From Halonatronum saccharophilum DSM 13868 (GTDB taxonomy: Bacteria; Bacillota; Halanaerobiia; Halobacteroidales; Halobacteroidaceae), in assembly GCF_000517025.1 (NCBI RefSeq), contig NZ_KI912095.1:290888-354887 (forward strand): a stretch of 64,000 nt of DNA, given 5' to 3'. The notes beneath the pieces were generated by a model. It was given only the letters and a program-made list of their open reading frames with translations. It had not been told where the DNA came from and ran no database searches. Shown piece after piece: positions 1 to 64,000 of the stretch (positions are counted from its first letter, which is position 1; each line of letters opens with the position of its first letter). The translations under genes were made by a program, and so were the position numbers.

Positions 1-149
1 TTATCTCACTCATGCTCACTTATTCTTAGAAATTTATTTTCTTATAAAAAAGTAATATGGATTTAATTATTAAAACCAATTAATATTTGGAATTGCAAGG
101 ATAAAGTAATCTAAAAACTTAACTATTATTTTTAAAAAATATGGTCGCT

Positions 150-345
150 TATTGGAACTCCACATTTCCATGGTAGTTTAACCTCCCATATCTCTCAGGA
201 TCTATGTCCCTACATTCCTTCGTTCTACCTATCCATGGGTGGAGGCTGGATATGCTCCTCGACAGGGTCTATGCCCATATTGAAATAATTAATTCCAGCT
301 CTTCCAGTCTTCCTTTTTCAAAGTACTTAATCTAAGAAAAACAAA
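150..345 (-). ncRNA. candidate IS110 bridge-RNA-like region downstream of transposase
   Basis: IS110-group elements encode a non-coding bridge RNA in a terminal non-coding segment; in the IS1111 branch it lies downstream of the transposase. On the minus strand this stretch carries two related blocks: GGGCATAGACCCTG (complement of 263-276) and GGGACATAGATCCTG (complement of 196-210), followed by GAGG and GAGA/GGGAGG. Two similar internal loops are what target- and donor-binding loops would look like. It has no open reading frame. This is inference from position and repeat structure; the RNA fold was not computed. Confidence 0.3.
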
Positions 346-403
346 CATAAATAATTGATCTATATTATAAAATTTACATTCCAATAATTCATTTTAAATA
401 TCT

Positions 404-1690
404 TTAAGCAGCTCCCTGTAAATTTGAACGTTTGATATTTCTAAATAATTTTTCACCATCATACTTTTCTTTTTTCTTCCATAAAGCAAACAATATTCTA
501 ATCAATTTGCAACATAGAGCTACTAGGGATTGTTTTTTCTTTAAGGGGTTTTTAGAGCGTGTTGTGTAGTATTGATGTAGCTCTTTAAATTCATTATTCT
601 TTGCTACCAGAGGCAGCATCACCCTATACAATAAAGATCTCAATTTCGCTCTTCCCCTCTTAGTAATACAAGTTCTTCCCTTATGTTTCCCTGAACTATT
701 TTCCATCAAATTTAGTCCTGCTAACTTCTGAATTTGCCGAGGATGTTCATAGTTATTTATATCTCCAACTTCTGATACAAATCCTGCTACTGTCTTTATT
801 CCAACCCCTTTAATACTTAACATTGCTTCAGTACCCGGCACTTTCTTTAGTAAGTTTTCTAGCTTGATAGTTAATTGCTTTATCTGACTCGTTATGATTT
901 CATATTGATTCAAGAAATAATTTAATTCAAACTTTGCTATTTCAATTCCTTCAGTCAGCCCTATTGAATTTTCAGCAGCTTTTATAAGCTTTTTGGCTCG
1001 TTTTATTCCAACTGCTCTTTTAACTTCTGTCTTCCAAGTTAAAACTATTTCTTCTGGTTTCATTTCTATTATTTCAGACGGTAAAGGAAATGTCTTTAGT
1101 GTAACTAAAGACGCCTTTCCATCCCAACCTTTAAACACTGTTAAATATTCAGGAAAATACTTATCTATAAACTGGTGTATCTTTCCTATTACTCGTTGTA
1201 AATCTTTATTTAATCTCTCCATATGAGTCATTGCTACACGAATATTAGCATAAACACCAACTGGTATATTAGGCTCTGAATAACGTCCATCTTTAACCAG
1301 TTGAGCTATTACTTTAGCGTCTTTCTTATCATTCTTGGTTGGGGAATTATCATCTAATTCTTTACTTTTTTTCGTGTGACTTGGATTTACTAATACTATT
1401 TTTATTTTCTTTTCTCTCAAAAGTTGAGCTAAGTTCAACCAATAATGTCCTGTTGGTTCCATTCCAACTATTATATCTTCTTTTTCATGCTTATCTTTAA
1501 TTTTAACATCCATTTTAAAAATTCATTAAACCCTTCTTCTGAATTTTGAAAAAGCTAAAGCTTTTCCATATTCAATACCACGATAATCTTGAGCTCTTAC
1601 AACATGTTTTTTCTTAGCAATATCAACTCCTATTACTAAAGTTGACTCTTTTGACTTGCATTATTTTACGATTTTCGATTTATAATTCAT
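404..1690 (-). pseudogene. IS110-family transposase, disrupted by frameshift and nonsense codon
   Basis: The long open part (404-1513, 369 codons) contains the middle of the DEDD domain (GMEPTGHYW, NPSHTKKSKE, NDKKDAKVIA) and the C-terminal transposase_20 part (IKGVGIKTVAGFVSEVGDI, AGLNL, KRGRAKLRSLLY). The N-terminal part with the first catalytic Asp (VIGVDIAKKKHV) lies upstream in another frame. The frames join if one T is removed from a T5 run at 1549-1553, giving a continuous ALAFQNSEEGFNEFLKWMD. A TAA at 1661-1663 also interrupts the N-terminal segment. The first in-track ATG is therefore internal. I call it a pseudogene; programmed frameshifting is not usual for IS110. Confidence 0.8.
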
Positions 1691-1821
1691 GTTATGAGTG
1701 CCTCCTTTTTATTTAGGGATCTTTATTAGATACCCCGTATTATATCAAGGAGGTGCTCTTTTTGTCTATCTAGATATTTATTTATTACAGGAATGCTCCT
1801 CGTTGAATTTTATAGTAATAT

Positions 1822-1972
1822 AGTTGCACTTTGTGCAACTAGTAATCAGTGATGAGTGAAGAATAATCAGCAAGGTCAAAACCTAAGGATAAAGGGTTTC
1901 TAGACTTTTAAGGTTTTACTCATTACCCATTACTGATTACTCTTCACTAGTAATAAAGCTCCGCTTTATTAC
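1822..1972. repeat. palindromic repeat element, MITE-like, with flanking hairpins
   Basis: Three dyads lie in 150 bp: a hairpin at 1823-1839 (GTTGCACTTTGTGCAAC), outer arms built of AGTAATCAG/ATGAGTGAAGA at 1840-1865 facing CTGATTACTCTTCACTAG at 1933-1950, and TAATAAAGCTCCGCTTTATTA at 1951-1971. There is no coding potential. The structure fits a dispersed miniature repeat, but only one copy lies in this window, so that status is unproven. The rest of 1691-2047 holds the transposase promoter region (a minus-strand TAGACA/TATAAT pair near 1741-1770, within a GAGCACCTCC foldback) and nothing else I recognise. Confidence 0.5.
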
Positions 1973-2047
1973 TATCCCCCCTCTAAAGAACACAAATAAG
2001 GTTATGTGCATAAAATGTAGTAAATTTAACCAAGAGGAGGGGGTATT

Positions 2048-2200
2048 ATGTTAAAAGAGCTATTCTCTCAAAATGACTACTGCTCTTGTAGAGCAAAGTC
2101 AAACTTTAATGGAGACCCTTATATATTATTTTTAATCTTAATTTTACTAATATTATCTGATATAAGTATACATCTGCTCAGTTTAAAATTAAAAAAATAA
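2048..2200 (+). CDS. 50-residue predicted membrane microprotein
   Basis: The reading frame starts with ATG 8 bases after a strong GAGGAGGGGG ribosome site and ends in TAA. The N-terminal half contains a Cys-Ser-Cys triplet and polar residues; the second half is one hydrophobic helix (ILFLILILLILS) followed by a basic tail, KLKK. A perfect hairpin follows at 2225. It is transcribed opposite to its right-hand neighbour. I do not recognise the family; it is short but has a full expression signal set, so I consider it real. Confidence 0.55.
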   Translation: MLKELFSQNDYCSCRAKSNFNGDPYILFLILILLILSDISIHLLSLKLKK

Positions 2201-2224
2201 CTAAGACAAATTAAAAAGATAATT

Positions 2225-2246
2225 AGGCACCTATTAATAGGTGCCT
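2225..2246. terminator. hairpin terminator after the microprotein
   Basis: AGGCACCTATT and AATAGGTGCCT form a perfect 11-bp foldback. A modest T-rich tail (TACTTTATT) follows on the plus strand, and A/T-rich sequence precedes it. It separates the plus-strand microprotein from the convergent degV-type gene. Confidence 0.6.
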
Positions 2247-2329
2247 TACTTTATTAAATAATCACTTTCTAAACACTAGCTAAGTCAATCCCCAATAAAT
2301 AAAAACTTCTCTGAAACTAAACTCTTAAT

Positions 2330-3172
2330 TTATTGAAAGAATAAAGCTACAGTTCCAGGGCCAGCATGACTTCCTATAGCAGCACCTAATTGAGTAATTA
2401 AGATATCCTCTAGACCAAATTCTTTCTTTATTCTCTCAGCAAGCTTTTGGGCCAATTGAAGGTTATTACCATGGCTTATACCTATTGCTTCTTCCTTTAA
2501 TAGATCTCCTCTTTCTTTCATAACATCTATCATATATTTAATAAATCTCTTCTCCCCTCTAACCTTACTTAAAGGAACAATCTTTCCCTCTTGGGTAACC
2601 TCTAAGATAGGAGTTATATTCAAGAGAGAACCTACTAAAGCTTTAGTAGATGATATTCTGCCTCCCTTTTTAAGCATATCAAGAGAGCCCACAGCAAAGA
2701 TATGTTCAATCCTTTCTATCATATCTTCTACCTCTTTGATTATAACATCCTTATCATTTCCTTCTTTAAGTAATTTAGCAGCCTTTAAGACTATTAATCC
2801 CAAGCCTAAAGTAGCAGCTTTAGAATCAATAACATATATTCTTTCTTGGTCAACAATCTTTGCAGCAATTCTAGCTGAATTACATATTCCACTCAACTGA
2901 GATGAAAAACTAATATATATAATCTGGTCATAATCCTCTAGTACCGACTTAAACTTCTCTTCAAAGGTGTAAGGCGTTATCATAGAAGTAACTGGTAAAG
3001 AATCACTTTCCTCTAGCTTTTGATAGAACTCCTCTGGTGTAATATCTTCTCCATCTTTATAATTAGATTCCCCTAACTTTACAGGAATAGGAAGAACAGA
3101 TATATCATAATCCTCTATTAACTCTTTAGTTAAGTCAGAACCACTATCAGTTATGATCTTAATCGACCCCAT
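2330..3172 (-). CDS. DegV family fatty-acid-binding protein
   Basis: This 280-residue protein has normal DegV length. Family marks are the N-terminal IITDSGSDL, the segment LPVTSMITPYTFEEKF with the conserved Ser/Thr-containing loop, YISFSSQLSG, VIDSKAATLGLG, and GSLDMLKKGGRISS in the second domain. In Bacillota, DegV/FakB-type proteins bind a fatty acid and present it to the FakA kinase for acyl-phosphate formation at the membrane surface. A ribosome site (AAGGAGGAGA) sits just before the ATG. No fatty acid kinase gene is nearby, so the partner is presumably encoded elsewhere. Confidence 0.9.
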   Translation of the reverse strand: MGSIKIITDSGSDLTKELIEDYDISVLPIPVKLGESNYKDGEDITPEEFYQKLEESDSLPVTSMITPYTFEEKFKSVLEDYDQIIYISFSSQLSGICNSARIAAKIVDQERIYVIDSKAATLGLGLIVLKAAKLLKEGNDKDVIIKEVEDMIERIEHIFAVGSLDMLKKGGRISSTKALVGSLLNITPILEVTQEGKIVPLSKVRGEKRFIKYMIDVMKERGDLLKEEAIGISHGNNLQLAQKLAERIKKEFGLEDILITQLGAAIGSHAGPGTVALFFQ

Positions 3173-3232
3173 ACTATCTCCTCCTTTATATACTATATTA
3201 TATAAAGAAATCTTAATATTAACAAATAGTAT

Positions 3233-5335
3233 TTAAAATTTAATTATCCTAATAGCATTTAAGATAGCAATAAGAGCAACTCCAACATCTGCAAAAACTG
3301 CCTCCCACATACCAGCTAAACCAAAGGCTCCTAAGATCATTACTATCCCCTTTACTCCTAAAGATAGTATTATGTTTTGCCAAACAACCCTATTAGTCTT
3401 TTGAGCAATTTGAACTGCTTGGGCCAACTTCTCCAACTTATCATCCATTAAGACCATATCTGAAGCTTCGACTGCAGCATCTGATCCTAAGCCACCCATT
3501 GCTACCCCTATATCAGCTCTAGCTAGAACTGGAGCATCATTAATACCATCCCCAACAAAAACAACCTTCTCCTTACCCTTTGACCTCTTGTTTATAATTT
3601 CTTCTACCTTCATTACCTTATCCTTAGGTAATAGATCTCCATAATATTCATCTAGATCTAAACTTCTGCTAACCTCCCCACCTACATCTTCTTTATCTCC
3701 TGTTAGCATAATTAAATTATCAACGCCTAAAGATCTTAACCTATTAATTACTCTTTTTGATTCTTCTCTAATCTTATCTGCTATTAGAATCTGACCTAGA
3801 TATTCTCCATCATAGCTAATATTCACAAGAGTTAAAGGTGAATTATTAGCCTGATAATCTATACCTTCTCTATCCATAAGTTTGGAATTTCCTATCAGCA
3901 ACTCTTTTCCTTCTAACTTCATCTTTACTCCCATACCTCTTAGTTCTTTGTAATCTCTTATATCGATCTTCTCATCTAACTCTCTTCCAAATCTTCTTAT
4001 AATAGATTTAGCAATTGGGTGATTAGAGTTATTCTCCCCGTAAGCAGCAAACCTTAGCAAATCTTCTTTAGACCATCCCTTTACAGGGCTAATCTCAATT
4101 ACCTCAAAGACACCTTCTGTCAAGGTTCCTGTCTTATCAAAAACTACTGTCTTTACATTATTTAAGGCTTCTAAATAATTGCCGCCTTTAATTAAGATTC
4201 CATTACGAGAAGCTGAACCTATACCTCCAAAGAAACTAAGAGGGATGGAGACAACCAAAGCACAAGGACAGGAAATTACTAGAAATACCAAAGCCCTATA
4301 GACCCATTCTCCAAAGCTAGCACCTTCTAATAAAATTGGCGGAATTATAGCCAACAATAAAGCTATACCAACTACCAAGGGTGTATAATAACTAGCAAAT
4401 TTAGTTATAAAATTCTCAGTCTTTGCCTTCTTATTAGCAGATTCTTCAACTAACTTTAATATCCTTGTCAAAGTAGACTCTGAATAAACCTTAATAACCT
4501 CTAATGTTAGTAATCCTTCTAAGTTAATTGTTCCACTTAGTACCTCTTCTCCTACCCTTATTCTTTTAGGTACAGATTCACCAGTGAGTGCAGATGTATC
4601 GAGCATAGAATCACCTTCGATAACCTCCGCATCTACAGGAATTCTTTCTCCTGCTTTAACTAAGATTATATCTCCCACCTCTAACTCTTTAGGATCTACC
4701 TCTATTATTTCATCTTCTTTCTTCAATCTAGCCTTATCTACCTTCATCTCTAAAAGGGACTTGATCGAACGGCGTGAATTATCGACAGCCTTATCTTGAA
4801 AGTATTCACCAACTCGATAAAATACCATTACCGCAACACCCTCTGCAAACTCACCAATAGCAAAGGCTCCTATTGTAGCAATCGACATTAAGAAGTTTTC
4901 ATCAAACACCTGCCCTCTTAATATATTCTTAAAGGCTTTTTTTAGAACTTTAAAGCCAACTAATAGATATGCAGTAGCATTTAATATCAACTCAGTTCCA
5001 AAACTGAAATCAAAGAAGAAGGGAAGTGAAAACAAAAGAAGAGATATAAAGATTAGAACCAAAGTGTTGGCCCCAGTTAAATCTCCATCTTCAGCTTGTA
5101 ACTCTTCTTCCTCCACCTCCTTTACGACCACTTCTGGTTCTATAATACTTATTATCTCTTTGGCCCTTGCTATTATTTTTTGACCTAAAGAGGGCTTAGA
5201 TATTAATATCTCTAACTTTTCTGTCACAAAGTTTATCTGTGCTCTATCAACACCTTCTAATTTATTAATCTCTCTTTCCATCTTAGCCGCACAGTCAGCA
5301 CAACCTAAACCATCTAAGACAAAGCCCTTTTTCAT
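3233..5335 (-). CDS. heavy-metal translocating P1B-type ATPase (Zn/Cd/Pb type)
   Basis: This integral membrane pump uses ATP to export soft divalent metals. In order: an N-terminal heavy-metal-binding domain with GLGCADCAAKM, membrane helices, the actuator motif TGES, the metal-site helix ISCPCALVVS, the phosphorylation motif DKTGTLTEG, the HP motif (NSNHPIAKS), and the hinge VGDGINDAPVLARADIGVAMG. CPC with these flanks favours Zn/Cd/Pb over copper. I place the start at the ATG before KKGFVLDGLGC, with AGAGGTTGA upstream; the ATG at 5374 (AAAGGGGTG) is an alternative. The longer open frame up to 5434 overlaps the operator, so it is unlikely. Two metal-sensor-like dyads precede the gene. Confidence 0.93.
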   Translation of the reverse strand: MKKGFVLDGLGCADCAAKMEREINKLEGVDRAQINFVTEKLEILISKPSLGQKIIARAKEIISIIEPEVVVKEVEEEELQAEDGDLTGANTLVLIFISLLLFSLPFFFDFSFGTELILNATAYLLVGFKVLKKAFKNILRGQVFDENFLMSIATIGAFAIGEFAEGVAVMVFYRVGEYFQDKAVDNSRRSIKSLLEMKVDKARLKKEDEIIEVDPKELEVGDIILVKAGERIPVDAEVIEGDSMLDTSALTGESVPKRIRVGEEVLSGTINLEGLLTLEVIKVYSESTLTRILKLVEESANKKAKTENFITKFASYYTPLVVGIALLLAIIPPILLEGASFGEWVYRALVFLVISCPCALVVSIPLSFFGGIGSASRNGILIKGGNYLEALNNVKTVVFDKTGTLTEGVFEVIEISPVKGWSKEDLLRFAAYGENNSNHPIAKSIIRRFGRELDEKIDIRDYKELRGMGVKMKLEGKELLIGNSKLMDREGIDYQANNSPLTLVNISYDGEYLGQILIADKIREESKRVINRLRSLGVDNLIMLTGDKEDVGGEVSRSLDLDEYYGDLLPKDKVMKVEEIINKRSKGKEKVVFVGDGINDAPVLARADIGVAMGGLGSDAAVEASDMVLMDDKLEKLAQAVQIAQKTNRVVWQNIILSLGVKGIVMILGAFGLAGMWEAVFADVGVALIAILNAIRIIKF

Positions 5336-5424
5336 CAAATCAACCTCTTTTCTTCTAAATTGAGTTCTTTCCATAAAAACACCCCTTTCAACTAAAGACA
5401 TATAACCAAAGCTTTCCTCCTTAT

Positions 5425-5513
5425 ATATGAGCATATAATCATATGTTGGGTATAATAAAAGTATGAACGTCTGCTCATACTTTTATTATATGTTTTAAAG
5501 TTATTTATGTCAA
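5425..5513 (-). promoter_or_regulatory. promoter of the metal ATPase with two ArsR/SmtB-like operators
   Basis: On the minus strand TTGACA (5508-5513) and TATAAT (5485-5490) are separated by exactly 17 bases. A dyad, AGTATGA-N8-TCATACT (5460-5481), lies right downstream of the -10 box. A second, ATATGAGCATATAATCATAT (5425-5444), lies 16 bp further on. Both resemble the TATGAACANATGTTCATA-type sites bound by SmtB/CzrA/CadC repressors. The arrangement predicts metal-relieved repression, but no such regulator gene is in the window. Confidence 0.7.
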
Positions 5514-5542
5514 TAAATTTAAACAAGTTTGCTATTGTTTTA

Positions 5543-6745
5543 TTACTTACCTAACTTTAATTCTCCTTCACTCGAAAACAACACTCTCCCTAAGTAATTG
5601 TAGTCTAAGTATAAGACTAGACCAGTCAATAGTACTAAGAATATAGCTATACTCCCATAACCAAATTTAATACCTAATATATCATTAATAAAACCTATCC
5701 CTAGATTACCTAAGATTATAGTTCCAAGACTAGAAGCCGTTAAAGTAAGTCCTAAGATAGTTGGAATATTATCATCAAAGACCTCAAAAATTGTTGCTTG
5801 CATCGTAGGAAAGTTACTTGCAATAAATAAGCCAGTTAAAGGAAAAAATATAGCAAAAGATTCAGGGCCAACAACACCTAAAGTAATAGAAACTATTGCA
5901 CCTAGAGAAGATATTATAACCATCCTTAGATAACCCACCTTCTCTACTATAATACTTGCTATTAGCCTCCCTGCTGTAAAGAATAAAAAGAATAAGAAGA
6001 AATAGAAGCTTACCTCTCCATCACTTCTACCCTGAACATTAATTAAATATACACCCAACCAAATTTTAGAGCTTATCTCAGCACCGCTATGAAATAAAAA
6101 CATTAATGAAAAGATAAGGACTCTAGGATCCTTTAATACTTTTAGAAAAGATTCTTTGGCCCCTTTACCCTTCTTAGTACCCTTTGCTTTTGGAATCTTT
6201 GAGACTAAGACAAATATAGCTATACCTACTAAGAATATTGAAGAAAAAGAGTAAATAGCTTCCCATTTGAAATTTGCAGATAGTACATAACTAGCATAAA
6301 CTGGAGAGATTATACCACCTAAACCAAAGAAGAGATGGAGAAGATTCATCATCCTACCCTTATTCTCCACAAAGACCTCTGAGGCTAAAGAATTAATCGA
6401 TAAATTAAAGATACCAAGACCCGCTCCAATAATAAATATAACTATAATAAGTATATAATACTTACTAACATAACTTATCCAGATAACCCCAAAGATAGAT
6501 ATAAACATTGCCAATAAAGATACTTTCTTTAAACCTAAAGCATCAACCAAAGGCCCTCCAAAGAAGGAAGCAATAATTCCTCCTACTGAAAAGAAAGCCA
6601 ATGCAAAGCCTAATTGAGAGTTGTTCAACCCATATCCTCTTTGAAGCAAAGGGCTAATTTGCCCCTGTAAGCTTCCTATAATACCCAATACCACCATCAT
6701 TGTAAAAACTAATACAGTTAAAGATCTTCTATTACTTTTATTCAT
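5543..6745 (-). CDS. major facilitator superfamily transporter
   Basis: This 400-residue protein has about twelve hydrophobic segments and no soluble domain. MFS-like features include GGIIASFFGGPLVDALGLKK, a form of the loop 2-3 signature, and the six-plus-six architecture with a basic central loop (KIPKAKGTKKGKGAKE). The FSVGGI..GPLVD region resembles FucP/sugar-type or YfkF-like transporters, but the substrate cannot be inferred. It lies upstream of the metal ATPase promoter on the same strand and is separated from it by that promoter, so the two are probably independent units. Confidence 0.82.
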   Translation of the reverse strand: MNKSNRRSLTVLVFTMMVVLGIIGSLQGQISPLLQRGYGLNNSQLGFALAFFSVGGIIASFFGGPLVDALGLKKVSLLAMFISIFGVIWISYVSKYYILIIVIFIIGAGLGIFNLSINSLASEVFVENKGRMMNLLHLFFGLGGIISPVYASYVLSANFKWEAIYSFSSIFLVGIAIFVLVSKIPKAKGTKKGKGAKESFLKVLKDPRVLIFSLMFLFHSGAEISSKIWLGVYLINVQGRSDGEVSFYFFLFFLFFTAGRLIASIIVEKVGYLRMVIISSLGAIVSITLGVVGPESFAIFFPLTGLFIASNFPTMQATIFEVFDDNIPTILGLTLTASSLGTIILGNLGIGFINDILGIKFGYGSIAIFLVLLTGLVLYLDYNYLGRVLFSSEGELKLGK

Positions 6746-6811
6746 TTAATATTCACTCCCACTCAATTGTTTGTGGAAAGGCTTCCAAAGTTAACAAAAG
6801 AAGAACCTCTA

Positions 6812-7543
6812 TTAGAAGTTTTCTTCTACATAATCCTTAAACTCTAACATACTACCTTTCCAGTCTGTATCAAATTCTTCTTTTTCTTCTCTATCAATTA
6901 AAAAATCTGTTACTAAGAATGTACTAATACCTAAATCTCCTGCTACCATATCCTCTTGTAGATCATTTCCTACCATAATTGCTTGATCTGCTGTAATACC
7001 TAAGTTATCTAAAACTTCCTGGTAATAATTTATGTTAGGTTTCGAATAATGCATTATTTCATAAGTAGTTATTAGATCGAAGTCTTCCTCTTTTAAGCCA
7101 GCCCATTTCATTCTCTCTAAAATGGCTTCCTTAGGAAATAAAGGGTTGGTTGTCAAAGCAAGATTATAACCTAACTCCTTTAAATAAGCTATTAATTCAA
7201 CTACATTATCATCAGCTTCTATACCTTGGCCCAATTTCTTAAACCCTACCCTATAAAAATGATCGAATCTAGCCTTCATTCCTTCCTTATCTTCAACATC
7301 AACCATAGAAAAGAAGGTCTTCATAAATACTTCTTGATTTGTCACTTTGCCATTATTTTTAGCCATATCATCTGTACCTTTTAATAGAGCATTCATAAAA
7401 ATTTGAGGATCTAGGATATCCTTAATCTCATTGGTCAGCCCCTTAAAATAATCTTTTAAAAAATGATCAAAATTAACCCTTAATAAAGTTCCATCCAAAT
7501 CAAATAATATAGTATCCCTTTCTTCTAAATTAATTGTAATCAC
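6812..7543 (-). CDS. HAD-family hydrolase
   Basis: The 243-residue haloacid-dehalogenase fold protein has motif I ILFDLDGTLL, motif II ALTTNP, a motif III lysine in MHYSKPNINYY, and motif IV MVGNDLQEDMVAG. The cap region lies between residues about 20 and 110. It likely dephosphorylates a small phosphate ester; the substrate is unknown. The start is a GTG at 7543, since no ATG precedes motif I, and the ribosome site is weak (ATAGGGG directly abutting). It shares its strand with cardiolipin synthase and a second HAD enzyme but is separated by a 147-bp gap. Confidence 0.85.
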   Translation of the reverse strand: MITINLEERDTILFDLDGTLLRVNFDHFLKDYFKGLTNEIKDILDPQIFMNALLKGTDDMAKNNGKVTNQEVFMKTFFSMVDVEDKEGMKARFDHFYRVGFKKLGQGIEADDNVVELIAYLKELGYNLALTTNPLFPKEAILERMKWAGLKEEDFDLITTYEIMHYSKPNINYYQEVLDNLGITADQAIMVGNDLQEDMVAGDLGISTFLVTDFLIDREEKEEFDTDWKGSMLEFKDYVEENF

Positions 7544-7690
7544 CCCTATTTAAAATATTCTCTATTTAAAATATTCTCCACTTAAAATACTTCTAGACCT
7601 ATAGCCAATAACCTTGTTTTATCCATAAAATATTATTCTCATTTATCAGGTTCAAAAAGCGAATCCTTAGCTAATAAAACGATAATATCA

Positions 7691-9184
7691 CTATATCAAA
7701 GGAATGATTATTCTCCCGATCTTCTCTTTAATTTTTACTAAAACCGAAGAGGATTTATACTCTTCTAATGTTAGTTTGCTACTCTTTTCCTTTAATTCTT
7801 CTAAAAATTCATCTATATGCTTAGATAAATCCTTATCAAAAACTATAACATTGACCTCATAATCTAAAAATTGACTCCTGCTATTAAAGTTTGTTGAACC
7901 TATTGAAGAGATACTATCATCAATAACCAGAGCTTTTGCATGTAAGAGACCATTTTCATATTTATAAATATCAACTCCTGCCTCTAGTAACGGGCCAAAG
8001 TTTGATCTATTAGACCAATCAAAGAGAAATAGATCTGTATTTTTAGATACAATAAGGTTAACCTCTATCCCCCTTAAAGATGCCAACCTTAAAGATTGTA
8101 TTATCCCATCCTTTAAGATTAGATAGGGAGTTGTAATATATATTCTCTCTTGGGCTTCATTGATTAAGGAGAAGTAGGTTTCATTCATAATATTCCCATC
8201 TCTTTGATAACCACTAGGCACAATTTGAACCTTCGCCTCTCCTAGCTCTTCTCCACTATAAAAGTACTTCTTATCATCAAGCTTCTCTCCTGTAATAAAA
8301 TACCAATCCATTAAGAATACCTTCTGCATCCAATTTACAGCCAAGCCTTCTATCTTTAATTGCAAACTCTTTTTAAAAGGAATATTTTCTAAGGACTCCA
8401 CAAACTCATCACCAATATTAGCATCTCCAATAAAAGCTGTCTCTCCATCTACAATTACTAGCTTACGGTGATTTCTATAATTTAGGCTTCCTTTTAATAA
8501 GGCTTTTAAAGGGGGATTAAAGGCTTTAAGTTGTACACCAGCTGCTTTTAATTTCTTCTTATATTCACTCTTGAGGTTATGACTACCTAAGCTATCATAG
8601 ATTACCCTAACTTCAACCCCCTCATTGACCTTATCTATTAATAATGACTTTAGCCTTTTTCCTATTCTATCATCTCTAATTATATAAAATTCTAAATGAA
8701 TACTATCCTTTGCATTGGAGATTGCTTCAAAGATATCATCAAAAACATTTTCTTCTTCCTCAATTAAAGTCACTTTATTTCCATAGGTGGGATAGAAGTT
8801 GGCCCGTTTTTGAATTAACTTAGATACCCCTTTCTTTCCACCTTCAAATTCTTCTAAATCTATCCCACTAACCTTTATTAGTTGATCTAAATATTCTCTA
8901 GATTCTTGACTATTTCCCCATAGTCTATCCTTGTTTGTAATTATGTTATAAGTATTAAATATAAAGAATAAAATTAAAAACAATGCCAACCCTTTAAAGA
9001 GGTAGGCAACAAAAATACTCTTAGTCAAAGCAATTACCCCTAATAAAATTAAAAAAGCTAGTGCGAAGAAAATCAAATAAGGATAGATATCTAATAAAAG
9101 AATATTATTTGTCATTGAAAATATATTAAAGAATATTATCAAGGTGAGAAAAAAAATAAAAGAAATTTGAATTAGCATTAACAT
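7691..9184 (-). CDS. cls: cardiolipin synthase (phospholipase D superfamily)
   Basis: The enzyme condenses two phosphatidylglycerols into cardiolipin and glycerol at the membrane. Two HKD motifs are visible: HRKLVIVDGETAFIGDANIG and HAKALVIDDSISSIGSTNFN. The N-terminus holds three to four hydrophobic helices, followed by a YPTYGN-type segment, as in bacterial Cls. About 498 residues is normal. I chose the ATG at 9184 after GGTGGTG rather than the upstream GTG pair at 9199. A bidirectional terminator separates it from the preceding HAD gene. Confidence 0.92.
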   Translation of the reverse strand: MLMLIQISFIFFLTLIIFFNIFSMTNNILLLDIYPYLIFFALAFLILLGVIALTKSIFVAYLFKGLALFLILFFIFNTYNIITNKDRLWGNSQESREYLDQLIKVSGIDLEEFEGGKKGVSKLIQKRANFYPTYGNKVTLIEEEENVFDDIFEAISNAKDSIHLEFYIIRDDRIGKRLKSLLIDKVNEGVEVRVIYDSLGSHNLKSEYKKKLKAAGVQLKAFNPPLKALLKGSLNYRNHRKLVIVDGETAFIGDANIGDEFVESLENIPFKKSLQLKIEGLAVNWMQKVFLMDWYFITGEKLDDKKYFYSGEELGEAKVQIVPSGYQRDGNIMNETYFSLINEAQERIYITTPYLILKDGIIQSLRLASLRGIEVNLIVSKNTDLFLFDWSNRSNFGPLLEAGVDIYKYENGLLHAKALVIDDSISSIGSTNFNSRSQFLDYEVNVIVFDKDLSKHIDEFLEELKEKSSKLTLEEYKSSSVLVKIKEKIGRIIIPLI

Positions 9185-9271
9185 ATTTAACACCACCAAG
9201 ATTTAGAGTTATATTAATTTAACACAATTAGAATACTATTTTTAAGTAATGTCTATAACTATATGTTAACC

Positions 9272-9306
9272 AAAAAAAGAATCCATACTCTAAGTATGGA
9301 TTCTTT
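9272..9306. terminator. bidirectional rho-independent terminator
   Basis: GAATCCATAC (9279-9288) pairs perfectly with GTATGGATTC (9294-9303) over a 5-base loop, with an A7 run on the left and a T6 run on the right. On the minus strand it ends the HAD phosphatase gene before cls. Confidence 0.9.
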
Positions 9307-9307
9307 T

Positions 9308-9976
9308 TTACCTGGCAAAAAGACCTTCTAATACTTTAATATTAACTTCATCTATGGAATCAACAATAATATCTGCTGGTGAAAGATCTTGCTTGCCTGA
9401 ATTTAAATTCTGAAACCCTATACACTTCATCTTTGCAGTTTTGGCAGCCCTTACTCCATTTGCCGAATCTTCTATAATAATAGAATTAGTTGGCTTAACT
9501 CTTAATTTATCTGCTGTATATAAAAATATATCTGGACTTGGCTTTCCATGCATAACCTCTTCTCCACTTATAAGAAGGTCAAAAGATTTATCCAGTTTCA
9601 GTTTGTCTAAGATGATCTCTATCAACCTTTTAGGTGATGAGGAAGCTACTGCCATCTTTAAACCTTCCTTAGAGATCTCTTCTATTAACTTATTTATACC
9701 TACAACCAAAGGCAATTTTTCAGCATTTGACATATAGCTAAAGATTTCATCCTTGTGAATTTGAGATAGCTCTTTGATTGAATGATTTATAGGGTATTTC
9801 TTTTTGATTTCCTTCCATAACCCTTTTATTGTCATTCCAACAAAAGATTGATGCTCTTTTTGACTTAGATCAAGATTTAAAGCATTAAATAACCTTCTCT
9901 CTATTTCAAAGTATATCGGCTCACTATCAATTATTACACCATCCATATCAAAGATAACTGCCTCTAACTTTTCCAT
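9308..9976 (-). CDS. HAD hydrolase, beta-phosphoglucomutase/phosphatase-like
   Basis: A subfamily IA HAD protein: motif I AVIFDMDGVIIDSEP with the second Asp acting as acid/base, motif II MAVASSSPKRL, the motif III lysine in EEVMHGKPSPDIF, and motif IV IIEDSANGVRAAKTAKM. These marks are shared by beta-phosphoglucomutases and small sugar-phosphate phosphatases, and the sequence alone does not decide. The ATG at 9976 follows GAGGAGG closely, so the longer open frame (to 10024) is discarded. The product is about 222 residues, normal for the family. Confidence 0.88.
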   Translation of the reverse strand: MEKLEAVIFDMDGVIIDSEPIYFEIERRLFNALNLDLSQKEHQSFVGMTIKGLWKEIKKKYPINHSIKELSQIHKDEIFSYMSNAEKLPLVVGINKLIEEISKEGLKMAVASSSPKRLIEIILDKLKLDKSFDLLISGEEVMHGKPSPDIFLYTADKLRVKPTNSIIIEDSANGVRAAKTAKMKCIGFQNLNSGKQDLSPADIIVDSIDEVNIKVLEGLFAR

Positions 9977-10216
9977 ATAAAACCTCCTCTTTATTACTAG
10001 TAGCACAATAATAATATACCTCAAAATTAAAGTTAATTTCTTTAATCTATTACTCCTATTTATTTTAGATATCCCCTTTCACTACATCTATATTCTAAAG
10101 CTTTTACATTAATAGCAAGTTATAGTATAATTAAATTAAATTTAATTTAATTTAATTATCAAATATTGAAGTCATTATTTTAAATGGTTTAATAACTAAA
10201 AAGGAAGTAATATTTT

Positions 10217-10519
10217 ATGAAAGTAAAAGCTAGTAGACTTATAAGTAGAGGTTTTACATCAACATTAATACCTGATACTCTATCAATTCAAGATAATAAA
10301 GTTATAGTCGAAAAGAAGACTTGGTTAGGTTTAAAAAATCAACAAAAAAGAGTAACTAAGGATCAATTAGCTTCTGTAAGAATTAATAATGGATTCTTCT
10401 ACTCTACTATTTATTTAGAAACTACTGGAGGAGCTACTGAAGACATCTCTGTTGATGGGATCCCTAAAAGAAAAGCTAAAAAAGCAGTAATAGCAATTGA
10501 GGATATGTTGGAGAGTTAG
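10217..10519 (+). CDS. 100-residue PH-like domain protein, function unknown
   Basis: The sequence has alternating beta-strand character (TLSIQDNKVIVEKKTWLG, QKRVTKDQLASVRINNGFF, STIYLETTGGATEDISVDG) and ends in a helix (KRKAKKAVIAIEDML). That is the layout of bacterial PH-like (bPH) domains, but the match is to shape rather than to a specific signature. ATG follows AAGGAAG. Upstream lies a run of TTTAA repeats (10131-10163), a strongly AT-rich region likely holding the promoter. No neighbour suggests a pathway. Confidence 0.5.
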   Translation: MKVKASRLISRGFTSTLIPDTLSIQDNKVIVEKKTWLGLKNQQKRVTKDQLASVRINNGFFYSTIYLETTGGATEDISVDGIPKRKAKKAVIAIEDMLES

Positions 10520-10633
10520 GCTTACTAACTACACCTACTGTAGGATATGAAAAGCTCTACCCTATATAGTGTTGGCCTGGCTTGAGAATATTATAGATCA
10601 ATTTGAAGTTTAAGACGATAGTGATACATTATT

Positions 10634-10880
10634 GCTACTACTGACCTGGAACTGGTTTTGAGATTCTTGTGAGATCTTAAAAAAGGGGAGCAAAAAGGTT
10701 AGTAAGATCATTGTTGATCTTACTAAGAATACGGTTTATAATGCTGCTAAAGAGAAACAGATTAGCAGTTGGCTGGAGATAACTGATGATTGTTCTGTGA
10801 ATGATGTTGGGTATGATTGTGGGAGTTGATTATTTGTAGTTTGGCCCTTCTATCGCTCTGCTCTGTTTTAATCTAAAACG
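10634..10880 (+). pseudogene. decayed 3' copy of the gene intact at 59582-60223
   Basis: Nucleotides here align with the last 220 bases of the 59.6-kb gene plus its downstream flank: TGAGATTCTTG(T/G)GAGATCTTAA, TATAATGCTGCTAA-like, GATGATTGTTCTG, then the shared tail CTGCTCTGTTTTAATCTAAA. Small indels and stops destroy the frame. The region 10520-10633 holds no gene I can support; fainter similarity may extend into it. The conserved tail includes a hairpin (ACGACATATGTCGT at 10889-10902) followed by GTTATAC at 10915, exactly as in the intact copy (GTTATAC at 60299). Confidence 0.75.
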
Positions 10881-11013
10881 GGTATTAACGACATATGTCG
10901 TAAACCCCTGAAACGTTATACGAAAGTCACTTAGTCTTTATTGAAAAAGTTTAAAATAAGTTATTTATAGTTGTTAATTTTAAAATCAATAAAAATATAG
11001 AAAGGAGATAATA

Positions 11014-12633
11014 ATGAACTATTTAATCCAATTAGTTATTTTTATGGGTGTTTTTGTAGTTACATTTATTTTTAGATCTAATTTACTTTTATTTTTTATA
11101 GGAGGTAGTATACTTATAATTTTATTTAGCCTTCAAGTTAATAAATCAAAAAAATCAACAGATTATTTTGATTTATTGATTCAATATTTAAAGTCTAGTA
11201 ATAATGAGTATCAAATTTTAGAGAAAAGTTTAGAGATAAGTGAGGAGCTAAGAAAAAAAATAAAAAAGATAAAAGAAACAGAAAAAAGTAGAGAAGATGT
11301 TTTTACTTTTTTAAAAGAAAAAATGGATAAATTAAATTTAAATCATCCATTTGTTTTGGGGATTTGGACAATTTGGGAGCCCAATGCTTTTGATGGAAAA
11401 GATAAATTTTATAAAAATAAAGAAAAACATGATTATACAGGACGATTAAGTATTTATTATCATAATAGTGGTAAAACTGAGGCATCTGTTTTAGAGAATG
11501 TAGAAGAGGAACATTTTTATCATATGCCTCGTGATAATGGAAAAACAGCTATATTAGAACCATTTTATTTTAAGATTGATGGTGAGAATGTGTTGATGAC
11601 TACAGTTGCTCTTCCAATTTTTGAAGGAAGTAAAGTTGTTGGGGTAACGGGTGTAGATATAAAAATGAATATGAAAAATATTGTATCAGATGTTGTTTTA
11701 TATGAAACTGATTATAATTCTTATAATAAAGAAGAGTTATTAGCTAAGATTAATAAAAATTTTAGCAATAAAGATAATGTTAAATTTATTTTAAGTAAGG
11801 CTATTGAAGCTAATATTAAAAATAAAGAATTTATTTTAAACACGATGATTGATTATGTAGAAGATCTATCAGCTTATAGTGAACAATTAGCAGCATCAGC
11901 AGAAGAAGGTAATGCAAGTATAGAAACTTCTAGTGGATTAATTGAAAATATGTCGGCAGGTATTCAAGAAATTTCTGCTAGTGCTCAAGAAGTAGCAAGT
12001 TTTTCTCAAGAAGCTAACTCAAAAACTAATAAAGGTAGTCAAAACATTGAAAATACATTAAAAAGTATTAAAAAAATCAATAAAACAATAAATGAAACTG
12101 TAGAAGTAATTAATAAACTAGATAAAAATTCAGATGAAATAGGACATATTGTTGGATTGATTACTAATATAGCAGAACAAACTAATTTATTAGCTTTAAA
12201 TGCAGCTATTGAAGCAGCTAGAGCGGGAGAAGCAGGTCAAGGTTTTGCAGTTGTAGCAGAAGAGATAAGACAGTTAGCAAATGAAACTGCTAAGGCAACA
12301 GATGAAATTTCTAATTTAATTAATCAAACTCAAAAACAATCTAAAAAAGCAATAGAAAAAGTTAAAGAGGTAGAGGAAAAAGCTAAAGATGGACAAGAAA
12401 TAGCAAGAAAAACTGGAAGTATTTTTGAAGAAATTGAGGTTTCAGTTCAAGAAACTTCGGTTCAAATAGAGCAAACTGCTAGTGCAACTAATGATTTAGC
12501 ACAAAATAGTGATGAAATAATAACTGCAACACAAGATATAAAAAGTATGTCTAATGAGGTTGCTACTTCATCAGAATCATTAGCAGAAATGACTCAAAAA
12601 TTACAGAAATTAGTTGAACAATTTAAGGTATAA
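11014..12633 (+). CDS. methyl-accepting chemotaxis protein with Cache-like sensor
   Basis: The chemoreceptor has two closely spaced N-terminal membrane helices (about residues 4-20 and 24-41), then a Cache/PDC-like segment (about 90-225; [35 protein letters not shown]). The C-terminal signalling domain carries the hairpin tip [20 protein letters not shown]. No membrane helix or HAMP separates sensor from signalling part, so the sensor is probably cytoplasmic. Such proteins control the CheA kinase. ATG follows GAAAGGAGA. The gene sits alone between a decayed gene copy and an attC-like foldback, away from chemotaxis genes. Confidence 0.9.
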
Positions 12634-12705
12634 AACAATTTAATTAAATCATTTTAAAAACATTAATAATATTTTAAAGGAGAATAAAAGAACGACGCGA
12701 CCTTC

Positions 12706-12835
12706 GTATAACCTGCGATTAGCGACACCCAATCTGATTGCATAAATGGAAGTCGAGCTGACTTATGAAATTTATATTGCATTGATGAGGTTGTATTACA
12801 GTAATGGGACGTCGCGAATCTGCGAGACGTTATAA
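12706..12835 (+). repeat. attC-like long imperfect foldback after the chemoreceptor gene
   Basis: The outer boxes GTATAAC (12706-12712) and GTTATAA (12829-12835) are complementary in six positions. Inside them CTGCGATTAGCGAC (12713-12726) pairs with GTCGCGAATCTGCGAGAC (12811-12828), leaving extra unpaired bases on one arm. The centre folds again: AAGTC GAGCT GACTT near 12750 flanked by TAAAT/ATTTA. Box-arm-variable centre-arm-box with extrahelical bases and 130 bp total is the architecture of integron attC sites, although the boxes deviate from RYYYAAC/GTTRRRY. The GC content is above the surroundings. A structured RNA or other mobile repeat is the alternative. Confidence 0.45.
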
Positions 12836-12856
12836 AAACAAATCCAATTTAACAAT

Positions 12857-12884
12857 AAAAAAGCTGCTAATAGCAGCTTTTTTA
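12857..12884. terminator. bidirectional terminator beyond comM
   Basis: GCTGCTA and TAGCAGC form a perfect stem flanked by A6 on the left and T7 on the right. It ends the truncated comM gene on the minus strand and could also end plus-strand transcription from the chemoreceptor gene. Confidence 0.9.
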
Positions 12885-12890
12885 TTCCAC

Positions 12891-13379
12891 TCACAGACTC
12901 AACTTCCTATCTAAGGAACGATACTGTATCGCCTCACCGATCTCTTGACTCCCTATTATATCTTTACCTGCCAAATCTCCAATCGTTCTTGCCAACTTCA
13001 AAATCCTATCATAGGCTCTTGCACTTAAATTTAGAGTCGATATAGCCTTCTCCAAGAGCTCTCTGGCTTCCTTATCCAAGAGAATATACTTCTCAATCAA
13101 AGAAGGGGTCATTTGACTATTTTGACTGATACCCTCACCTTCAAACCTCTTCTTCTGTATCTCCCTTGCCCTTTCTACCCTCTTTCTTATCTGACTAGAT
13201 TTCTCACCCTGCTTATAGTTATTCAACTCTTCAACCTCTAAACGGGGCACCTCTAGATGTATATCTATCCTATCCAATAAAGGCCCTGATATCTTATTTA
13301 GATACCTCTTTACCTCATAATCACTACAGCTACACTCTTTTTTACTATCTCCATAGTACCCACAAGGGCATCCATTCAA
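12891..13379 (-). pseudogene. comM: comM (YifB-type AAA+ ATPase), C-terminal third only
   Basis: The 162 codons match the end of ComM/YifB Mg-chelatase-like ATPases: NGCPCGYYGDS (normally AMNPCPCGYYGD), LNKISGPLLDRIDIHLEV containing sensor elements, and the C-terminal helical domain LNLSARAYDRILKLARTIADL-like. Intact proteins are about 500 residues; the Walker A/B and N-terminal protease-like part are absent. Similarity stops at about 13372-13379, where phage DNA begins. ComM helps branch migration during natural transformation and is a known integration site for islands in other bacteria. The missing N-terminal part should lie beyond the right prophage end. Confidence 0.85.
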
Positions 13380-13415
13380 AACAATAATGCAAATACTATA
13401 TCAATAAATACTGAA

Positions 13416-13850
13416 ATGCCTAAACCTCTCCCTCCAGAAAGATTACCTGAGGATACTATTGGCCAGAGAATTAAAAAAGCAAGATTAATTAAAGAATGGG
13501 ATATTAAAACTTTATCTATAGAATCAAAAGCAGCTGAAACTAGTATCAGCAGATATGAAAGAGATTTAATGAAACCTACCATATCTACTTTCAGAAAATT
13601 AACTTCTGCTCTTGGAGTTAATATAGGTTGGTTGGCGGGATATGAAAATCTTCCAGAGGATAATATGCCTCAAAAGATTAAAAAGTATAGGTTGTTAAAT
13701 GGTTGGAGCAGATATGACTTAGCCGATCAAGCTAACCTTGATTATTCTACAATTAAGAAATATGAAAACGGAGAAGTAGTTTATCCAACTGAAGAAACCG
13801 TTAATAAACTTGAGAAAGCTTTAAATATTAAGATTAAATCTTTAAAATAA
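13416..13850 (+). CDS. double helix-turn-helix (XRE-type) regulator
   Basis: The 144-residue protein holds two consecutive XRE/Cro-type HTH domains, residues about 15-68 (IGQRIKKARLIKEWDIKTLS, TSISRYERDLMKPTISTFRKL) and 84-138 (MPQKIKKYRLLNGWSRYDLA, STIKKYENGEVVYPTEETV). It lies immediately inside the left prophage junction, pointing away from comM, and ends at the 13911 terminator. No ribosome site better than AATACTGAA precedes the ATG. A role in controlling the accessory block or prophage induction is inference. Confidence 0.75.
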   Translation: MPKPLPPERLPEDTIGQRIKKARLIKEWDIKTLSIESKAAETSISRYERDLMKPTISTFRKLTSALGVNIGWLAGYENLPEDNMPQKIKKYRLLNGWSRYDLADQANLDYSTIKKYENGEVVYPTEETVNKLEKALNIKIKSLK

Positions 13851-13910
13851 TTAATTTCAAAAATCCTCCTGACAACTCCCAAAAGGGTTAATTGTTTAAT
13901 TAGTAAAAGA

Positions 13911-13951
13911 TAAAAAGACTTCCTGGGCTGTTGGCCTAGGAAGTCTTTTTA
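13911..13951. terminator. bidirectional terminator with GTTG loop
   Basis: GACTTCCTGGGC (13917-13928) pairs with GCCTAGGAAGTC (13934-13945) with one mismatch over the loop TGTTG, flanked by A5 and T5. It separates the double-HTH gene from the convergent HEPN/PLD unit. The same loop style recurs at 15719 and 17302. Confidence 0.9.
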
Positions 13952-13992
13952 TCTAAATATATTTTATTATCAATTTTTTTAATACTGTTAAA

Positions 13993-14892
13993 CTAATTAA
14001 AAAAAGATTCATTTTTGATTAAAAATCTCCTCGTTATATCTACAGCATTCATACAATATTCAATATGTGAATCTACATTTGATGAATTCATATTTGCTAA
14101 ACTAAACTTATTATTCTTATCTGGATATATCCTAATATCATAGCGATACCCATTCCAATAACACCTATATTCCTTCAACAACAAACGTAACTCGTCTCTA
14201 AATTGATCTTTTAATATTTTTAATAAATCAGGACTTAAATCAAAACTAAATTTTAAAATAATACCACATTCTAGTTTAACATTTTCAAAAGGAAAATCAT
14301 AAACAATTAAATCTATTCCTTCGTTAGTATGCATTATATTGCTTACTGAATATTTTTCACAAAAATAACTCTTGAATTTTTCATTAAAAATTCTTATTTT
14401 ATCATAATTACTTAAATCACTACCTGATTTTATACCTACTTCTTTCTTATTCCTGTTTATTTCTCTTATTATGTCTGAATTATTTTTTATGGATTCAATT
14501 TCATTTGAAATCTCTTTATATAATTTTCTTTCCTTAAATCTATTTATTAAAATGCTCATCTCTCTATTGTTCCTTTCAGAAAACTCATATAAATTCATAG
14601 AACTAATTATCGCTTTATTTTCATTGCAATAACATTTAGCATGAAGATTACTAATATAATGAAGATTTAAATTACAAATTTTTTTCAACTTTTCTTTTTC
14701 GCTATTGGATATTTCTTTCTTTCCGTATATAAGAGTTATAATAACACCTCTTTTATCAGCATCCAATAATCTTTCGTACAATGTGTTATTTATTTTTAAA
14801 TAAGGACTAATTAATATCAAGCACTCCTCTGCATCTTTAATTATATTTTCTATTTGATATGATGTAGCAACAGTAGTTAAAAATTCAGCCAT
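13993..14892 (-). CDS. phospholipase D-like nuclease-fold protein (candidate defence effector)
   Basis: The first half is a single PLD-superfamily domain: strands ECLILISPYL (23-32) and GVIITLIYGK, then the catalytic box NLHAKCYCNENKAIISSMNL with H84, K86 and S98/N100, and ERNNREMSIL. Only one HxK motif exists, so a homodimer would be needed for a full active site, as in Nuc and BfiI-type nucleases. The HKD aspartate is replaced by Asn/Glu. Residues 150-299 are unassigned, with aromatic-rich strands. Its start lies 5 bp after the HEPN-like gene, in one operon, with RBS GGGAGG. Nuclease activity is inferred from fold only. Confidence 0.6.
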   Translation of the reverse strand: MAEFLTTVATSYQIENIIKDAEECLILISPYLKINNTLYERLLDADKRGVIITLIYGKKEISNSEKEKLKKICNLNLHYISNLHAKCYCNENKAIISSMNLYEFSERNNREMSILINRFKERKLYKEISNEIESIKNNSDIIREINRNKKEVGIKSGSDLSNYDKIRIFNEKFKSYFCEKYSVSNIMHTNEGIDLIVYDFPFENVKLECGIILKFSFDLSPDLLKILKDQFRDELRLLLKEYRCYWNGYRYDIRIYPDKNNKFSLANMNSSNVDSHIEYCMNAVDITRRFLIKNESFFN

Positions 14893-14896
14893 TTTC

Positions 14897-15610
14897 CTAC
14901 CTCCCTATCAATAATTTCAAAAAGAAATGAATCAAATCTAGTAAAATAAAAGCTTTTAGAGATAAGGTTTCAGATGAAGAAATAATATTTCCATGAGCAA
15001 TATAATGTCTGTTAATTTTAGAGTTGAAAATTGATTCATCAATAATTTTATGAGTTCCCTTAACAACAAATTGTAAATTTTCTTTAAAGGATTTAGTTAA
15101 TACCTCAGCAATACCATTAACTTCATAATTAAATTCATTTATCACATAAGTTAAAAAGCTTGTACACAACGGACCAAAACCTTTCTTAGTGCGATTATGA
15201 AAAGAAATTTGTTTATTAGCTTCTTTTAAGACCCCCTCAATTTGCAAAGCTAATGTTGAGGAAGATAATATAAAAAACCCCTCTAAATGCCCACTTAAAC
15301 ATTCCTCCCAAATTTGATCTCGTAAATTATATAGTCCCAAATCCCAACTTTTTATAAGTTTTTTTAATCTCATGAAATCATCTTTCCTAAACATATAACA
15401 GATATAATCATCCACCCCTTTATTTAAACTCATTTCTTTCCCATTCTTATTTCTATATTCAACCCCTTCTCCACCCCCTAAAAACGCTAACCAAAAAGGG
15501 TCTAAATTAGGACTTATAGCCCATCCGTTTTTGTAAATTAAGTTAGCCCCTTTAATAACTTCTTTTTTTAATATTTTATTCAATTCTTCTGAACTTTGAT
15601 GATCACTCAC
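14897..15610 (-). CDS. HEPN-like protein with RX4H motif, partner of the PLD gene
   Basis: The first of two operon genes, it starts with GTG after AAAAAGGAGGA. The protein (237 residues) is helical; the C-terminal part contains NRHYIAHGNI, giving R201-x4-H206, the catalytic RX4-6H signature of HEPN ribonucleases, followed by a hydrophobic helix (SLKAFILLDLIHFFLKLL). The N-terminal 130 residues are unrecognised. HEPN proteins in phage-borne and island loci are commonly RNA-cleaving toxins or defence effectors. Pairing with a PLD-fold gene between two terminators suggests a self-contained module. I know of no named system with this composition. Confidence 0.55.
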   Translation of the reverse strand: MSDHQSSEELNKILKKEVIKGANLIYKNGWAISPNLDPFWLAFLGGGEGVEYRNKNGKEMSLNKGVDDYICYMFRKDDFMRLKKLIKSWDLGLYNLRDQIWEECLSGHLEGFFILSSSTLALQIEGVLKEANKQISFHNRTKKGFGPLCTSFLTYVINEFNYEVNGIAEVLTKSFKENLQFVVKGTHKIIDESIFNSKINRHYIAHGNIISSSETLSLKAFILLDLIHFFLKLLIGR

Positions 15611-15701
15611 TACTGTATCCTCCTTTTTAACTAAAAAAATAATTAATCAAAAACAATTTATAATTTCAACTTTTCTTATTTCAATGATTATCTTTTTAAC
15701 A

Positions 15702-15741
15702 AATAAAATGTCCTAGAGTGTTGGCTCTAGGACATTTTAAT
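15702..15741. terminator. bidirectional terminator with TGTTGG loop
   Basis: AATGTCCTAGAG (15707-15718) pairs perfectly with CTCTAGGACATT (15725-15736) over the loop TGTTGG, with A/T-rich flanks on both sides. It ends the toxin-antitoxin-chaperone operon ahead of the HEPN/PLD promoter region. Confidence 0.9.
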
Positions 15742-15780
15742 AAATATAATTTTGGTTATTTTTTCTTAAACCTCATAAAT

Positions 15781-16197
15781 TTAGTCACTTTCATCCAATA
15801 AGTTTTGCACATTAATTAAAGGTAAAATCAAAGGAGTTACATTAGCTACCTTAGTTATGTCAGTTATAGCAGATCTCAAAAAAGGTAATAATATTGCACT
15901 TCCATTATATCTACACATTTCATGAAATTGATTTTCTTCCATAGCACAATCAGCAGAAAACTGTCCTATGATACTAATTTTTAACCTAAAAGGATAATTT
16001 TCTTTATTAGCATTATCCCAAATTAAAATAGTTATTTTAACTAACCCCTTATTTTCATCTTCCTTCTTTGATACTTCAACTTCAGTATCAGCCTTAACCT
16101 GTATTCCTTCATTTTCAAAATCATGATTTAAATTAAATTCTATATCATCTATAGAATAATCATCAAAATAAAAATTACTTAAAAATTCCTTATTCAT
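15781..16197 (-). CDS. SecB-like chaperone (CmdC-like component of a TAC triad)
   Basis: The 138-residue protein shows the SecB pattern in its second half: FRLKISIIGQFS, then NGSAILLPFLRSAITDITKV and the closing PLILPLINVQNLL, corresponding to the ApaiLFPYiR...PpInF motif of SecB. A general SecB is not expected in Bacillota, and the gene lies last in an operon after an ADP-ribosyltransferase-like toxin and a small protein. That is the order of toxin-antitoxin-chaperone systems, in which SecB-like proteins stabilise the antitoxin. It starts 3 bp after the antitoxin stop. Assignment as the CmdC counterpart rests on gene order plus fold. Confidence 0.72.
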   Translation of the reverse strand: MNKEFLSNFYFDDYSIDDIEFNLNHDFENEGIQVKADTEVEVSKKEDENKGLVKITILIWDNANKENYPFRLKISIIGQFSADCAMEENQFHEMCRYNGSAILLPFLRSAITDITKVANVTPLILPLINVQNLLDESD

Positions 16198-16200
16198 TAA

Positions 16201-16539
16201 TTATGCAACTCCTAATATTGATTTATCCAAAACTTTATTTCCACTTTTAAAATCTTTGTAATCAATCTTTTTATCATTAATTTTTCCTCTATCAAACATA
16301 CTAGTTGTTTTAGAAGAACCTAAAAAAATAAATGATTCTTTTTTTAATTTCTTTTCAAATTTATAAAATTTATTTGTATTTCCTCCAGTTTTATTTTCTT
16401 CAAATTTATAAATTGTATGACTATTGTGCTTAAGAGAACAACCCTCTATCCCAGCCTCTTCTAATACAGATAAAAATTCTTCAGCAGACATATTATCAAT
16501 TTTTTCTTTAGTTTCATCGAAATATTTATTAATATTCAC
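16201..16539 (-). CDS. putative antitoxin of the TAC triad (CmdA-like position)
   Basis: About 112 residues from a GTG at 16539 that follows GAGGAGGTTGATAAA; the upstream in-frame start at 16557 is less likely. It overlaps the toxin stop codon by 11 bases, implying translational coupling. The N-terminal half is acidic and helical (KYFDETKEKIDNMSAEEFL), the middle is basic, and the tail (DFKSGNKVLDKSILGVA) is short and could be a chaperone-addiction segment. I see no known domain. The role is inferred purely from its place between an ART-type toxin and a SecB-like chaperone. Confidence 0.55.
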   Translation of the reverse strand: MNINKYFDETKEKIDNMSAEEFLSVLEEAGIEGCSLKHNSHTIYKFEENKTGGNTNKFYKFEKKLKKESFIFLGSSKTTSMFDRGKINDKKIDYKDFKSGNKVLDKSILGVA

Positions 16540-17082
16540 CTTTATCAACCTCCTCAAAACAAATTATACAGTCATGATTCCTGACACAAAGTTGCACATG
16601 GACTCTCTTAATATGAGAAGCAACTTTTTTCCCTATACAGCCTCCCTTTGGAACTTTAAAGTAACTTCTTATTCCATCATATTGATTTATACTGTAAAGT
16701 ATATCAAATAACTCTTTGCGAGTAAGTTTTTTAGATCTATTTATATCATTTTCAAATTTATCTTCTAAAATTTCAAAAAGTTTATCAACTTTGTCATAAT
16801 GTTCTGTTAAAGTTAAATCAATTAAATTTTCAACATCAATTAATGCTTCTATTACAGACCAATTATTATACTGTCTTGCTCTAGCACACCAATTTATTGC
16901 TTGATAAATGTCTCTTTCAAAAAATAAACACCTTTTCCTAACCACTCATTATCATGGTCTGAAAGTCGAAATTTACCACACCTTAATATTTCTTTTATAT
17001 TATTTTGTTTGCTTCCATGATAGCCAATTACTTGATGTTCAAAACAATTCATACTTTGCAATTCCATAATACTTTGCTTCAT
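16529..17082 (-). CDS. ADP-ribosyltransferase-like toxin (CmdT-like position), split by a -1 frameshift
   Basis: Frame one (16894-17082) gives QVIGYHGSKQNNIKEIL...WLGKGVYF; frame two (to 16529) continues FERDIYQAINWCARARQYNNW...DVENLIDL. Joined, they form one ~183-residue protein with the HYE-type ADP-ribosyltransferase layout: His in GYHGS, Tyr in GKGVYFFE, and a late acidic residue candidate near CIICFEEVDK. The break is a T6G run at 16918-16924 (TTTTTTG), which is either a one-base loss or a programmed -1 slip. CmdT of the CmdTAC system modifies phage mRNA; similarity in fold and operon is the basis for the comparison, not identity. Confidence 0.65.
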
Positions 17083-17285
17083 TGCTATCCTACCCTCTTA
17101 ATTATAATTTTATTCATAATTATTCCAAAAATTACTTATAATTATAAAATATATAACTATATACCGATTGTTTTAATCTCTCACCACAAAAAACTTATAT
17201 TAACAATTTATACTCTCTTAACTTGAGTACTTAAACAAAAAAAAGAAAACTCCTTCTTTATTTTTATTTTTTCTATAAATAAACA

Positions 17286-17322
17286 AAAAATCTCCCAGGG
17301 CCAACGCCCCAGGAGATCCCAT
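17286..17322. terminator. bidirectional terminator between lysis genes and the TAC operon
   Basis: ATCTCC/GGAGAT and GGGC/GCCC stems close on the loop CAAC (GTTG on the minus strand), with an internal 2x2 mismatch, flanked by A6 on the left and TTTT on the right. The minus-strand late operon ends here. The spacer from 17083 to 17285 holds the promoter region of the TAC operon: several AT-rich -10-like boxes and no gene. Confidence 0.85.
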
Positions 17323-17323
17323 T

Positions 17324-17686
17324 TTAATTTATAAAAGCAAACCTATCTGCTATATTGTTCTCTAAGGCCTCTACATAATCAACCCAGTTTTGGCCCATGG
17401 TCTCATTCAACTCATCGATTATTGCATCAACCACTCTGCTTATAAATAAACTGACCAGCCTTCTCTTAATCCAGTTTAACTCTGCTTTTTCCTCAACATA
17501 CTCCATTACATGCTCAAGCACCCATTGCTTCTTCTTCTCTCCTCGACCACTTTCTTCCCATTTATCTTCAGCATAAGCTACAGCTAAAACTATCTGATCC
17601 CAGGTCTCATCCCATAAATTTTGTGCTATGCCTTCTAATATTCCTTTTACCAAACTAGCTAAAACTTCAATCACAAACTTCCTCAT
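17324..17686 (-). CDS. lysis-region protein, possible LLH-type holin accessory
   Basis: The last gene of the late operon, 120 residues. The N-terminus (FVIEVLASLVKGILEGIAQNL) is an amphipathic to hydrophobic helix; the middle, with KKKQWVLEHVMEYVEEKAELNW, recalls the KK..V...l..... segment of LLH-type holin family proteins; the C-terminal half is helical. I am not certain of a membrane span. It follows the lysin gene by 20 bp with RBS GGAGTGA. Function is inferred from its location next to holin and lysin. Confidence 0.45.
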   Translation of the reverse strand: MRKFVIEVLASLVKGILEGIAQNLWDETWDQIVLAVAYAEDKWEESGRGEKKKQWVLEHVMEYVEEKAELNWIKRRLVSLFISRVVDAIIDELNETMGQNWVDYVEALENNIADRFAFIN

Positions 17687-17706
17687 TAATAGTCACTCCA
17701 TTCTTA

Positions 17707-18291
17707 TTATTTTATTTTCACAATAATCTTATTGCAACCTTTGACCTTATCCATCAGCTCATCCATAGCTGCTTTACTCTGCCAAACAACATTATCCCCT
17801 TTGGTCTTTCCAATCAAGATACACCCTTTAGTATGAGAAATTTTGTTCCCTCTGTGAATTTGAATGGCATTGCGATTAGGTACATTTCTTAGTTGAATAA
17901 CATTGTAATTCCACCTACTTGTAGATTTATCCCTGATAAAGGCTTTATATTGGCCCGCTAGAATACAGCTCTTTCTTCTTTTATTATCCTCCCAGGGCAG
18001 CTCTAAGGTATAACCTACTAAATCACCATCAACCTTCAACATACCCATAGTGCTTTCGTTAGTCATCTCTGTTCTGTCAATCTCTATTATTACTTCTTCA
18101 GAAGAAAACAAAGCTTTATAAGTTTGCGGGCCAACTATCCCATCTACTATCAATCCTTTTTTTCTTTGAAAACCCACTACTGCTTTATGAGTCTGTTTTC
18201 CAAACCAACCATCAACCTTTATCCCAAGAGCTTGCTGCACCTTCTTGACTTTATCGCTATATATCATCTGATCAGAATTATACTTTAACAA
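17707..18291 (-). CDS. lysin-like protein: two peptidoglycan-binding repeats plus DUF5675-type domain
   Basis: Residues about 10-65 contain a PG_binding_1 type unit (KVKKVQQALGIKVDGWFGKQT, FQRKKGLIVDGIVGPQTYKAL). The rest matches a DUF5675-like domain: GYTLELPWEDN, CILAGQYKAFI, NAIQIHRGNKISHTKGCILIG with conserved His and Cys. This pair occurs in phage lysis cassettes; cell wall cleavage is plausible, but the catalytic chemistry is unknown. The TTG at 18291, spaced from GGGGGTGA, is a better start than the upstream TTG at 18309, which overlaps that site. It lies directly after the holin gene. Confidence 0.7.
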   Translation of the reverse strand: MLKYNSDQMIYSDKVKKVQQALGIKVDGWFGKQTHKAVVGFQRKKGLIVDGIVGPQTYKALFSSEEVIIEIDRTEMTNESTMGMLKVDGDLVGYTLELPWEDNKRRKSCILAGQYKAFIRDKSTSRWNYNVIQLRNVPNRNAIQIHRGNKISHTKGCILIGKTKGDNVVWQSKAAMDELMDKVKGCNKIIVKIK

Positions 18292-18328
18292 AATATCACC
18301 CCCTTCCAAAAAATAAAAAAGACACCTT

Positions 18329-18745
18329 TTAGGTGCTTTTGCTAGAATCTTTTTTCAATTGTATCAGTGCTTTTTTTAGAAATGGAGGAATATCTACACC
18401 AGCTTCAGCTAGGTTCTCTAACGCACTCAAACTCTCATTTGAAATATAAAACATTATTGTGACTGTTCTTAAGATAGGCTGATCTATATTAATTGCTCCA
18501 TCAACTAAATGCGCGATCGATACAGCAGTAAATATTCCAACCTTTCTCAATATCCCAATCCATCCCACTTCGCTACTAACTTCTTGATTAATGAATGCAG
18601 CTATTAGCCCAGTAATATAATCAATAACTACAAAAGTTGCTAAAGCAATAACCGTCCCGTCCCATCCGCCTAAAAAATAAGCCAGAATTGTCCCTACTGC
18701 ACTAACTAATCCTCTTAAATATCTTAACAATAACTCCTCATTCAT
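18329..18745 (-). CDS. phage holin (toxin secretion/phage lysis holin family)
   Basis: The 138-residue membrane protein has three to four helices (GLVSAVGTILAYFLGGWDGTVIALATFVVIDYITG begins two of them) and the family marks DYITGLIAA and IGILRKVGIFTAVSIAHLVD, then SNESLSALENLAEAGVDIPPFLKKAL. Holins of this family permeabilise the membrane to time lysis. RBS GGAGGGAGGTGA precedes the ATG. The gene overlaps the short zinc-ribbon frame upstream (ATGA-type coupling) and is followed by the lysin. Confidence 0.9.
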   Translation of the reverse strand: MNEELLLRYLRGLVSAVGTILAYFLGGWDGTVIALATFVVIDYITGLIAAFINQEVSSEVGWIGILRKVGIFTAVSIAHLVDGAINIDQPILRTVTIMFYISNESLSALENLAEAGVDIPPFLKKALIQLKKDSSKST

Positions 18746-18833
18746 AAGTCACCTCCCTCCAATTGCAATTCGGACAAATATCATTTTCTAATTTCCTTCC
18801 ACAATTTTTGCACCTACTCGGATAACTCTTCAT
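18738..18833 (-). CDS. 31-residue zinc-ribbon microprotein
   Basis: A short frame bridges the tail-fibre assembly gene and the holin. It encodes two Cys pairs (CKNCGRKLENDICPNC), a compact zinc ribbon, and its stop overlaps the holin start. AAAGGAG lies 13 bases before the ATG, somewhat far. Such tiny zinc ribbons occur beside phage holins. Function unknown; it fits perfectly between two genes and uses the otherwise empty space, which supports it being real. Confidence 0.55.
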   Translation of the reverse strand: MKSYPSRCKNCGRKLENDICPNCNWREVTYE

Positions 18834-19308
18834 AAAGCTTACTCAACTCCTTTCTGATCTCAGTTATCTCTTCTTTAACCTCTGCCATTTCTTCTGCTTC
18901 ATTATCTATCATTAAAGATACATAATTTTGCTTCCTTTGTTCTAGTAACTCCTCTAGATGATTTATTGAAGATTTAATCTCTTGTTTCTTTTTTTCCTTC
19001 TCTTCACTATCAATTAAAAACTGTGGTTTACTAGAATACCAGCCTTCTTCTATTTCCGTACCCAAATCTGTAATCGTTATTTTATTGCCATCTTTATCCC
19101 AAAAACGTTGGCCCCTATAATCGACCTTGATTTCCCATTGATTCTCCTCTTGATTAAAAATTACTACTTCTCCCTTCTCGCAGTCAGGAGGAGGAACATC
19201 AGTAGCATTAGCTGGGATTAGGAATTTAGAAGGGTTAGCAGGAGAAATGTTGGCTTCTCCTATACCTGTTAATTCCTTGGTTGCCTTGTCAAAATAATAT
19301 ACTTTCAT
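18814..19308 (-). CDS. tail fibre assembly-like / tail-associated protein
   Basis: 164 residues. The N-terminal half has the fibre-assembly style (MKVYYFDKATKELTGIGEA, PANATDVPPPDCEKGEVVIFN, QWEIKVDYRGQRFWDK), seen in small proteins encoded just after tail fibre genes. The C-terminal half is a charged coiled coil (KEKKKQEIKSSINHLEELL...). RBS GAGGTGATATT precedes the ATG. Likely a chaperone or accessory of the giant fibre encoded immediately upstream; partner specificity is inference. Confidence 0.7.
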   Translation of the reverse strand: MKVYYFDKATKELTGIGEANISPANPSKFLIPANATDVPPPDCEKGEVVIFNQEENQWEIKVDYRGQRFWDKDGNKITITDLGTEIEEGWYSSKPQFLIDSEEKEKKKQEIKSSINHLEELLEQRKQNYVSLMIDNEAEEMAEVKEEITEIRKELSKLYEELSE

Positions 19309-19320
19309 AATATCACCTCT

Positions 19321-22300
19321 TTAATATTTGATTAACGGGATTATAGCAATATTTTGAGGTCTGGTTTCCGAATATCCATCCATAGAAGTGTAACCTTCTG
19401 AAACATCAGAATTGTCAGTAGAGTATCTCGCTCTGTTACTACGACCAACATGTGTTCTCCCTTGAGATGTATAAGCTTCTATATCCCTAGAGTACGACCT
19501 CGAGATCCTAACCCCTGTTAGATGTCTATGTTCTTGAAATCCATCTAGCTGCCTATCTCCAACATTTCTTGGTGAGAATGCACCAATCAATCCATCCTCA
19601 GGATCAATGCCTCTTCCCATATCCAAACCTCTAAAGAATTGGCCTCTTAGATCTGGAATAGGAAAATGAGTAGAAGAATTATAATTTCCTACGTGATTAG
19701 CATAAGTATGGTTATAAACATTATAAAGTTCTGGATAATCATTTTGTGGTAATGGCCCTCCATTTGCTACTAGCCACCCCTTAGGAATGTAATAAGTTAA
19801 ATTATTTTTAGTGTGGTAAGGATAAAATTTATCTGAATCATTTGGATTATACATTCCTGCTGTGTATTGTATCATTCCTCCTACTGGAACCATTGCACTT
19901 GGGCCATCAACCTCAAAACTACCCGATTTAATAATTTTTTTAGAATTATTATAGGATAACTCATTTAAATATCCAAGGTTTCCGTAATGATTCAAAACTT
20001 CTGATTCATTATCAGAAACAATGTATCCCGTAAAGAACATCTGTGAAGATAGATTAGAATCTGTAGTTTGATACCACAATCCAATGTGAGGTTCTCCTCC
20101 TACATTAATTTCAACTAATCTCCAGTCAATACTCCTTCGAGTTCCTTGAGTAATCTCTAAACTAGCATTATAACCACTATTACCAGAAGATGAAGATGAA
20201 TAGCAAATATCCACCTTGTGAAACACAAAATAACCACTACTTCTCTGTCCATAAATCGTACCAATAACTTCATTATTTCCTCCACCTGCCTTGCAGAGAA
20301 TATAAACCCCACTTCCATTGCTTTCATTCATGTTGCTTATTCGTTTAGCAAAGAAATGTCTTTTATTACCTCTTTCAACACTAAATACCCCTGGAACCAC
20401 AACCTTATGATTAGAATTACCTAACACAAATTCATCACGATTTTCTGCTTTTGCTCCCTTACCGATAACTACTGCATTTTGGTTGAAATCAGTATCTGCT
20501 CCAACTCCAATAGCAATACTGTTAATACTCGAAGCTTTAGAGTTAATTCCTAGAGCAATACTATCCAAGCCTCCTTCGCTCCAATTACCCACTGCGATAG
20601 ACCTATGGGCCAACGCTCTCGCACCTTCACCCAGGGCAATGCTATCGGCTGCTGACATAGAGTCCCAGCCTATCGCTATAGCATCATCTCCTATACAATT
20701 TCCCATTAAAGCTATACCTGCTATATTGTTGGCCCTAGCTCCAGAACCTAAGCCAAGAGAAAAAATTCCTAAAGCTTGAGCATTATATCCAACAGCAACA
20801 GAACCAGCACCAGTTGTAGTCTCAATATAATCTCCATCTTCTGTAACGCTTCCCCCTATGGCTACTGAATCACTACCCTCTGCCTTGGAGTGTCTACCTA
20901 AAGCCAAAGAATTTCTTCCTGTAGCTTTAGCCTCTCTACCAATAGCCATTGAATCATCTGAATGGGCTTCTGCACCTTCGCCAATAGTATCTATTAATAC
21001 TTCTCCTGATATTTTAGCATTCTTAAACTCTACCTCCATAGCTTCAATACTCTCTGCCCTTAATTTATCAGACGTAATACTTCCATCTGCAATTAGATCT
21101 GCAAGAAGATAAAGCTTATTACTTTGAGTATCAAGAGCAAAAACTGCTTGGCCTTCTCCATCATCCTCTGTGCCAAATATTCTAAATCTATCTGCTAATA
21201 CTCCAAACTCACTAATTCCATCCTCTAGTGCTAGTCCAAAACCTGATGCTACTTTTTTACCATTTGACTGTTCTTGGATTTTAACAGTATATTCGTTGGC
21301 TAATTGCTTAATTTGAGTGGCTTGTAATTCTGACTGCTCTGAGTCATAAAATGGTGCTTGAGACTCATACCATTGTTTAATAGTATCTTCACCAACTGCG
21401 TAAGGCAAAATAAGGAGTTCATCAAATAAGGCATTCCCTATGTTTCCACTATCTCGACCTAATTGAAATCTATCAAATGATATTAAAGGATTGTCAATAC
21501 CCCTCTCGTGATACTCCCCATCTATAAAAACACAAAATTTATCTTGACTGTAAGTGATAACTATGAAATTAAAATCATCCTTTTTGAATGTATCATATAT
21601 ATTTATACTTTCTGTAGAACTTCCATTAGGCGCTTCAAACCTCAACCTGTCATCTCGCTCTCTTCTATAACATCTAAAAGTTGCAGAGCCAGTGCTGAGG
21701 GTATTTGCTTGATAAACCCTATCCCAACTTCTACCTGAATAGGTATGAGGTTTATAATAAAAAGCAAAAGTCAATTCCCTAGGGTTAAATAATTGAGCAG
21801 GTAATATAAACCTACCATTATCCCTACTCCCATCTACAAAACTAGTTGCGAAAGGTTTCTTTTCTAGTTGAGGATTAAGTATAAATACTTTAGGTCTTAA
21901 ATCACTCCCACTAGTATATAACCTCCCAGGTTCAAATCTAAAACTATTATAATATCCCTTAGTTCCTCCACTATCATTGTTTACTGTCAATTTAACTTTA
22001 GTCCATTTTCCCCTAGGATAATGTTCTCTTGCTATTATTGTCCCATTACTACCACCACCCCAAGCATAAATAGAAAGTCTGTTCTGAACACAGTCTTCTT
22101 CAAAATAAGCCCAACAACTTAAGGTGAAACTTTCACCATCTTTTAAAATCAAATCAGGTAAATTTAATAAATTGCCCCAATTAGATGTAGTGTAAATCGC
22201 ATCTTTTATATCATCAACCATCAAAGGTAACCCGGCTGGTAATATATCATAGTCCTTTTCATCCACAATAGCACCATTAGTAGATAATCCCTCTGTGTAA

Positions 22301-25300
22301 ATTAAATTTTCTGTACCTTCTTCTACTGCTACTGCTCCACCAAATCTACCTTCATTTGGTCTTATAGTTGCTACAGGAGCGCCTACGGGTTCAACACCAT
22401 CAGTACTATTCAAATGCTTATCAAAATGAAATAAAGTACCCCCTTCTGGCTTTACTATACTTGATTGATTAGCCCTTTGATTAACCTTTTGAACAGTAGA
22501 GGTGATTTCATCTGCTCTTTGATTGATTTGACTGATATCGCTATCGTGACCATCTAATCTCTGTACAGTTGTGGATATATTATTAGCATTTTGATTTATA
22601 TCAGAGGTATTAGTAGAAACGTTCCCACTTATTGTGTCCACTTCTGATTGCTCTGCTTTCGATTCAATACTAGTCTCAGTTTGAGCTATCCTAGTCCCTT
22701 GACTAGACACTGTACCTTCTAAGGTATCAAAGTCCTCTTGTTCTACTTTACTTTCTATAAGACTTGCTTGTTGAGTTATAGTAGTCTCAGCTTTGCTAAC
22801 CCTACCTTCTACGGCATCTAATTCAGTTTGAGATACCTTAGATTTAATCTCTCCATCCAACTTCTCTATACTAGTAGAATTTTCAGATACGGTTTCTTCT
22901 ACTCCTTCTAATCTCTCTTTGGCATCAGATAAATCATTCTCAGCACTTTCAATTCTTTGCTCTATATTCTCAGGAATTTCTCCTATACTTTCTAAGTCTG
23001 ATTCAATACCTGGTATCTTAGCAATCTCACCTCTTAACGATTCAGTTAACTTTGATTCATTTATCGCCTCATCTGGTATATGAAGGCTGTCTACAGTAAT
23101 TGATACAGGATCAGACTTCTCACCTTCTCCCAAGACATCATAAGCTGATACTCTTATTTGATATTCTTCCTCAGGAACAGCTGCAAACTCGTATTTATCT
23201 AACTTTTCTATATTATATCTTTTCTCTTCCTCGCCCTCTTTTTTAAGATAGAGATAGTAACCATTAATTGTTGGATCATTTAAGGGATTAACCTCTACTA
23301 TTATTTTTTCAAAGAAGGTTGAGGCATCTGGGGCCAACGGTTGACCAGGTACAGGGTTCTCTAATGTAATTATTCCAGTCTCTTCTGAATAACCAACTGC
23401 ACTAAAAGATTTAATATAAAAAGTATATTCCCTGTTCCTTATGTCATTAAAGGTGCAACTCTTGGAGCTGCCAAGATAAACTAAACCTTCTTCTTCTCCG
23501 AAATTATCATCTAATCTTACCTCATATACCTTATTGCCCTCCTCTTGCGGAGAACTCCACCTTAAAAAAATGTTATTTCTAAATCTACAGGCACTTTCTA
23601 TGAAATCAGCCTTTTGAGGAAGTGGATAAATAACTGTAATAGAATCAGACTTTTGACTTTCTATATCATTAAAGGTTACAGCTGATACCTGTATTGAATA
23701 CTCCAACCCACCCTTCACATTAAACTCTGCCAAGTTAGCTGGTACAAACTTCTTAGATCCACCAACCTCCGACTCTATATAAATATAATAACCTTTTATA
23801 TCTTCACGCTTGACCTCATCCCAAGTAACTTCTACCTTACCCTCACTTAAATTATATTCTAAATTCTCTGGGGCCAACGGCGGAGTATTATACTTAGTAA
23901 CTGCATTTCTGCGAATCTGGTCTAGCCTTACTATAGCATCTAAATCTGACCCATCAGCCTGCACCGTATCAACTAAAGAATTATCGAATTGATAAGGAAG
24001 GTACTTAATCAACTCCAAGGAAGTCTTCTTCCCCTTAAAATTATGGCTAAACCTGTTTACTACACCACTATCTTTTATATCTATAGTATCTAGCTCAACT
24101 ATATTATTTAACTGAATAAAGGTGCTTAGATAGGTATCAAATTTATACTTAACCCTATCCCTACAATTAAAATGATATGAATATTGGGCATTTAATCCTG
24201 CTAATTGAAGAGTTTGAATATACTTATTGTCTATAGTCAATTCATTATCAACGTAATCCCTTTCCGTATAACTTACTTGATTGCCATCTATCTTAGCCAA
24301 AGGCTTCCCATACATCTTAAACCTTCTTATATAGATAAAATCATCTTTTGCAGGTTTAAATCTTATCTTTCCTCCAGTACGATCATACTCAAGCTGATAT
24401 TCTACCTCTATCTGCTTACCATCCTTATCTTCAAATAACTTTTCTACCTCATCTATAATATCGATACAGATTGGTGTAACATAAGAAAACTTAAGCCAGT
24501 TAGTCCATTCTTCATCACTTGGTACTATTTCAAAGTTAGCTAAATCTAAATCCTCCTGGTAGTGTTGGCCCATTAGTTGCCAGATTACCTGCTCTTCTTC
24601 AATTCTAAACTGAGAATAATTAACTACCACCTTATCATATTGAGCTTCCATTGGCTCTGCTTGAATCTGCTTTTTAACATTCTGGTCAATCTTATATTCT
24701 ATATCTTCCTCTATCTCATTATGAAAAGGGGTCATAAAAGTCAGCTTACCTTGATGATCTACAAACAACTTACCACAGACTGCATCCACCAACTCGGTAA
24801 ACTCTGCTAATATCTTTTTATCTTTTTCCCAGTAGATATAATGAGTAATTAAATGATTTCCTTCTGCTCCTTTAACATCATCAAAGTTAAGTTCTTCATC
24901 ACCAAAACCCATCTTGTAGGCTAAAATATGGGCCAACGAATTACTTTTATCATCACCATTACATACATACTTAGCCACCAATACTTCATCTTCATTAAAC
25001 TTCCCTCTTATTCCATTAAAGAGCTTATCATAGACCTTAATATCAAAAGAATGCTCAATATTCTTGTGAGTAGCTTTCGCCCCTTTTACAAAGCCAGTAA
25101 AAAGAGTAATCTCTTCTCCAGCAAAAGAATCTATAAGTTGAATCAAATCTCCCTCTTCTATTACCTCCTCTATCTCCAAACTCTCATATCGATCTAGATC
25201 TACCTTAAACTCAAGGGTATTGGTTGAACTTTTTCCTTGTTTAGACTTCTCTTCATTGCTTTGATTAATGGTATCAGAACTAATATAATCAGTAATATCT

Positions 25301-25410
25301 TTATTCTTAGTAATGTTAATAATCGATACTCTATGGTCATTTATATATTTGAAATCCTTACTATTATCCTTAAACTTATTGCTAACCTCTATAAAAGGCA
25401 TAATCCACAA
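19321..25410 (-). CDS. 2029-residue tail tip / receptor-binding fibre protein
   Basis: Domain order: an N-terminal baseplate-hub/Tal-like region (about 1-480), three fibronectin type III-like modules (about 500-790; PPLAPENLEYNLSEGKVEVTW, GYYIYIES, ISVSAV-type strands), a long coiled coil with repeated SKVSQ/ESKAEQ units (about 810-990), a LamG/concanavalin-like domain (about 1010-1320; TFAFYYKPH, FDELLILPYAV), YadA-head repeats (SLALGRHSKAEGSDSVAIGG, SIALGEGARA), and a C-terminal tail-collar domain (PKGWLVANGGPLP, DLRGQFFRGLD). It replaces separate Dit, Tal and fibre genes. The TTG start at 25410 sits 5 bases after GGAGG; the ATG at 25401 is the alternative. Confidence 0.85.
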   Translation of the reverse strand: MWIMPFIEVSNKFKDNSKDFKYINDHRVSIINITKNKDITDYISSDTINQSNEEKSKQGKSSTNTLEFKVDLDRYESLEIEEVIEEGDLIQLIDSFAGEEITLFTGFVKGAKATHKNIEHSFDIKVYDKLFNGIRGKFNEDEVLVAKYVCNGDDKSNSLAHILAYKMGFGDEELNFDDVKGAEGNHLITHYIYWEKDKKILAEFTELVDAVCGKLFVDHQGKLTFMTPFHNEIEEDIEYKIDQNVKKQIQAEPMEAQYDKVVVNYSQFRIEEEQVIWQLMGQHYQEDLDLANFEIVPSDEEWTNWLKFSYVTPICIDIIDEVEKLFEDKDGKQIEVEYQLEYDRTGGKIRFKPAKDDFIYIRRFKMYGKPLAKIDGNQVSYTERDYVDNELTIDNKYIQTLQLAGLNAQYSYHFNCRDRVKYKFDTYLSTFIQLNNIVELDTIDIKDSGVVNRFSHNFKGKKTSLELIKYLPYQFDNSLVDTVQADGSDLDAIVRLDQIRRNAVTKYNTPPLAPENLEYNLSEGKVEVTWDEVKREDIKGYYIYIESEVGGSKKFVPANLAEFNVKGGLEYSIQVSAVTFNDIESQKSDSITVIYPLPQKADFIESACRFRNNIFLRWSSPQEEGNKVYEVRLDDNFGEEEGLVYLGSSKSCTFNDIRNREYTFYIKSFSAVGYSEETGIITLENPVPGQPLAPDASTFFEKIIVEVNPLNDPTINGYYLYLKKEGEEEKRYNIEKLDKYEFAAVPEEEYQIRVSAYDVLGEGEKSDPVSITVDSLHIPDEAINESKLTESLRGEIAKIPGIESDLESIGEIPENIEQRIESAENDLSDAKERLEGVEETVSENSTSIEKLDGEIKSKVSQTELDAVEGRVSKAETTITQQASLIESKVEQEDFDTLEGTVSSQGTRIAQTETSIESKAEQSEVDTISGNVSTNTSDINQNANNISTTVQRLDGHDSDISQINQRADEITSTVQKVNQRANQSSIVKPEGGTLFHFDKHLNSTDGVEPVGAPVATIRPNEGRFGGAVAVEEGTENLIYTEGLSTNGAIVDEKDYDILPAGLPLMVDDIKDAIYTTSNWGNLLNLPDLILKDGESFTLSCWAYFEEDCVQNRLSIYAWGGGSNGTIIAREHYPRGKWTKVKLTVNNDSGGTKGYYNSFRFEPGRLYTSGSDLRPKVFILNPQLEKKPFATSFVDGSRDNGRFILPAQLFNPRELTFAFYYKPHTYSGRSWDRVYQANTLSTGSATFRCYRRERDDRLRFEAPNGSSTESINIYDTFKKDDFNFIVITYSQDKFCVFIDGEYHERGIDNPLISFDRFQLGRDSGNIGNALFDELLILPYAVGEDTIKQWYESQAPFYDSEQSELQATQIKQLANEYTVKIQEQSNGKKVASGFGLALEDGISEFGVLADRFRIFGTEDDGEGQAVFALDTQSNKLYLLADLIADGSITSDKLRAESIEAMEVEFKNAKISGEVLIDTIGEGAEAHSDDSMAIGREAKATGRNSLALGRHSKAEGSDSVAIGGSVTEDGDYIETTTGAGSVAVGYNAQALGIFSLGLGSGARANNIAGIALMGNCIGDDAIAIGWDSMSAADSIALGEGARALAHRSIAVGNWSEGGLDSIALGINSKASSINSIAIGVGADTDFNQNAVVIGKGAKAENRDEFVLGNSNHKVVVPGVFSVERGNKRHFFAKRISNMNESNGSGVYILCKAGGGNNEVIGTIYGQRSSGYFVFHKVDICYSSSSSGNSGYNASLEITQGTRRSIDWRLVEINVGGEPHIGLWYQTTDSNLSSQMFFTGYIVSDNESEVLNHYGNLGYLNELSYNNSKKIIKSGSFEVDGPSAMVPVGGMIQYTAGMYNPNDSDKFYPYHTKNNLTYYIPKGWLVANGGPLPQNDYPELYNVYNHTYANHVGNYNSSTHFPIPDLRGQFFRGLDMGRGIDPEDGLIGAFSPRNVGDRQLDGFQEHRHLTGVRISRSYSRDIEAYTSQGRTHVGRSNRARYSTDNSDVSEGYTSMDGYSETRPQNIAIIPLIKY

Positions 25411-25442
25411 TCCACCTCCTCAATTAAAAAGAGAAGCAGACC

Positions 25443-28400
25443 TTAAGCCTGCTTCTCTTCCTGCTCTTCCTTCCACTCTAAAAATCTATCAAATAATTCT
25501 GTTTGATTCTCTCCATATAAATTATCGATATTTGGAGCAAAAATAAACTTTTGATTGATAATAGTAGCTTCTTCCCCACTTACACTGGCTCCGCTATAAT
25601 AATCAGATCCACCATTGTTCGAAGACTCTTCCCCTTGTGGAACCCTATCTTGATCAATAGCATAGCCCCAAGATTTAATTTGTTCTCGTAAGTCTTTATC
25701 TCTCTCCATCATAAGTTCAAATACTTCTTGGTCATTCATACCTTCTATCTCTTTTTGGAACTCTTCTGAATCAAAGTCAAAATAATCACTAAACATTTCT
25801 TGATATACTTGAGAATCTGCAAAAGCATTAAACATACTATTGGTAATTTCATCATAAATTGATTGGCCCATTGACCTAGTAAAATCATAATAAGAACCTG
25901 ATTCAAATCCCGTTCTCATAGCACTAGATAATGAATTAGATACAGTATCAGCTAACTCCCTTGCTTGTCTCTCTGCTTCAGTTAATGGAATCACTAAATC
26001 AATCTCATCAGATGTATATCCTATTTCCTCCATATCTTCTCTTATTGAATCCCAAAGAATATCCATTGTTTCAGTTTCTTCTCTCAGAGTCTCCATATCT
26101 TTCAATAGTGAGTCATATTCATTACTATCAGCAAAAAAGTCATCAATATGGGTTACTGGATTATCACCACCATATTTTGCTAAAGAATCAGCTGCTTCTC
26201 CAAATAAAACATTAAATCTATCATCTAGCCCATCCTCTTCCCCAATTACGTTGTCATACATAATTTGAGAAATATCCCTGGAGAGCGTAGTAAATGATTG
26301 ACCTATGCCTATTGCGAAAGATTCAAATAAACTACTTCCATCTGCAAAAGAATCTACAAAACTGCTTCTTACATCTTGCATTGCAACAACTATTCTCTTT
26401 CCTCCATCTTCAAAATCTTCTGCATATTGTTCAATTTTACTTTCAATATCCTCAGCATAGTCATTAGGATCTCTGCCTGCTGTAACATATAACTGCTCTA
26501 ACTGTTCTCGGTATTGCTCTAATGCTGCTGATTCTTCCACCCATTCAACACTTTCAAAGGACTCATATCTTACTGACTGTTGGAATGTTTGGCTTGCTTC
26601 TTCTAAATCTTTAACCATCTGCACGTATTCATCTAACTGCTCTTGAAACTCATCAAAATTATGGTCTGTATGTCTGTCTCTCAACCGACTACTCGTACCT
26701 GCCACATCAACTGCTACTTTTCTAATTTCTTCGTCTGTTACATCTTGGACTACTTTATTAAACTCTTTTAATTCGTCAAAAGACATAGAATCTACATCAG
26801 ACCAACGGCTCATATCATATCCAGCGGTTTCTAAGAAATCATGTATTCCATAGTGACCAGTTTCAGATTTAGAAGACCAGTAGTCTCTGCTTCTGTTAGT
26901 ATAAACAGATATTTCGTCTATAAAATCTGGTCTATTTTCTTTAACTAATTTAAGATGTCCTTCTAAAAAATCTTCACCTGTTCTAATGTTGGACATAGTT
27001 GAATGACTAGCTGTCATCTTTATTATATTGTTAGCAGTTTGAGCTGTATTTTGGCTAATTCTCTTCATTATCTCTACTTGCTCTCTAGCTAATTCATTAG
27101 CTTCATCAAACTTATCCCTTTCTGCTTGGTTTCTCCTATCACTCCAAGATGAAATAGCATTATAAGCCATAACTCCTGCTCCTGCTACACCTAAAGCACC
27201 ACTTGCCATACCCAAAGCACTACTAGCGCCTTTTGCCGCTTGAAAACCTTGATATCCTTGTTGAGCTGAGCCTAATAAGTTATTAGCTAATCCCCAACTT
27301 TCATTACCTGTAGCTTGTTGCATTTGACTAGCAAAGCCAGAGAAGTTACTTGCCAAATTAGATAATTCTTGGGCCAACGTCTGGGTCTGATTATCCTGAC
27401 CATTTTTTATTTCATCTAACAAATTAAGATGTTCTTCTTCAATTTCTTTAGCTTCAGATTGAATTTTGTTAATCTGCTCTTCAAATCCAACTTTAAGATC
27501 ATTAACAGAAGCTATAACATTGACTATCTCTGCAAACTCTTCTGTATCATGGGCTATCTTGGCGAGATTTTCTAATATTCCATATAAAGCAGTATTATCA
27601 AGACCTGAATCTTGTAGTGTAGATAAGTTAGAACCTACATAACCACCATCTTTAAACCCTTGCCTCTTTCTTTCTAGTTCTTGAATTATAGAACCATATC
27701 CAGAATCTTGCACCATCCATGCAGGAGCAACCCATTCACCACCATGCACCACACCTGCAACTTCATTAATTGGAATATCATCACCTGTATATCCTCCAAC
27801 TTCATATTCTCTATAGCGCCAAGGCATCACTTCTCTCATAGTATTATTATAATGTTGCATTTCCATTCTAAAACCTGATGTTTCTATATTTCTTGCCATA
27901 TTATCTCTTATCTCATTTATCTTGTCATCTATTCTTTCACCAATCCTTAAATTAAGTACAACAGTAAATGCCAATGCACCTGCATGAGGACTTCCAGTAA
28001 ACATACCTATTCCTAAACCTGCCGCTAATGCAACAGCCATATTAGCACCAAAGGCTCTAAAATCTTCTTCTCCTTGCGCTTCCCTTAAATGAACCGCCAA
28101 AGATACTGCAGCTAAAGTATAAGGAGATACAGCTTTTCCAAACAATGCACTCGCACCTATCAAAGCACTTTTAAACCCTGCTATTGCACCCGAAGTTAAC
28201 TTTAATCCTATCGCCAATTTAGTTGCTTGTTGTAATATTGTGGTTAAATCGCCTTCTTGAATCGCTTCCCAGGTCTCTCCTACAAACTCTATTACTAACT
28301 GTGCTATATTGCTTTCTTTAAAAGACTCCCATATCGCTTTTATATCATCTATTACTTCCTGAGTTATTTCTCTCATTCCAAAGAGATTTAATCTCCAAGA

Positions 28401-29756
28401 TGCATACAAAATAGCTATTCCTGTGCCAACTAACCCTAGGGGGGTTAACAACATCATTATAGCGCTAGCAACAGTAGCTATAACTGCAACAGTTCCAGCC
28501 AATCTAGCAGCAAACAAGATTACCGTCTTTATCGCTTCTTGATTCTCTTGTACCAATTGTCCTGTAGCGTTGGCCCATTCCTTTAATCTATCAATTATCA
28601 TTAATACCTCTTCTTCAAAGGCTGAACCAAAAGCTCTAGCATTATTGATTACAATCTGCCTTAATTGATTAGCTTGATGATAAATATTATCTACTGCTCT
28701 TTGATGTGCTTCATCCATAGATCCTGTAGAGTCTGCAACATCATTAATTATCTCTTCAAATTGTTCATAGTTTTGGATAGCAGGTGTTATTGCTCTTGCT
28801 GCCTGTTCGCCAAAACCTATTGCTTGCAATCTTGCTTGTTGTTCTTCTGTAGAATAATCTCTTAGAGCTTCGCTCATCTCTTCCATAACTGCAGGAAGTC
28901 CCCTAAATTCTCCAACTTCATCAAAAACATTTATCCCTAACTCATCTGATATATCACTTGCTCTTGAAGATAATTCATCAAAAGCCCTAGCAAGTGATGT
29001 GCTAGCTTGATCAGCACTTTGGCCTTGTTGGGTCAAGAAAGCAAGAGATCCATATACGTTAGCCAACTCTTCATCTAACCTAGCAGCAGATGGAATCAAC
29101 TTACCCATATTACTAGCCAACTGCTCATAAGTGATAATACCATTCTTAACAGTATTAAATTGAATATCATAAACATCATTTAACTCTGTTATAGACATTC
29201 CATAAGCATTAATAGTCGATATACCAGCTCTAACTGCAGTATTAACTTGGGTTTGGCCCGCTTGGGCTGCCTTGGTAGCCTGTTCTAATACACCTAAAGA
29301 ATTACCAGCTGATACACCTGCACTTACTACATCATATAACCCTTGGCTTAACTCTACAGCTGATTTACCCGTTTGATTAGATAAGGACATTAAACCTTCT
29401 TCATATTGCTTTAGCTCTTCTCTAGATAGATTAAGTAGAGTATTAACATTAGATAATTCCCTCTCCAAATCAGCATAAAGCTTTATTGGGATTGAATTCT
29501 TAGCTACTATAATGCTAAATAGGGCCAATGCTGAATTACGAACAGTCTTTAAAGCATTATTAACCTTCATCCAAGACTTACGCATCTTCTCAATAGAAGC
29601 CATCATCTTACGGCTTTGGGCTTCGACAGATCTAGCTAAACCCCTCATTTCTCTATCAAGACCTCTTACAGATCTAACTGTAGCATCAAATCCCTTTAGA
29701 TCCTCTCTAGCCCTGATAAGCATATCTAAAACAGCTGCTCTATTCATTATCTCCAC
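25443..29756 (-). CDS. tail tape measure protein
   Basis: The 1437-residue protein has the TP901-type tape-measure start: YADLERELSNVNTLLNLSREEL, LSNQTGKSAVELSQGLYDVVSAG, AQAGQTQVNTAVRAGISTINAYG. Hydrophobic segments follow (TVILFAARLAGTVAVIATVASAIMMLL; AVALAAGLGIGMFTG), then long helical stretches. At about 1.5 angstrom per residue it predicts a tail near 210 nm. It starts 4 bp past the stop of the frameshifted tail chaperone. Its last 30 residues, NIDNLYGENQTELFDRFLEW onwards, are duplicated at the start of the 32217-32483 gene. Confidence 0.92.
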   Translation of the reverse strand: MEIMNRAAVLDMLIRAREDLKGFDATVRSVRGLDREMRGLARSVEAQSRKMMASIEKMRKSWMKVNNALKTVRNSALALFSIIVAKNSIPIKLYADLERELSNVNTLLNLSREELKQYEEGLMSLSNQTGKSAVELSQGLYDVVSAGVSAGNSLGVLEQATKAAQAGQTQVNTAVRAGISTINAYGMSITELNDVYDIQFNTVKNGIITYEQLASNMGKLIPSAARLDEELANVYGSLAFLTQQGQSADQASTSLARAFDELSSRASDISDELGINVFDEVGEFRGLPAVMEEMSEALRDYSTEEQQARLQAIGFGEQAARAITPAIQNYEQFEEIINDVADSTGSMDEAHQRAVDNIYHQANQLRQIVINNARAFGSAFEEEVLMIIDRLKEWANATGQLVQENQEAIKTVILFAARLAGTVAVIATVASAIMMLLTPLGLVGTGIAILYASWRLNLFGMREITQEVIDDIKAIWESFKESNIAQLVIEFVGETWEAIQEGDLTTILQQATKLAIGLKLTSGAIAGFKSALIGASALFGKAVSPYTLAAVSLAVHLREAQGEEDFRAFGANMAVALAAGLGIGMFTGSPHAGALAFTVVLNLRIGERIDDKINEIRDNMARNIETSGFRMEMQHYNNTMREVMPWRYREYEVGGYTGDDIPINEVAGVVHGGEWVAPAWMVQDSGYGSIIQELERKRQGFKDGGYVGSNLSTLQDSGLDNTALYGILENLAKIAHDTEEFAEIVNVIASVNDLKVGFEEQINKIQSEAKEIEEEHLNLLDEIKNGQDNQTQTLAQELSNLASNFSGFASQMQQATGNESWGLANNLLGSAQQGYQGFQAAKGASSALGMASGALGVAGAGVMAYNAISSWSDRRNQAERDKFDEANELAREQVEIMKRISQNTAQTANNIIKMTASHSTMSNIRTGEDFLEGHLKLVKENRPDFIDEISVYTNRSRDYWSSKSETGHYGIHDFLETAGYDMSRWSDVDSMSFDELKEFNKVVQDVTDEEIRKVAVDVAGTSSRLRDRHTDHNFDEFQEQLDEYVQMVKDLEEASQTFQQSVRYESFESVEWVEESAALEQYREQLEQLYVTAGRDPNDYAEDIESKIEQYAEDFEDGGKRIVVAMQDVRSSFVDSFADGSSLFESFAIGIGQSFTTLSRDISQIMYDNVIGEEDGLDDRFNVLFGEAADSLAKYGGDNPVTHIDDFFADSNEYDSLLKDMETLREETETMDILWDSIREDMEEIGYTSDEIDLVIPLTEAERQARELADTVSNSLSSAMRTGFESGSYYDFTRSMGQSIYDEITNSMFNAFADSQVYQEMFSDYFDFDSEEFQKEIEGMNDQEVFELMMERDKDLREQIKSWGYAIDQDRVPQGEESSNNGGSDYYSGASVSGEEATIINQKFIFAPNIDNLYGENQTELFDRFLEWKEEQEEKQA

Positions 29757-29759
29757 CTC

Positions 29760-30385
29760 CTACTTATTATTTTTAGGTTTGTTCTCCTCTATAGCTTGGT
29801 TCATACACCCTATAATCAAATTAATCCTATCCATCATAAGGGCAGGGTGATTATCATAGCCAAGAGAATCCCCATAAGGCAAAAATTTAAGCTCCCACTT
29901 CCCATTGAAGGTAGTAGTACACTTATAACCAACCTCTTGGATCTCTTCAATTAACAGTTGGCCCTTTCTATCACGCCTCCCCTGCCCTTTTATAAATGCT
30001 CTGCAAACTTCAAGAACTTCTTTTCTCTCTAGTTTTTTTCTTCCTCGTCCTCTTTTTCAGGCTTAAGGTTATTAATCTCAATAACTTCCTCCACAAATTC
30101 CTCAATCAAATCAGCTAACTCATAATTCTCTTTAATAGTATGGAAGTTAATATCTTCTCCTGCTGACCAATCGGTGATTAACTTGTTGGCAAGCCATAGA
30201 ACTTCATCCGTCTGCTCACTTTGATTCATCTTTAGCCTAGTCTCTTTATTCTTACCTAATACGATTTCATCATCTAATCGTAAGCTTTTAAACCTTCTTC
30301 TTTGGCCAAGATTAAGCCATCTTCTCCCTTCAACAAACCTTCCATCTTCTCTTTCTACTCTAATCTTTTCATCAATCCTTGCCAT
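29760..30385 (-). CDS. tail assembly chaperone, -1 frameshift product (gpGT-like)
   Basis: The downstream frame has no start of its own but stays open from the upstream chaperone to TAG at 29760-29762, just before the tape measure gene. A slippery heptamer A AAA AAC (30032-30038, minus strand) overlaps the last sense codons of the short form. Slipping back one base gives KKLERKEVLEVCRAF and about 90 extra residues ending in IEENKPKNNK. A -1 frameshift between two tail chaperone genes upstream of the tape measure is a widely conserved feature of long-tailed phages. The frame and heptamer are seen directly; usage is inferred. Confidence 0.8.
30029..30385 (-). CDS. tail assembly chaperone, short form (gpG-like)
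   Basis: 118 residues, from the ATG at 30385 that follows GAGGAGATG; the longer frame to 30481 would overlap the tail tube gene and lacks a better site. The product (ARIDEKIRVEREDGRFVEGRRW, then an acidic tail EKEDEEEKN) sits between the tail tube and tape measure genes, the invariant position of gpG-type chaperones that coat the tape measure during tail assembly. The C-terminal Lys-Asn codons form the slippery site for the long form. Confidence 0.8.
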   Translation of the reverse strand: MARIDEKIRVEREDGRFVEGRRWLNLGQRRRFKSLRLDDEIVLGKNKETRLKMNQSEQTDEVLWLANKLITDWSAGEDINFHTIKENYELADLIEEFVEEVIEINNLKPEKEDEEEKN

Positions 30386-30458
30386 ATAAATCATCTCCTC
30401 TATAATTTTTATAATTAAAAATAAAAAGACGACCATTTTAAAGCCGCCTTTATCACCA

Positions 30459-31403
30459 CTAATATTTATCTTCCTTATCACTTATAATTTCCACCTTAAC
30501 AGGTGTTCCTTCTACCCTGTCATATAAAACATTAGCATCTAAAGATACTGTGATGTCATCTGGTCCACTTATTGGAGCGTCAATATCATTTATCTTAATC
30601 TTTGGATAATAAAAAGTTATCTCATCAGTAAGATTAAGTTTTAAGTCTAAGTACTCCCCATCCTTTAATCTAGCTTTATTGACCAAGAACTCATCCTTAT
30701 TAAAGTCTGTACTAGTCTGTAGGCTAGAGCTACTAGATTGAGCTCTTAAATTCCTTCTATACCTACTATTAATCGGGAAATCATCAGCTTTAATGTTATT
30801 ATTGTGATCATAACTAAACTCATTAAGATCTCCTGTTATATCAATATCCTCTAACTTAACAGTAGTATCTAAAGCAATAAGCCTATCATCCATCACCTCA
30901 CTTAAACCGCCCAACTCCAGCTCCCCATCCACTTCATTACCTTTAATTCCTAAAATAGAAGCTGTAGCAGTAATATAAGCCTTGCTAGTAACAGATAAAG
31001 ACAACTGATTAATCCTACACCCACTGTAAACTTCATAATAATCTTCATCAGCTAGTTCTTTGATTATAGTTGCCCACCTTTTTAACTGCTTGGCAACTGT
31101 AAAGGTATGTCTATACCCTTCGCCTTCAACAACTGGCTCTTCCTTCTCTTCAAAACCTGCTAACAAAAGAAGATAAGGTAGTGTATCCTTAGTTAGCTCT
31201 AAACTAATATCTCCACCTACATCTTCACTTACTACTGCCTCATCCTCTGTGAATCTATTACCAGTCAACGCATCACTGGTTATAGAATCCACGTTGGTCT
31301 TTAAATTATTTGAAGTAGCAAGTAATTTGACCAGCTGAGCAGCTTCTGTATCTTTATCAGTCTGAAGACCGATATAAGTACTACTATTTTCACCTATAGC
31401 CAT
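30459..31403 (-). CDS. major tail tube protein
   Basis: 314 residues with tail-tube style: AIGENSSTYIGLQTDKDTEA at the N-terminus, an insertion-rich beta structure (VGGDISLELTKDTLPYLLLL, RINQLSLSVTSKAYITATAS) and a C-terminal strand block. Its place before the frameshifted chaperone and tape measure supports the call. ATG follows AGGGAGGTTGAAATAAG. It polymerises into the tail tube around the tape measure; there is no sheath gene, consistent with a siphovirus. Confidence 0.82.
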   Translation of the reverse strand: MAIGENSSTYIGLQTDKDTEAAQLVKLLATSNNLKTNVDSITSDALTGNRFTEDEAVVSEDVGGDISLELTKDTLPYLLLLAGFEEKEEPVVEGEGYRHTFTVAKQLKRWATIIKELADEDYYEVYSGCRINQLSLSVTSKAYITATASILGIKGNEVDGELELGGLSEVMDDRLIALDTTVKLEDIDITGDLNEFSYDHNNNIKADDFPINSRYRRNLRAQSSSSSLQTSTDFNKDEFLVNKARLKDGEYLDLKLNLTDEITFYYPKIKINDIDAPISGPDDITVSLDANVLYDRVEGTPVKVEIISDKEDKY

Positions 31404-31404
31404 C

Positions 31405-31806
31405 TTATTTCAACCTCCCTTTTATAGTTATTTGTCCTATATGTTCTATATTATCTGATTGTGATCTATCAAGATACTTAACTCCTATCTCAAAAGAAAG
31501 AACAGAACGATTAAGGTTCCCGCTCTGCCTTAAAGTATCTATTAAGTTCTCAACCTTAATTATAAACTGAGTCATATCTCTGTTAACGTCAGCCTTTTCT
31601 AAATAATAAAGGGCCAACTCAAAATACTCATCCTTGGTAGTCTGCCTTAATTGTCTACTCTCTTCATGTTGGCCCTCAGGCTCTATACATAAAGCTGGAT
31701 AATCTTCAGCTATAAAGTGAGTGTATCTAGTTTTTTTACTATATTTAATCTGGGTACTACCTTTTATAATAGACTCAGATTCCTTCATTACATTAACTAA
31801 CCCCAT
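31405..31806 (-). CDS. tail completion / minor tail component
   Basis: About 133 residues. I chose the ATG at 31806 after GAGGTGGAGTG; it overlaps the end of the upstream gene by 14 bp. The composition is mixed alpha/beta (FELALYYLEKADVNRDMTQFIIKVENLI, LSFEIGVKYLDRSQSDNIEHIGQITIKG), typical of tail terminator or completion proteins found just before the tail tube gene. There is no decisive motif; the role is by position. Confidence 0.5.
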   Translation of the reverse strand: MGLVNVMKESESIIKGSTQIKYSKKTRYTHFIAEDYPALCIEPEGQHEESRQLRQTTKDEYFELALYYLEKADVNRDMTQFIIKVENLIDTLRQSGNLNRSVLSFEIGVKYLDRSQSDNIEHIGQITIKGRLK

Positions 31807-32191
31807 CACTCCACCTCACTTCCAAAGTAACTACCCCTTGCCAAGCATTTAACTTTTCATTCCAACTAGCTTCTAGCATACTTCTTAACTCCACTAGATA
31901 TGTCTTTATATTCCCATTAGATAGATCTGCTTCGTCAAGGAGCTTAACCACTCTCTCTTGAAGGTCTTTGGCCCTTAGATCCCCTTGTTTTTTATCAGAT
32001 GAATATAAGTTGATGAAGATTAAATCTTTAAATTTACCTTTTCTACCCTTGTACTTGTTAATCTCATTAAACTGAATAGTAGCACCATAAAGCAACTTGC
32101 TTATTTCCTTCTCTCTACTATGCCTATCTACCTTCTGTAGTATATCTATAGTCGATAACTCTTTTTTTAACCTATTGAATATACTTAACAC
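31793..32191 (-). CDS. putative tail terminator-like protein
   Basis: 132 residues starting at a GTG after GGCGGTGATTCTAT. LFNRLKKEL-like N-terminal helix, then strands around FKDLIFINLYSSDKKQGDLRAKDLQERVVKLLDEADL and VVTLEVRWSDG. Position between the gp10-like gene and the tail tube gene suggests a head-tail or tail terminator component. It overlaps the next gene by 14 bp. Function by synteny only. Confidence 0.45.
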   Translation of the reverse strand: MLSIFNRLKKELSTIDILQKVDRHSREKEISKLLYGATIQFNEINKYKGRKGKFKDLIFINLYSSDKKQGDLRAKDLQERVVKLLDEADLSNGNIKTYLVELRSMLEASWNEKLNAWQGVVTLEVRWSDGVS

Positions 32192-32216
32192 ATAGAATCA
32201 CCGCCTTTCTGACTTC

Positions 32217-32483
32217 CTAAAGCTTTTTATTAGCATGGAAGTAATGAAGTAAATCAGGCAATTTCAAGGCAAGTTTATGAGTTTCTTTAAAAGTCATATC
32301 TTCGTCTCTAAACAAATCGAATATCCTTTTTAGAAGCTCATCTTCTTGCCGAGTTAAAGAAAATTTTTCTCTATAACTTTTTTCTTTTCCTTCCTGTTCT
32401 TCTTTCCACTTTAAAAATCTATCAAATAATTCTGTTTGACTCTCTCCGTATAAATTGTTGATATTCGGTTCGAACGCTCTCAT
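32217..32483 (-). CDS. small protein sharing its N-terminus with the tape measure C-terminus
   Basis: About 88 residues, ATG at 32483 after GGGGGTGAAAG. Residues 3-30 (FEPNINNLYGESQTELFDRF, then LKWKEEQE) match the last 30 residues of the tape measure protein almost exactly, and the DNA is nearly identical over about 65 bp. The remainder is a helical, charged segment (YREKFSLTRQEDELLKRIFDLF). The shared tail may be a common docking peptide for another tail protein, or the trace of a recombination event. No known domain. Confidence 0.5.
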   Translation of the reverse strand: MRAFEPNINNLYGESQTELFDRFLKWKEEQEGKEKSYREKFSLTRQEDELLKRIFDLFRDEDMTFKETHKLALKLPDLLHYFHANKKL

Positions 32484-32507
32484 ATCTTTCACCCCCTTTT
32501 TTTAGTG

Positions 32508-32804
32508 TTAGGGCGAATTAATAACCCCTTTTTCTTTCAAGAAACTTTCTTCCAATTCTAAAACTTTAGAAACTACTTGATAGTCAAGCCCATCTATACC
32601 TTTTTCGGCGGCTTTTCTTAGAATACAACCAACCATTTCATCACTTTCTATTGTTGGCACATCTTCATCTTCGATATGAAGAACGTACTCTTGTTCATCA
32701 ACAATAATGTCTTTAGATTCTGAATCATAACTCAACACTACACTTTGGCCTTCGTAAAGTATCTCACCACTAGAATCACCTTTTTTAGTTAAAGTTAACT
32801 TCAA
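32508..32804 (-). CDS. unknown structural-operon protein
   Basis: 98 residues from a TTG at 32804 that overlaps the previous stop as TTGA, spaced 8 bases from TAGGAGGTGG. The first half forms strands (KLTLTKKGDSSGEILYEGQSVVLSYD, KDIIVDEQEYVLHIED), the second a helix (MVGCILRKAAEKGIDGL). No family recognised. Location inside the connector/tail-completion block suggests a minor virion or assembly protein. Confidence 0.45.
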   Translation of the reverse strand: MKLTLTKKGDSSGEILYEGQSVVLSYDSESKDIIVDEQEYVLHIEDEDVPTIESDEMVGCILRKAAEKGIDGLDYQVVSKVLELEESFLKEKGVINSP

Positions 32805-33199
32805 TAAAACCACCTCCTACCCCATCCTATATTTCCTAATTCCCTTTGCAGAAATTTAATGATCTTAGGTTCAGCCCTATAGAAAGCTATCTCTGTAAAT
32901 TTGTAGGCTTTGATTCTGTCTGTTCCTTCATCTAGATATTTAATATAATGGGTATTTGAATAGACTCGCCCTACAACTTCTCCTAAAAACATCTTCTCAA
33001 CTGTGCTATGAATATTCATTTTCATATATCCAGTATCAATTAATCCCATATCAGTGATAACTACTTTTAGCTCGGCTTCCAGTATCATAGCGGCTCTTAG
33101 CATTATCCTATCTAGTTCATTTTCTATATCAGTCTTAACTTTTTCTAACTGTCTTATATTCCCCTTTAGATCTTCCCACTCCACCTCTATAAAACTCAT
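32801..33199 (-). CDS. HK97 gp10-like tail-completion protein
   Basis: 132 residues. The pattern of an N-terminal amphipathic helix, LRAAMILEAELKVVITDMGLIDTGYMKMNI, then VVGRVYSNTHYIKYLDEGT and a C-terminal helix is that of HK97-gp10/tail component proteins that connect head and tail; the 'DTGxMxxNI' and 'Y..YLEEGT'-like motifs are visible. ATG follows AGGATAAG. The neighbouring genes are connector proteins, in agreement. Confidence 0.72.
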   Translation of the reverse strand: MSFIEVEWEDLKGNIRQLEKVKTDIENELDRIMLRAAMILEAELKVVITDMGLIDTGYMKMNIHSTVEKMFLGEVVGRVYSNTHYIKYLDEGTDRIKAYKFTEIAFYRAEPKIIKFLQRELGNIGWGRRWFY

Positions 33200-33200
33200 A

Positions 33201-33509
33201 TCAACTTATCCTGACCAAATTACAAATAGTCTCTCTTCGGGCCAACCTCGGCAGTCCTATAATCTTGAATTCCTTACCTATTAGATCACCTTCTCTTAAC
33301 TTATCGGTAAGTTGGCCCTTCATAGTTGCCTTACCAGATAACTGTGGACCACCTTCCCCGCCAGAGTAATTGACCCTCTCCTCTATGCTGCAATGATATT
33401 CTTCAAAGACAACTTCTTGAATATCATCATTGGGATCTGGATAAGATGTTGGCCCGTCATTTTGTTCTATATCTTTGGCCCTTGTAACTTCAACCACTCT
33501 ATCATACAT
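33201..33509 (-). CDS. head-tail joining / head closure protein
   Basis: 102 residues. RVVEVTRAKDIEQNDGPTSYPD at the N-terminus and beta-rich remainder (EVVFEEYHCSIEERVNY, GDLIGKEFKIIGLPRLARRETICNLV) fit small head-closure (gp16/stopper-like) proteins. It lies 2 bp before the gp10-like gene. Assigned by size, strand content and position. Confidence 0.5.
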   Translation of the reverse strand: MYDRVVEVTRAKDIEQNDGPTSYPDPNDDIQEVVFEEYHCSIEERVNYSGGEGGPQLSGKATMKGQLTDKLREGDLIGKEFKIIGLPRLARRETICNLVRIS

Positions 33510-33519
33510 AGTACCACTC

Positions 33520-33867
33520 CTAAATGGTTTGAACTACCATTTCGTCATCATCTTCTATCTCCTCTTCATCCAAATAAGACTCCATTACCTTAGCAAAATC
33601 AATCGGGATTCCATCTTCATTTAAAGCATAATCAATACTTATATCATTCTCCTTTTGCTTTCCTGCTCCAGGTATCTTTGACCATTGATACTCTACCCAT
33701 TGGGCTGCTAAAAGTTTAAGTTCTGCATCAGGCTCTGAATTATCAGTTCCCTTGGCTATCTTTTGGTTAACCCCATCAATTATAATCTGGAGCTTACCTT
33801 CAAAGGAGTCCGTATTGATATAATTCAAGTAAGTTTTAGCAAACTCTAAGTCTATATATTTAGGCAT
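33520..33867 (-). CDS. head-tail connector (gp6/gp15-like)
   Basis: About 115 residues from the ATG at 33867 after AGAAGGTGAATAAT. YIDLEFAKTYLNYINTDSFEGKLQIIIDGVNQKIAKGT is the alpha-helical connector signature (start of a helix followed by i..a...i..yc). The acidic tail (DEEEIEDDDEMVV) is unusual. The first connector after the capsid gene in a standard order. Confidence 0.65.
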   Translation of the reverse strand: MPKYIDLEFAKTYLNYINTDSFEGKLQIIIDGVNQKIAKGTDNSEPDAELKLLAAQWVEYQWSKIPGAGKQKENDISIDYALNEDGIPIDFAKVMESYLDEEEIEDDDEMVVQTI

Positions 33868-33868
33868 A

Positions 33869-34147
33869 TTATTCACCTTCTAACTCTGTCTTTTTATCCT
33901 TTAAAGAACTTAGAACCCCTTTCCTTTTACTACCTGCTTTCTCTTCTTCAAACCACTTCTTCAATTGCTCTAAATCATCACACTCATCAATCAAAGGTCT
34001 AATCTCCTCTATAGTTAAATCACTTAGCTTGAAAGAATCTCCTTTATCATCAGCCTCAGGAGTTGTTCCACCTTTCTTGCTAGTAGGAAGTTCTTCTCCT
34101 GGTTTATACCATTGTCCATTAACCTTAGTCCACACTTTAGCTTTCAT
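33869..34147 (-). CDS. small protein after the capsid gene, function unknown
   Basis: 92 residues; ATG at 34147 follows AAGGAGGTTGAGA at ideal spacing, so the in-frame start at 34180 is rejected. AKVWTKVNGQWYKPGEELP resembles a short SH3/beta hairpin; the rest (FKLSDLTIEEIRPLIDECDDLEQLKKWFEEE) looks like a HeH/LEM or Rho-N type helical motif that often occurs in phage proteins located here. It overlaps the connector gene by a few bases or abuts it. Confidence 0.5.
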   Translation of the reverse strand: MKAKVWTKVNGQWYKPGEELPTSKKGGTTPEADDKGDSFKLSDLTIEEIRPLIDECDDLEQLKKWFEEEKAGSKRKGVLSSLKDKKTELEGE

Positions 34148-34217
34148 ATTCTCAACCTCCTTATAATATTTAAGGGCCAACTATCCGGTAATCCCGAACA
34201 GTTGCCACTAGCTTTAA

Positions 34218-35282
34218 CTATATAACTGTAGCAGTAAAGATATTATCAAAGTCACTCAAAACTGGAAATTGAATAGCAGCACCTTTCCACCATACCATTT
34301 CGGGTTCCGATGTTTCCCATTGCTTAATTGCAATCTTATCTTCTAAGGTTACAATATTATTTCCTTTAAGCTGCTCTACAGATTCAGTCCTTTGAGTTTC
34401 CCCAGGAGGATTGGATCCTAGAATAACAAACTTATCCTCTGCTAAAAATCTCTTCTTAGTCAATATTCCTCCTTTGCCTTCAACCCACCCATATTTATCA
34501 TAAGTTCCTATTCTAGGTAGTCCTAAGCCTTCAAGGTAATCATTTAACTGATCTAGAGTTAATCTCTTATGAGGGCTAATCTGGTCTCCATAATACTCTC
34601 TTCTTACATTCTTATTTCTAAGAATTAATCTTACAATTTTAGTAGAAGTTAAAGCCCAAGCACCCTCTAATCCTAACTCTTCAACCCATCTTAACATATC
34701 TTCGATAGGATCAGAGTTCTCTAAGTCATCCCACTTATCAACATCAGAAGTAATCTGAGCTTTATGGTCATCATCTAAAAGCAAATCTACAACCCTTTTA
34801 TAGCCTGTAGCCTCATCTAAAACAACCTTACCAGTAGATAAAGCCTCCATTCTCATAAACTCAATTTTATCCTTAATCGCCTTATATACCTTGGCAACTT
34901 CGCCCAACATCTGATCGGTAAAGATATCATTAATTAACCCTTTAGCATATTTAAAGTACAACCTCTCACTCATACTCATCTTAATCTTGATTGGATCCAT
35001 TCGCTCATAGATCTTCTCAGCAGATGCCTCTCTTCCCATTTTATGTGCCACTCCATCAAAAGCTTGAACATAAGCCATTGGCACTCTAGCTTGACCACCT
35101 TTAACAATCTCAATCTTATTGTCATCTTGGTCTACATTTGGGAATAAGTCATCACCCAAATACGGGCCAACTGGTTCAACCTTCATATAAGCATCTACAT
35201 TTTCCTGAGTAAAGATTGGCTCTCTTAACCCTGAAAGAGCAAATCTTTGTAAATCCATCTTCAACTTAAATTCATTCTTCAC
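34218..35282 (-). CDS. major capsid protein (phage capsid E-like, HK97 fold)
   Basis: About 354 residues. The N-terminus KMDLQRFALSGLREPIFTQ is followed by PYLGDDLFPNVDQDDNKIEIVKGGQARVPMAYVQAFDG, and later GKVVLDEATGYKRVVDLLL, WVEELGLEGAWALTSTKIVRLIL and a C-terminal DKIAIKQWETSEPEMVWWKG, the pattern of capsid protein E. I prefer the GTG at 35282 after AAGGGGTGGTAAAT. Downstream of scaffold and decoration genes in the usual head order. It assembles the icosahedral shell. Confidence 0.85.
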   Translation of the reverse strand: MKNEFKLKMDLQRFALSGLREPIFTQENVDAYMKVEPVGPYLGDDLFPNVDQDDNKIEIVKGGQARVPMAYVQAFDGVAHKMGREASAEKIYERMDPIKIKMSMSERLYFKYAKGLINDIFTDQMLGEVAKVYKAIKDKIEFMRMEALSTGKVVLDEATGYKRVVDLLLDDDHKAQITSDVDKWDDLENSDPIEDMLRWVEELGLEGAWALTSTKIVRLILRNKNVRREYYGDQISPHKRLTLDQLNDYLEGLGLPRIGTYDKYGWVEGKGGILTKKRFLAEDKFVILGSNPPGETQRTESVEQLKGNNIVTLEDKIAIKQWETSEPEMVWWKGAAIQFPVLSDFDNIFTATVI

Positions 35283-35307
35283 ATTTACCACCCCTTAACT
35301 ATTTTTG

Positions 35308-35859
35308 CTATCTATTTATCTTTCTAAAGGTAATCCCTTTAAGATCTTCTTTAGCATTATCATCCAATAAATCAATCATATCTTCAGCTACCACTCCAAC
35401 ATCAACCACAGCTTCTTGCTGGTCTTCATCTGCAAAATTACCAACCAACTCTAAATTATTTCTAAGCAAACCAATAGCAGTCTCACTTCCATCTGTGCCT
35501 TTAATAGCATCACCTTCAGATACAGTTACTGCAGAATCAACTGTAATGGCTTTTCCTTTATAGTCGACACCAGTAATATTAACCTCACTTTCTCCAATGC
35601 TAACCTTATCACCAACTACAAATGGAACTACAGGTACATCTAGCTCTAACTCTGTGATATCAGCCCCTGCATTTTTGACGTTGGCCCTGGTATATAGCCT
35701 AGCCTTTCCAGTCTCTTTGACCTCTCCTACTACAACTCCACACTCAATGACACTTACCTTAGGTAATAAATCAATATCAAAGGTCTTAGTCATAGCTGAA
35801 AGAACTGAATCACTTAAAATAAAAGCTTTAATTCTTGAATGTGCTCTTACTCTCTTCAT
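35308..35859 (-). CDS. putative capsid decoration protein
   Basis: 183 residues, strongly beta: KARLYTRANVKNAGADITELEL, VPFVVGDKVSIGESEVNITGVDY, GKAITVDSAVTVSEGDAIKG. Small beta proteins encoded between scaffold and capsid genes are usually head decoration proteins (lambda gpD/head-fibre analogues). The C-terminal part (VDVGVVAEDMIDLLDDNAKEDLK) is helical. Function from position and fold class; no exact family signature seen. Confidence 0.55.
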   Translation of the reverse strand: MKRVRAHSRIKAFILSDSVLSAMTKTFDIDLLPKVSVIECGVVVGEVKETGKARLYTRANVKNAGADITELELDVPVVPFVVGDKVSIGESEVNITGVDYKGKAITVDSAVTVSEGDAIKGTDGSETAIGLLRNNLELVGNFADEDQQEAVVDVGVVAEDMIDLLDDNAKEDLKGITFRKINR

Positions 35860-35874
35860 TAATTATCCCTCCTA

Positions 35875-36528
35875 TTACCAACCTTTTACCTTAAAGCTGG
35901 TTTTATCTTTTTGTTTCTTCTTCTTCTCAATAATCTTCTTTACATTAGAACTAACTTTGTTTTCTTTCTTTTTCTTACAGCGAATAAGAACACTACCACC
36001 CTCCTCTAATTCTTTAATCAATTGATCTCTAATTGCTACTTCAAGATTTTTAAGTTTTTCAATTGAAGACTCTATATCTGATTCCTCAGTCTGATCTGTA
36101 ATATGAATAAAATCTGCCAACTTACCCACTTTAGAATTATAATCCAAGCTGGACTTGGTATCGGCAATAGCCTTAGACTTAAAAGCTTCCAACTCTTTAA
36201 GGGCCAACGTCCTCTCCTTCTCCTCTAACTCCTCAGCCTTCTTTTTAAGCTTCTCTTCTTCACTTAACCCCTCTTCTTCTTTCTTCTTAAGCTCCAGCTT
36301 TAATTTTCCAACCTGATTTCTATACTTGTCTAATTCTTTCTTATTATCTTCCTCCATCTTTGCTAGTCGCTCTTGTAGTTTCTCCAATTCAGAGGGTTTA
36401 CTATCGCCCTCAGGGTCATCATCGCCCTCTGGATCATCATCGCCACCTTCCCCTTCACCATCTCCACCAGCAAATAGCTGTAGATCCATAACTATCTTCT
36501 TTTGAATACTTTCAACATAATCTCTCAT
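35875..36528 (-). CDS. capsid scaffolding protein (DUF4355-like)
   Basis: 217 residues. After a short leader comes MDLQLFAGGDGEGEGG and an acidic low-complexity stretch, then a long coiled coil (LEKLQERLAKMEEDNKKELD to about residue 130) and a basic C-terminal tail rich in Lys, as scaffold proteins use to contact capsid subunits. Located between the MuF-like and capsid genes. ATG follows AGGAGGAGAAAGTT. The MDLQLFA motif is shared with the capsid protein. Confidence 0.75.
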   Translation of the reverse strand: MRDYVESIQKKIVMDLQLFAGGDGEGEGGDDDPEGDDDPEGDSKPSELEKLQERLAKMEEDNKKELDKYRNQVGKLKLELKKKEEEGLSEEEKLKKKAEELEEKERTLALKELEAFKSKAIADTKSSLDYNSKVGKLADFIHITDQTEESDIESSIEKLKNLEVAIRDQLIKELEEGGSVLIRCKKKKENKVSSNVKKIIEKKKKQKDKTSFKVKGW

Positions 36529-36674
36529 AACTTTCTCCTCCTATTCGTTTTAATAGCTAGTCCGATATACGTCCTAAACTATCAAGCCGTTAATTTTATT
36601 CTTTAAATAATAAAATCCCATCTTCAACTTCTCTTCCGTCCGTGTTGGCCCGTCTTCAAAGTATCGCTGGGAAT

Positions 36675-37610
36675 TTAACTAGCATTTCTAAAAGCTCTGT
36701 TTAATACCTTTTCAAATCTATCTTTATCCTTTTTCTTGATTTGGCCCGCTTTATAAGCTTGTTGTATCTTGCTAGAGGTTTTATTTAATTGCTGCATACT
36801 TCTCCTGCCATCAAGAATCCAATCTTTATAATCATTAGGCTTAGATTGGCTAACCCCATCTATAATCGGTATCCCAGTTGATCTGCACCTGCAATGGGCA
36901 GGAAGGAGTTTTCTTATCTCTTCTACTGTGTATATCTGATTATGTCTAGTAATACAGATGGCAGATGTACGACCATCAAGAGTTGCTATATACCTAGACT
37001 GTTGGATCCCTGCTTGCTGATAGACATCAAAGGTAGATTCATTGATGATTTTATTGTACCAGCTTCTTGTGGTGTCCTCTGCCCTCTTAGCTCCCACCTT
37101 ACCTGTACGGGCCAACCTCCTAGAAACTTCTCTGGGGTTCTCTCCAAGTGCTATCCCTTCAAATATCTCCTGCTCTACCCTAAAAGCAAAATCAACACTA
37201 AACTTATCTAAGTACTCACCTAACTTCTTACCTGCTATAGTCACATCATCAATTACTTGAGTCTTTATAGCTCTAGTAGGTAGCCTGCTAAAATCTTTAT
37301 CTATCACAGTACTTAGGTTGTCTTGGATATAAAGGGCTTCTTGCTTATACTTAGCTTCTAGCTCATTTCTAAATTCCTTCTTAAAGTCATTCTTATACTG
37401 CTTGATGTTGGCCCTTATCTGATCTCTTAACTTAAGCTTTCTATTATATTTATTGAGCTCAGTTGAAGACCACTTACCTTTAATATTAGTCTTAACAAAC
37501 ATATCCTTAAGCTCATCTTCAACCCTTTCTAGAAGTTTATCCAGCATTGTAGTATATTTACCAGCAACCTCTTCCTCTTCTAACCTCTCCTCAATTCTGT
37601 GAATAAGCAT
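36675..37610 (-). CDS. MuF-like minor head protein
   Basis: 311 residues with the SPP1 gp7/MuF signature in its second half: NESTFDVYQQAGIQQSRYIATLDGRT, CITRHNQIYTVEEIRKLLPAHCRCRST, containing the conserved R-x-C and HxxCRC cysteines/histidine. The N-terminal half is helical (KYTTMLDKLLERVEDELKDM). Such proteins are carried in the head and are injected or assist assembly. Its ATG overlaps the portal stop (TAATG). The 146-bp space downstream (36529-36674) holds no gene. Confidence 0.82.
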   Translation of the reverse strand: MLIHRIEERLEEEEVAGKYTTMLDKLLERVEDELKDMFVKTNIKGKWSSTELNKYNRKLKLRDQIRANIKQYKNDFKKEFRNELEAKYKQEALYIQDNLSTVIDKDFSRLPTRAIKTQVIDDVTIAGKKLGEYLDKFSVDFAFRVEQEIFEGIALGENPREVSRRLARTGKVGAKRAEDTTRSWYNKIINESTFDVYQQAGIQQSRYIATLDGRTSAICITRHNQIYTVEEIRKLLPAHCRCRSTGIPIIDGVSQSKPNDYKDWILDGRRSMQQLNKTSSKIQQAYKAGQIKKKDKDRFEKVLNRAFRNAS

Positions 37611-38872
37611 TAGATATCATCCCCCTCCAATGCTCTTTCTATATCACTCTTATCCCAACCATCTTCCTCTAAGATCTGCTTAAGTTCAGCTGTAGAATCC
37701 TTAATAAATTCATGGAGTTTATCTAGACCCGTCTTTTTGCTTATCATCTTAATAGCCCTAAGTTCTTTAATAACGTCTACTAAGGACTTAATATTAGAAG
37801 GCAGTATTCCTCCAAAGGCTATATTATGATCTAGAGTGTTCTCCCCTAACATCCTAAGGGCCAAATTATTAACTTTAGTAAGCCCACTATCTAGATCACT
37901 CCTAAAACTCTCTACTCTATTTATAATCTCTATTGCCTTCTGCTCTATAGCATCACCTGAAGGATTGCCCTTGGAGAGAATACTTGCTAAGACATACTCA
38001 GGATACTCATTCTCTAACTCTAACTTCAACTCTTTGATATCCTCTAACATTACTTTAAGTACGTTGCCCTGCATCTCCAAATACTTAAGTTGATTCTCAC
38101 CTATATTTAATATCTTAACCTGCTTCCCTCTAGCAGTTCTCATCTTATCCTTAGACTTTTGGCCCATCTTCTTATTCTCTTCACCAGACTGAATAATTGG
38201 AGGATCTCCGTGTAAATAGAATATATTATGAGCAAAAGCCCTCATCTCATTTATATTATCTATCTTATCCAAAGCTGGGCCAAGGTCATAGTCGGTGGTT
38301 AACTCTATAACTGGGATGAAGTCATAAGCTAAAGGTTGATTAATCACTTCTTCCCCACCTTCTACTTCAATAAGTCTCCTGTAAGATTCTACCCCTTCCT
38401 TGACATTATAGTATTCCTTGACTACCTCAACCTCTTTAAACTCTTTGTTTGTAAAATCAAAGCTTTCTTTAATACCTTCAATTTTACAGTATTGGCCCGC
38501 TTTATAATCCACATTATCAGGATCGTGAAGTACTAGTATGATAGAATCTTCTTTCTTAACTAATTCTATATAAGCCTTTTTATTAAGCAATAGATCTATA
38601 GCGATTTGATACTTCATATCTTGGATAGAGTTATCTTCCCAAATCTCTTCTATCTTAGCCTTTGAAATTTCTGATTTAATATCACTTTTCTCAGTTATTT
38701 CAATCCCTATCTCTTTTCTAAGGGCCAACGCTGCCATTATCGAAATTATCTTAGGAATAGGGTTAAACCTCTCTTCTATTTCATCAAAGAGGTCAAACTC
38801 ATTAATATAATCGTTATCATAGACTTCATTGTTGTAAAATCTGTTGGCCCTTTCTGCATTGCTTATCGACAT
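37610..38872 (-). CDS. portal protein
   Basis: 420 residues, within the portal range. NAERANRFYNNEVYDNDYINEF at the N-terminus, IPKIISIMAALALRKEIGIEI, DLLLNKKAYIELVKKEDSIILVLHDPDNVDY, and the stem/crown section NPSGDAIEQKAIEIINRVESF are typical of SPP1/phi29-independent portal families. Located between large terminase and MuF genes as in most siphoviruses. Forms the dodecameric DNA channel and motor docking ring. Confidence 0.85.
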   Translation of the reverse strand: MSISNAERANRFYNNEVYDNDYINEFDLFDEIEERFNPIPKIISIMAALALRKEIGIEITEKSDIKSEISKAKIEEIWEDNSIQDMKYQIAIDLLLNKKAYIELVKKEDSIILVLHDPDNVDYKAGQYCKIEGIKESFDFTNKEFKEVEVVKEYYNVKEGVESYRRLIEVEGGEEVINQPLAYDFIPVIELTTDYDLGPALDKIDNINEMRAFAHNIFYLHGDPPIIQSGEENKKMGQKSKDKMRTARGKQVKILNIGENQLKYLEMQGNVLKVMLEDIKELKLELENEYPEYVLASILSKGNPSGDAIEQKAIEIINRVESFRSDLDSGLTKVNNLALRMLGENTLDHNIAFGGILPSNIKSLVDVIKELRAIKMISKKTGLDKLHEFIKDSTAELKQILEEDGWDKSDIERALEGDDI

Positions 38873-38884
38873 CTAATCACCCCC

Positions 38885-40315
38885 TTACCAATCCCATTCT
38901 AGGTACTGCTCTTCTACTACACCAGAACTATCCATCATTTCAGCAAGCATTGTAGTACCATCTGCTCCATCATCATGCTTTACCTTTCCTGTTCTGTTAT
39001 ACCTTGTTAGCTCCCTTAGATATTTATCGTACCCACTTCCTGCTTCTACATCTTCTCTAAAGTAAAAATATTCTTTAATATACCCTGATTTCATTAAGAT
39101 TCGAGTATGCTTATTGCTAACAGTATGCTCCCACTTGATAGTAGTTTTAGCCTTAATTAACTCTTTTACTTTCATAGCAAAGCCTTTACCACCATTATTA
39201 GATTCAAATTTGGCCCTATCAGGATTATATTTATCGATAAAAGCAGCTGTTAAAGGTTGGGTTATCTCTATTGGGTCTTTAGTAAAGACTACATCAACTA
39301 CAAAGACCTTGTTCCCATAGATATAACCCAAGGGACAACATAAACTATCGTCACCCTCATCTGCTATATCTCCAGCTAATAATATTCCATCTGGCTTTTG
39401 ATTGAGATCTTCTAATCTGAAGTAGTTCAAATCTTTCTTAGGAAATACCAACCCTTTAGCTTCTACTGGAGACTGTTGCCATTCTGCCTCCCATATTGTT
39501 TCATCTAACAACTTCTTCTCTTTTAAGAGCTTTTCTGTAGTATGGATATCTTCACAATATGACTTCCCATTTATAAGAGCAGGAATTACTATCTTTTTAG
39601 CCTTCTTTCCTTCAAACTCTCCTTCTTCAATTAATCGACCTGGTATATCTTGATTGCTCCACCTTGTAGCAATATGAACCTCAGGGCAAGATCTTTCCAT
39701 CCTTGACTTATGAGTAGATCCATACCAATTCCATTTCTTTTCTAAGGCGTGTTCACTCATTGCCTCTTCAGCATTTTTAATACTATCGTCAAGTATAGCT
39801 GCTTTGGTACACCCCAAACCTATTACTGTACCACCAACACCAGCTCCAAAGTAACTGACTCCGTGCTCAGAGGTAGTCAACTTCCAGCCTTCTAGCTTTT
39901 CAGTAGCAAATTTAATGTTAGAGAATACATCTAGATACCTTCTTTTATGGGTATCTCCTCTCATAATATCTCTTATATCATTTGAAAACTTATTATATAA
40001 AGTCCCAGTAACGGTATTTCTCATTATACTCTCTGTTGGGTTTCTACCTAGAACCCAAGCACACCAAAGACTAGTAATGTAACTCTTTCCTGTCCGTGGA
40101 GGCATACCAACGTACAATAAGGTTATTCTGCCCTCTTCTACCTCTTGGAAGGCTTTAGCGACATCCTTTAGGATTGGCTCTCTTATAGTAAAAAACTCAT
40201 AGTCCATATATAAACAAAACTCCCAGAAGTCATCATAAGCTTCTAAGAGTTTTAATTCTCTATATTCATCATCCAATTCTAACAACTCATAAAACTCTTC
40301 TGCCTTTAGTTTCAT
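38885..40315 (-). CDS. terL: terminase large subunit
   Basis: The 476-residue packaging motor has a Walker A at residues 70-78 (GMPPRTGKS), an adenine/arginine region upstream, Walker B near 173-178 (AAILDD), a coupling segment (HIATRWSNQDIPGRL) and a C-terminal RNase H-fold nuclease with ILLAGDIADEGDD near residue 307 and later acidic residues (KHDDGADG). ATP-driven translocation and cleavage of concatemeric DNA at the portal. It begins where the small terminase stop ends (overlap). The packaging mode (cos or pac) is not decided here. Confidence 0.93.
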   Translation of the reverse strand: MKLKAEEFYELLELDDEYRELKLLEAYDDFWEFCLYMDYEFFTIREPILKDVAKAFQEVEEGRITLLYVGMPPRTGKSYITSLWCAWVLGRNPTESIMRNTVTGTLYNKFSNDIRDIMRGDTHKRRYLDVFSNIKFATEKLEGWKLTTSEHGVSYFGAGVGGTVIGLGCTKAAILDDSIKNAEEAMSEHALEKKWNWYGSTHKSRMERSCPEVHIATRWSNQDIPGRLIEEGEFEGKKAKKIVIPALINGKSYCEDIHTTEKLLKEKKLLDETIWEAEWQQSPVEAKGLVFPKKDLNYFRLEDLNQKPDGILLAGDIADEGDDSLCCPLGYIYGNKVFVVDVVFTKDPIEITQPLTAAFIDKYNPDRAKFESNNGGKGFAMKVKELIKAKTTIKWEHTVSNKHTRILMKSGYIKEYFYFREDVEAGSGYDKYLRELTRYNRTGKVKHDDGADGTTMLAEMMDSSGVVEEQYLEWDW

Positions 40316-40953
40316 TAATCATCACCTAATTTGGCCCTTAGTTCCTTTCTTCGTTTTTCTCGCTCTTCTGCTGTCATTGATGATATCTCTTTTCCTCCAG
40401 AGGTTACATCAATATCCTTCTTATCTTTCCACTTCTCTGGTTGGCGATTCTTTAACCAGAATATTTGGGCAGTAACATCAGGTTTAACTTCTTTAGTAAC
40501 AACTTTAACTGGCTTTAATTCCACCTCTCCAGTCTTGGGGTTCTCAACTAACTCTTGAGTGACTTCATCATAGGTATAGCCGTTGGCCCTTTTAAACAAA
40601 GAGTCTTCCACTTTAAAATCAGCTTGAGCTTTGCTCTTTTTTAAGGACTTGGAAAACTTGGGGTACTTCTTCTTCCAGTCATATAAGGTCGAAGCATTTA
40701 TCCCAAGTCTTTTTGATATCTCATAGTCAGTTAATCCTTCGTTGACCCATTCTTCTACCTTTGGAATTATAGAGGGATCATACTTACTTGGCCTTCCCCC
40801 TCGATTAACCTTTATTTGTTCTCCTGGTGGAGGATGCTGCCAACAACGCCATTGTTTTTTAAAGTTAATCGGCACTTCTTTTTCTCTAGTACACCTAGAT
40901 CCATCATTTCTTTTTGCTGAACATCTAACTATTTTAGTTTCAATTGACAACAC
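40315..40953 (-). CDS. terS: terminase small subunit
   Basis: 212 residues: a Cys-rich N-terminus (CSAKRNDGSRCTREKEV...RCWQH), a resolvase-like HTH (VNEGLTDYEISKRLGINASTLYDWKKKYP), and a C-terminal KPDVTAQIFWLKNRQPEKWKDKK typical of small terminases of the phBC6A51/phage HTH class. It recognises the packaging site. First gene of the late operon; its TTG start overlaps AGGAGG-rich DNA (AAAGGAGGTGTTG). Upstream lie the type I-like unit and six 11-bp iterons. Confidence 0.85.
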   Translation of the reverse strand: MLSIETKIVRCSAKRNDGSRCTREKEVPINFKKQWRCWQHPPPGEQIKVNRGGRPSKYDPSIIPKVEEWVNEGLTDYEISKRLGINASTLYDWKKKYPKFSKSLKKSKAQADFKVEDSLFKRANGYTYDEVTQELVENPKTGEVELKPVKVVTKEVKPDVTAQIFWLKNRQPEKWKDKKDIDVTSGGKEISSMTAEEREKRRKELRAKLGDD

Positions 40954-41011
40954 CTCCTTTCAAAAATAAAAAAACACCCTTTCGGGTGATCTAAAATAAA
41001 ATATATGGTTT

Positions 41012-41040
41012 TTGAGCTAAATTATAAACTGTGCTATAAT
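41012..41040 (+). promoter_or_regulatory. strong plus-strand promoter of the small hydrophobic peptide unit
   Basis: TTGAGC (41012-41017) and TATAAT (41035-41040) are 17 bases apart, with an extended TGTGC before the -10. It fires against the late operon, towards 41.2 kb. The predicted RNA would begin at about 41047, at the foot of a perfect 8-bp hairpin, GCCGACAC/GTGTCGGC (41050-41072). Confidence 0.8.
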
Positions 41041-41088
41041 AATAATTAAGCCGACACGGACGAGGTGTCGGCTGTCTCCAGAAAGGAG

Positions 41089-41181
41089 GTGAATGCAATC
41101 GATATTTTAGAGCTGATTCTAAAATACCTCCTTTTGTTATTAGCAGAACTAATCTTAATCCTAATTAAAGAAACGCTATAA
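41089..41181 (+). CDS. 30-residue hydrophobic peptide, type I toxin-like
   Basis: The frame after the hairpin encodes AIDILELILKYLLLLLAEL followed by ILILIKETL: one membrane helix with a short charged end. The only canonical in-frame start is GTG at 41089, which overlaps the ribosome site AAAGGAGGTG; a second possibility is initiation at the ATC (41098) where related leaders at 52161 and 53648 have ATG. The SD itself can pair with CTCC upstream (CTCCAGAAAGGAG). A stable 5' hairpin, masked SD, tiny membrane peptide and terminator are the hallmarks of type I toxin mRNAs. No antisense RNA is proven. Confidence 0.5.
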   Translation: MNAIDILELILKYLLLLLAELILILIKETL

Positions 41182-41190
41182 CGATCGGAG

Positions 41191-41237
41191 ACTAGCTGGC
41201 TAGGTGGTAGGACACTTAGTCAGCTTTTTATTTTTAC
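41191..41237 (+). terminator. terminator of the hydrophobic peptide unit
   Basis: AGCTGGCTA (41194-41202) pairs with TAGTCAGCT (41217-41225, one G-T pair), followed by TTTTATTTTT. It closes a transcript of about 190 nt that begins at the 41012 promoter. Confidence 0.8.
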
Positions 41238-41518
41238 CCTTTTGCAAGGGATACTACCATTATTATGCCCAGAAATCAACTTTATACTTATATACATGTC
41301 TATATACATATTATACTACTATGGTTTTATAGTGTCAACCCTAGCACTAATCTTCTATATCTATTCTCGCCACTTGCCTTAACCTATTCTAAACAAACAA
41401 TTATCTTTCTTCAAAATATAAAGCATCCAGCTTCTGCCGAGTGCCAACGCTCTTAAAAATATTCAATTCTGAATCTAATCTCTATTATAAATATTATAAC
41501 ATAGATTTTTCAATTTTT

Positions 41519-41584
41519 ACTTCACTTGTACTTCAATTTCACTTCAAAATCACTTCAAAATCACTTCACTTTTACTTCGCTCTA
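41519..41584. repeat. six 11-bp iterons upstream of the late operon
   Basis: Six consecutive 11-mers start with ACTTC: ACTTCACTTGT, ACTTCAATTTC, ACTTCAAAATC twice, ACTTCACTTTT, ACTTCGCTCTA. On the minus strand each reads as GAAGT near its end, once per helical turn, so all face the same side of the DNA. They lie directly after the stop of the ArpU/RinA-like gene and about 560 bp upstream of the small terminase. Between 41238 and 41518 I see only AT-rich DNA and the late promoter region, no gene. Binding site for the late activator, or packaging site, is inference. Confidence 0.75.
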
Positions 41585-42046
41585 TTAAATTAGATTGATT
41601 ATCTCCTCATATAACAAGTGTAAACCACCATTTTCTAAAACTCTAAGCCCTTTAACTCTCCTTCTGTGCAAAGTTGAATCACTAATAATCAACTTTGCTT
41701 CTATCATCTGATTTCTATAATTCTTTAGATATTTTAATTTAATCACCTTCGCCATTTCTTCCCCGAACCTAGGATCTTCTTCTTTTAACCTCTCTACATC
41801 TTCCTCAATTATTCTCCTTAACTGGTCTGCCCTATTAGCCTTTCTAAGCAAGTCATCATTTCTAATTGCATTGTTCTCCTGTTGGCCCTCTCCATAAGCT
41901 ACAGCAGATAATCGACCAGGGATGACATCAGCTGCTTTATACCCAGACCTTAGACCATCATCAATCATACATGCTTTTCTTCTCAGCCTTTTGCTTGCCC
42001 TCCTAAGACTTCTATATGAATACAATACCTTCTCTACCTGCTTCAC
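41585..42046 (-). CDS. ArpU/RinA-family late transcription regulator
   Basis: 153 residues, basic at the N-terminus (YRSLRRASKRLRRKACMIDDGL), then an acidic helix and a sigma-70 region 4-like HTH at the end (AKVIKLKYLKNYRNQMIEAKLIISDSTLHRRRVKGLRVLENG). This arrangement is that of ArpU/RinA-type activators that switch on phage packaging and structural genes from just upstream of the terminase. GTG start after AGGGGGCGGC. It is the last gene before the iterons, so it may bind them. Confidence 0.78.
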   Translation of the reverse strand: MKQVEKVLYSYRSLRRASKRLRRKACMIDDGLRSGYKAADVIPGRLSAVAYGEGQQENNAIRNDDLLRKANRADQLRRIIEEDVERLKEEDPRFGEEMAKVIKLKYLKNYRNQMIEAKLIISDSTLHRRRVKGLRVLENGGLHLLYEEIINLI

Positions 42047-42097
42047 TTTAGCCGCCCCCTATGTTATAATAATATTAGCCAAATATTTAATAACTTG

Positions 42098-42126
42098 AGG
42101 GACAGGCCAACAGGTCTGCCCTTTTT
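42098..42126. other. imperfect hairpin with GTTGG loop before the regulator gene
   Basis: AGGG, CAG and CC on the left pair with GG, CTG and CCCT on the right around AACA, followed by TTTTT on the plus strand. On the minus strand the loop reads TGTTGG, as in the accessory-block terminators. No plus-strand gene ends here, so a terminator role is uncertain. It may instead attenuate transcription entering the regulator gene. Confidence 0.45.
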
Positions 42127-42381
42127 CTATTTACATACCCCTTTATTAGTTCTACTCTCCCAATAAGCCTTTGGACGTTTTCCCATATAATCCTCTCTAG
42201 CAAGTATTTCTAGCTCTTCTATTGTGCCTCCCTTACCACAACTGCACTCCCACCTTTGACCTTTGATTCTAGCCTTTTTCACCTCACAAAAGGGGCATAA
42301 GACGGGTATCTCTACTTTAATCTCAATTCCCTGTAGCTTGCAAATTCTCTGGGCTGTTGCTATATGATGTTTTCTCATCAA
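42127..42381 (-). CDS. small zinc-finger phage protein
   Basis: 84 residues with a four-Cys zinc site (CPFCEVKKARIKGQRWECSC) in the centre. It overlaps the end of the RecU gene by 59 bp in another frame; either the true start is internal or the overlap is real. Unknown role, perhaps nucleic-acid binding. Confidence 0.5.
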   Translation of the reverse strand: MMRKHHIATAQRICKLQGIEIKVEIPVLCPFCEVKKARIKGQRWECSCGKGGTIEELEILAREDYMGKRPKAYWESRTNKGVCK

Positions 42382-42898
42382 CTATCACATCCTTAATTAC
42401 ACTCAGATAGTCAATAACTATCAAGCCATAACTTCCTATTTTATGCTCCTCTTTAGCTATCACATCATACTGGATGCTCTTTCTACCACCATCCAACATA
42501 CTCTGCCAATATCTGTCTAATACTTCAAAAGGAAGATAATAAGTTTCATCAAGAGTAACAAAGTGAACTATTAAAAATCCTATCCCTCCCTGGGCCACCC
42601 AAGAACTTAAAAATAAGTACTGATGTTCTTTTAGATTGCTTAAATCAAAGCGAGTCTCCACCTTAGTCTCCTTAGCGTCAAAGGCAAGGGATCTCCCTTT
42701 CCAAATCCCTATATAATCCACAGTACTCTTTTTCTCATAAAAACCATTAGTAATTCTACCTGTCTCCTGATTGATATTTAAGACTTTGACGGGAGTAGCA
42801 ATCTTCTGCACCAGAGCCTTACCCTGGTACAGATATTGTTTGTTGCTTACTTCTATAGCCTCTTCTAGCCAGTCACCACGATTACCGTAATTTATCAT
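42323..42898 (-). CDS. recU: RecU-like Holliday junction resolvase
   Basis: 191 residues. Signature segments: GNRGDWLEEAIEVSNKQYLYQG, TVDYIGIWKGRSLAFDAKET with the D...xK catalytic core of the PD-(D/E)XK fold, LKEHQYLFLSSWVAQGGIGFLIVHF. It cleaves branched DNA made during phage recombination. Overlaps its neighbours by a few bases in one operon with RecT further upstream. Confidence 0.88.
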   Translation of the reverse strand: MINYGNRGDWLEEAIEVSNKQYLYQGKALVQKIATPVKVLNINQETGRITNGFYEKKSTVDYIGIWKGRSLAFDAKETKVETRFDLSNLKEHQYLFLSSWVAQGGIGFLIVHFVTLDETYYLPFEVLDRYWQSMLDGGRKSIQYDVIAKEEHKIGSYGLIVIDYLSVIKDVIVDEKTSYSNSPENLQATGN

Positions 42899-43458
42899 TA
42901 TCTATCACCAACTGCTCTGATATTGGGTAGCCCTGGTTGTAAAACAGCGTGCTTCATTGTCTCTAACTCTGATCTCCAAGCTCCAAACTTCTCAAAGTTC
43001 TTTGAGTTAGCTTGAATATCATAGTCATAAAGCTTAATATCATAATCTGAAATATCTTGCTGGGCCTCCTTGGCTGCTTTCTCTCCTTTGATCTTCTTAC
43101 CATTAGACAACTGATAGTAATCATCAGCTAACCTTCTTGGAAATCCATCTGCCCCTTCCTTCTCTATTAAATAAACACACCTTAGTGCATCATCAATTAT
43201 CGCTTCTCTTATCTTAGGGTGTTTAGTAGCTGCCCATTTATCCTCTGCTACAGTCAAAATTAGATCATAGTCTATAAAGTTATCTATCTTACCAGGTATC
43301 TTATTAACCTCTGCATAGATTGTTCTACCCTTAGAGTTCCTTGCCTTATCGATAAATTGATATCCTATTTTGATATTTGCAAGTTTAGGGAATGATTCTT
43401 TAATCACCTTAGTTGCTACCGCTTTAATTCTTCCATCGTCTTTGATGTAATTAGCCAT
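42898..43458 (-). CDS. phage metallopeptidase-like domain protein lacking the HExxH motif
   Basis: 186 residues that follow the outline of the putative phage metallopeptidase family: NIKIGYQFIDKARNSKGRTIYAEV, YDLILTVAEDKWAATKHPKIREAIIDDALRCVYLI and a C-terminal DIQANSKNFEKFGAWRSEL, where the family normally has LIDHELCH after the strand. Here the His residues are replaced (IIDDALRCV), so zinc binding and activity are doubtful. The overall resemblance is moderate; treat the family link as tentative. Confidence 0.5.
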   Translation of the reverse strand: MANYIKDDGRIKAVATKVIKESFPKLANIKIGYQFIDKARNSKGRTIYAEVNKIPGKIDNFIDYDLILTVAEDKWAATKHPKIREAIIDDALRCVYLIEKEGADGFPRRLADDYYQLSNGKKIKGEKAAKEAQQDISDYDIKLYDYDIQANSKNFEKFGAWRSELETMKHAVLQPGLPNIRAVGDR

Positions 43459-44065
43459 TTTTATTTCCTCCTTTTTGTTTTGTCTGCTCTAGCCTTTCGA
43501 ATTCAATTACCCATACCCAAGGGTTTTTACCCCATCCATAACCTTTTGTTTTATACATTCCGTCCCATGTTACACAAAAATAATATTGTGCATTAAAGGT
43601 GTCATCACCCCAAAATCCTTCTGCTATCGCATCTTTATTCCACATATCCTGCAACCTCTCAATTCTTACATCAGTAACTTTTAAAAATATTCTAGCTGCT
43701 TCTTTTGGCATATGAATCGAAGGTTTCCATTTGATAGCACCTTTTGGAGTTTGTTTAATCATGTCGTCAGGAGTGGCTCTATAATGATACTCTTTCTTGC
43801 CAGAATCAAGTTCTATTTCTACTGTTTTAATAAATGTCTCGCGAACATATAATATATCTCCAGCTTCATATGGAGGATTAACATTCTCATCTAACATCAT
43901 TTCATTTTCATCAACCTGCACAACCCACTTTTTATCAAATTTGTTTTTTTGACAACACACTTGGAAATGACCTGTAGGAGATTTGATAGGTCTCCTAGTC
44001 TGTGTTTTTGCACCTTCCAGAATAGCCCTAACCATATCGGTATTAAATAATATCGGTTTCATCAC
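43451..44065 (-). CDS. ASCH-like domain phage protein
   Basis: 204 residues. MKPILFNTDMVRAILEGAKTQTRRP at the N-terminus, YEAGDILYVRETFIKT in the middle, and RIFLKVTDVRIERLQDM plus WVWVIEFERLE at the end are those of the ASCH-like proteins widespread in phages (often annotated as hypothetical). ASCH folds are PUA-like and probably bind RNA or modified bases. Overlaps the next gene by 8 bp; RBS GGAGGGATAAGTG. Confidence 0.75.
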   Translation of the reverse strand: MMKPILFNTDMVRAILEGAKTQTRRPIKSPTGHFQVCCQKNKFDKKWVVQVDENEMMLDENVNPPYEAGDILYVRETFIKTVEIELDSGKKEYHYRATPDDMIKQTPKGAIKWKPSIHMPKEAARIFLKVTDVRIERLQDMWNKDAIAEGFWGDDTFNAQYYFCVTWDGMYKTKGYGWGKNPWVWVIEFERLEQTKQKGGNKNG

Positions 44066-44368
44066 TTATCCCTCCTTTGAAAATTTAGACTCTATTTTTA
44101 CAACTTCTCCATCCAATTTTGATAAATCATGCAAAAAATGATCTCCAACCATTATTACTTCTACACCTTCGCATATCGTTTGAAGCAATATGTTTTGTGC
44201 TGTTTTTATCTGATTTTCTATAACATCATTGCCTAAGCTAACTAGCCCTTTAACAACGACTTCTACTTCTACTAAATTGTTAAACTGTTGGCAATCTAAA
44301 CAAAGATCTTTATTCTCACCTTCTACAAGATAACCCCCACAAATCTTGCAAGATCTAAAACCAGTCAT
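44066..44368 (-). CDS. small zinc-ribbon protein
   Basis: About 100 residues from the ATG at 44368 spaced from AAAGGAGAGTG. The N-terminus holds CKICGGYLVEGENKDLCLDC, a four-Cys zinc ribbon, followed by helices and an alternating hydrophobic tail. Role unknown. Ends 1 bp before the ASCH gene. Confidence 0.55.
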   Translation of the reverse strand: MTGFRSCKICGGYLVEGENKDLCLDCQQFNNLVEVEVVVKGLVSLGNDVIENQIKTAQNILLQTICEGVEVIMVGDHFLHDLSKLDGEVVKIESKFSKEG

Positions 44369-44441
44369 TAATTTCACTCTCCTTTACTCTTCTTATATTC
44401 TCTCCACTATCACTTTTCTCTACCTCTACAAATCTATCTTT

Positions 44442-44513
44442 CTACTGGTTAAGATTAATAGTACCGTTCTCAGTCAAAGTCTCAACAACGAATTTATAGA
44501 ATTTATCATCCAT
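44442..44513 (-). CDS. 23-residue open frame with its own ribosome site
   Basis: ATG at 44513 follows GAAGGAGTAGTGATA. The peptide (DDKFYKFVVETLTENGTINLNQ) is short and hydrophilic, and fills the gap between the zinc-ribbon gene and the helicase loader. It could be a real microprotein or a leader peptide. Low certainty. Confidence 0.3.
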   Translation of the reverse strand: MDDKFYKFVVETLTENGTINLNQ

Positions 44514-44529
44514 TATCACTACTCCTTCT

Positions 44530-45351
44530 TCACTCTTTCGTTATTCTGTAGTTTGGCCCGTCAAACTCAATAACGCCTCTCTCTCCACAACCATGCAATA
44601 TCCTGCTCGCGATTCTATCAGTTGCTAAATCTAAATCCTCTTTAGTCATTGGATTGTACCTGTAATCTTTTAAATCACTTGGTTCAAGGCTAGTTAAATA
44701 TTCAGCTGGGAATTTATTTGAAGTGATAATAGTTATCTTGTCCCTCTGATACCTATAATCTATAATCTCAAATATATCATCTAGATCTGAGCTTGATATT
44801 TTAGTTCTAGCAAAGAGATCATCAATTATCAATACTTTAGCCCTTTGCATCTTTTGAATTGACTCTATTGCTGAAAATTTTGTATTATTGTTTCTATAAC
44901 TGGACCTGATCTTCTTTAGTTCACTCCTCCAATTAACATAAAATAAAAATATTTCTCCACTTGGCAACTCAGCAGGCATAAACTCACTTATTCCTTCATT
45001 TATTTCTTTGGCCTGTTTATAAGCTATCACTTTAGCTGCTGCAACTGCTAGATGGCTCTTGCCATTTCCCACATTACCAGCTAAATAGATTAAACTATCT
45101 TCTAGATTTGGATAAGCTTCAGTAAAATTTTTAATTAACCTTAGTTTTTTATCAAACCCCTCTTTTACAGATGTGTCATAACTCTCAAAGGTCTCTCTTT
45201 TTAATCTTTTAGGTATATCAGATCTCTGTATGATCTGCTTATAAAGTCTATTAACACGTTCCTTATTATTAACTTTAAACTCTCTTCGCCTTGTACTTTG
45301 GTTTTTTCTTTGAACTCTTGCCACCCTTGCTCCCCAGTTGATTGCTTCCAC
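44530..45351 (-). CDS. DnaC/IstB-like helicase loader ATPase
   Basis: About 273 residues. Walker A YLAGNVGNGKSHLA, Walker B KVLIIDDLF, sensor-like ITIITSNKF, and C-terminal RIASRILHGCGERGVIEF are those of DnaC/DnaI-type AAA+ loaders that place the host replicative helicase. I prefer GTG at 45351 spaced from AAAGGAGGAA over the ATG at 45375, which has no ribosome site. It overlaps the initiator gene, as expected for the pair. Confidence 0.83.
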   Translation of the reverse strand: MEAINWGARVARVQRKNQSTRRREFKVNNKERVNRLYKQIIQRSDIPKRLKRETFESYDTSVKEGFDKKLRLIKNFTEAYPNLEDSLIYLAGNVGNGKSHLAVAAAKVIAYKQAKEINEGISEFMPAELPSGEIFLFYVNWRSELKKIRSSYRNNNTKFSAIESIQKMQRAKVLIIDDLFARTKISSSDLDDIFEIIDYRYQRDKITIITSNKFPAEYLTSLEPSDLKDYRYNPMTKEDLDLATDRIASRILHGCGERGVIEFDGPNYRITKE

Positions 45352-46162
45352 TCTTATTTCCTCCTTTGGCTTCATTGATAAAACATTGGATAAACTTATA
45401 GCTATTTATATCCACCCCATTTTTGGGGTCTCCTCGTCTGTAGTTACCCTTTTTCTCTTGTTTGGCAACGGCTAGATCACAAGCTTTTTTTATAACTTTT
45501 GAGCTATGTTTGTAAAGGTCACCATTAATATCACTCTCACGAGATATTGTGCTTTGTTGTACTTTATTTAAAATGTAATCTCTAACTTCACCGTATTTAG
45601 AATGAAGCTTTACATCTTTTTCTTCTGCCTTCTCCTCTTTAGAAACCTCTTCTTTTTTAACCACAGTCTCCTTATTACTGTTACTGTTATCTGTTTCTGT
45701 TACTGATACTGTTACTGGGTTGGGTAACCCTTCATCTAACCCTTTATCCAACCCTTTAACTAGTTCACTATAGTACTGCTCAGAGTGATTTTTACAGATT
45801 TTCATAAAGTCTAGTGCTAGAGAGTTTTTAGGTAGCTCGGCAACTCTATTATTAACCCCTATAGCTTGATTTTTGTTTTGGATTGGATTGTATTTGAAGA
45901 AGTTGATGATAAGGATTACAGAACTGCTCTCACAATACTTAATCAACCCTTTATTTAACAGTTCATCAAAAGCTTTCTCTATCCGTTCCATATCCCATTG
46001 CAAGTCGAACATTGCATAGGGTTTAGGCAAAAGATAATAACCTGCCATATTTGAATGGGGTGCTGTTAATACATATAAGTAAAATATTCTACCATCATCT
46101 GATAAACTGCGTATCTTTTCATCATTCCAAAACTTAGTTACTATCTTTGCATACCTACTCAA
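45275..46162 (-). CDS. phage replication initiator (DnaD/organizer-like)
   Basis: About 295 residues from a TTG at 46162 spaced from AAAGGAGG. A winged-helix N-terminus (YAKIVTKFWNDEKIRSLSDDGRIFYLYVLTAPHSNMAGYY, IEKAFDELLNKGLIKYC) is followed by a low-complexity linker with GLDKGLDEGLPNPVTVSVTET and a C-terminal helical domain. The DNA coding for the linker is repetitive (ACTGTTACTGTTATCTGTT; ACCCTTT units), as in initiator genes that contain their own origin. Precedes the helicase loader. Confidence 0.78.
   Translation of the reverse strand: MSRYAKIVTKFWNDEKIRSLSDDGRIFYLYVLTAPHSNMAGYYLLPKPYAMFDLQWDMERIEKAFDELLNKGLIKYCESSSVILIINFFKYNPIQNKNQAIGVNNRVAELPKNSLALDFMKICKNHSEQYYSELVKGLDKGLDEGLPNPVTVSVTETDNSNSNKETVVKKEEVSKEEKAEEKDVKLHSKYGEVRDYILNKVQQSTISRESDINGDLYKHSSKVIKKACDLAVAKQEKKGNYRRGDPKNGVDINSYKFIQCFINEAKGGNKSGSNQLGSKGGKSSKKKPKYKAKRV
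45677..45764. repeat. repeats inside the initiator gene, candidate replication origin
   Basis: The linker-coding part has CTGTTA-type repeats (45677-45713), the sequence CTGGGTTGGGTAACC (45715-45729), then AACCCTT-type units three times to about 45760. The same 19-mer and 15-mer recur in order at 57272 and 57306 outside any gene. Origins inside initiator genes are known in lambda-like and Bacillota phages. Candidate only. Confidence 0.5.
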
Positions 46163-46163
46163 A

Positions 46164-46880
46164 TTAAATCCTCCTTTCGCCTGCAATGAATACCATCTTT
46201 CCTGTAAGCTCTTGGATCTCCCTTTTAAACCTTCCTTCATCACTATTTCCATCTGATAGATGCAATAAATGAATCTCTTTTACTTTAGATAAATCATTAA
46301 CTTTCAAGAATTTTTTAACATTATTAAGTTCAAAGTGAGACTCCAGCAATCTATTTCTATGTGCTGCAGGAACCTTACCTGCCCTAACATTCTCATCTAG
46401 AATATCTTTTGCATAGTTACATTCAACCATTATATAAGTTAACCCCTCAAACTTATATTTAATGTAATAAGTATCTGTAGCAAATAACAATTTTTCTCCC
46501 TCTTGATTAACTAACAAGTACCCCAAAGGTTCTAATGCGTCGTGTTGAACCTCCAGGGGAAGTATAGTCCAAGTGCCTAGTTTGAATTGTACTCTAGAAG
46601 ATACTAACTTGATCCTATGACTTTCTAAACCTAAAGCTTCAGCGGTTCCCTGGCTCATATAACAGTCTATCCCTGCTCTAGCTACATCCTTAATAGCCTT
46701 CGAATGATCTCCGTGTTCGTGTGATATTAAGCAACCTGCTATCTCTGATGTTCTAAACCCAATCCCTCTCTTAATATCCTTGAAACTTATCCCACACTCC
46801 AAGAGGAGTGGGGTCTTGCCATCGCTAACCCAATAGCAATTCCCCTTACTTGAAGATGCCAAAGCCTTTATATCTATCAT
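46164..46880 (-). CDS. MBL-fold metallohydrolase (YycJ-like)
   Basis: 238 residues. ALASSSKGNCYWVSDGKTPLLLECG, the zinc motif SHEHGDHS, LEVQHDALEPLGYLL and HLSDGNSD are the beta-lactamase-fold marks of YycJ/phage-type hydrolases. Phages often encode it between RecT and the replication genes; a nuclease or processing role with RecT is plausible but unproven. Starts as ATGA-overlap with the RecT stop. Confidence 0.85.
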   Translation of the reverse strand: MIDIKALASSSKGNCYWVSDGKTPLLLECGISFKDIKRGIGFRTSEIAGCLISHEHGDHSKAIKDVARAGIDCYMSQGTAEALGLESHRIKLVSSRVQFKLGTWTILPLEVQHDALEPLGYLLVNQEGEKLLFATDTYYIKYKFEGLTYIMVECNYAKDILDENVRAGKVPAAHRNRLLESHFELNNVKKFLKVNDLSKVKEIHLLHLSDGNSDEGRFKREIQELTGKMVFIAGERRI

Positions 46881-47761
46881 TAAAAATCAGGCCTCGCCAT
46901 ACTAGTTTGTTCTCTTTCTTGAATTACTTCTGAATTAGAATTATCAGGAGTGGGTTCAGGATCTGGCTCAGGAGAATCTTTAATATCAACATCTATAAAT
47001 TCACCATTAGCATTCTCCTCAATCTCTTGTTGCACTTCCTGTTCTTTTTCAACTTCATTTGCACGGTTAAAGCTATCTGCTAAAAGTCCACTATCATTAG
47101 AAGAATTAATGTAACGCTTACACGCCCTGTTAATAATTGTCTTCCTACACATCTCTTCTTCAAACTTTTGATGGGTTCCATTCCCACCCTCTCTGTAGGT
47201 CTTGCCTTGGCTCCACGCTTGCTTTATCTGGTTTATAGTCATCAACTCAACATAATCTGGACGTTCATCTTTAAAGGATATTACTGCATAAGCACCAAGT
47301 ATATTCCCTTTTACTCTACTGGTAAAACTTTGAGTATGATTTAAAATTTTAATACGCCCGTGATTTATTTCATATTTAAAGTCATCACCTTCAAAGATAA
47401 CTTGAGCATCAACATCTTCAGCACCAGCTGACTGTTTAACTACTGCCATAGTTCCAAAATAAGACCTCATTAAAACCAAAGTTTTTCCATAAGCTACAAA
47501 GTAGCATTGATCTTTGGCTGGATTCAATCCCTGGACAACCATATCTAAAAGAGAGTTGGCTATACTATCTTGAGAACATGATTTTAAGACTGGTTTACCA
47601 TTCTTATCTTTGGTGCTTTGTAATTTAAGCCAAGCACTCTTCATCGCATTTTCAGGGCTATAATTAGGTGGTAATTGCAACTCCCCATTTTGTTGAAAAT
47701 CCCTTACCCTTTCAGTCACTACGTCCACAGTATCCTTCTTAATCATTGCTAAATTACTCAT
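46880..47761 (-). CDS. recT: RecT-family single-strand annealing protein
   Basis: 293 residues. FQQNGELQLPPNYSPENAMKSAWLKL, QDSIANSLLDMVVQGLNPAKDQCYFVAYG, LVLMRSYFGTMAV, NHGRIKILNH and EEEMCRKTIINRACKRYINSS are RecT landmarks. It binds ssDNA and anneals homologous strands for phage recombination. The acidic C-terminal tail is usual. A RecE-type exonuclease is not evident; the SbcC-like ATPase and MBL protein lie on either side. Confidence 0.92.
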   Translation of the reverse strand: MSNLAMIKKDTVDVVTERVRDFQQNGELQLPPNYSPENAMKSAWLKLQSTKDKNGKPVLKSCSQDSIANSLLDMVVQGLNPAKDQCYFVAYGKTLVLMRSYFGTMAVVKQSAGAEDVDAQVIFEGDDFKYEINHGRIKILNHTQSFTSRVKGNILGAYAVISFKDERPDYVELMTINQIKQAWSQGKTYREGGNGTHQKFEEEMCRKTIINRACKRYINSSNDSGLLADSFNRANEVEKEQEVQQEIEENANGEFIDVDIKDSPEPDPEPTPDNSNSEVIQEREQTSMARPDF

Positions 47762-47788
47762 TATCTAATTCCTCCTTAGTTTGTTTGT

Positions 47789-47965
47789 TTATTCCATTGC
47801 AAATTGCATATTCTTAGCACACTCACCACTACAAAATTTCATTCTCTTTCCACCTCTGCCAAAATTCCTAATACTTCTGATTTTATAATTAATTTCTTCT
47901 CCCTTTTCAACTTTTTTACCACATTTAGCACATATGACATATTTCTTTTCTTCATCATTACTCAT
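47789..47965 (-). CDS. 58-residue zinc-binding protein
   Basis: ATG at 47965 follows AAGGAGGAATTAGATA, the same ribosome-site context as recT. CAKCGKKVEKGEEINYKI and MKFCSGECAKN give two Cys pairs, a small treble-clef type zinc protein with a basic centre (RSIRNFGRGGKR). Likely nucleic-acid binding; partner unknown. Confidence 0.6.
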   Translation of the reverse strand: MSNDEEKKYVICAKCGKKVEKGEEINYKIRSIRNFGRGGKRMKFCSGECAKNMQFAME

Positions 47966-47979
47966 TATCTAATTCCTCC

Positions 47980-48162
47980 TTAGTTTTTATCAAATTTAGA
48001 TGGAACACTACTAAGCATCACTTGCATAATACATAAATTGTGAATGAGTTGATTGGTGAATTCCATTGCTTCTTTATGTTCGTATCCCAACTTAACCATT
48101 GTTGAATAGTGTTGATGCTGTATAACGGCAAACTTAAATGGATTTATTTTTATATCTTTCAT
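47980..48162 (-). CDS. 60-residue protein, function unknown
   Basis: ATG after AAAGGAGGGTGAA. Helical, with His-rich HQHYSTMVKLGYEHKEAMEFTNQLIHN. No family recognised. In line with the recombination operon and likely real because of its strong start context. Confidence 0.5.
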   Translation of the reverse strand: MKDIKINPFKFAVIQHQHYSTMVKLGYEHKEAMEFTNQLIHNLCIMQVMLSSVPSKFDKN

Positions 48163-48226
48163 TTCACCCTCCTTTCAAAAGCAACTATTAGGCAATCTTG
48201 AATAGTTGCTTTTAATATAATTAACT

Positions 48227-50212
48227 TTATACCGCCTCCTTAATCTCACTTTGCTCCAACTCTACCCTTAAAGCCTTATCAGCTTCACTTACTACCAAAC
48301 TAATAACTTGTGACTTAGATCCTATAAGATCAGTTACACTCTCCCTATTATCTATAAAGATAGGAGCCTGGAACTTGTAATGTTCTGCTAAAGTATTGAT
48401 AATATCTAAACCTACATTAATCTGAGCTCCATTATTAAGTCCAGAGCTATAAGGCACACCTTCATATAGGGTCTCACAGGTCTCTTTGAGTCCTCCGTTT
48501 ATCTGCTCATCGAATAACTTAAAGTGAGCATATTCAAATTTAGAGTTGATCTTCTCTTCTAGCAGATTAACTTTAGTCTTAATGAACTCTTCACATAAAT
48601 ACAACTGTTCTTCTAACTTATCATATTCAGCTGCTAGTTCTTTCTCTTGCTTAGCTAACTCTTCAATACGTGCTTGACTTTTTTCATATTGGTCAAATTT
48701 AGCTAATTGGCTATTGAACTTGCTTATTTCATTATTGATAGTTTTAATTTCTTTATCAACCTTTTCCAACTCTTCTGACTTATCACCTTTAAGGTTAGAT
48801 ATAATCTTTTCAAGGCTCTCTTTCTCTTTGAGTTTCACTCTATAATCAAAATCATCTTTAACCTGGTTGGCTTTCTCCTTAAGTTCTTCAATCTCGCCCT
48901 TTAACTTTTGGGCTTTTTCCTGGTAAGAATCTGCCTTTTTTTGAAGCTTATCAACCTCTTTTGAAATCTCTTTATTCTCTTCTTCTAATTTTTGCATTTC
49001 GGCCTTAGCAGCTTTGCCTGTAGCATTAATCTCTTCAAGTTCCTCGGCTTTCTGCCCATTAAACTTAGCTAGAGCCTTAGCTCTTGCTTCTTCTAATTGA
49101 TGATGTGGGATTTCTTGGCTACAAGTCGGGCAGACTTCTTCCTGTTCAGTTTCAAACTCCCTTTGGTTAACTTTGTACCATTGATCTTTAAGCTTTTCAA
49201 TCTCTTTCTCTAACCTCTCTACACCTAGCCCGTTAACCTTTATTTCATTATTCTTAATCCTGATATCAGTGCCAACGGTTCTAAACTTATCTCTAATCTC
49301 TTCCAACCTTTCTTGCTTCTTATCCAACTCTTTATCAATTCCAACTCTATACTTATTCTTAATATCTAAGAGTTCTGATTCTATCTCTCTAAGTTCTTTA
49401 GTCTTCTTAGCTACCTCTCCACCAGATTCAATCCTACTAATTGATTGTTGAAGCATCTTCTTTTCTTCTTCTTTATCGGATAATTTTAGCATCAATTTCC
49501 TCTTATCTAAATCGTCAACCTCAGGGAGAGATTGAGAAACCTCATCAACCCTAACTGGTATCTTGTCTAATTCTTTATTAATCTTTTTCCTACGACTAGC
49601 TATAACTTTCTGATGATCTTCAAGGCTTCTCTCCTCAAGAATATCTGCTAGCTTCTTCAGCTTATCGTTCTGATCGATAATATTTTCATCTGTAATCCCA
49701 CCACAGACTTCAAGAAGAATCTCCCTCCTTTCTTGCCAATGCAGCTGCTCATTGAAATAAGCTGGACTGGTAAGCAGTTTAAAGATATTTTCATCTACAA
49801 TCTCACTAATTCTAGCATCATACTCTTTTTTCTTAACTGGAACATCATTAATGAAATAATCAGTAGTATGACCTGAGAAGCTTTCTTTAGCAGATCCTCT
49901 CTTTTTAGTCCACTTCTCGTAATAAGACTTTCTTAAAGTTAGCTTCTTACCATTAACACTAAGAGTTCCTTCCACCTGGTGTTCCAAGTTATGAATAGCT
50001 TGTCCATCCTTATCTAATGTCTTGATATCAAAGGTACTTTGACCTTTACTATCCTTATCAAAGAGTAACCAATTGAAGGCATCAAAGATGGTTGTTTTCC
50101 CTGTTGCATTGTTACCAAAAACTTGGGCGTTGGCCCCTTGTAAATCTAAAGTAAAGTTTTTAACCCCTTTGAAATTTTTAAGCTCCAATTTTAAAAGATC
50201 TATCCTTTTCAT
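48227..50212 (-). CDS. SbcC/Rad50-like AAA ATPase
   Basis: 661 residues, SMC-like. N-terminal Walker A FGNNATGKTTIFDAF, a coiled coil on each side of a zinc-hook CPTCSQEIPHH near the middle, and a C-terminal section YSSGLNNGAQINVGLDIINTLAEHYKFQAPIFIDNRESV with signature-like and Walker B elements. Works with a nuclease (SbcD-like or the MBL protein nearby) in DNA end processing or recombination. Overlaps the preceding gene by 35 bp. Confidence 0.85.
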   Translation of the reverse strand: MKRIDLLKLELKNFKGVKNFTLDLQGANAQVFGNNATGKTTIFDAFNWLLFDKDSKGQSTFDIKTLDKDGQAIHNLEHQVEGTLSVNGKKLTLRKSYYEKWTKKRGSAKESFSGHTTDYFINDVPVKKKEYDARISEIVDENIFKLLTSPAYFNEQLHWQERREILLEVCGGITDENIIDQNDKLKKLADILEERSLEDHQKVIASRRKKINKELDKIPVRVDEVSQSLPEVDDLDKRKLMLKLSDKEEEKKMLQQSISRIESGGEVAKKTKELREIESELLDIKNKYRVGIDKELDKKQERLEEIRDKFRTVGTDIRIKNNEIKVNGLGVERLEKEIEKLKDQWYKVNQREFETEQEEVCPTCSQEIPHHQLEEARAKALAKFNGQKAEELEEINATGKAAKAEMQKLEEENKEISKEVDKLQKKADSYQEKAQKLKGEIEELKEKANQVKDDFDYRVKLKEKESLEKIISNLKGDKSEELEKVDKEIKTINNEISKFNSQLAKFDQYEKSQARIEELAKQEKELAAEYDKLEEQLYLCEEFIKTKVNLLEEKINSKFEYAHFKLFDEQINGGLKETCETLYEGVPYSSGLNNGAQINVGLDIINTLAEHYKFQAPIFIDNRESVTDLIGSKSQVISLVVSEADKALRVELEQSEIKEAV

Positions 50213-50579
50213 AACTGATCGCCCCTTTCTCGGTAATTATCCAAGCTTGACTTGAGTTGCTCTCTTTAAAGCCAAACCTTAAATAATGTTTTCTAAACCC
50301 ATTACAAGTTGTTGTCATATAATTTTCTAAATTCCCAAACTCAATTAATAACTTAAGATCTTCTATAAACTCTTCTTTATTTGAAACCTTTAAATATTTA
50401 GGTGTGGCATCATCATCACTGAAGGAAACATACTTTATTTCATAACCTGCCAAAGGCAGACTCTCTAAAACTCGCATTGCCTTTTTAGAACTGGCCTTTT
50501 TATCAAATTCTAGACCTTTTTCAACCTCCATACTAAAGTTCCTATTAATCCTCTTGGCTGTAGCTTCTAAATGATTCAT
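50178..50579 (-). CDS. unknown phage recombination-region protein
   Basis: 133 residues. LEATAKRINRNFSMEVEKGLEF, YEIKYVSFSDDDATPKYLKV, FRKHYLRFGFKESNSSQAW. Mixed alpha/beta with no known signature. Its ATG is inside the stop of the membrane microprotein (ATGA), and it overlaps the SbcC-like gene, so the three are coupled. Confidence 0.5.
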   Translation of the reverse strand: MNHLEATAKRINRNFSMEVEKGLEFDKKASSKKAMRVLESLPLAGYEIKYVSFSDDDATPKYLKVSNKEEFIEDLKLLIEFGNLENYMTTTCNGFRKHYLRFGFKESNSSQAWIITEKGAISYEKDRSFKIGA

Positions 50580-50716
50580 TGCTTTTTCCCCCTTTTTTGT
50601 GATATAATATTTTTATAGGTTTTTATTATGTCTTTGACTTGGTGGTATAACAGTTGTGCTAGAACTGTTATAACCACACCAGTCATTAAATATTGGATTT
50701 TATGAACAATATCCAA
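50576..50716 (-). CDS. 46-residue membrane microprotein with TTG start
   Basis: TTG at 50716 is 9 bases after AAGGAG. The peptide has one hydrophobic helix (YLMTGVVITVLAQLLYHQV) and a basic tail (SQKRGKKQ). It ends in TGA overlapping the ATG of the next gene. Two inverted repeats lie within it (TATAACAGTT/AACTGTTATA at 50645-50672; ATTGGAT/ATCCAAT at 50693-50717), so the DNA may also be regulatory. Family unknown. Confidence 0.5.
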   Translation of the reverse strand: MDIVHKIQYLMTGVVITVLAQLLYHQVKDIIKTYKNIISQKRGKKQ

Positions 50717-50747
50717 TTTTGATCAGCTCCTTAAATTTTATTATTTT

Positions 50748-51308
50748 CTACATGACACTTACTTTAGGGTAAGTGTCTTTTCTTATGTTGCAAGCTATAA
50801 ACCCTTTAGCTTGGTAGTGCCTTTCTCGTCTTTGATTTCTAGCCTCAATATCATAGCCAATCTCACCCATTACAACATCTACAGTATCGCTAACTTGATT
50901 AGAGTCAAATTCTTTATCCATCATTTGATCTATCTTTTCTTTAGCTTCTTTTGGACAATCTTTAAAATTAGTCAAATTAACAATATGAGGCAAGGCTTCG
51001 TCTATAGCTTTAATAGCCTCCTTGTGCTTTTCTCTAGCTTTCATTAGTGTATTGCAAGGCTTCTGAATAACTGCATCGGAATCAAATAAATAGGTGGGAA
51101 CTGTAGTCCCGTTAGCTATGATTTTTAATCGCTGACTATTTAAATAATTTGCTATTAAATTTAATACATCTCTTGGAATGTCTAAATGCCCATTGATATA
51201 CCTAGATATGATTGTCCTATCTACTCCAACTACTCTCTCTAATGCTTTTTGAGTAATCCCTTTCTTGCTCATCTCCTCTTTTAATATTTTTCCTTCATAA
51301 TTCTTCAC
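50748..51308 (-). CDS. helix-turn-helix protein
   Basis: 186 residues. An N-terminal lambda-repressor-like HTH (ILKEEMSKKGITQKALERVVGVDRTIISRYINGHLDIPRDVL) is followed by a longer alpha-helical part (HKEAIKAIDEALPHIVNLTNF, EEIGYDIEARNQRRERHY-like). Possible early regulator. The end overlaps a hairpin, GACACTTAC/GTAAGTGTC (50754-50777), with TTTT on the plus strand. Confidence 0.65.
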   Translation of the reverse strand: MKNYEGKILKEEMSKKGITQKALERVVGVDRTIISRYINGHLDIPRDVLNLIANYLNSQRLKIIANGTTVPTYLFDSDAVIQKPCNTLMKAREKHKEAIKAIDEALPHIVNLTNFKDCPKEAKEKIDQMMDKEFDSNQVSDTVDVVMGEIGYDIEARNQRRERHYQAKGFIACNIRKDTYPKVSVM

Positions 51309-51472
51309 ATCTCTACCCCCCTTTTGTGATAAATACGAACTTTTTTACTATAGAATTGTGAATCACTCAACTGGTATAATATAATTAACCACAGTTGAAA
51401 AACCACTCTTAATATAAACTTGATTCTAGCCTCTCCACTAGGCCAATCTAAACTTTCCAAGAATCAAGTTAT

Positions 51473-51616
51473 CTAACTAGCCTCTTTGCATTTTCTCCTC
51501 ATTCCCTTTTTAATAGCTCTTTCTACTCCCTTAGCATATAACTCTTGAGCTCTCTCAATCTTTTCAGGATTATCTAGAAAAATCACTTCAGTAATTCTTA
51601 TCTCTGTGTTAGCCAA
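51473..51616 (-). CDS. 47-residue basic helical microprotein
   Basis: TTG at 51616 follows GAGAGGAGGATAAAA. NTEIRITEVIFLDNPEKIERAQEL and KGVERAIKKGMRRKCKEAS form a small helical, basic protein. An 11-bp inverted repeat (AACTTGATTCT/AGAATCAAGTT) follows at 51418-51470. The stretch 51309-51417 has only promoter-like AT-rich DNA. Confidence 0.5.
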   Translation of the reverse strand: MANTEIRITEVIFLDNPEKIERAQELYAKGVERAIKKGMRRKCKEAS

Positions 51617-51639
51617 TTTTATCCTCCTCTCATTAATTA

Positions 51640-51738
51640 CTAACTTGCTTTTTTCTTTCTACTTAAGACTTCATATACTAAAACAGTTCCTTCTAATATA
51701 CTGGCAGAAAGCTCCTCCACTGTTTGACTCCTAGCCAT
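51640..51738 (-). CDS. 32-residue open frame
   Basis: ARSQTVEELSASILEGTVLVYEVLSRKKKAS, an acidic-to-basic small helix, with ATG preceded by TTAGGAA, a weak site. Supported mainly because it fits tightly between other small genes of the same strand. Confidence 0.35.
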   Translation of the reverse strand: MARSQTVEELSASILEGTVLVYEVLSRKKKAS

Positions 51739-51741
51739 TTC

Positions 51742-51900
51742 CTAATTGAACTCATCGATGTTCTTAATTCCAAAGTGGTTATAAGCTAAATGCATAAAAC
51801 ACTCTGCTTTATTCTCTGTAATGTCATTGCCATTATTATCAACCGATTCTCTGGGCTCAAATTTTCTAGCTTTTGAAAAATCAGAATAATCTTTAGCCAA
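51742..51900 (-). CDS. 52-residue protein, function unknown
   Basis: TTG at 51900 next to GGGGGAG; the open frame extends upstream to a stop at about 51930, so a non-standard start closer to AAAGGAG is possible. LAKDYSDFSKARKFEPRESVDNNG and ENKAECFMHLAYNHFGIKNIDEFN: hydrophilic, no known domain. Confidence 0.4.
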   Translation of the reverse strand: MAKDYSDFSKARKFEPRESVDNNGNDITENKAECFMHLAYNHFGIKNIDEFN

Positions 51901-51933
51901 TAACTCCCCCTCTAACTGGACCTTAATTCTCCT

Positions 51934-52080
51934 TTACGATAACTTCTTATCTACTACCTTAATCAATTTATTCAAGTGCCTAACTCTGTCTAAATCTTCT
52001 TTAGATTTAGCTTCAGCCAATCTCTCTTTTAAAGTTTTCTTGTAACTTGTATACTTTTTTCTAACTGCCCCCACAACCAT
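51934..52080 (-). CDS. 48-residue basic protein, paralogue of the one at 52587-52736
   Basis: ATG at 52080 after AAAGGAGGTGA. The sequence AVRKKYTSYKKTLKERLAEA...DLDRVRHLNKLIKVVDKKL is helical and basic, and is about 85 percent identical by eye to its neighbour 600 bp to the right. Such small proteins are common in Bacillota phage early regions; function unknown. Confidence 0.55.
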   Translation of the reverse strand: MVVGAVRKKYTSYKKTLKERLAEAKSKEDLDRVRHLNKLIKVVDKKLS

Positions 52081-52104
52081 CACCTCCTTTCTAAGTAACT
52101 TTTT

Positions 52105-52160
52105 GTAAAGGTCTTTCCTCTCTTCCTATCGAATGATATCTTAGAAAGGAGGTGAATCAT
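52105..52160 (+). promoter_or_regulatory. leader with masked ribosome site, copy 1
   Basis: TAAAGGTCTTTCCTCTCTTC and TCGAATG precede AGAAAGGAGGTGAATCAT. The CCTCTCTT segment can pair with AGAAAGGAGG, hiding the ribosome site. A near copy precedes the 53648 gene, and the same SD context is before the 41.1-kb peptide. Confidence 0.5.
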
Positions 52161-52373
52161 ATGGATAGAACACCTGTATCTTCGAGCAACCTTGATTCTG
52201 TAGGATATGATCCAGCTACTGAAACTTTAGAAATTGCTTTTCATTCAGGAGGAGTCTACCAATATAGCGGAGTTCCTCAATCTGAATTCAACGGCTTAAT
52301 GAGTGCTGGATCTCATGGTAGATACTTTCACCATCACATAAGAGGTAGCTACCCTTATTTTAAAGTTGGTTAA
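52161..52373 (+). CDS. KTSC-domain protein
   Basis: 70 residues: VSSSNLDSVGYDPATETLEIAFHSGGVYQYSGVPQSEFNGLMSAGSHGRYF followed by IRGSYPYFKV is a complete KTSC domain (single beta-rich domain often fused to lysyl-tRNA synthetase or found in phages). ATG at 52161, 8 bases past AGGAGGTG; the GTG at 52152 is part of the ribosome site. Plus-strand gene within a minus-strand operon; tail-to-tail with the next by 4 bp. Confidence 0.85.
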   Translation: MDRTPVSSSNLDSVGYDPATETLEIAFHSGGVYQYSGVPQSEFNGLMSAGSHGRYFHHHIRGSYPYFKVG

Positions 52374-52534
52374 TCAGTAATTATTAGGACTATAGCTGGC
52401 CCATTCACAGTGGGTTGGCTATCTTCATAAGGTGGAACAACAGACTTTTCTACACCTTCTCTTTTGCTCAATTCTTTTATTAGATCTTTTGTACTGAGTT
52501 CTTTAAGAAATTTATTTTTAAATCTCTTCCTCAT
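52370..52534 (-). CDS. 54-residue protein, function unknown
   Basis: ATG at 52534 after AAAGGTGGTGATAGGA. RKRFKNKFLKELSTKDLIKELSK is basic helical; the tail ends VNGPAIVLIITD. Stop overlaps the KTSC stop on the other strand. No known domain. Confidence 0.5.
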   Translation of the reverse strand: MRKRFKNKFLKELSTKDLIKELSKREGVEKSVVPPYEDSQPTVNGPAIVLIITD

Positions 52535-52586
52535 TCCTATCACCACCTTTCAAACACTTGTCTAGCTTATCTTCTAAGAGATTAGC

Positions 52587-52736
52587 CTATTTAGGAACTA
52601 ATTTCTTATCTACTACCTTAATTAACTTATTCAGGCGCTTAACTCTGTCCAGATCTCCTTCGGATTTAGCTTCAATCAATCTTTCTTTTAAAGTTTTCTT
52701 GTAACTTGTATACTTTTTTCTAACTGCCTCCATCAT
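52587..52736 (-). CDS. 49-residue basic protein, paralogue of 51934-52080
   Basis: ATG ATG start after AGAGGTGAGA. EAVRKKYTSYKKTLKERLIEA, DLDRVKRLNKLIKVVDKKLVPK. Duplicate of the gene 600 bp to the left; DNA identity is high across about 130 bp, showing a recent tandem duplication of a gene pair region. Confidence 0.55.
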   Translation of the reverse strand: MMEAVRKKYTSYKKTLKERLIEAKSEGDLDRVKRLNKLIKVVDKKLVPK

Positions 52737-52950
52737 TCTCACCTCTTTTTTTTAATTCTGTCGCTTTGACGATTGGATTTCCTTTTTCGTAAGTATATTT
52801 CATGTTATTTTCATAATCATAAAAGATTGAAATTACACCATCTTTAAGAATCATTTGCTGAACTGGAACTCGCCCTTCCAGTTCAGCGACCTTCTTTTCT
52901 AACTCTGCAACTCTCTCCTCTAATTTTATGAAATCTCTATCATTTGGCAT
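52720..52950 (-). CDS. 76-residue coiled-coil protein
   Basis: ATG at 52950 after GGGGGTGAAGGTG; the upstream GTG start (52959) is part of that site. PNDRDFIKLEERVAELEKKVAELEGRV is a three-heptad coiled coil; the rest forms strands (MILKDGVISIFYDYENNMKYTYEKG). Unknown. Confidence 0.55.
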   Translation of the reverse strand: MPNDRDFIKLEERVAELEKKVAELEGRVPVQQMILKDGVISIFYDYENNMKYTYEKGNPIVKATELKKRGENDGGS

Positions 52951-52978
52951 CACCTTCACCCCCTTTATCTAAATAACT

Positions 52979-53563
52979 TTAAAAAACTCTCCTATTGCTT
53001 AGGGTAAACTCATTGACTTTATTCAAAATAGTTTCTAAATCAGAAAACACCAAAGTATCTGCTCGATTTTTATGCTTTGTGACATACCTATCTATTTCTA
53101 TATTCACAGCTGTTAGTAATCTTTTCAGTAGTCTTGCTTTAAATCTTCCTACTTCTTCTTCCCTTACGCAATTAGAGATAAAGCTTTCAACTCTAGGTGA
53201 TGTTTCTTCCCAACGGAACTCTCCTCGGTGCAACTTTTTACTTAAAGCCGTAATTCTTTCCAATAACTCCTCCTTACATATCTCTAATTGCTTAATACTT
53301 TCCTCAGCTTTCAGCTCTTTAATTTCTTGTTGGTGAGATTCAACCTCGCTTACTTTATTTTCATCTGTTCTTCCTAGTAAGTAATCTGTAGTCACGCCAA
53401 AATAATTAGCTATTTTGACCAATGTCTCTAAGTCGGGATTTCTTCTACTCAATTCATAATTACTAATTGCCATACATGATATATCAAACACCTTTGCTAA
53501 TTCTCCTTGTGAAAGATTTTCTCTTTCCCTCAATTCCCTAAGTCTATCTGGCAACTTAATCAC
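52979..53563 (-). CDS. XRE-family regulator
   Basis: 194 residues. The N-terminal HTH (LRELRERENLSQGELAKVFDISCMAISNYELSRRNPDLETLVKIANYFGVTTDYLLGRTDE) is typical of phage Cro/CI-like regulators; the remainder is a long helical segment with an acid-rich coiled coil. GTG/ATG start region after GAGGAGGTCAAGTTGTG. Divergent to the leader and small gene at 53648. Confidence 0.8.
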   Translation of the reverse strand: MIKLPDRLRELRERENLSQGELAKVFDISCMAISNYELSRRNPDLETLVKIANYFGVTTDYLLGRTDENKVSEVESHQQEIKELKAEESIKQLEICKEELLERITALSKKLHRGEFRWEETSPRVESFISNCVREEEVGRFKARLLKRLLTAVNIEIDRYVTKHKNRADTLVFSDLETILNKVNEFTLSNRRVF

Positions 53564-53589
53564 AACTTGACCTCCTCTCAGCTGGTTCT

Positions 53590-53647
53590 TAGTAAAGGTC
53601 TTTACTCTCCTCCTGTCGAATGTAGCAACAGGAAGGAGGTGGAACTT
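53590..53647 (+). promoter_or_regulatory. leader with masked ribosome site, copy 2
   Basis: TAAAGGTCTTTACTCTCCTC followed by CTGTCGAATGTAGCAACAG and GAAGGAGGTGG. CTCC-T-CCTGT pairs with ACAGGAAGGAG, a strong hairpin that hides the ribosome site. Nearly the same as copy 1 at 52105. Confidence 0.5.
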
Positions 53648-53890
53648 ATGGATAATAAAAATGAACTTGCTACTATTTCAAGTATCTTTGATAAAAAAGA
53701 GAAAAAGATAGACAAGTTAGTTAAGTAAATTTTAAACCATGCAGAATTATCTTCTAGTAGCCAAGATATCACTCAAATAGCTGACGACTATTTAAGTGCT
53801 TATATTGATATCTATAACCACTTAGTTGAAAAGTTTGAAATAGCAAAAGCTTCAGATGAGATTACTGTTGAAACAATTGATTTGCGATAA
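53648..53890 (+). pseudogene. small gene interrupted by in-frame TAA
   Basis: ATG after a strong AGGAAGGAGGTGG site. The frame reads DNKNELATISSIFDKKEKKI and meets TAA at 53726-53728 (after codon 26), then continues open for 53 more codons (NHAELSSSSQDITQIADDY...VETIDLR). The continuous frame indicates a recent nonsense change or natural readthrough. Family unknown. Confidence 0.5.
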
Positions 53891-53944
53891 TCACTTTTTT
53901 AATTGTTCTATAACAGCAATAGTAGTTGCTATTGCTGTTGCTCC

Positions 53945-54154
53945 TTAATAAGCTAACCCTATATACTTATCTCTTGTTTCAAACTCTTTTTTAAAATCTC
54001 TTCGAGCAATTTGTGTATAAATTGCTGTTTGCACGCTTGTTATTTTTTCTAGTTGCTTTTCTAAATACTTTTTATGGTCACCCGCTTCAATCGATTCTTC
54101 TTTGTCAAAAGCAACTGCTTCCCACTTAAAAATAGGTTCACTCACAATCCTCAC
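53945..54154 (-). CDS. 69-residue protein, possible C-terminal extension beyond an in-frame TAA
   Basis: RIVSEPIFKWEAVAFDKEESI, QLEKITSVQTAIYTQIARRDF; ATG after AAGGGGGTGAGGATTGTG region. Behind the TAA (53945) the same frame stays open for 17 more codons, GATAIATTIAVIEQLKK, a hydrophobic helix, to a TGA at 53891. So the original product may have had a membrane tail. An 11-bp hairpin (AACAGCAATAG/CTATTGCTGTT) lies in that extension. Confidence 0.5.
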   Translation of the reverse strand: MRIVSEPIFKWEAVAFDKEESIEAGDHKKYLEKQLEKITSVQTAIYTQIARRDFKKEFETRDKYIGLAY

Positions 54155-54198
54155 CCCCTTTCATCAATCTCCTGCAACTGGGAATACTAACTCTAGAT

Positions 54199-54429
54199 CT
54201 AGCTGACTTTTTGATTCGACTTGTTCCTTTTAGGCACGTTATGGATTAAAAAAATATCATCTTCTTTAGTACTTAGTTCTTTTTTTATTTTTGTGGCAAC
54301 TGAAAACGATGGGTTTTTATTGCCTAACTCTATATTGCTATAAGTAGCACGATGAATACCAACTTTAGTTGCTAATTGTTTTTGTGTAAAGCCTTTTTCT
54401 AACCTTCTTTTTTTTAGTTTTAATCTCAT
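54199..54429 (-). CDS. Cro-like XRE regulator
   Basis: 76 residues, HTH only: KLKKRRLEKGFTQKQLATKVGIHRATYSNIELGNKNPSFSVATKIKKEL. Located left of the divergent operator region, first gene of the minus-strand early operon, the Cro position. Its promoter is a consensus TTGACA/TATAAT containing an operator in the spacer. Confidence 0.8.
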   Translation of the reverse strand: MRLKLKKRRLEKGFTQKQLATKVGIHRATYSNIELGNKNPSFSVATKIKKELSTKEDDIFLIHNVPKRNKSNQKVS

Positions 54430-54447
54430 AACACTCCCCCCCTTCCC

Positions 54448-54577
54448 GTGCCTAATCGGAACTAGTATATTTATATTATAGTGTCCAAAAGGAACTTTGT
54501 CAAGATATTTTTAAAAAAATGTGTCTTTTAGATACAAGTTGTTTACTATGGACACATTTGCAGGTATTATTATTATA
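54448..54577. promoter_or_regulatory. lysogeny switch: divergent promoters with four 15-bp operators
   Basis: Four sites fit GTGYCYNNNNGNNAC: GTGCCTAATCGGAAC (54448), GTGTCCAAAAGGAAC (54481), GTGTCTTTTAGATAC (54521), and on the minus strand GTGTCCATAGTAAAC (54541-54555). The minus-strand promoter has TTGACA (54498-54503) and TATAAT (54475-54480) 17 bases apart, with the second operator between them. A plus-strand promoter has TGGACA (54549) inside the fourth operator and TATTAT at 54571. This is a classical repressor/Cro control region. Confidence 0.75.
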
Positions 54578-54596
54578 TAAGTTGAGGTGGTTGATT

Positions 54597-55007
54597 ATGT
54601 TCAAAGAAAGAATAAGAAAATTGAGAAAAGAAAACAAATTAACCCAGCAACAATTAGCAGATAAAATTGGTGTCGGTCGTGCCACGATTGCTGGATATGA
54701 AACAAAAGGAAAAGAACCTGGATATGATACGTTAAGCAAGTTAGCAGAAATTTTCAATGTATCCGTAGACTACCTCCTTGGTAGAACAGATAACAAACAG
54801 AACCCAGGATCTAACACTAAAATTCCAGATGGGGTCAAGGAACTCTTGAGTGATGAAGAAAGCAAATTTATAGTTGATTTACTAAACAAAGAATCGGTTC
54901 AGTTATACCTTCGAGAAGCAAGGGGGGCTAGTGATGAAGATCTAGCTACTGCTGTAAGAGTTTTAAAGGCTGTAAGGGAAGGTAAAGAGAAAGGGACAAC
55001 TTTATAG
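54597..55007 (+). CDS. CI-like prophage repressor
   Basis: 136 residues from the ATG at 54597 after GAGGTGG. An N-terminal HTH (FKERIRKLRKENKLTQQQLADKIGVGRATIAGYETKGKEPGYDTLSKLAEIFNVSVDYLLGRTD) and a C-terminal helical segment without a LexA-like protease domain. It faces the Cro-like gene across four operators, and is followed at 10 bp by an ImmA-type peptidase, which in such phages cleaves the repressor at induction. The upstream frame to 54519 crosses the operators and is rejected. Confidence 0.85.
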   Translation: MFKERIRKLRKENKLTQQQLADKIGVGRATIAGYETKGKEPGYDTLSKLAEIFNVSVDYLLGRTDNKQNPGSNTKIPDGVKELLSDEESKFIVDLLNKESVQLYLREARGASDEDLATAVRVLKAVREGKEKGTTL

Positions 55008-55017
55008 GGGTGGTTTA

Positions 55018-55521
55018 ATGAAAAAGAATATTATCGAGCTAAAAGCAAGGCAATACTTAAAACTTCACAATTTAAGCTACCCCACTGATTTAAATTACAT
55101 ACTAAAAAAGAGAAATATTAAATTGGTAAACAGAAAGCTTACCAAGGATGAAGCGATGTTTGTAAGAACAGGTGAAGAAAAGATAATAATAATCGATAAA
55201 AGACAATCTATAGGTCAATTAAGGTTTAATACAGCACATGAACTTGGTCATGATATTCTAGGTGTAGGTAATAGTATCTTTGACAACCACCCTCCACCAT
55301 TGGCTAAAAGATCTTTGACAGATAGACAAGCTGATATATTTGCTAGTGAACTGCTTATTCCTACACCTTCACTAAAAAAAGAAGCCCTTAAATATAATTA
55401 TAATCTAGAGATACTAGCTTCTATCTTCAAAGTAACATTACAAGCAATGAAGACCAAAATGATTATTAAGGGACTACCCTATGAAAGTCTCTATGAGAGG
55501 CAAAATTTTTTTATTGTTTAG
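55018..55521 (+). CDS. ImmA/IrrE-type metallopeptidase
   Basis: 167 residues. FNTAHELGHDILG gives the HExxH zinc motif (HELGH), and DRQADIFASELLIPTPSLKKEA carries the third ligand region. ImmA-type enzymes cleave the adjacent CI/ImmR-type repressor when the host suffers DNA damage. Starts after GGGGTGGTTTA, the same context as the next gene. Confidence 0.9.
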   Translation: MKKNIIELKARQYLKLHNLSYPTDLNYILKKRNIKLVNRKLTKDEAMFVRTGEEKIIIIDKRQSIGQLRFNTAHELGHDILGVGNSIFDNHPPPLAKRSLTDRQADIFASELLIPTPSLKKEALKYNYNLEILASIFKVTLQAMKTKMIIKGLPYESLYERQNFFIV

Positions 55522-55589
55522 ATGGGTTAAAATTACTTCGATGTGATTTGTTGTATTTTGTCGATTAAATTATATAAAGGGGTGGTTTA

Positions 55590-56936
55590 ATGAGCGATAA
55601 CGTGATTATAGATTTAGAAAATAAAATGATACTTCTAAAAAGTGAAATCACTCAGGAGTACCCTTGGTTCTATGATTTTTTAGAAAAGAACATAACAAAT
55701 GATATAACACTAAGTACATTAAAAAGGCTAAATAATAAACAGAAAAATTTCATACATAATATGCGCGATACAATAATAGAAAAAGCCAAACAGGAGTGGA
55801 CACAAGGAGTAAAAGGTGTTTATGATATGGGAAAAGAAGACCGCAAACCATGTTCAATATGCCACAGACCTACTAGATATGTATGCTATATATCTAATAT
55901 AAGAAATGGTAATGAATTAAATGTTGGTAAAGATTGTTTAAAGAAGTTTGGAATAAAAACTACTAAATCATTTGATTTATTAATAAAAGAAGCTAAAAAA
56001 GTCAAAAGATTAGAAACATTAAACAATGAAATACCTGGTATTAAGAAAATTATTTACAATTGGGATAAACAATTAAATTATTCTATATTAATTCCTGAAA
56101 GGCTGTCTAAACCTTATAAGTTAACTGGTAAAGAAATAAAACAATTATTTGATGGGTATATTAATACAGAATGCGAAGAGGAAGTTTTTTCTAAAATAAA
56201 AACTCTGCTTGATGTAAGAAAAATAAGAATAAAAAAGATGAAAAAATATGTAGATGATAATAAAAACAAAAAGTATATCCCGACTAAAAGAATTATCGAT
56301 TGGCTAAAAAGAAAACAACAAATAAGCATTATTAAACAACTTGAAAAAGATGAAGTAATAACCTGTAATACAGCTCAAAAAATAACAGAGCCCAGCTTTA
56401 TGGAGATTGTTGGAAATGATTTGAAAATAGAACTCAAAAGTATTGGTATTAAAATTACAAATGTAAATTTAGAAAAGAGAGGATATAGTTTTAACCTTTT
56501 TAAAGAAAATAATATAAAACTTTTTTGTAAGCACAACACTTTGATTAGTTATTGTGGCTATTTAATTTTTGATACCTCAATCAAAGAACATCCCAAATTA
56601 CCTAGCCTTGAAAATATAATCAAGATAAGCACAGTTAGTGATGAAGACTCAATTTACCCACTGCTAAGCAAGCTAAAGCCACTATTTAATAATTTGAATT
56701 TAAATATTTATGGATATAACCTTGAACGCAACAATCTTACTATTCAAGAAAAGAATTCTCGAAAATACATAGAATTAAACTTGAACAAATCTATAAATCA
56801 ATTAAAAAATTTAGCATTATCCATTACTGATGATACTGAATTTTTAATAAAAAAAATCAATTCTTCTAATAATAAAAAATATTCTAAAAACGATATAAAT
56901 CATTTTAATGAAGTTGGAGAATTAATAAAATTATAG
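55590..56936 (+). CDS. 448-residue protein with a zinc-finger segment, function unknown
   Basis: ATG after AAGGGGTGGTTTA. KPCSICHRPTRYVCYISNIRNGNELNVGKDCLKKFG holds CxxC and further Cys/His, a zinc site at about residues 85-125. Lysine- and asparagine-rich, long helical regions follow (LDVRKIRIKKMKKYVDDNKNKKYI). It is last in the repressor/ImmA operon, where phages often carry an accessory gene or an integrase, but it has no integrase motif (no R-H-R-Y and no serine-recombinase domain). Confidence 0.55.
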   Translation: MSDNVIIDLENKMILLKSEITQEYPWFYDFLEKNITNDITLSTLKRLNNKQKNFIHNMRDTIIEKAKQEWTQGVKGVYDMGKEDRKPCSICHRPTRYVCYISNIRNGNELNVGKDCLKKFGIKTTKSFDLLIKEAKKVKRLETLNNEIPGIKKIIYNWDKQLNYSILIPERLSKPYKLTGKEIKQLFDGYINTECEEEVFSKIKTLLDVRKIRIKKMKKYVDDNKNKKYIPTKRIIDWLKRKQQISIIKQLEKDEVITCNTAQKITEPSFMEIVGNDLKIELKSIGIKITNVNLEKRGYSFNLFKENNIKLFCKHNTLISYCGYLIFDTSIKEHPKLPSLENIIKISTVSDEDSIYPLLSKLKPLFNNLNLNIYGYNLERNNLTIQEKNSRKYIELNLNKSINQLKNLALSITDDTEFLIKKINSSNNKKYSKNDINHFNEVGELIKL

Positions 56937-56938
56937 TA

Positions 56939-57157
56939 TCAATAATGTTCTAATATTTCATTAAACAGATCTTGTAGATGTTCTTTAATGTCAAAACCTG
57001 TTAGTTTACTATTGCTTCTATCTTTTATTATCTCTACATCAACAGAGATAAATTCATGAATTTCAACATCAGGCATAAAAATATTATCGCTGTCTTCTAT
57101 TTTGGTTTCTATAGTTTTATCCACTCGTAGCATTGTAGGAAATGAATTTTTACTCAT
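56939..57157 (-). CDS. 72-residue acidic protein, function unknown
   Basis: SKNSFPTMLRVDKTIETKIED, VEIHEFISVDVEIIKDRSNSKL, FDIKEHLQDLFNEILEHY. Strong ribosome site AAGGGGTTGAATGTAA before ATG. Convergent to the 448-residue gene, with a 2-bp gap. No domain recognised. Confidence 0.55.
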   Translation of the reverse strand: MSKNSFPTMLRVDKTIETKIEDSDNIFMPDVEIHEFISVDVEIIKDRSNSKLTGFDIKEHLQDLFNEILEHY

Positions 57158-57254
57158 TTACATTCAACCCCTTTATCTTTAATTTGATTTTAATTATAAC
57201 ATTTTATACCTGAAATTGATACCGAGAAAAGTATATATTTTTAATTTTTTTACG

Positions 57255-57590
57255 CGCGTAGTAGTAGTAATACTGTTACTGTTATCTGTTACTGTTTACT
57301 GTTACCTGGGTTGGGTAACCGTTAGGTAAACCCTTTAGCTAACCCTTACCCAAAGGGTTATGAAAGCAATATTTATAAGGGGTGGTGGCTATTTTTTTGG
57401 TTACTTTAGTCTTGGATTGGCTGGGTTATTGGCGTTGGAACAATATCGGTTTTTAGGCTGCTTAAGAGGTTGATTTTCAAGAAAAGCGGGTCTGTTTAGG
57501 GGTTATTTTAACCTGAAATGGAGGTTCAAAAATGGGTCATTTAAGGGTTAGGTAAACCCTTTAGGTAACCCTTAGACTAACCTTTTTTTA
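57255..57590. repeat. iteron-rich non-coding region copied from the replication gene
   Basis: It starts with GTAGTAGTA and ACTGTTACTGTTATCTGTT (57272-57290), then CTGGGTTGGGTAACC (57306-57320), both identical and in the same order as at 45677 and 45715. ACCCTTT/AAAGGGT units follow repeatedly (57325-57365; 57540-57580). No open frame of note. It could be a second origin, an old replication gene remnant, or the original of the origin. The rest up to 57687 is AT-rich with a promoter for the lipoprotein. Confidence 0.6.
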
Positions 57591-57687
57591 TTATCTACCA
57601 AAGATGTTTTTAACATTTATGGTTAATGTCGGATTGTGTCGAAGTGTGTTGTTTAAATTATAAACTAAATTTGAGGAGTGATTAATT

Positions 57688-58239
57688 ATGAAAAAAATAT
57701 TGCTTATTGTATTGGCTTTATCTTTGTTGTTGGTAGTTGGGTGTAGTGATGATGATGATAATACTTTAGTTTGGGATACCTATTCTAATGGTTATTATGC
57801 CTTTCAATATCCTGCTGAATGGGTAATAACTGACGAATATATAGACGAATCAAACACGGATCACGAAGTAATAATTCAACCTAATAAGACTAGTACTTTT
57901 AAATTTGGTATTTATGGCATCTATACAGAAACAAAAGATGAATTGAGAAATGAAGCTTTATATGTTATAGAATCATCTCAAGAAGATGGACTAACCATTT
58001 TGAATGGACAAACAGATAATCCAAAAGAGTATAAAAGAAGAATAAATAATTTTTTAGCGTACCATTTTATTCTTGAAGAAGAAAGCGATTCCCAGTTATG
58101 GAAAGGAGAACTCTTTCTCCTTCACGATGAGGAAAACCAAATTTCTATGGATATAGAATTTTTTGGCGACGCAAATGAGTACAACTCTAACTCTTCTGTA
58201 GCCAAAAGAATTGTAGAATCATTTGAATTTTTATATTAA
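57688..58239 (+). CDS. lipoprotein with PsbP/DUF1795-like fold
   Basis: 183 residues. Signal peptide MKKILLIVLALSLLLVVGCS with lipobox VVGC, then an acidic run and a domain of strands (GYYAFQYPAEWVITDEYI, FKFGIYGIYTET). The 'YYAFQYPAEWV' segment fits PsbP-like lipoproteins. It is anchored outside the cell membrane. RBS TGAGGAGTGA. A lipoprotein in a prophage end may alter superinfection or the host surface; that is inference. Confidence 0.75.
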   Translation: MKKILLIVLALSLLLVVGCSDDDDNTLVWDTYSNGYYAFQYPAEWVITDEYIDESNTDHEVIIQPNKTSTFKFGIYGIYTETKDELRNEALYVIESSQEDGLTILNGQTDNPKEYKRRINNFLAYHFILEEESDSQLWKGELFLLHDEENQISMDIEFFGDANEYNSNSSVAKRIVESFEFLY

Positions 58240-58249
58240 ATAAAACAAA

Positions 58250-58279
58250 AACCGCGCTCCTCTACTCTAGAGCGTGGTT
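58250..58279. terminator. bidirectional terminator
   Basis: AACCGCGCTC (58250-58259) pairs with GAGCGTGGTT (58270-58279) with one G-T pair; the left flank is A-rich. It ends the lipoprotein gene and overlaps the end of the convergent membrane-protein gene. Confidence 0.7.
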
Positions 58280-58508
58280 ACATATTAATTGATTCTATTA
58301 TCACTTGTATAGCAACTGATAAATAATTAATAAATAAAGATGCTACAAGTGTTGTATTGATTACTATAAAAATATCCACATACCCATTAATTAAATCAGT
58401 TTGAAGAACAACCATAATATACAAAAAAGAAACCCAGGGTATAATCTTTTCATTCCTTAATTCAGAGGTATAAAACAAGGCTAATGTTAGCCCAGCTAAA
58501 TAAGGCAT
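58278..58508 (-). CDS. small three-helix membrane protein
   Basis: About 76 residues, ATG at 58508 spaced 13 bases from AAAGGAG, with an upstream TTG (58520) as an alternative. PYLAGLTLALFYTSELRN, VSFLYIMVVLQTDLINGYVDIFIVINTTLVASLFINYLSV give two or three membrane helices. It diverges from the SH3/TM gene at 58557. Unknown. Confidence 0.5.
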   Translation of the reverse strand: MPYLAGLTLALFYTSELRNEKIIPWVSFLYIMVVLQTDLINGYVDIFIVINTTLVASLFINYLSVAIQVIIESINM

Positions 58509-58556
58509 TTTAACAATCAACTCCTTTCCTACCAAAAATTCAAAAGAGGTGAGAAC

Positions 58557-59546
58557 GTGGACAGTTTCGATGAATTAAGACTTTTCATAAAAGAACATGA
58601 ACAATTTATAAAAGACTCTCATAAAGCCATCTCTTCAATTGCAACGCCTGATTTTACAGATTATCTTAATAATATAACTTCTAACTTTATTATACCAGAC
58701 TTTGGTCGCTTTTTGGAGGGGAATTATGCAATTTCTAGACCCTCATTAGAATTTTGCAATTACGCAAAACAACTGCAACTTGAAATTAATCAGGCTGCAA
58801 CTATCCCTATTATAGAAAATATATCGAAAGACACAAGGGCTTTCTTAGATGAATTACACCTTGATATTGATTTCAATATTCAACTTGTAAATGAATTGAA
58901 TATTGTTCTTAATCAAAGTTACTTTACAGAACTCAATAAAAAAATAGAAGATTTAAAAAAAGAATCAAGTAAAAAAGAGGTTCACAAAAATGAGCATAGT
59001 GACAAGTCTGCTCATGTAACTATAATAAACACTAGTGCTATTCAAAATATAACTATACTAGCTTTAGAACAGAGTGGTTTTTTAGAATCTCCAGCAGATG
59101 GCTTATACAACTTACTCTTTCATATAGAACCGATAATAGAATTTGTCGCTATTAATATTACTAACGCTTTAAACAATCATATAATCCAAAAGGTTATTAT
59201 AGGCTTAATTCTACACATATTAACCTTTTTCATTCAGCCTGCTCTTAAAACTACCAGAGATAAATTTTTCAATAAAAGAAAAGCAATTAAAACAATAAAA
59301 CAAAATGTTTCATCTCAACCTCTAGATCTATCTGCATTGAAAAATCACAGATTTATTACAGCAGATTCTTTAGAGGTAAGAAAAAGCGAGACTATAAATT
59401 CTGAAATAGTTGACCATTTATATTTCAGTAATGTTGTTCTAGTTGTCCGCAAGAAAAGGAATTGGATGTTAGTTAAATATAATAATCAAGAAGATAAACC
59501 AGTAATAGGTTGGATATTCAGTAGATATACTAGTAAGTTTAATTAA
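58557..59546 (+). CDS. membrane protein with C-terminal SH3 domain
   Basis: 329 residues. Helical N-terminal half with repeats of LQLEINQ, a membrane helix near 215-238 (IIQKVIIGLILHILTFFIQPALK), and a bacterial SH3 domain at the end (RFITADSLEVRKSETINSEIV...VLVVRKKRNWMLVKY..VIGWIF). SH3b-containing membrane proteins occur in accessory loci; the sensor or effector role is unknown. GTG start after AGAGGTGAGAAC. Confidence 0.6.
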   Translation: MDSFDELRLFIKEHEQFIKDSHKAISSIATPDFTDYLNNITSNFIIPDFGRFLEGNYAISRPSLEFCNYAKQLQLEINQAATIPIIENISKDTRAFLDELHLDIDFNIQLVNELNIVLNQSYFTELNKKIEDLKKESSKKEVHKNEHSDKSAHVTIINTSAIQNITILALEQSGFLESPADGLYNLLFHIEPIIEFVAINITNALNNHIIQKVIIGLILHILTFFIQPALKTTRDKFFNKRKAIKTIKQNVSSQPLDLSALKNHRFITADSLEVRKSETINSEIVDHLYFSNVVLVVRKKRNWMLVKYNNQEDKPVIGWIFSRYTSKFN

Positions 59547-59581
59547 TTTTAACTATATTTTATCAACAGGAGGTCTATAAA

Positions 59582-60223
59582 ATGAAAACCAAACAATACA
59601 TCCTCGACAAACTAGATAAATTAATTAATGAAGCTGAAGAAGTGCTTAAAACTGAACCCAGAGAAGCCACTCTTGATTATTTAGAAGTAGACTTTAAAAA
59701 AGAATTAGGTACCGAATCATACTATAAATGGGCCAGCACTTGCGTGAACCTCTTAAAAAATCACTTTGGCGAAGATAACATCTACTATGAAACCTTTAAT
59801 GCCAGCTTTAAAGCTAGTGCCAATGAGGCTAAAAGTGTTCTAATGTGCAAAGGAATTCTAAGGGCTGCTAGAGATGACTACCAGAGTGATGATGTAACCA
59901 ACCTCTCTACCCTTCTGCGGGTCGAGATTATAACAGAGATACTAGGACAAGCCCAGGAAGCTTTGAAAGGTGGTGATAAGAACAGAGCTTATATTATTTC
60001 TACTACTGCCCTGGAGCTGGCTTTGAGATTCTTGGGAGATCTTAAGGGGGTTAGGAGCAAGAAGGTTGATAAGATCAATGGTGACCTGAGGAAGAAGAAA
60101 GTTTACAATGCTGCTAAGGAGAAGCAGATTAAAAGTTGGTTGGAGATGAATGATGATTGTTCTGGTGATGATGTTGGGGCTATGATTACAGGGGTGAATG
60201 GGTTTGTGGCTGATTACTTGTAG
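59582..60223 (+). CDS. HEPN/DUF4145-like helical protein; intact member of a repeated family
   Basis: 213 residues, all-helical by composition. KTKQYILDKLDKLINEAEEVL, NLLKNHFGEDNIYYETF, GGDKNRAYIISTTALELALRFLGDLKGVRSKKVDKINGDL. The last part resembles HEPN/DUF4145 style helices but I see no clear RX4-6H, so the relation is weak. ATG follows CAGGAGGTCTATAA. Decayed copies of the 3' half sit at 10634 and 61561, and the downstream hairpin with GTTATAC is shared with the 10.6-kb copy. Confidence 0.5.
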   Translation: MKTKQYILDKLDKLINEAEEVLKTEPREATLDYLEVDFKKELGTESYYKWASTCVNLLKNHFGEDNIYYETFNASFKASANEAKSVLMCKGILRAARDDYQSDDVTNLSTLLRVEIITEILGQAQEALKGGDKNRAYIISTTALELALRFLGDLKGVRSKKVDKINGDLRKKKVYNAAKEKQIKSWLEMNDDCSGDDVGAMITGVNGFVADYL

Positions 60224-60371
60224 GTTTGCTATTCTATCGCCCTGCTCTGTTTTAATCTAAAGGTGAATTTTACGGTATATATATGTCGTAAAGATTTTGT
60301 TATACTAAATCATCAAGTAATAATGGACAAGTGATTTATAAATCGAAAAGATTAATTATATTATTGGGTAG

Positions 60372-60689
60372 ATGAGAGGAGTGGCAATTGTGAAATATGA
60401 AATAATTGATGAGATAAAAGTAGAAGGGGTTAAATATAAAAATCATCAGAAAAATATTAAGAAATTCATAGAAATATTAGTTCCTATATGTGATAAAAAA
60501 AGACAGAAATTAATATTGAAACAAAAACAGATTTTAGCTAGAGAAAAGGGAAGTATTAAGTTTAATTTACTGATTAATATTAAGATTAATACTTCTGAAA
60601 AAGATATAATATCTCAAAGGGAAAGTTTTAAAGAGAAAGTGTGTATTACAATGGAAATATTAAATGTTAGAAGATTGAGTGAGAAATAG
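60372..60689 (+). CDS. 105-residue basic protein, function unknown
   Basis: GVAIVKYEIIDEIKVEGVKYKNHQKN, KFNLLINIKINTSEKDIISQRESF. Positive charge, strand-rich. The ATG at 60390 (VKYEI region GTG also) follows GAGAGGAGTGG. Together with the next gene it is flanked by copies of the 59.6-kb gene. Confidence 0.4.
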   Translation: MRGVAIVKYEIIDEIKVEGVKYKNHQKNIKKFIEILVPICDKKRQKLILKQKQILAREKGSIKFNLLINIKINTSEKDIISQRESFKEKVCITMEILNVRRLSEK

Positions 60690-60745
60690 TTATGTTTTTT
60701 TACAGAGTATCAAACTTAAGTCAAAAACTGATGGGGTGAGGGAAA

Positions 60746-61477
60746 ATGAAAAAAGAAAAAAATTTGTTATTAAGGGGATTGGCATTTAATCCTAATGATT
60801 TTAATTCACTTAATGAAATGAAAATTTCATTACTTAAAAATGGTGACCCTATAGATAGAGGATCTTGTTTACAAGTTCCTAATATAGATCATCATAATAT
60901 GAATGCTAATTCAGTTATTGAATCTGTATTAACAGATGAAAAAAATGGTGTTTTGAGATATAAAAAAAATAATAATAAACAAAGTTTAGCAAAATATGTT
61001 TGTGGAGATTCTATTGGTGCAAATTTTTATGCAACTAGACAATACGAACCAGGTTTAGTTTTACATCTGAAAGCTGATATTAGTAGCTTAGTAATTGATG
61101 GAAGAGATTTTTTATACACAATAATACCAATAATCATTAAAAAGGAAACTCAACAAAAGTATGCTAAAATTTTAAGTCAATCTTTTGGTACAAAAATTGT
61201 TGATTATCTAAATTCTGGTTCTAAATTAAAAGATAACTCTAGGAATGTTTTATTCAGGTTAGTTGATTATATATGTATGGATTTAGAAATTATTAAAGCT
61301 CACTTGAAAAGCAATGTTTTAATTAAAGGAAGACATAATACTAATTTTAAGAGTGCTTTTGGAGTAATAGGCGATATTAAGCCTAACGATATTATTAAAA
61401 TTACTAAATCGGATATAGATGTCAACGCATATGTTGATAATGTTATATCAGTTAGAGATATAATGAAAAATTGTTAA
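60746..61477 (+). CDS. 243-residue protein, function unknown
   Basis: Starts ATG after GGGGTGAGGGAAA. KNLLLRGLAFNPNDFNSLNEMKISLLKNGDPIDRGSCLQVPNIDHHNMNANS, then GDSIGANFYATRQYEPGLVLHLKADISSLVIDGRD, reminiscent of a compact enzyme domain (perhaps ADP-ribosyl-transferase or nucleotide-handling) but I cannot name it. Lies with the cargo genes and may be a toxin or defence effector. Confidence 0.4.
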   Translation: MKKEKNLLLRGLAFNPNDFNSLNEMKISLLKNGDPIDRGSCLQVPNIDHHNMNANSVIESVLTDEKNGVLRYKKNNNKQSLAKYVCGDSIGANFYATRQYEPGLVLHLKADISSLVIDGRDFLYTIIPIIIKKETQQKYAKILSQSFGTKIVDYLNSGSKLKDNSRNVLFRLVDYICMDLEIIKAHLKSNVLIKGRHNTNFKSAFGVIGDIKPNDIIKITKSDIDVNAYVDNVISVRDIMKNC

Positions 61478-61560
61478 TCTTTTGTATAAAATATGCATAC
61501 AAAATAAGCTTAACTTTTTACTAGCCCTACTCCCCTCTTAACCTTTAATAATTAAGAAGG

Positions 61561-61638
61561 GATGACTTATGATTGTTCTGGGGTGATATTAAGAAGATGA
61601 TTACAGGGGCCAATGGGTTTGTAGCTGACTATTTATGA
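61561..61638 (+). pseudogene. short 3' remnant of the 59582-60223 gene family
   Basis: TGATTGTTCTGG and GATGATTACAGGGG(C/T)(C/G)AATGGGTTTGT(A/G)GCTGA(C/T)TA match the last 75 bases of the intact gene 1.4 kb upstream. The frame is not usable. It closes a repeat-bounded segment containing the 105- and 243-residue genes. The remainder of 61478-61777 holds only this remnant and a terminator. Confidence 0.7.
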
Positions 61639-61721
61639 AAATTTAATTACTTTTTTAAGTTACAATCCCATTAGATCTTAAACACCTAAAAATGAAAGGA
61701 GTTTTTAATAGACATAATAAA

Positions 61722-61764
61722 ATATTAAAGGGATGTGAATTTTAATTCACATCCCTTTAATTAT
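61722..61764. terminator. bidirectional terminator
   Basis: AAAGGGATGTGAAT (61727-61740) pairs with ATTCACATCCCTTT (61745-61758) over a tiny loop, flanked by A/T runs. It ends the convergent protease gene and the plus-strand cargo. Confidence 0.85.
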
Positions 61765-61777
61765 ATAAATTATAAAA

Positions 61778-64000
61778 TCAAGGTTTTACCCCGATTCTCC
61801 TCACAATATGTTGTATATTTCTTTGCTTTAATCTGTTTTCAACACGTTGCTTAATCTGTTCATAAATCTCTACTTCTTCATTATAATGTTCAAGTGTTAC
61901 TACAACAGAATAGTCTTCTTTCATATCTTCACTATAACCAATACTATTTCCAAGCCAGTTATCTTCAGACCTAACTACTAAATAATAAGTATCTCCATAA
62001 TCTACTCTAGAACTTCTTGTTCTTTCAAACACTGCTCTTTGAAGGGTACTTTTTCTTATCAAAGTACTATTAGGTTGCAATTCACACCTCTCTGCTCCCA
62101 TTTTACTATACGTTTTTTCTTTAGTATCATTACTTGCAATTTCTAATACTTCTGATAGACTTTTTCCTCGTATGAGTTCAAATCCCATTGAATATCCAGA
62201 ATAGTCTTTTCTAGTATGTCTAGTTGGGGGTGTATGCGCTAAAGAAATTATTATTTTTCTGATTCCTTTATTATTAATAAAATCCTCTGGAACAGGTATT
62301 TCATAAACATCAAAATTATCTAGTCTAATTTTTCCTTCTGCGTATAAAGTTACTCTATTATCAGATGAATATAACGCTTTATTTAGATTTGGAATCCCAT
62401 ATCCACAAATTCTTAAAAGGTATTTATCAAATTCTGCATCATAACCTGGAATAACCTCAAGTAAATTTTTTAACTCCTCAGAACACGAATTACTTTTTAA
62501 TAGCTTTCCTTTGTTTGTTACATTAACTATTCCTTTATCTATACAATCTTGAATTACATCTTCTATTTCTTCATTAAAGTCACTTTTATTTTCTTGAAGA
62601 AAAGAAACAAGTTGACTATGAGCTTGATTCATATAATCTTTAAGCAAACAACAAATTTCTTCTGAAGGAATAGCAGAATTAGATAATAAAGCTCTAATTG
62701 TATTATTAGTGAAATTAAAATTATAATTAAGAATTCTAGCAGATAAATTAGCTATAAAAGGAGCAGAAAAACTTGTCCCAGTATCGCAAGCAAAAAGCTT
62801 ATCATCTTGCATGTATTTATGATTAATCGAAAAAACACCTGTCTCTATATTTCCTCCAACCAGTGCTTTATGATCACCATCATAATACATGTTCCCGCCA
62901 TATGCTACAAACTCAGGCTTTATAGTGTCGTTTATTCCTAACCCACATCTAGTAAATGGAGAAGGCTGATTAACAGAAGCGATTGATACTTTTCTAATTC
63001 CTTTAGCTTTTTCTTGTGGATTTCTATAACCTCTGCTAGTTCTAAGCTCTGTTGAAACAGAACCTACAGTTAAACAATTAGTAGCTGTTGCAGGATCTAA
63101 TAGACCTGCCGATTCTTTGAATAAATACTCAGGATAACATTTAACTATCCCTTCACCACTAATATCAAATTGTTCTTGAAATTGATTAGGGGTGATATTT
63201 CCCGTAGAAATAACTACTATAATATCTCTTTCCCTAACTAAATTATCTAATACTTGTGCCCATTTGCTTTGATACTGGTTACCTTTATATATATTATCTG
63301 GGTCTCCTAAAGAAATATTAAAAATTCGACACCCAAACTGATTATTATAATATTCAATAGCCCTCTTTATTTGTTTTATGTAAATTTTATCATTAGGCCC
63401 AAGGTTTGAATCTTCATCAGTAACTCTAGCACTATATAATTTTACCTCAGGTATAAATTCATTTTTCTCTATACATTCATTAATATCACCATATAAAGCA
63501 ATTCCAGCCACAAATGTGCCATGGCCATTTTCATCTATTCCATCATTTAAATCTCCTCTAAAAACATCATAATCTACAATTGCATTTTCTAATAATGGAT
63601 GTTTTGGCATAACCCCACTATCTATAATACAAACCCCAGCAGCATCTTCATCAGGAGTACCAGGATTGATTTCAGATAAAGGAGTTCTAACTTTTCTAAT
63701 TCCCTTTGACATTAGTTTAGGTGGAAAATCAATTTGACAAACAATATCTTCATTAAGTAGTTCTTTTAAAGCATACCCTGAAACTTCTGCTCGTAACATA
63801 TGTAAGTGATTATCTATATAATAATCAGTTATTCTGCCTTGATCACCTATAATTGTTTTTATATCTTGTTCTGAGCTTTTACACTCTAGTTCAGAGCCAC
63901 TATACCACAATTCTATATCTACCCAATAATATTCATCGTCAATTATTTCTTTACCCTGTAATTTAGATCCTTTTCTATCTTCTGGCTCTAACCTTTTTAG
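61778..64000 (-). CDS. subtilisin-like (S8) serine protease, IetS-like, 5' end beyond the window
   Basis: At least 740 codons remain open to the window edge, so the first start lies outside; the apparent first residue at 63910 is internal (LKRLEPEDRKGSK is in frame upstream). Catalytic triad: Asp in GVCIIDSGV, His in NGHGTFVAGI, Ser in CDTGTSFSAPF. The segment KPEFVAYGGNMYYDGD and the long C-terminal beta domain resemble IetS of the two-gene IetAS defence system, whose partner IetA is an AAA+ ATPase that would lie just past 64 kb. No signal peptide can be judged, and IetS-type enzymes are intracellular. Confidence 0.75.
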   Translation of the reverse strand, partial: LKRLEPEDRKGSKLQGKEIIDDEYYWVDIELWYSGSELECKSSEQDIKTIIGDQGRITDYYIDNHLHMLRAEVSGYALKELLNEDIVCQIDFPPKLMSKGIRKVRTPLSEINPGTPDEDAAGVCIIDSGVMPKHPLLENAIVDYDVFRGDLNDGIDENGHGTFVAGIALYGDINECIEKNEFIPEVKLYSARVTDEDSNLGPNDKIYIKQIKRAIEYYNNQFGCRIFNISLGDPDNIYKGNQYQSKWAQVLDNLVRERDIIVVISTGNITPNQFQEQFDISGEGIVKCYPEYLFKESAGLLDPATATNCLTVGSVSTELRTSRGYRNPQEKAKGIRKVSIASVNQPSPFTRCGLGINDTIKPEFVAYGGNMYYDGDHKALVGGNIETGVFSINHKYMQDDKLFACDTGTSFSAPFIANLSARILNYNFNFTNNTIRALLSNSAIPSEEICCLLKDYMNQAHSQLVSFLQENKSDFNEEIEDVIQDCIDKGIVNVTNKGKLLKSNSCSEELKNLLEVIPGYDAEFDKYLLRICGYGIPNLNKALYSSDNRVTLYAEGKIRLDNFDVYEIPVPEDFINNKGIRKIIISLAHTPPTRHTRKDYSGYSMGFELIRGKSLSEVLEIASNDTKEKTYSKMGAERCELQPNSTLIRKSTLQRAVFERTRSSRVDYGDTYYLVVRSEDNWLGNSIGYSEDMKEDYSVVVTLEHYNEEVEIYEQIKQRVENRLKQRNIQHIVRRIGVKP

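Follow-up and report, generated by a model that had tools for sequence, protein, structure and literature searches.

A putative phage-borne family of type I-like toxin–antitoxin units in the Halanaerobiales, with a prophage copy whose toxin start has probably been lost or weakened

A compact plus-strand unit at positions 41012–41235 of the window (the whole 64,000-nucleotide stretch of Halonatronum saccharophilum DSM 13868 DNA analysed here) is best explained overall as one copy of a phage-borne type I toxin–antitoxin family of the Halanaerobiales, a reading to which we assign a probability of roughly 0.7. Pattern and covariance-model searches recovered six further distinct units in Halanaerobiales genomes, making seven with that of the window, and all seven have in common a promoter, a 5′ hairpin, an anti-Shine-Dalgarno (anti-SD) sequence, a Shine-Dalgarno sequence (SD), a short hydrophobic frame that itself contains an anti-SD, complementarity between the 5′ and 3′ parts, and a terminator. 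We file them as a new family of type I-like units whose working would resemble that of AapA while lying outside that family, with the toxicity of the peptide and the antisense RNA inferred from sequence. A preliminary description of the window unit had called it type I toxin-like, and the six homologous units of equal anatomy, together with a conserved convergent antisense promoter, bear this out.

The window unit is flanked by minus-strand genes, with a late transcription regulator (41585–42046; PHROG transcriptional regulator 6e-7 and activator 3e-5 by profile search) on one side and terS and terL (PHROG terminase small subunit 3e-55 and large subunit 9e-71) on the other. The prophage that holds it is present in IMG/VR as a 52.6-kb viral contig, with zero differences across the 6.6-kb stretch compared. 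The promoter of the toxin mRNA (TTGAGC-17-TATAAT, 41012–41040) matches the consensus at 10 of 12 positions, has an extended TG before the −10 element, and recurs in the homologues, where Orenia MSL40, L105, and G003 have it in the identical context TGCTATAATAA..ATTAAGCC; the consensus promoter of the preliminary description is present, although as a bare match it is at chance level (18 promoter-like sites against 19.7 expected in a scan of the region). The RNA is expected to start near 41047–41048, so that a 5′ terminal hairpin (41049–41073), whose stem has 9 bp rather than the 8 first reported, would form at once. There follow GTCTCC (41074–41079), which is both the upstream anti-SD (TCTCC:GGAGG in the nascent RNA) and the 5′ arm of a long-range pairing; the SD AAAGGAGGT (41082–41090); the toxin-like frame (41098–41181, stop TAA at 41179–41181), inside which lies the internal anti-SD ACCTCCTTTT (41126–41135) that pairs with the SD in longer RNA; GGAGAC (41187–41192), the 3′ arm of the long-range pairing; and an intrinsic terminator (41194–41235) with its U tract after a 13-bp stem (41194–41225). 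The 5′ hairpin, self-pairing SD, hydrophobic frame, and terminator had all been listed before at about these positions, whereas the GTCTCC:GGAGAC pairing and a 12/12 promoter on the opposite strand (41338–41310) had been overlooked.

The homologues were reached by several routes. A terS scan led to IMG/VR 2703719065, identified as contig NZ_PVNB01000046 of Orenia metallireducens MSL40, where a similar unit occupies the corresponding position; Orenia and the window host belong to one family, the Halobacteroidaceae (NCBI taxonomy). A shared string, TGCTATAATAANNATTAAGCC, then led to G003 and to L105, an additional close copy of the MSL40 unit, and covariance models led to G007a, G010, G007b, and G009. 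Covariance-model E-values for the units reach 1e-21, and the window scores 6e-16 in 64 kb with a model that includes the window itself, and 8.7e-16 with R1. Features outside the search models (terminators, 3′ arms, and peptide C-termini) recur in all units. Across 398 genomes of the phylum, searched with models trained partly on family members themselves and with stricter filters that lose weak matches, clear units were confined to the Halanaerobiales. One genome holds two diverged copies on the same contig (G007:C9, at 649 kb and 700 kb; L210 and L226), in separate prophage remnants 51 kb apart.

Other searches added no members. A peptide search of 61 genomes gave a single chance match, inside a dihydrolipoamide dehydrogenase-like gene (L002), and BLAST of the unit DNA against 59 genomes of the class returned only the unit itself and short noise, including a match within a coding region (L085). 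Pattern matches L107, L108, and L121 proved to be coding sequence, and the weak model matches L179–L182, L200, L204–L206, L222, L223, L235, and L237 were inspected and rejected. A TerL scan of genome contigs gave no confirmed match, a peptide-based DNA pattern run on viral contigs found known members and three chance matches only, and BLAST of units and peptides against phage and plasmid records, which is insensitive to short hydrophobic queries, yielded nothing useful.

The homologues encode conserved peptides of 24–25 residues with the consensus MxWLKIIxxILAILQLILxLIDKL, all with ATG starts: MKWITIVKTILAILQLILDLIDKL in MSL40, MDLYKIIMLILAFLQLILEIMDKLL in G003, MKWLKLLGIILEILQSLLDLIDKLL in G007a, MNWLRIIEVLLAILQLLLEIIKKLL in G010, MKWLKLIMIILDILRILLNIINKLS in G007b, and MPWLKIIELILALLELIVELIDRL in G009. 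They are alike in length and pattern, and pN/pS, pooled over the ATG-bearing frames, is 0.47. The window peptide, DILELILKYLLLLLAELILILIKETL after ATC, is the most divergent member, at 28–46% identity over a short hydrophobic alignment. Because short hydrophobic peptides align easily, the case for homology rests mostly on the RNA features.

These RNA features are pronounced. The 185-nt RNA of the window folds at −67.8 kcal/mol compared with −41.2 in shuffled sequences (z −6.5 to −6.8 in two computations), and z values for the full-length RNAs of the window, MSL40, L105, G003, G007a, and G010 run from −6.5 to −12.4. In an alignment of six units the 5′ hairpin covaries, both partners having changed in 4 of its 8 pairs, and sliding the partner abolishes the signal. 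In each unit, moreover, the 5′ leader is complementary to the 3′ spacer, and the sequences that pair are specific to the unit: GTCTCC:GGAGAC in the window, CCGAAAA..ACCTCC:GGAGGTATTTTCGG in MSL40, GACCG:CGGTC in G003, GGAAC:GTTCC in G007a and G007b, CCAGAG:CTCTGG in G010, and GGAGCA:TGCTCC in G009. Against shuffled 3′ segments this pairing has p values of 0.001–0.006 per unit (0.006 for the window alone) and a combined p of 2.6e-12 over the seven; in a cross-table of arms, four of the seven rows had the unit's own 3′ arm as top partner, and in the other three it came within about 2.1 kcal of the best. Taken by themselves, the promoter-like sites of the region would permit the view that promoter-, hairpin-, and terminator-like sequence has clustered by accident around a chance hydrophobic frame, but the homologous units, their covarying helices, and fold z values of −6.5 or lower refute it, leaving it a negligible probability.

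Partition functions suggest how the parts might act together. In the nascent RNA of all seven units the upstream anti-SD is predicted to hold the SD (0.82–1.00), while in the full-length RNA of six of the seven the internal anti-SD holds it (0.80–1.00), the 5′ anti-SD being engaged in the long-range helix; in the exception, G003, the SD stays with the upstream anti-SD in the full-length RNA too. In the window, the SD is predicted to be paired at every transcript length tested, its unpaired probability being 0.09 in nascent RNA and 0.00 at each greater length. SD openness is at most 20% in all seven units at all lengths tested, and the model predicts for each of the seven a toxin mRNA that is inactive through SD sequestration. 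Folding alone yields no open state, so that activation would call for a further step, 3′ trimming or another.

On the other strand, beyond the toxin terminator and aimed back into the unit, the window has a convergent promoter that matches the consensus at 12 of 12 positions (TTGACA-17-TATAAT, 41310–41338, minus strand; p = 0.002 against shuffles), with a start expected near 41303. The same 12/12 promoter is found in MSL40, and 11/12 promoters stand at the same relative place in G003 (TTGACG-18-TATAAT) and G009 (TTTACA-17-TATAAT); in G007a, G010, and G007b the promoter is weak (9–10/12, with p about 0.13 and 0.14 where tested). The combined p is 1.2e-5 over five units, with G009 and G007b left out. 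In the window, the complement of the 5′ hairpin followed by TAATTATTATTA is terminator-like on the antisense strand, and in five of the seven units the hairpin complement and the T-rich complement of the start region together have this character, so that one hairpin may serve both RNAs. From the promoter and these terminators we propose an antitoxin RNA at 41040–41303 of the minus strand, which would be about 260 nt long if it ends at the 41049–41073 hairpin, or about 330 nt if it ends at a terminator at 40988–40975.

The neighborhood of the window unit has further signals on the minus strand. A late-type promoter (TTGAAA-18-TATAAT, 41484–41513) lies just after the late regulator gene, and upstream of it (41515–41580) is a run of ACTTC repeats (GAAGT on the minus strand) in an 11-bp register, which is likely an activator binding array for the terminase operon. 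The predicted transcript from this promoter would cross the toxin unit antisense, toward terS. The terminator at 40975–40988 is strong and stands on the late strand just upstream of terS; late transcription from 41484 must pass it, implying antitermination or another promoter. Separately, a hairpin of sequence CCAGCTTCTGC(C/T)GAGTG, whose loop reads AGAA on the opposite strand, occurs at 41427–41443 of the window and on both sides of the unit in MSL40 (L212), and is probably a common phage terminator.

It is informative to examine where the units reside. All homologous units lie within prophages, phage-like elements, or remnants of these. The MSL40 unit occupies the same site as that of the window, between late regulator and terS; the G003 unit is on a 108-kb contig with repressor, replication-like, ParM-like, phage tail, and lysis genes; those of G010 and G009 are inside phage tail modules; and those of G007a and G007b are in prophage remnants that include genes resembling those for a lysozyme and a helicase loader. 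Apart from the three profile-scanned window proteins, these gene names come from reading the translations. The insertion site varies among phages, as expected of a mobile accessory cassette. The confinement to phages and remnants, along with the weak antisense promoters of three units, would also suit a small phage membrane protein, concerned with lysis timing or superinfection exclusion and made from a tightly controlled mRNA without an antitoxin RNA. This is improbable given that the gene has its own promoter and terminator and often opposes a phage operon, that its position differs among phages (terS, tail module, repressor region), and that two SD-closing elements with a long-range lock are joined to convergent consensus promoters.

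The window copy differs from its relatives at the start of the frame. The preliminary description had called the start codon odd, and it is: the window frame has no in-frame ATG, whereas the six other distinct units all have an ATG soon after the SD. The earlier figure of about 30 hydrophobic residues applies if translation begins at GTG 41089 (30 residues), and ATC 41098, which stands 8 nt after GGAGG just as the homologues' ATG does, would give 27. The nearest ATG (41093) is out of frame and meets a stop after 5 codons. Comparison of GGAGGTGAATGCTAATGGAT in G003 with GGAGGTGAATGC-AATCGAT in the window indicates that the latter is one base shorter and has ATC for ATG, which makes ATG 41093 look like a remnant left when the window lost one base upstream and its ATG became ATC. 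Entry into the toxin frame by frameshifting from ATG 41093 was rejected on reading the sequence, which holds no fitting slippery site. The window copy is most likely without a normal start, since every homologue has ATG in place of its ATC, and the likeliest reading is that the toxin start has been lost or strongly weakened while the RNA parts have been retained, so that the copy is probably silenced or attenuated for want of an ATG.

Two other views of this copy deserve consideration. Bacteria initiate weakly at the near-cognate codon AUC, and here the ATC is correctly spaced, the frame is open, the RNA elements are all intact, and the antisense promoter is perfect; these features would be consistent with a fully or partly functional copy in which, with the SD closed, a low rate of starts at ATC 41098 or GTG 41089 keeps a potent peptide just below harmful levels. 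We regard this as unlikely, if less so than the membrane-protein alternative above: GTG 41089 overlaps the SD and cannot use it, the other units all begin with ATG, and in AapA3 a change of ATG to the near-cognate ATT (G54T) abolished both toxin translation and toxicity (PMC6733600). A second view, that the window unit now works as RNA only, for example as a decoy for, or regulator of, the antisense transcript or the late transcript toward terS, takes its appeal from the loss of the start codon beside intact RNA parts, and from the late-type promoter (41513–41484) with its phased repeats that sends transcripts antisense through the unit. Recent loss of the start would give the same appearance, however, and beyond the frame the window RNA shows no sign of selection; we consider this view distinctly improbable.

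Neither the window peptide together with four to six homologue peptides (no match at E ≤ 1 in Pfam, NCBIfam, PHROGs, or PADLOC) nor the unit as a whole (no credible match in Rfam) matches a family in the libraries searched, and literature searches turned up no report of a type I system from Halanaerobium or Halanaerobiales. The nearest likeness is to AapA/IsoA of Helicobacter pylori, which by published description (PMC6733600) shares the 5′ terminal hairpin, the short hydrophobic peptide, the antisense promoter, the successive closing of the SD by anti-SDs in the 5′ UTR and inside the frame (a handover not predicted in G003), and the 5′–3′ long-range pairing in the full-length RNA. The AapA3 transcript stays inert until its 3′ end is trimmed, owing to a long-distance interaction and to two SD hairpins that form in succession (PMC6733600). 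The wiring is nonetheless different: AapA3 has a third, 3′ anti-SD that holds the SD in full-length RNA, whereas here it is the internal or upstream anti-SD that sequesters the SD, and the 3′ arm is itself SD-like (GGAG) and pairs with the upstream anti-SD; the IsoA3 promoter lies inside the toxin frame, whereas the best antisense promoter here is beyond the toxin terminator; and AapA/IsoA is found on the Helicobacter chromosome, the new family in Clostridia phages.

The TxpA, BsrG, or YonT type named in the preliminary description is right as to the general kind (prophage, Gram-positive, convergent antisense) but not as to family, and the mRNA logic is nearer AapA/IsoA. With TxpA/RatA, BsrG/SR4, BsrE/SR5, and YonT/SR6 of Bacillus subtilis the units share a prophage location, a short hydrophobic peptide, and a convergent antisense RNA, here predicted, over the 3′ part of the toxin gene; they differ in having no Pfam, NCBIfam, or PHROGs family match and in their shorter peptides of 24–27 residues, compared with 28–60 for B. 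subtilis type I toxins (PMC6563280). The Fst/par family also combines a small hydrophobic peptide with a structured leader, but no peptide of the new family matches PF13955 (Fst/Ldr). In hok/Sok, metastable leader structures and 5′–3′ pairing keep the full-length mRNA inert, much as predicted here; Hok peptides have roughly double the length and are translated through an upstream frame, and the present units have no Rfam match. A viral contig, L164, served as a positive control: its Fst-like peptide MQCLFKFVIAPILVGIALQLFDWWLNNHGNDR (4534–4700 region, minus strand; PF13955 1.6e-8, just under the cut-off) was caught by the same anti-SD/SD pattern, with the anti-SD directly before its SD. Two small hydrophobic peptide genes with strong TTGAC..TATAAT promoters were also seen in Halanaerobiia genomes (MGWLQILIQIVTLVVLILTVIEKAQNIAKNNRERKSPRYPRLKK in L234 and MEWLKNLGLILGLIFTFEKIILTALEIIKKYKELNSDDES in L238, each at about 1500–1660), and these resemble type I toxins of another family.

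Under the toxin–antitoxin reading, the upstream anti-SD would close the SD while the mRNA is being made; once the transcript is complete, that anti-SD would be captured by the 3′ arm, and the in-frame anti-SD would take over closure of the SD in six of the seven units, leaving the full-length mRNA inert. An antisense RNA from the convergent promoter would bind this mRNA and block or destroy it. On loss of the element, the longer-lived mRNA would be matured and translated into a membrane-damaging peptide, and this release would select for keeping the element. In the window, where the homologues' ATG is ATC, synthesis of the peptide is probably very weak or absent. We hold more tentatively, at somewhat under even odds, the fuller picture of a new type I family of extremophile phages in which an SD-like 3′ arm shifts the SD to the in-frame anti-SD, the 5′ hairpin doubles as the antitoxin terminator, and the window copy is a naturally arisen knock-out that lost the toxin start but kept its RNA parts.

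This looks like the first type I toxin–antitoxin family for phages of the Halanaerobiales, and it has enough diverged members for a comparative study of RNA switching. It can now be found by covariance model, where sequence searches miss the short, low-complexity peptide, and the genome with two copies would be useful for tests of antitoxin cross-talk. The window copy, lacking its ATG, offers a natural test of the role of the RNA parts without the toxin. More broadly, the SD-closing logic of the Helicobacter type appears also in a Gram-positive phage family that looks unrelated, with the wiring done differently.
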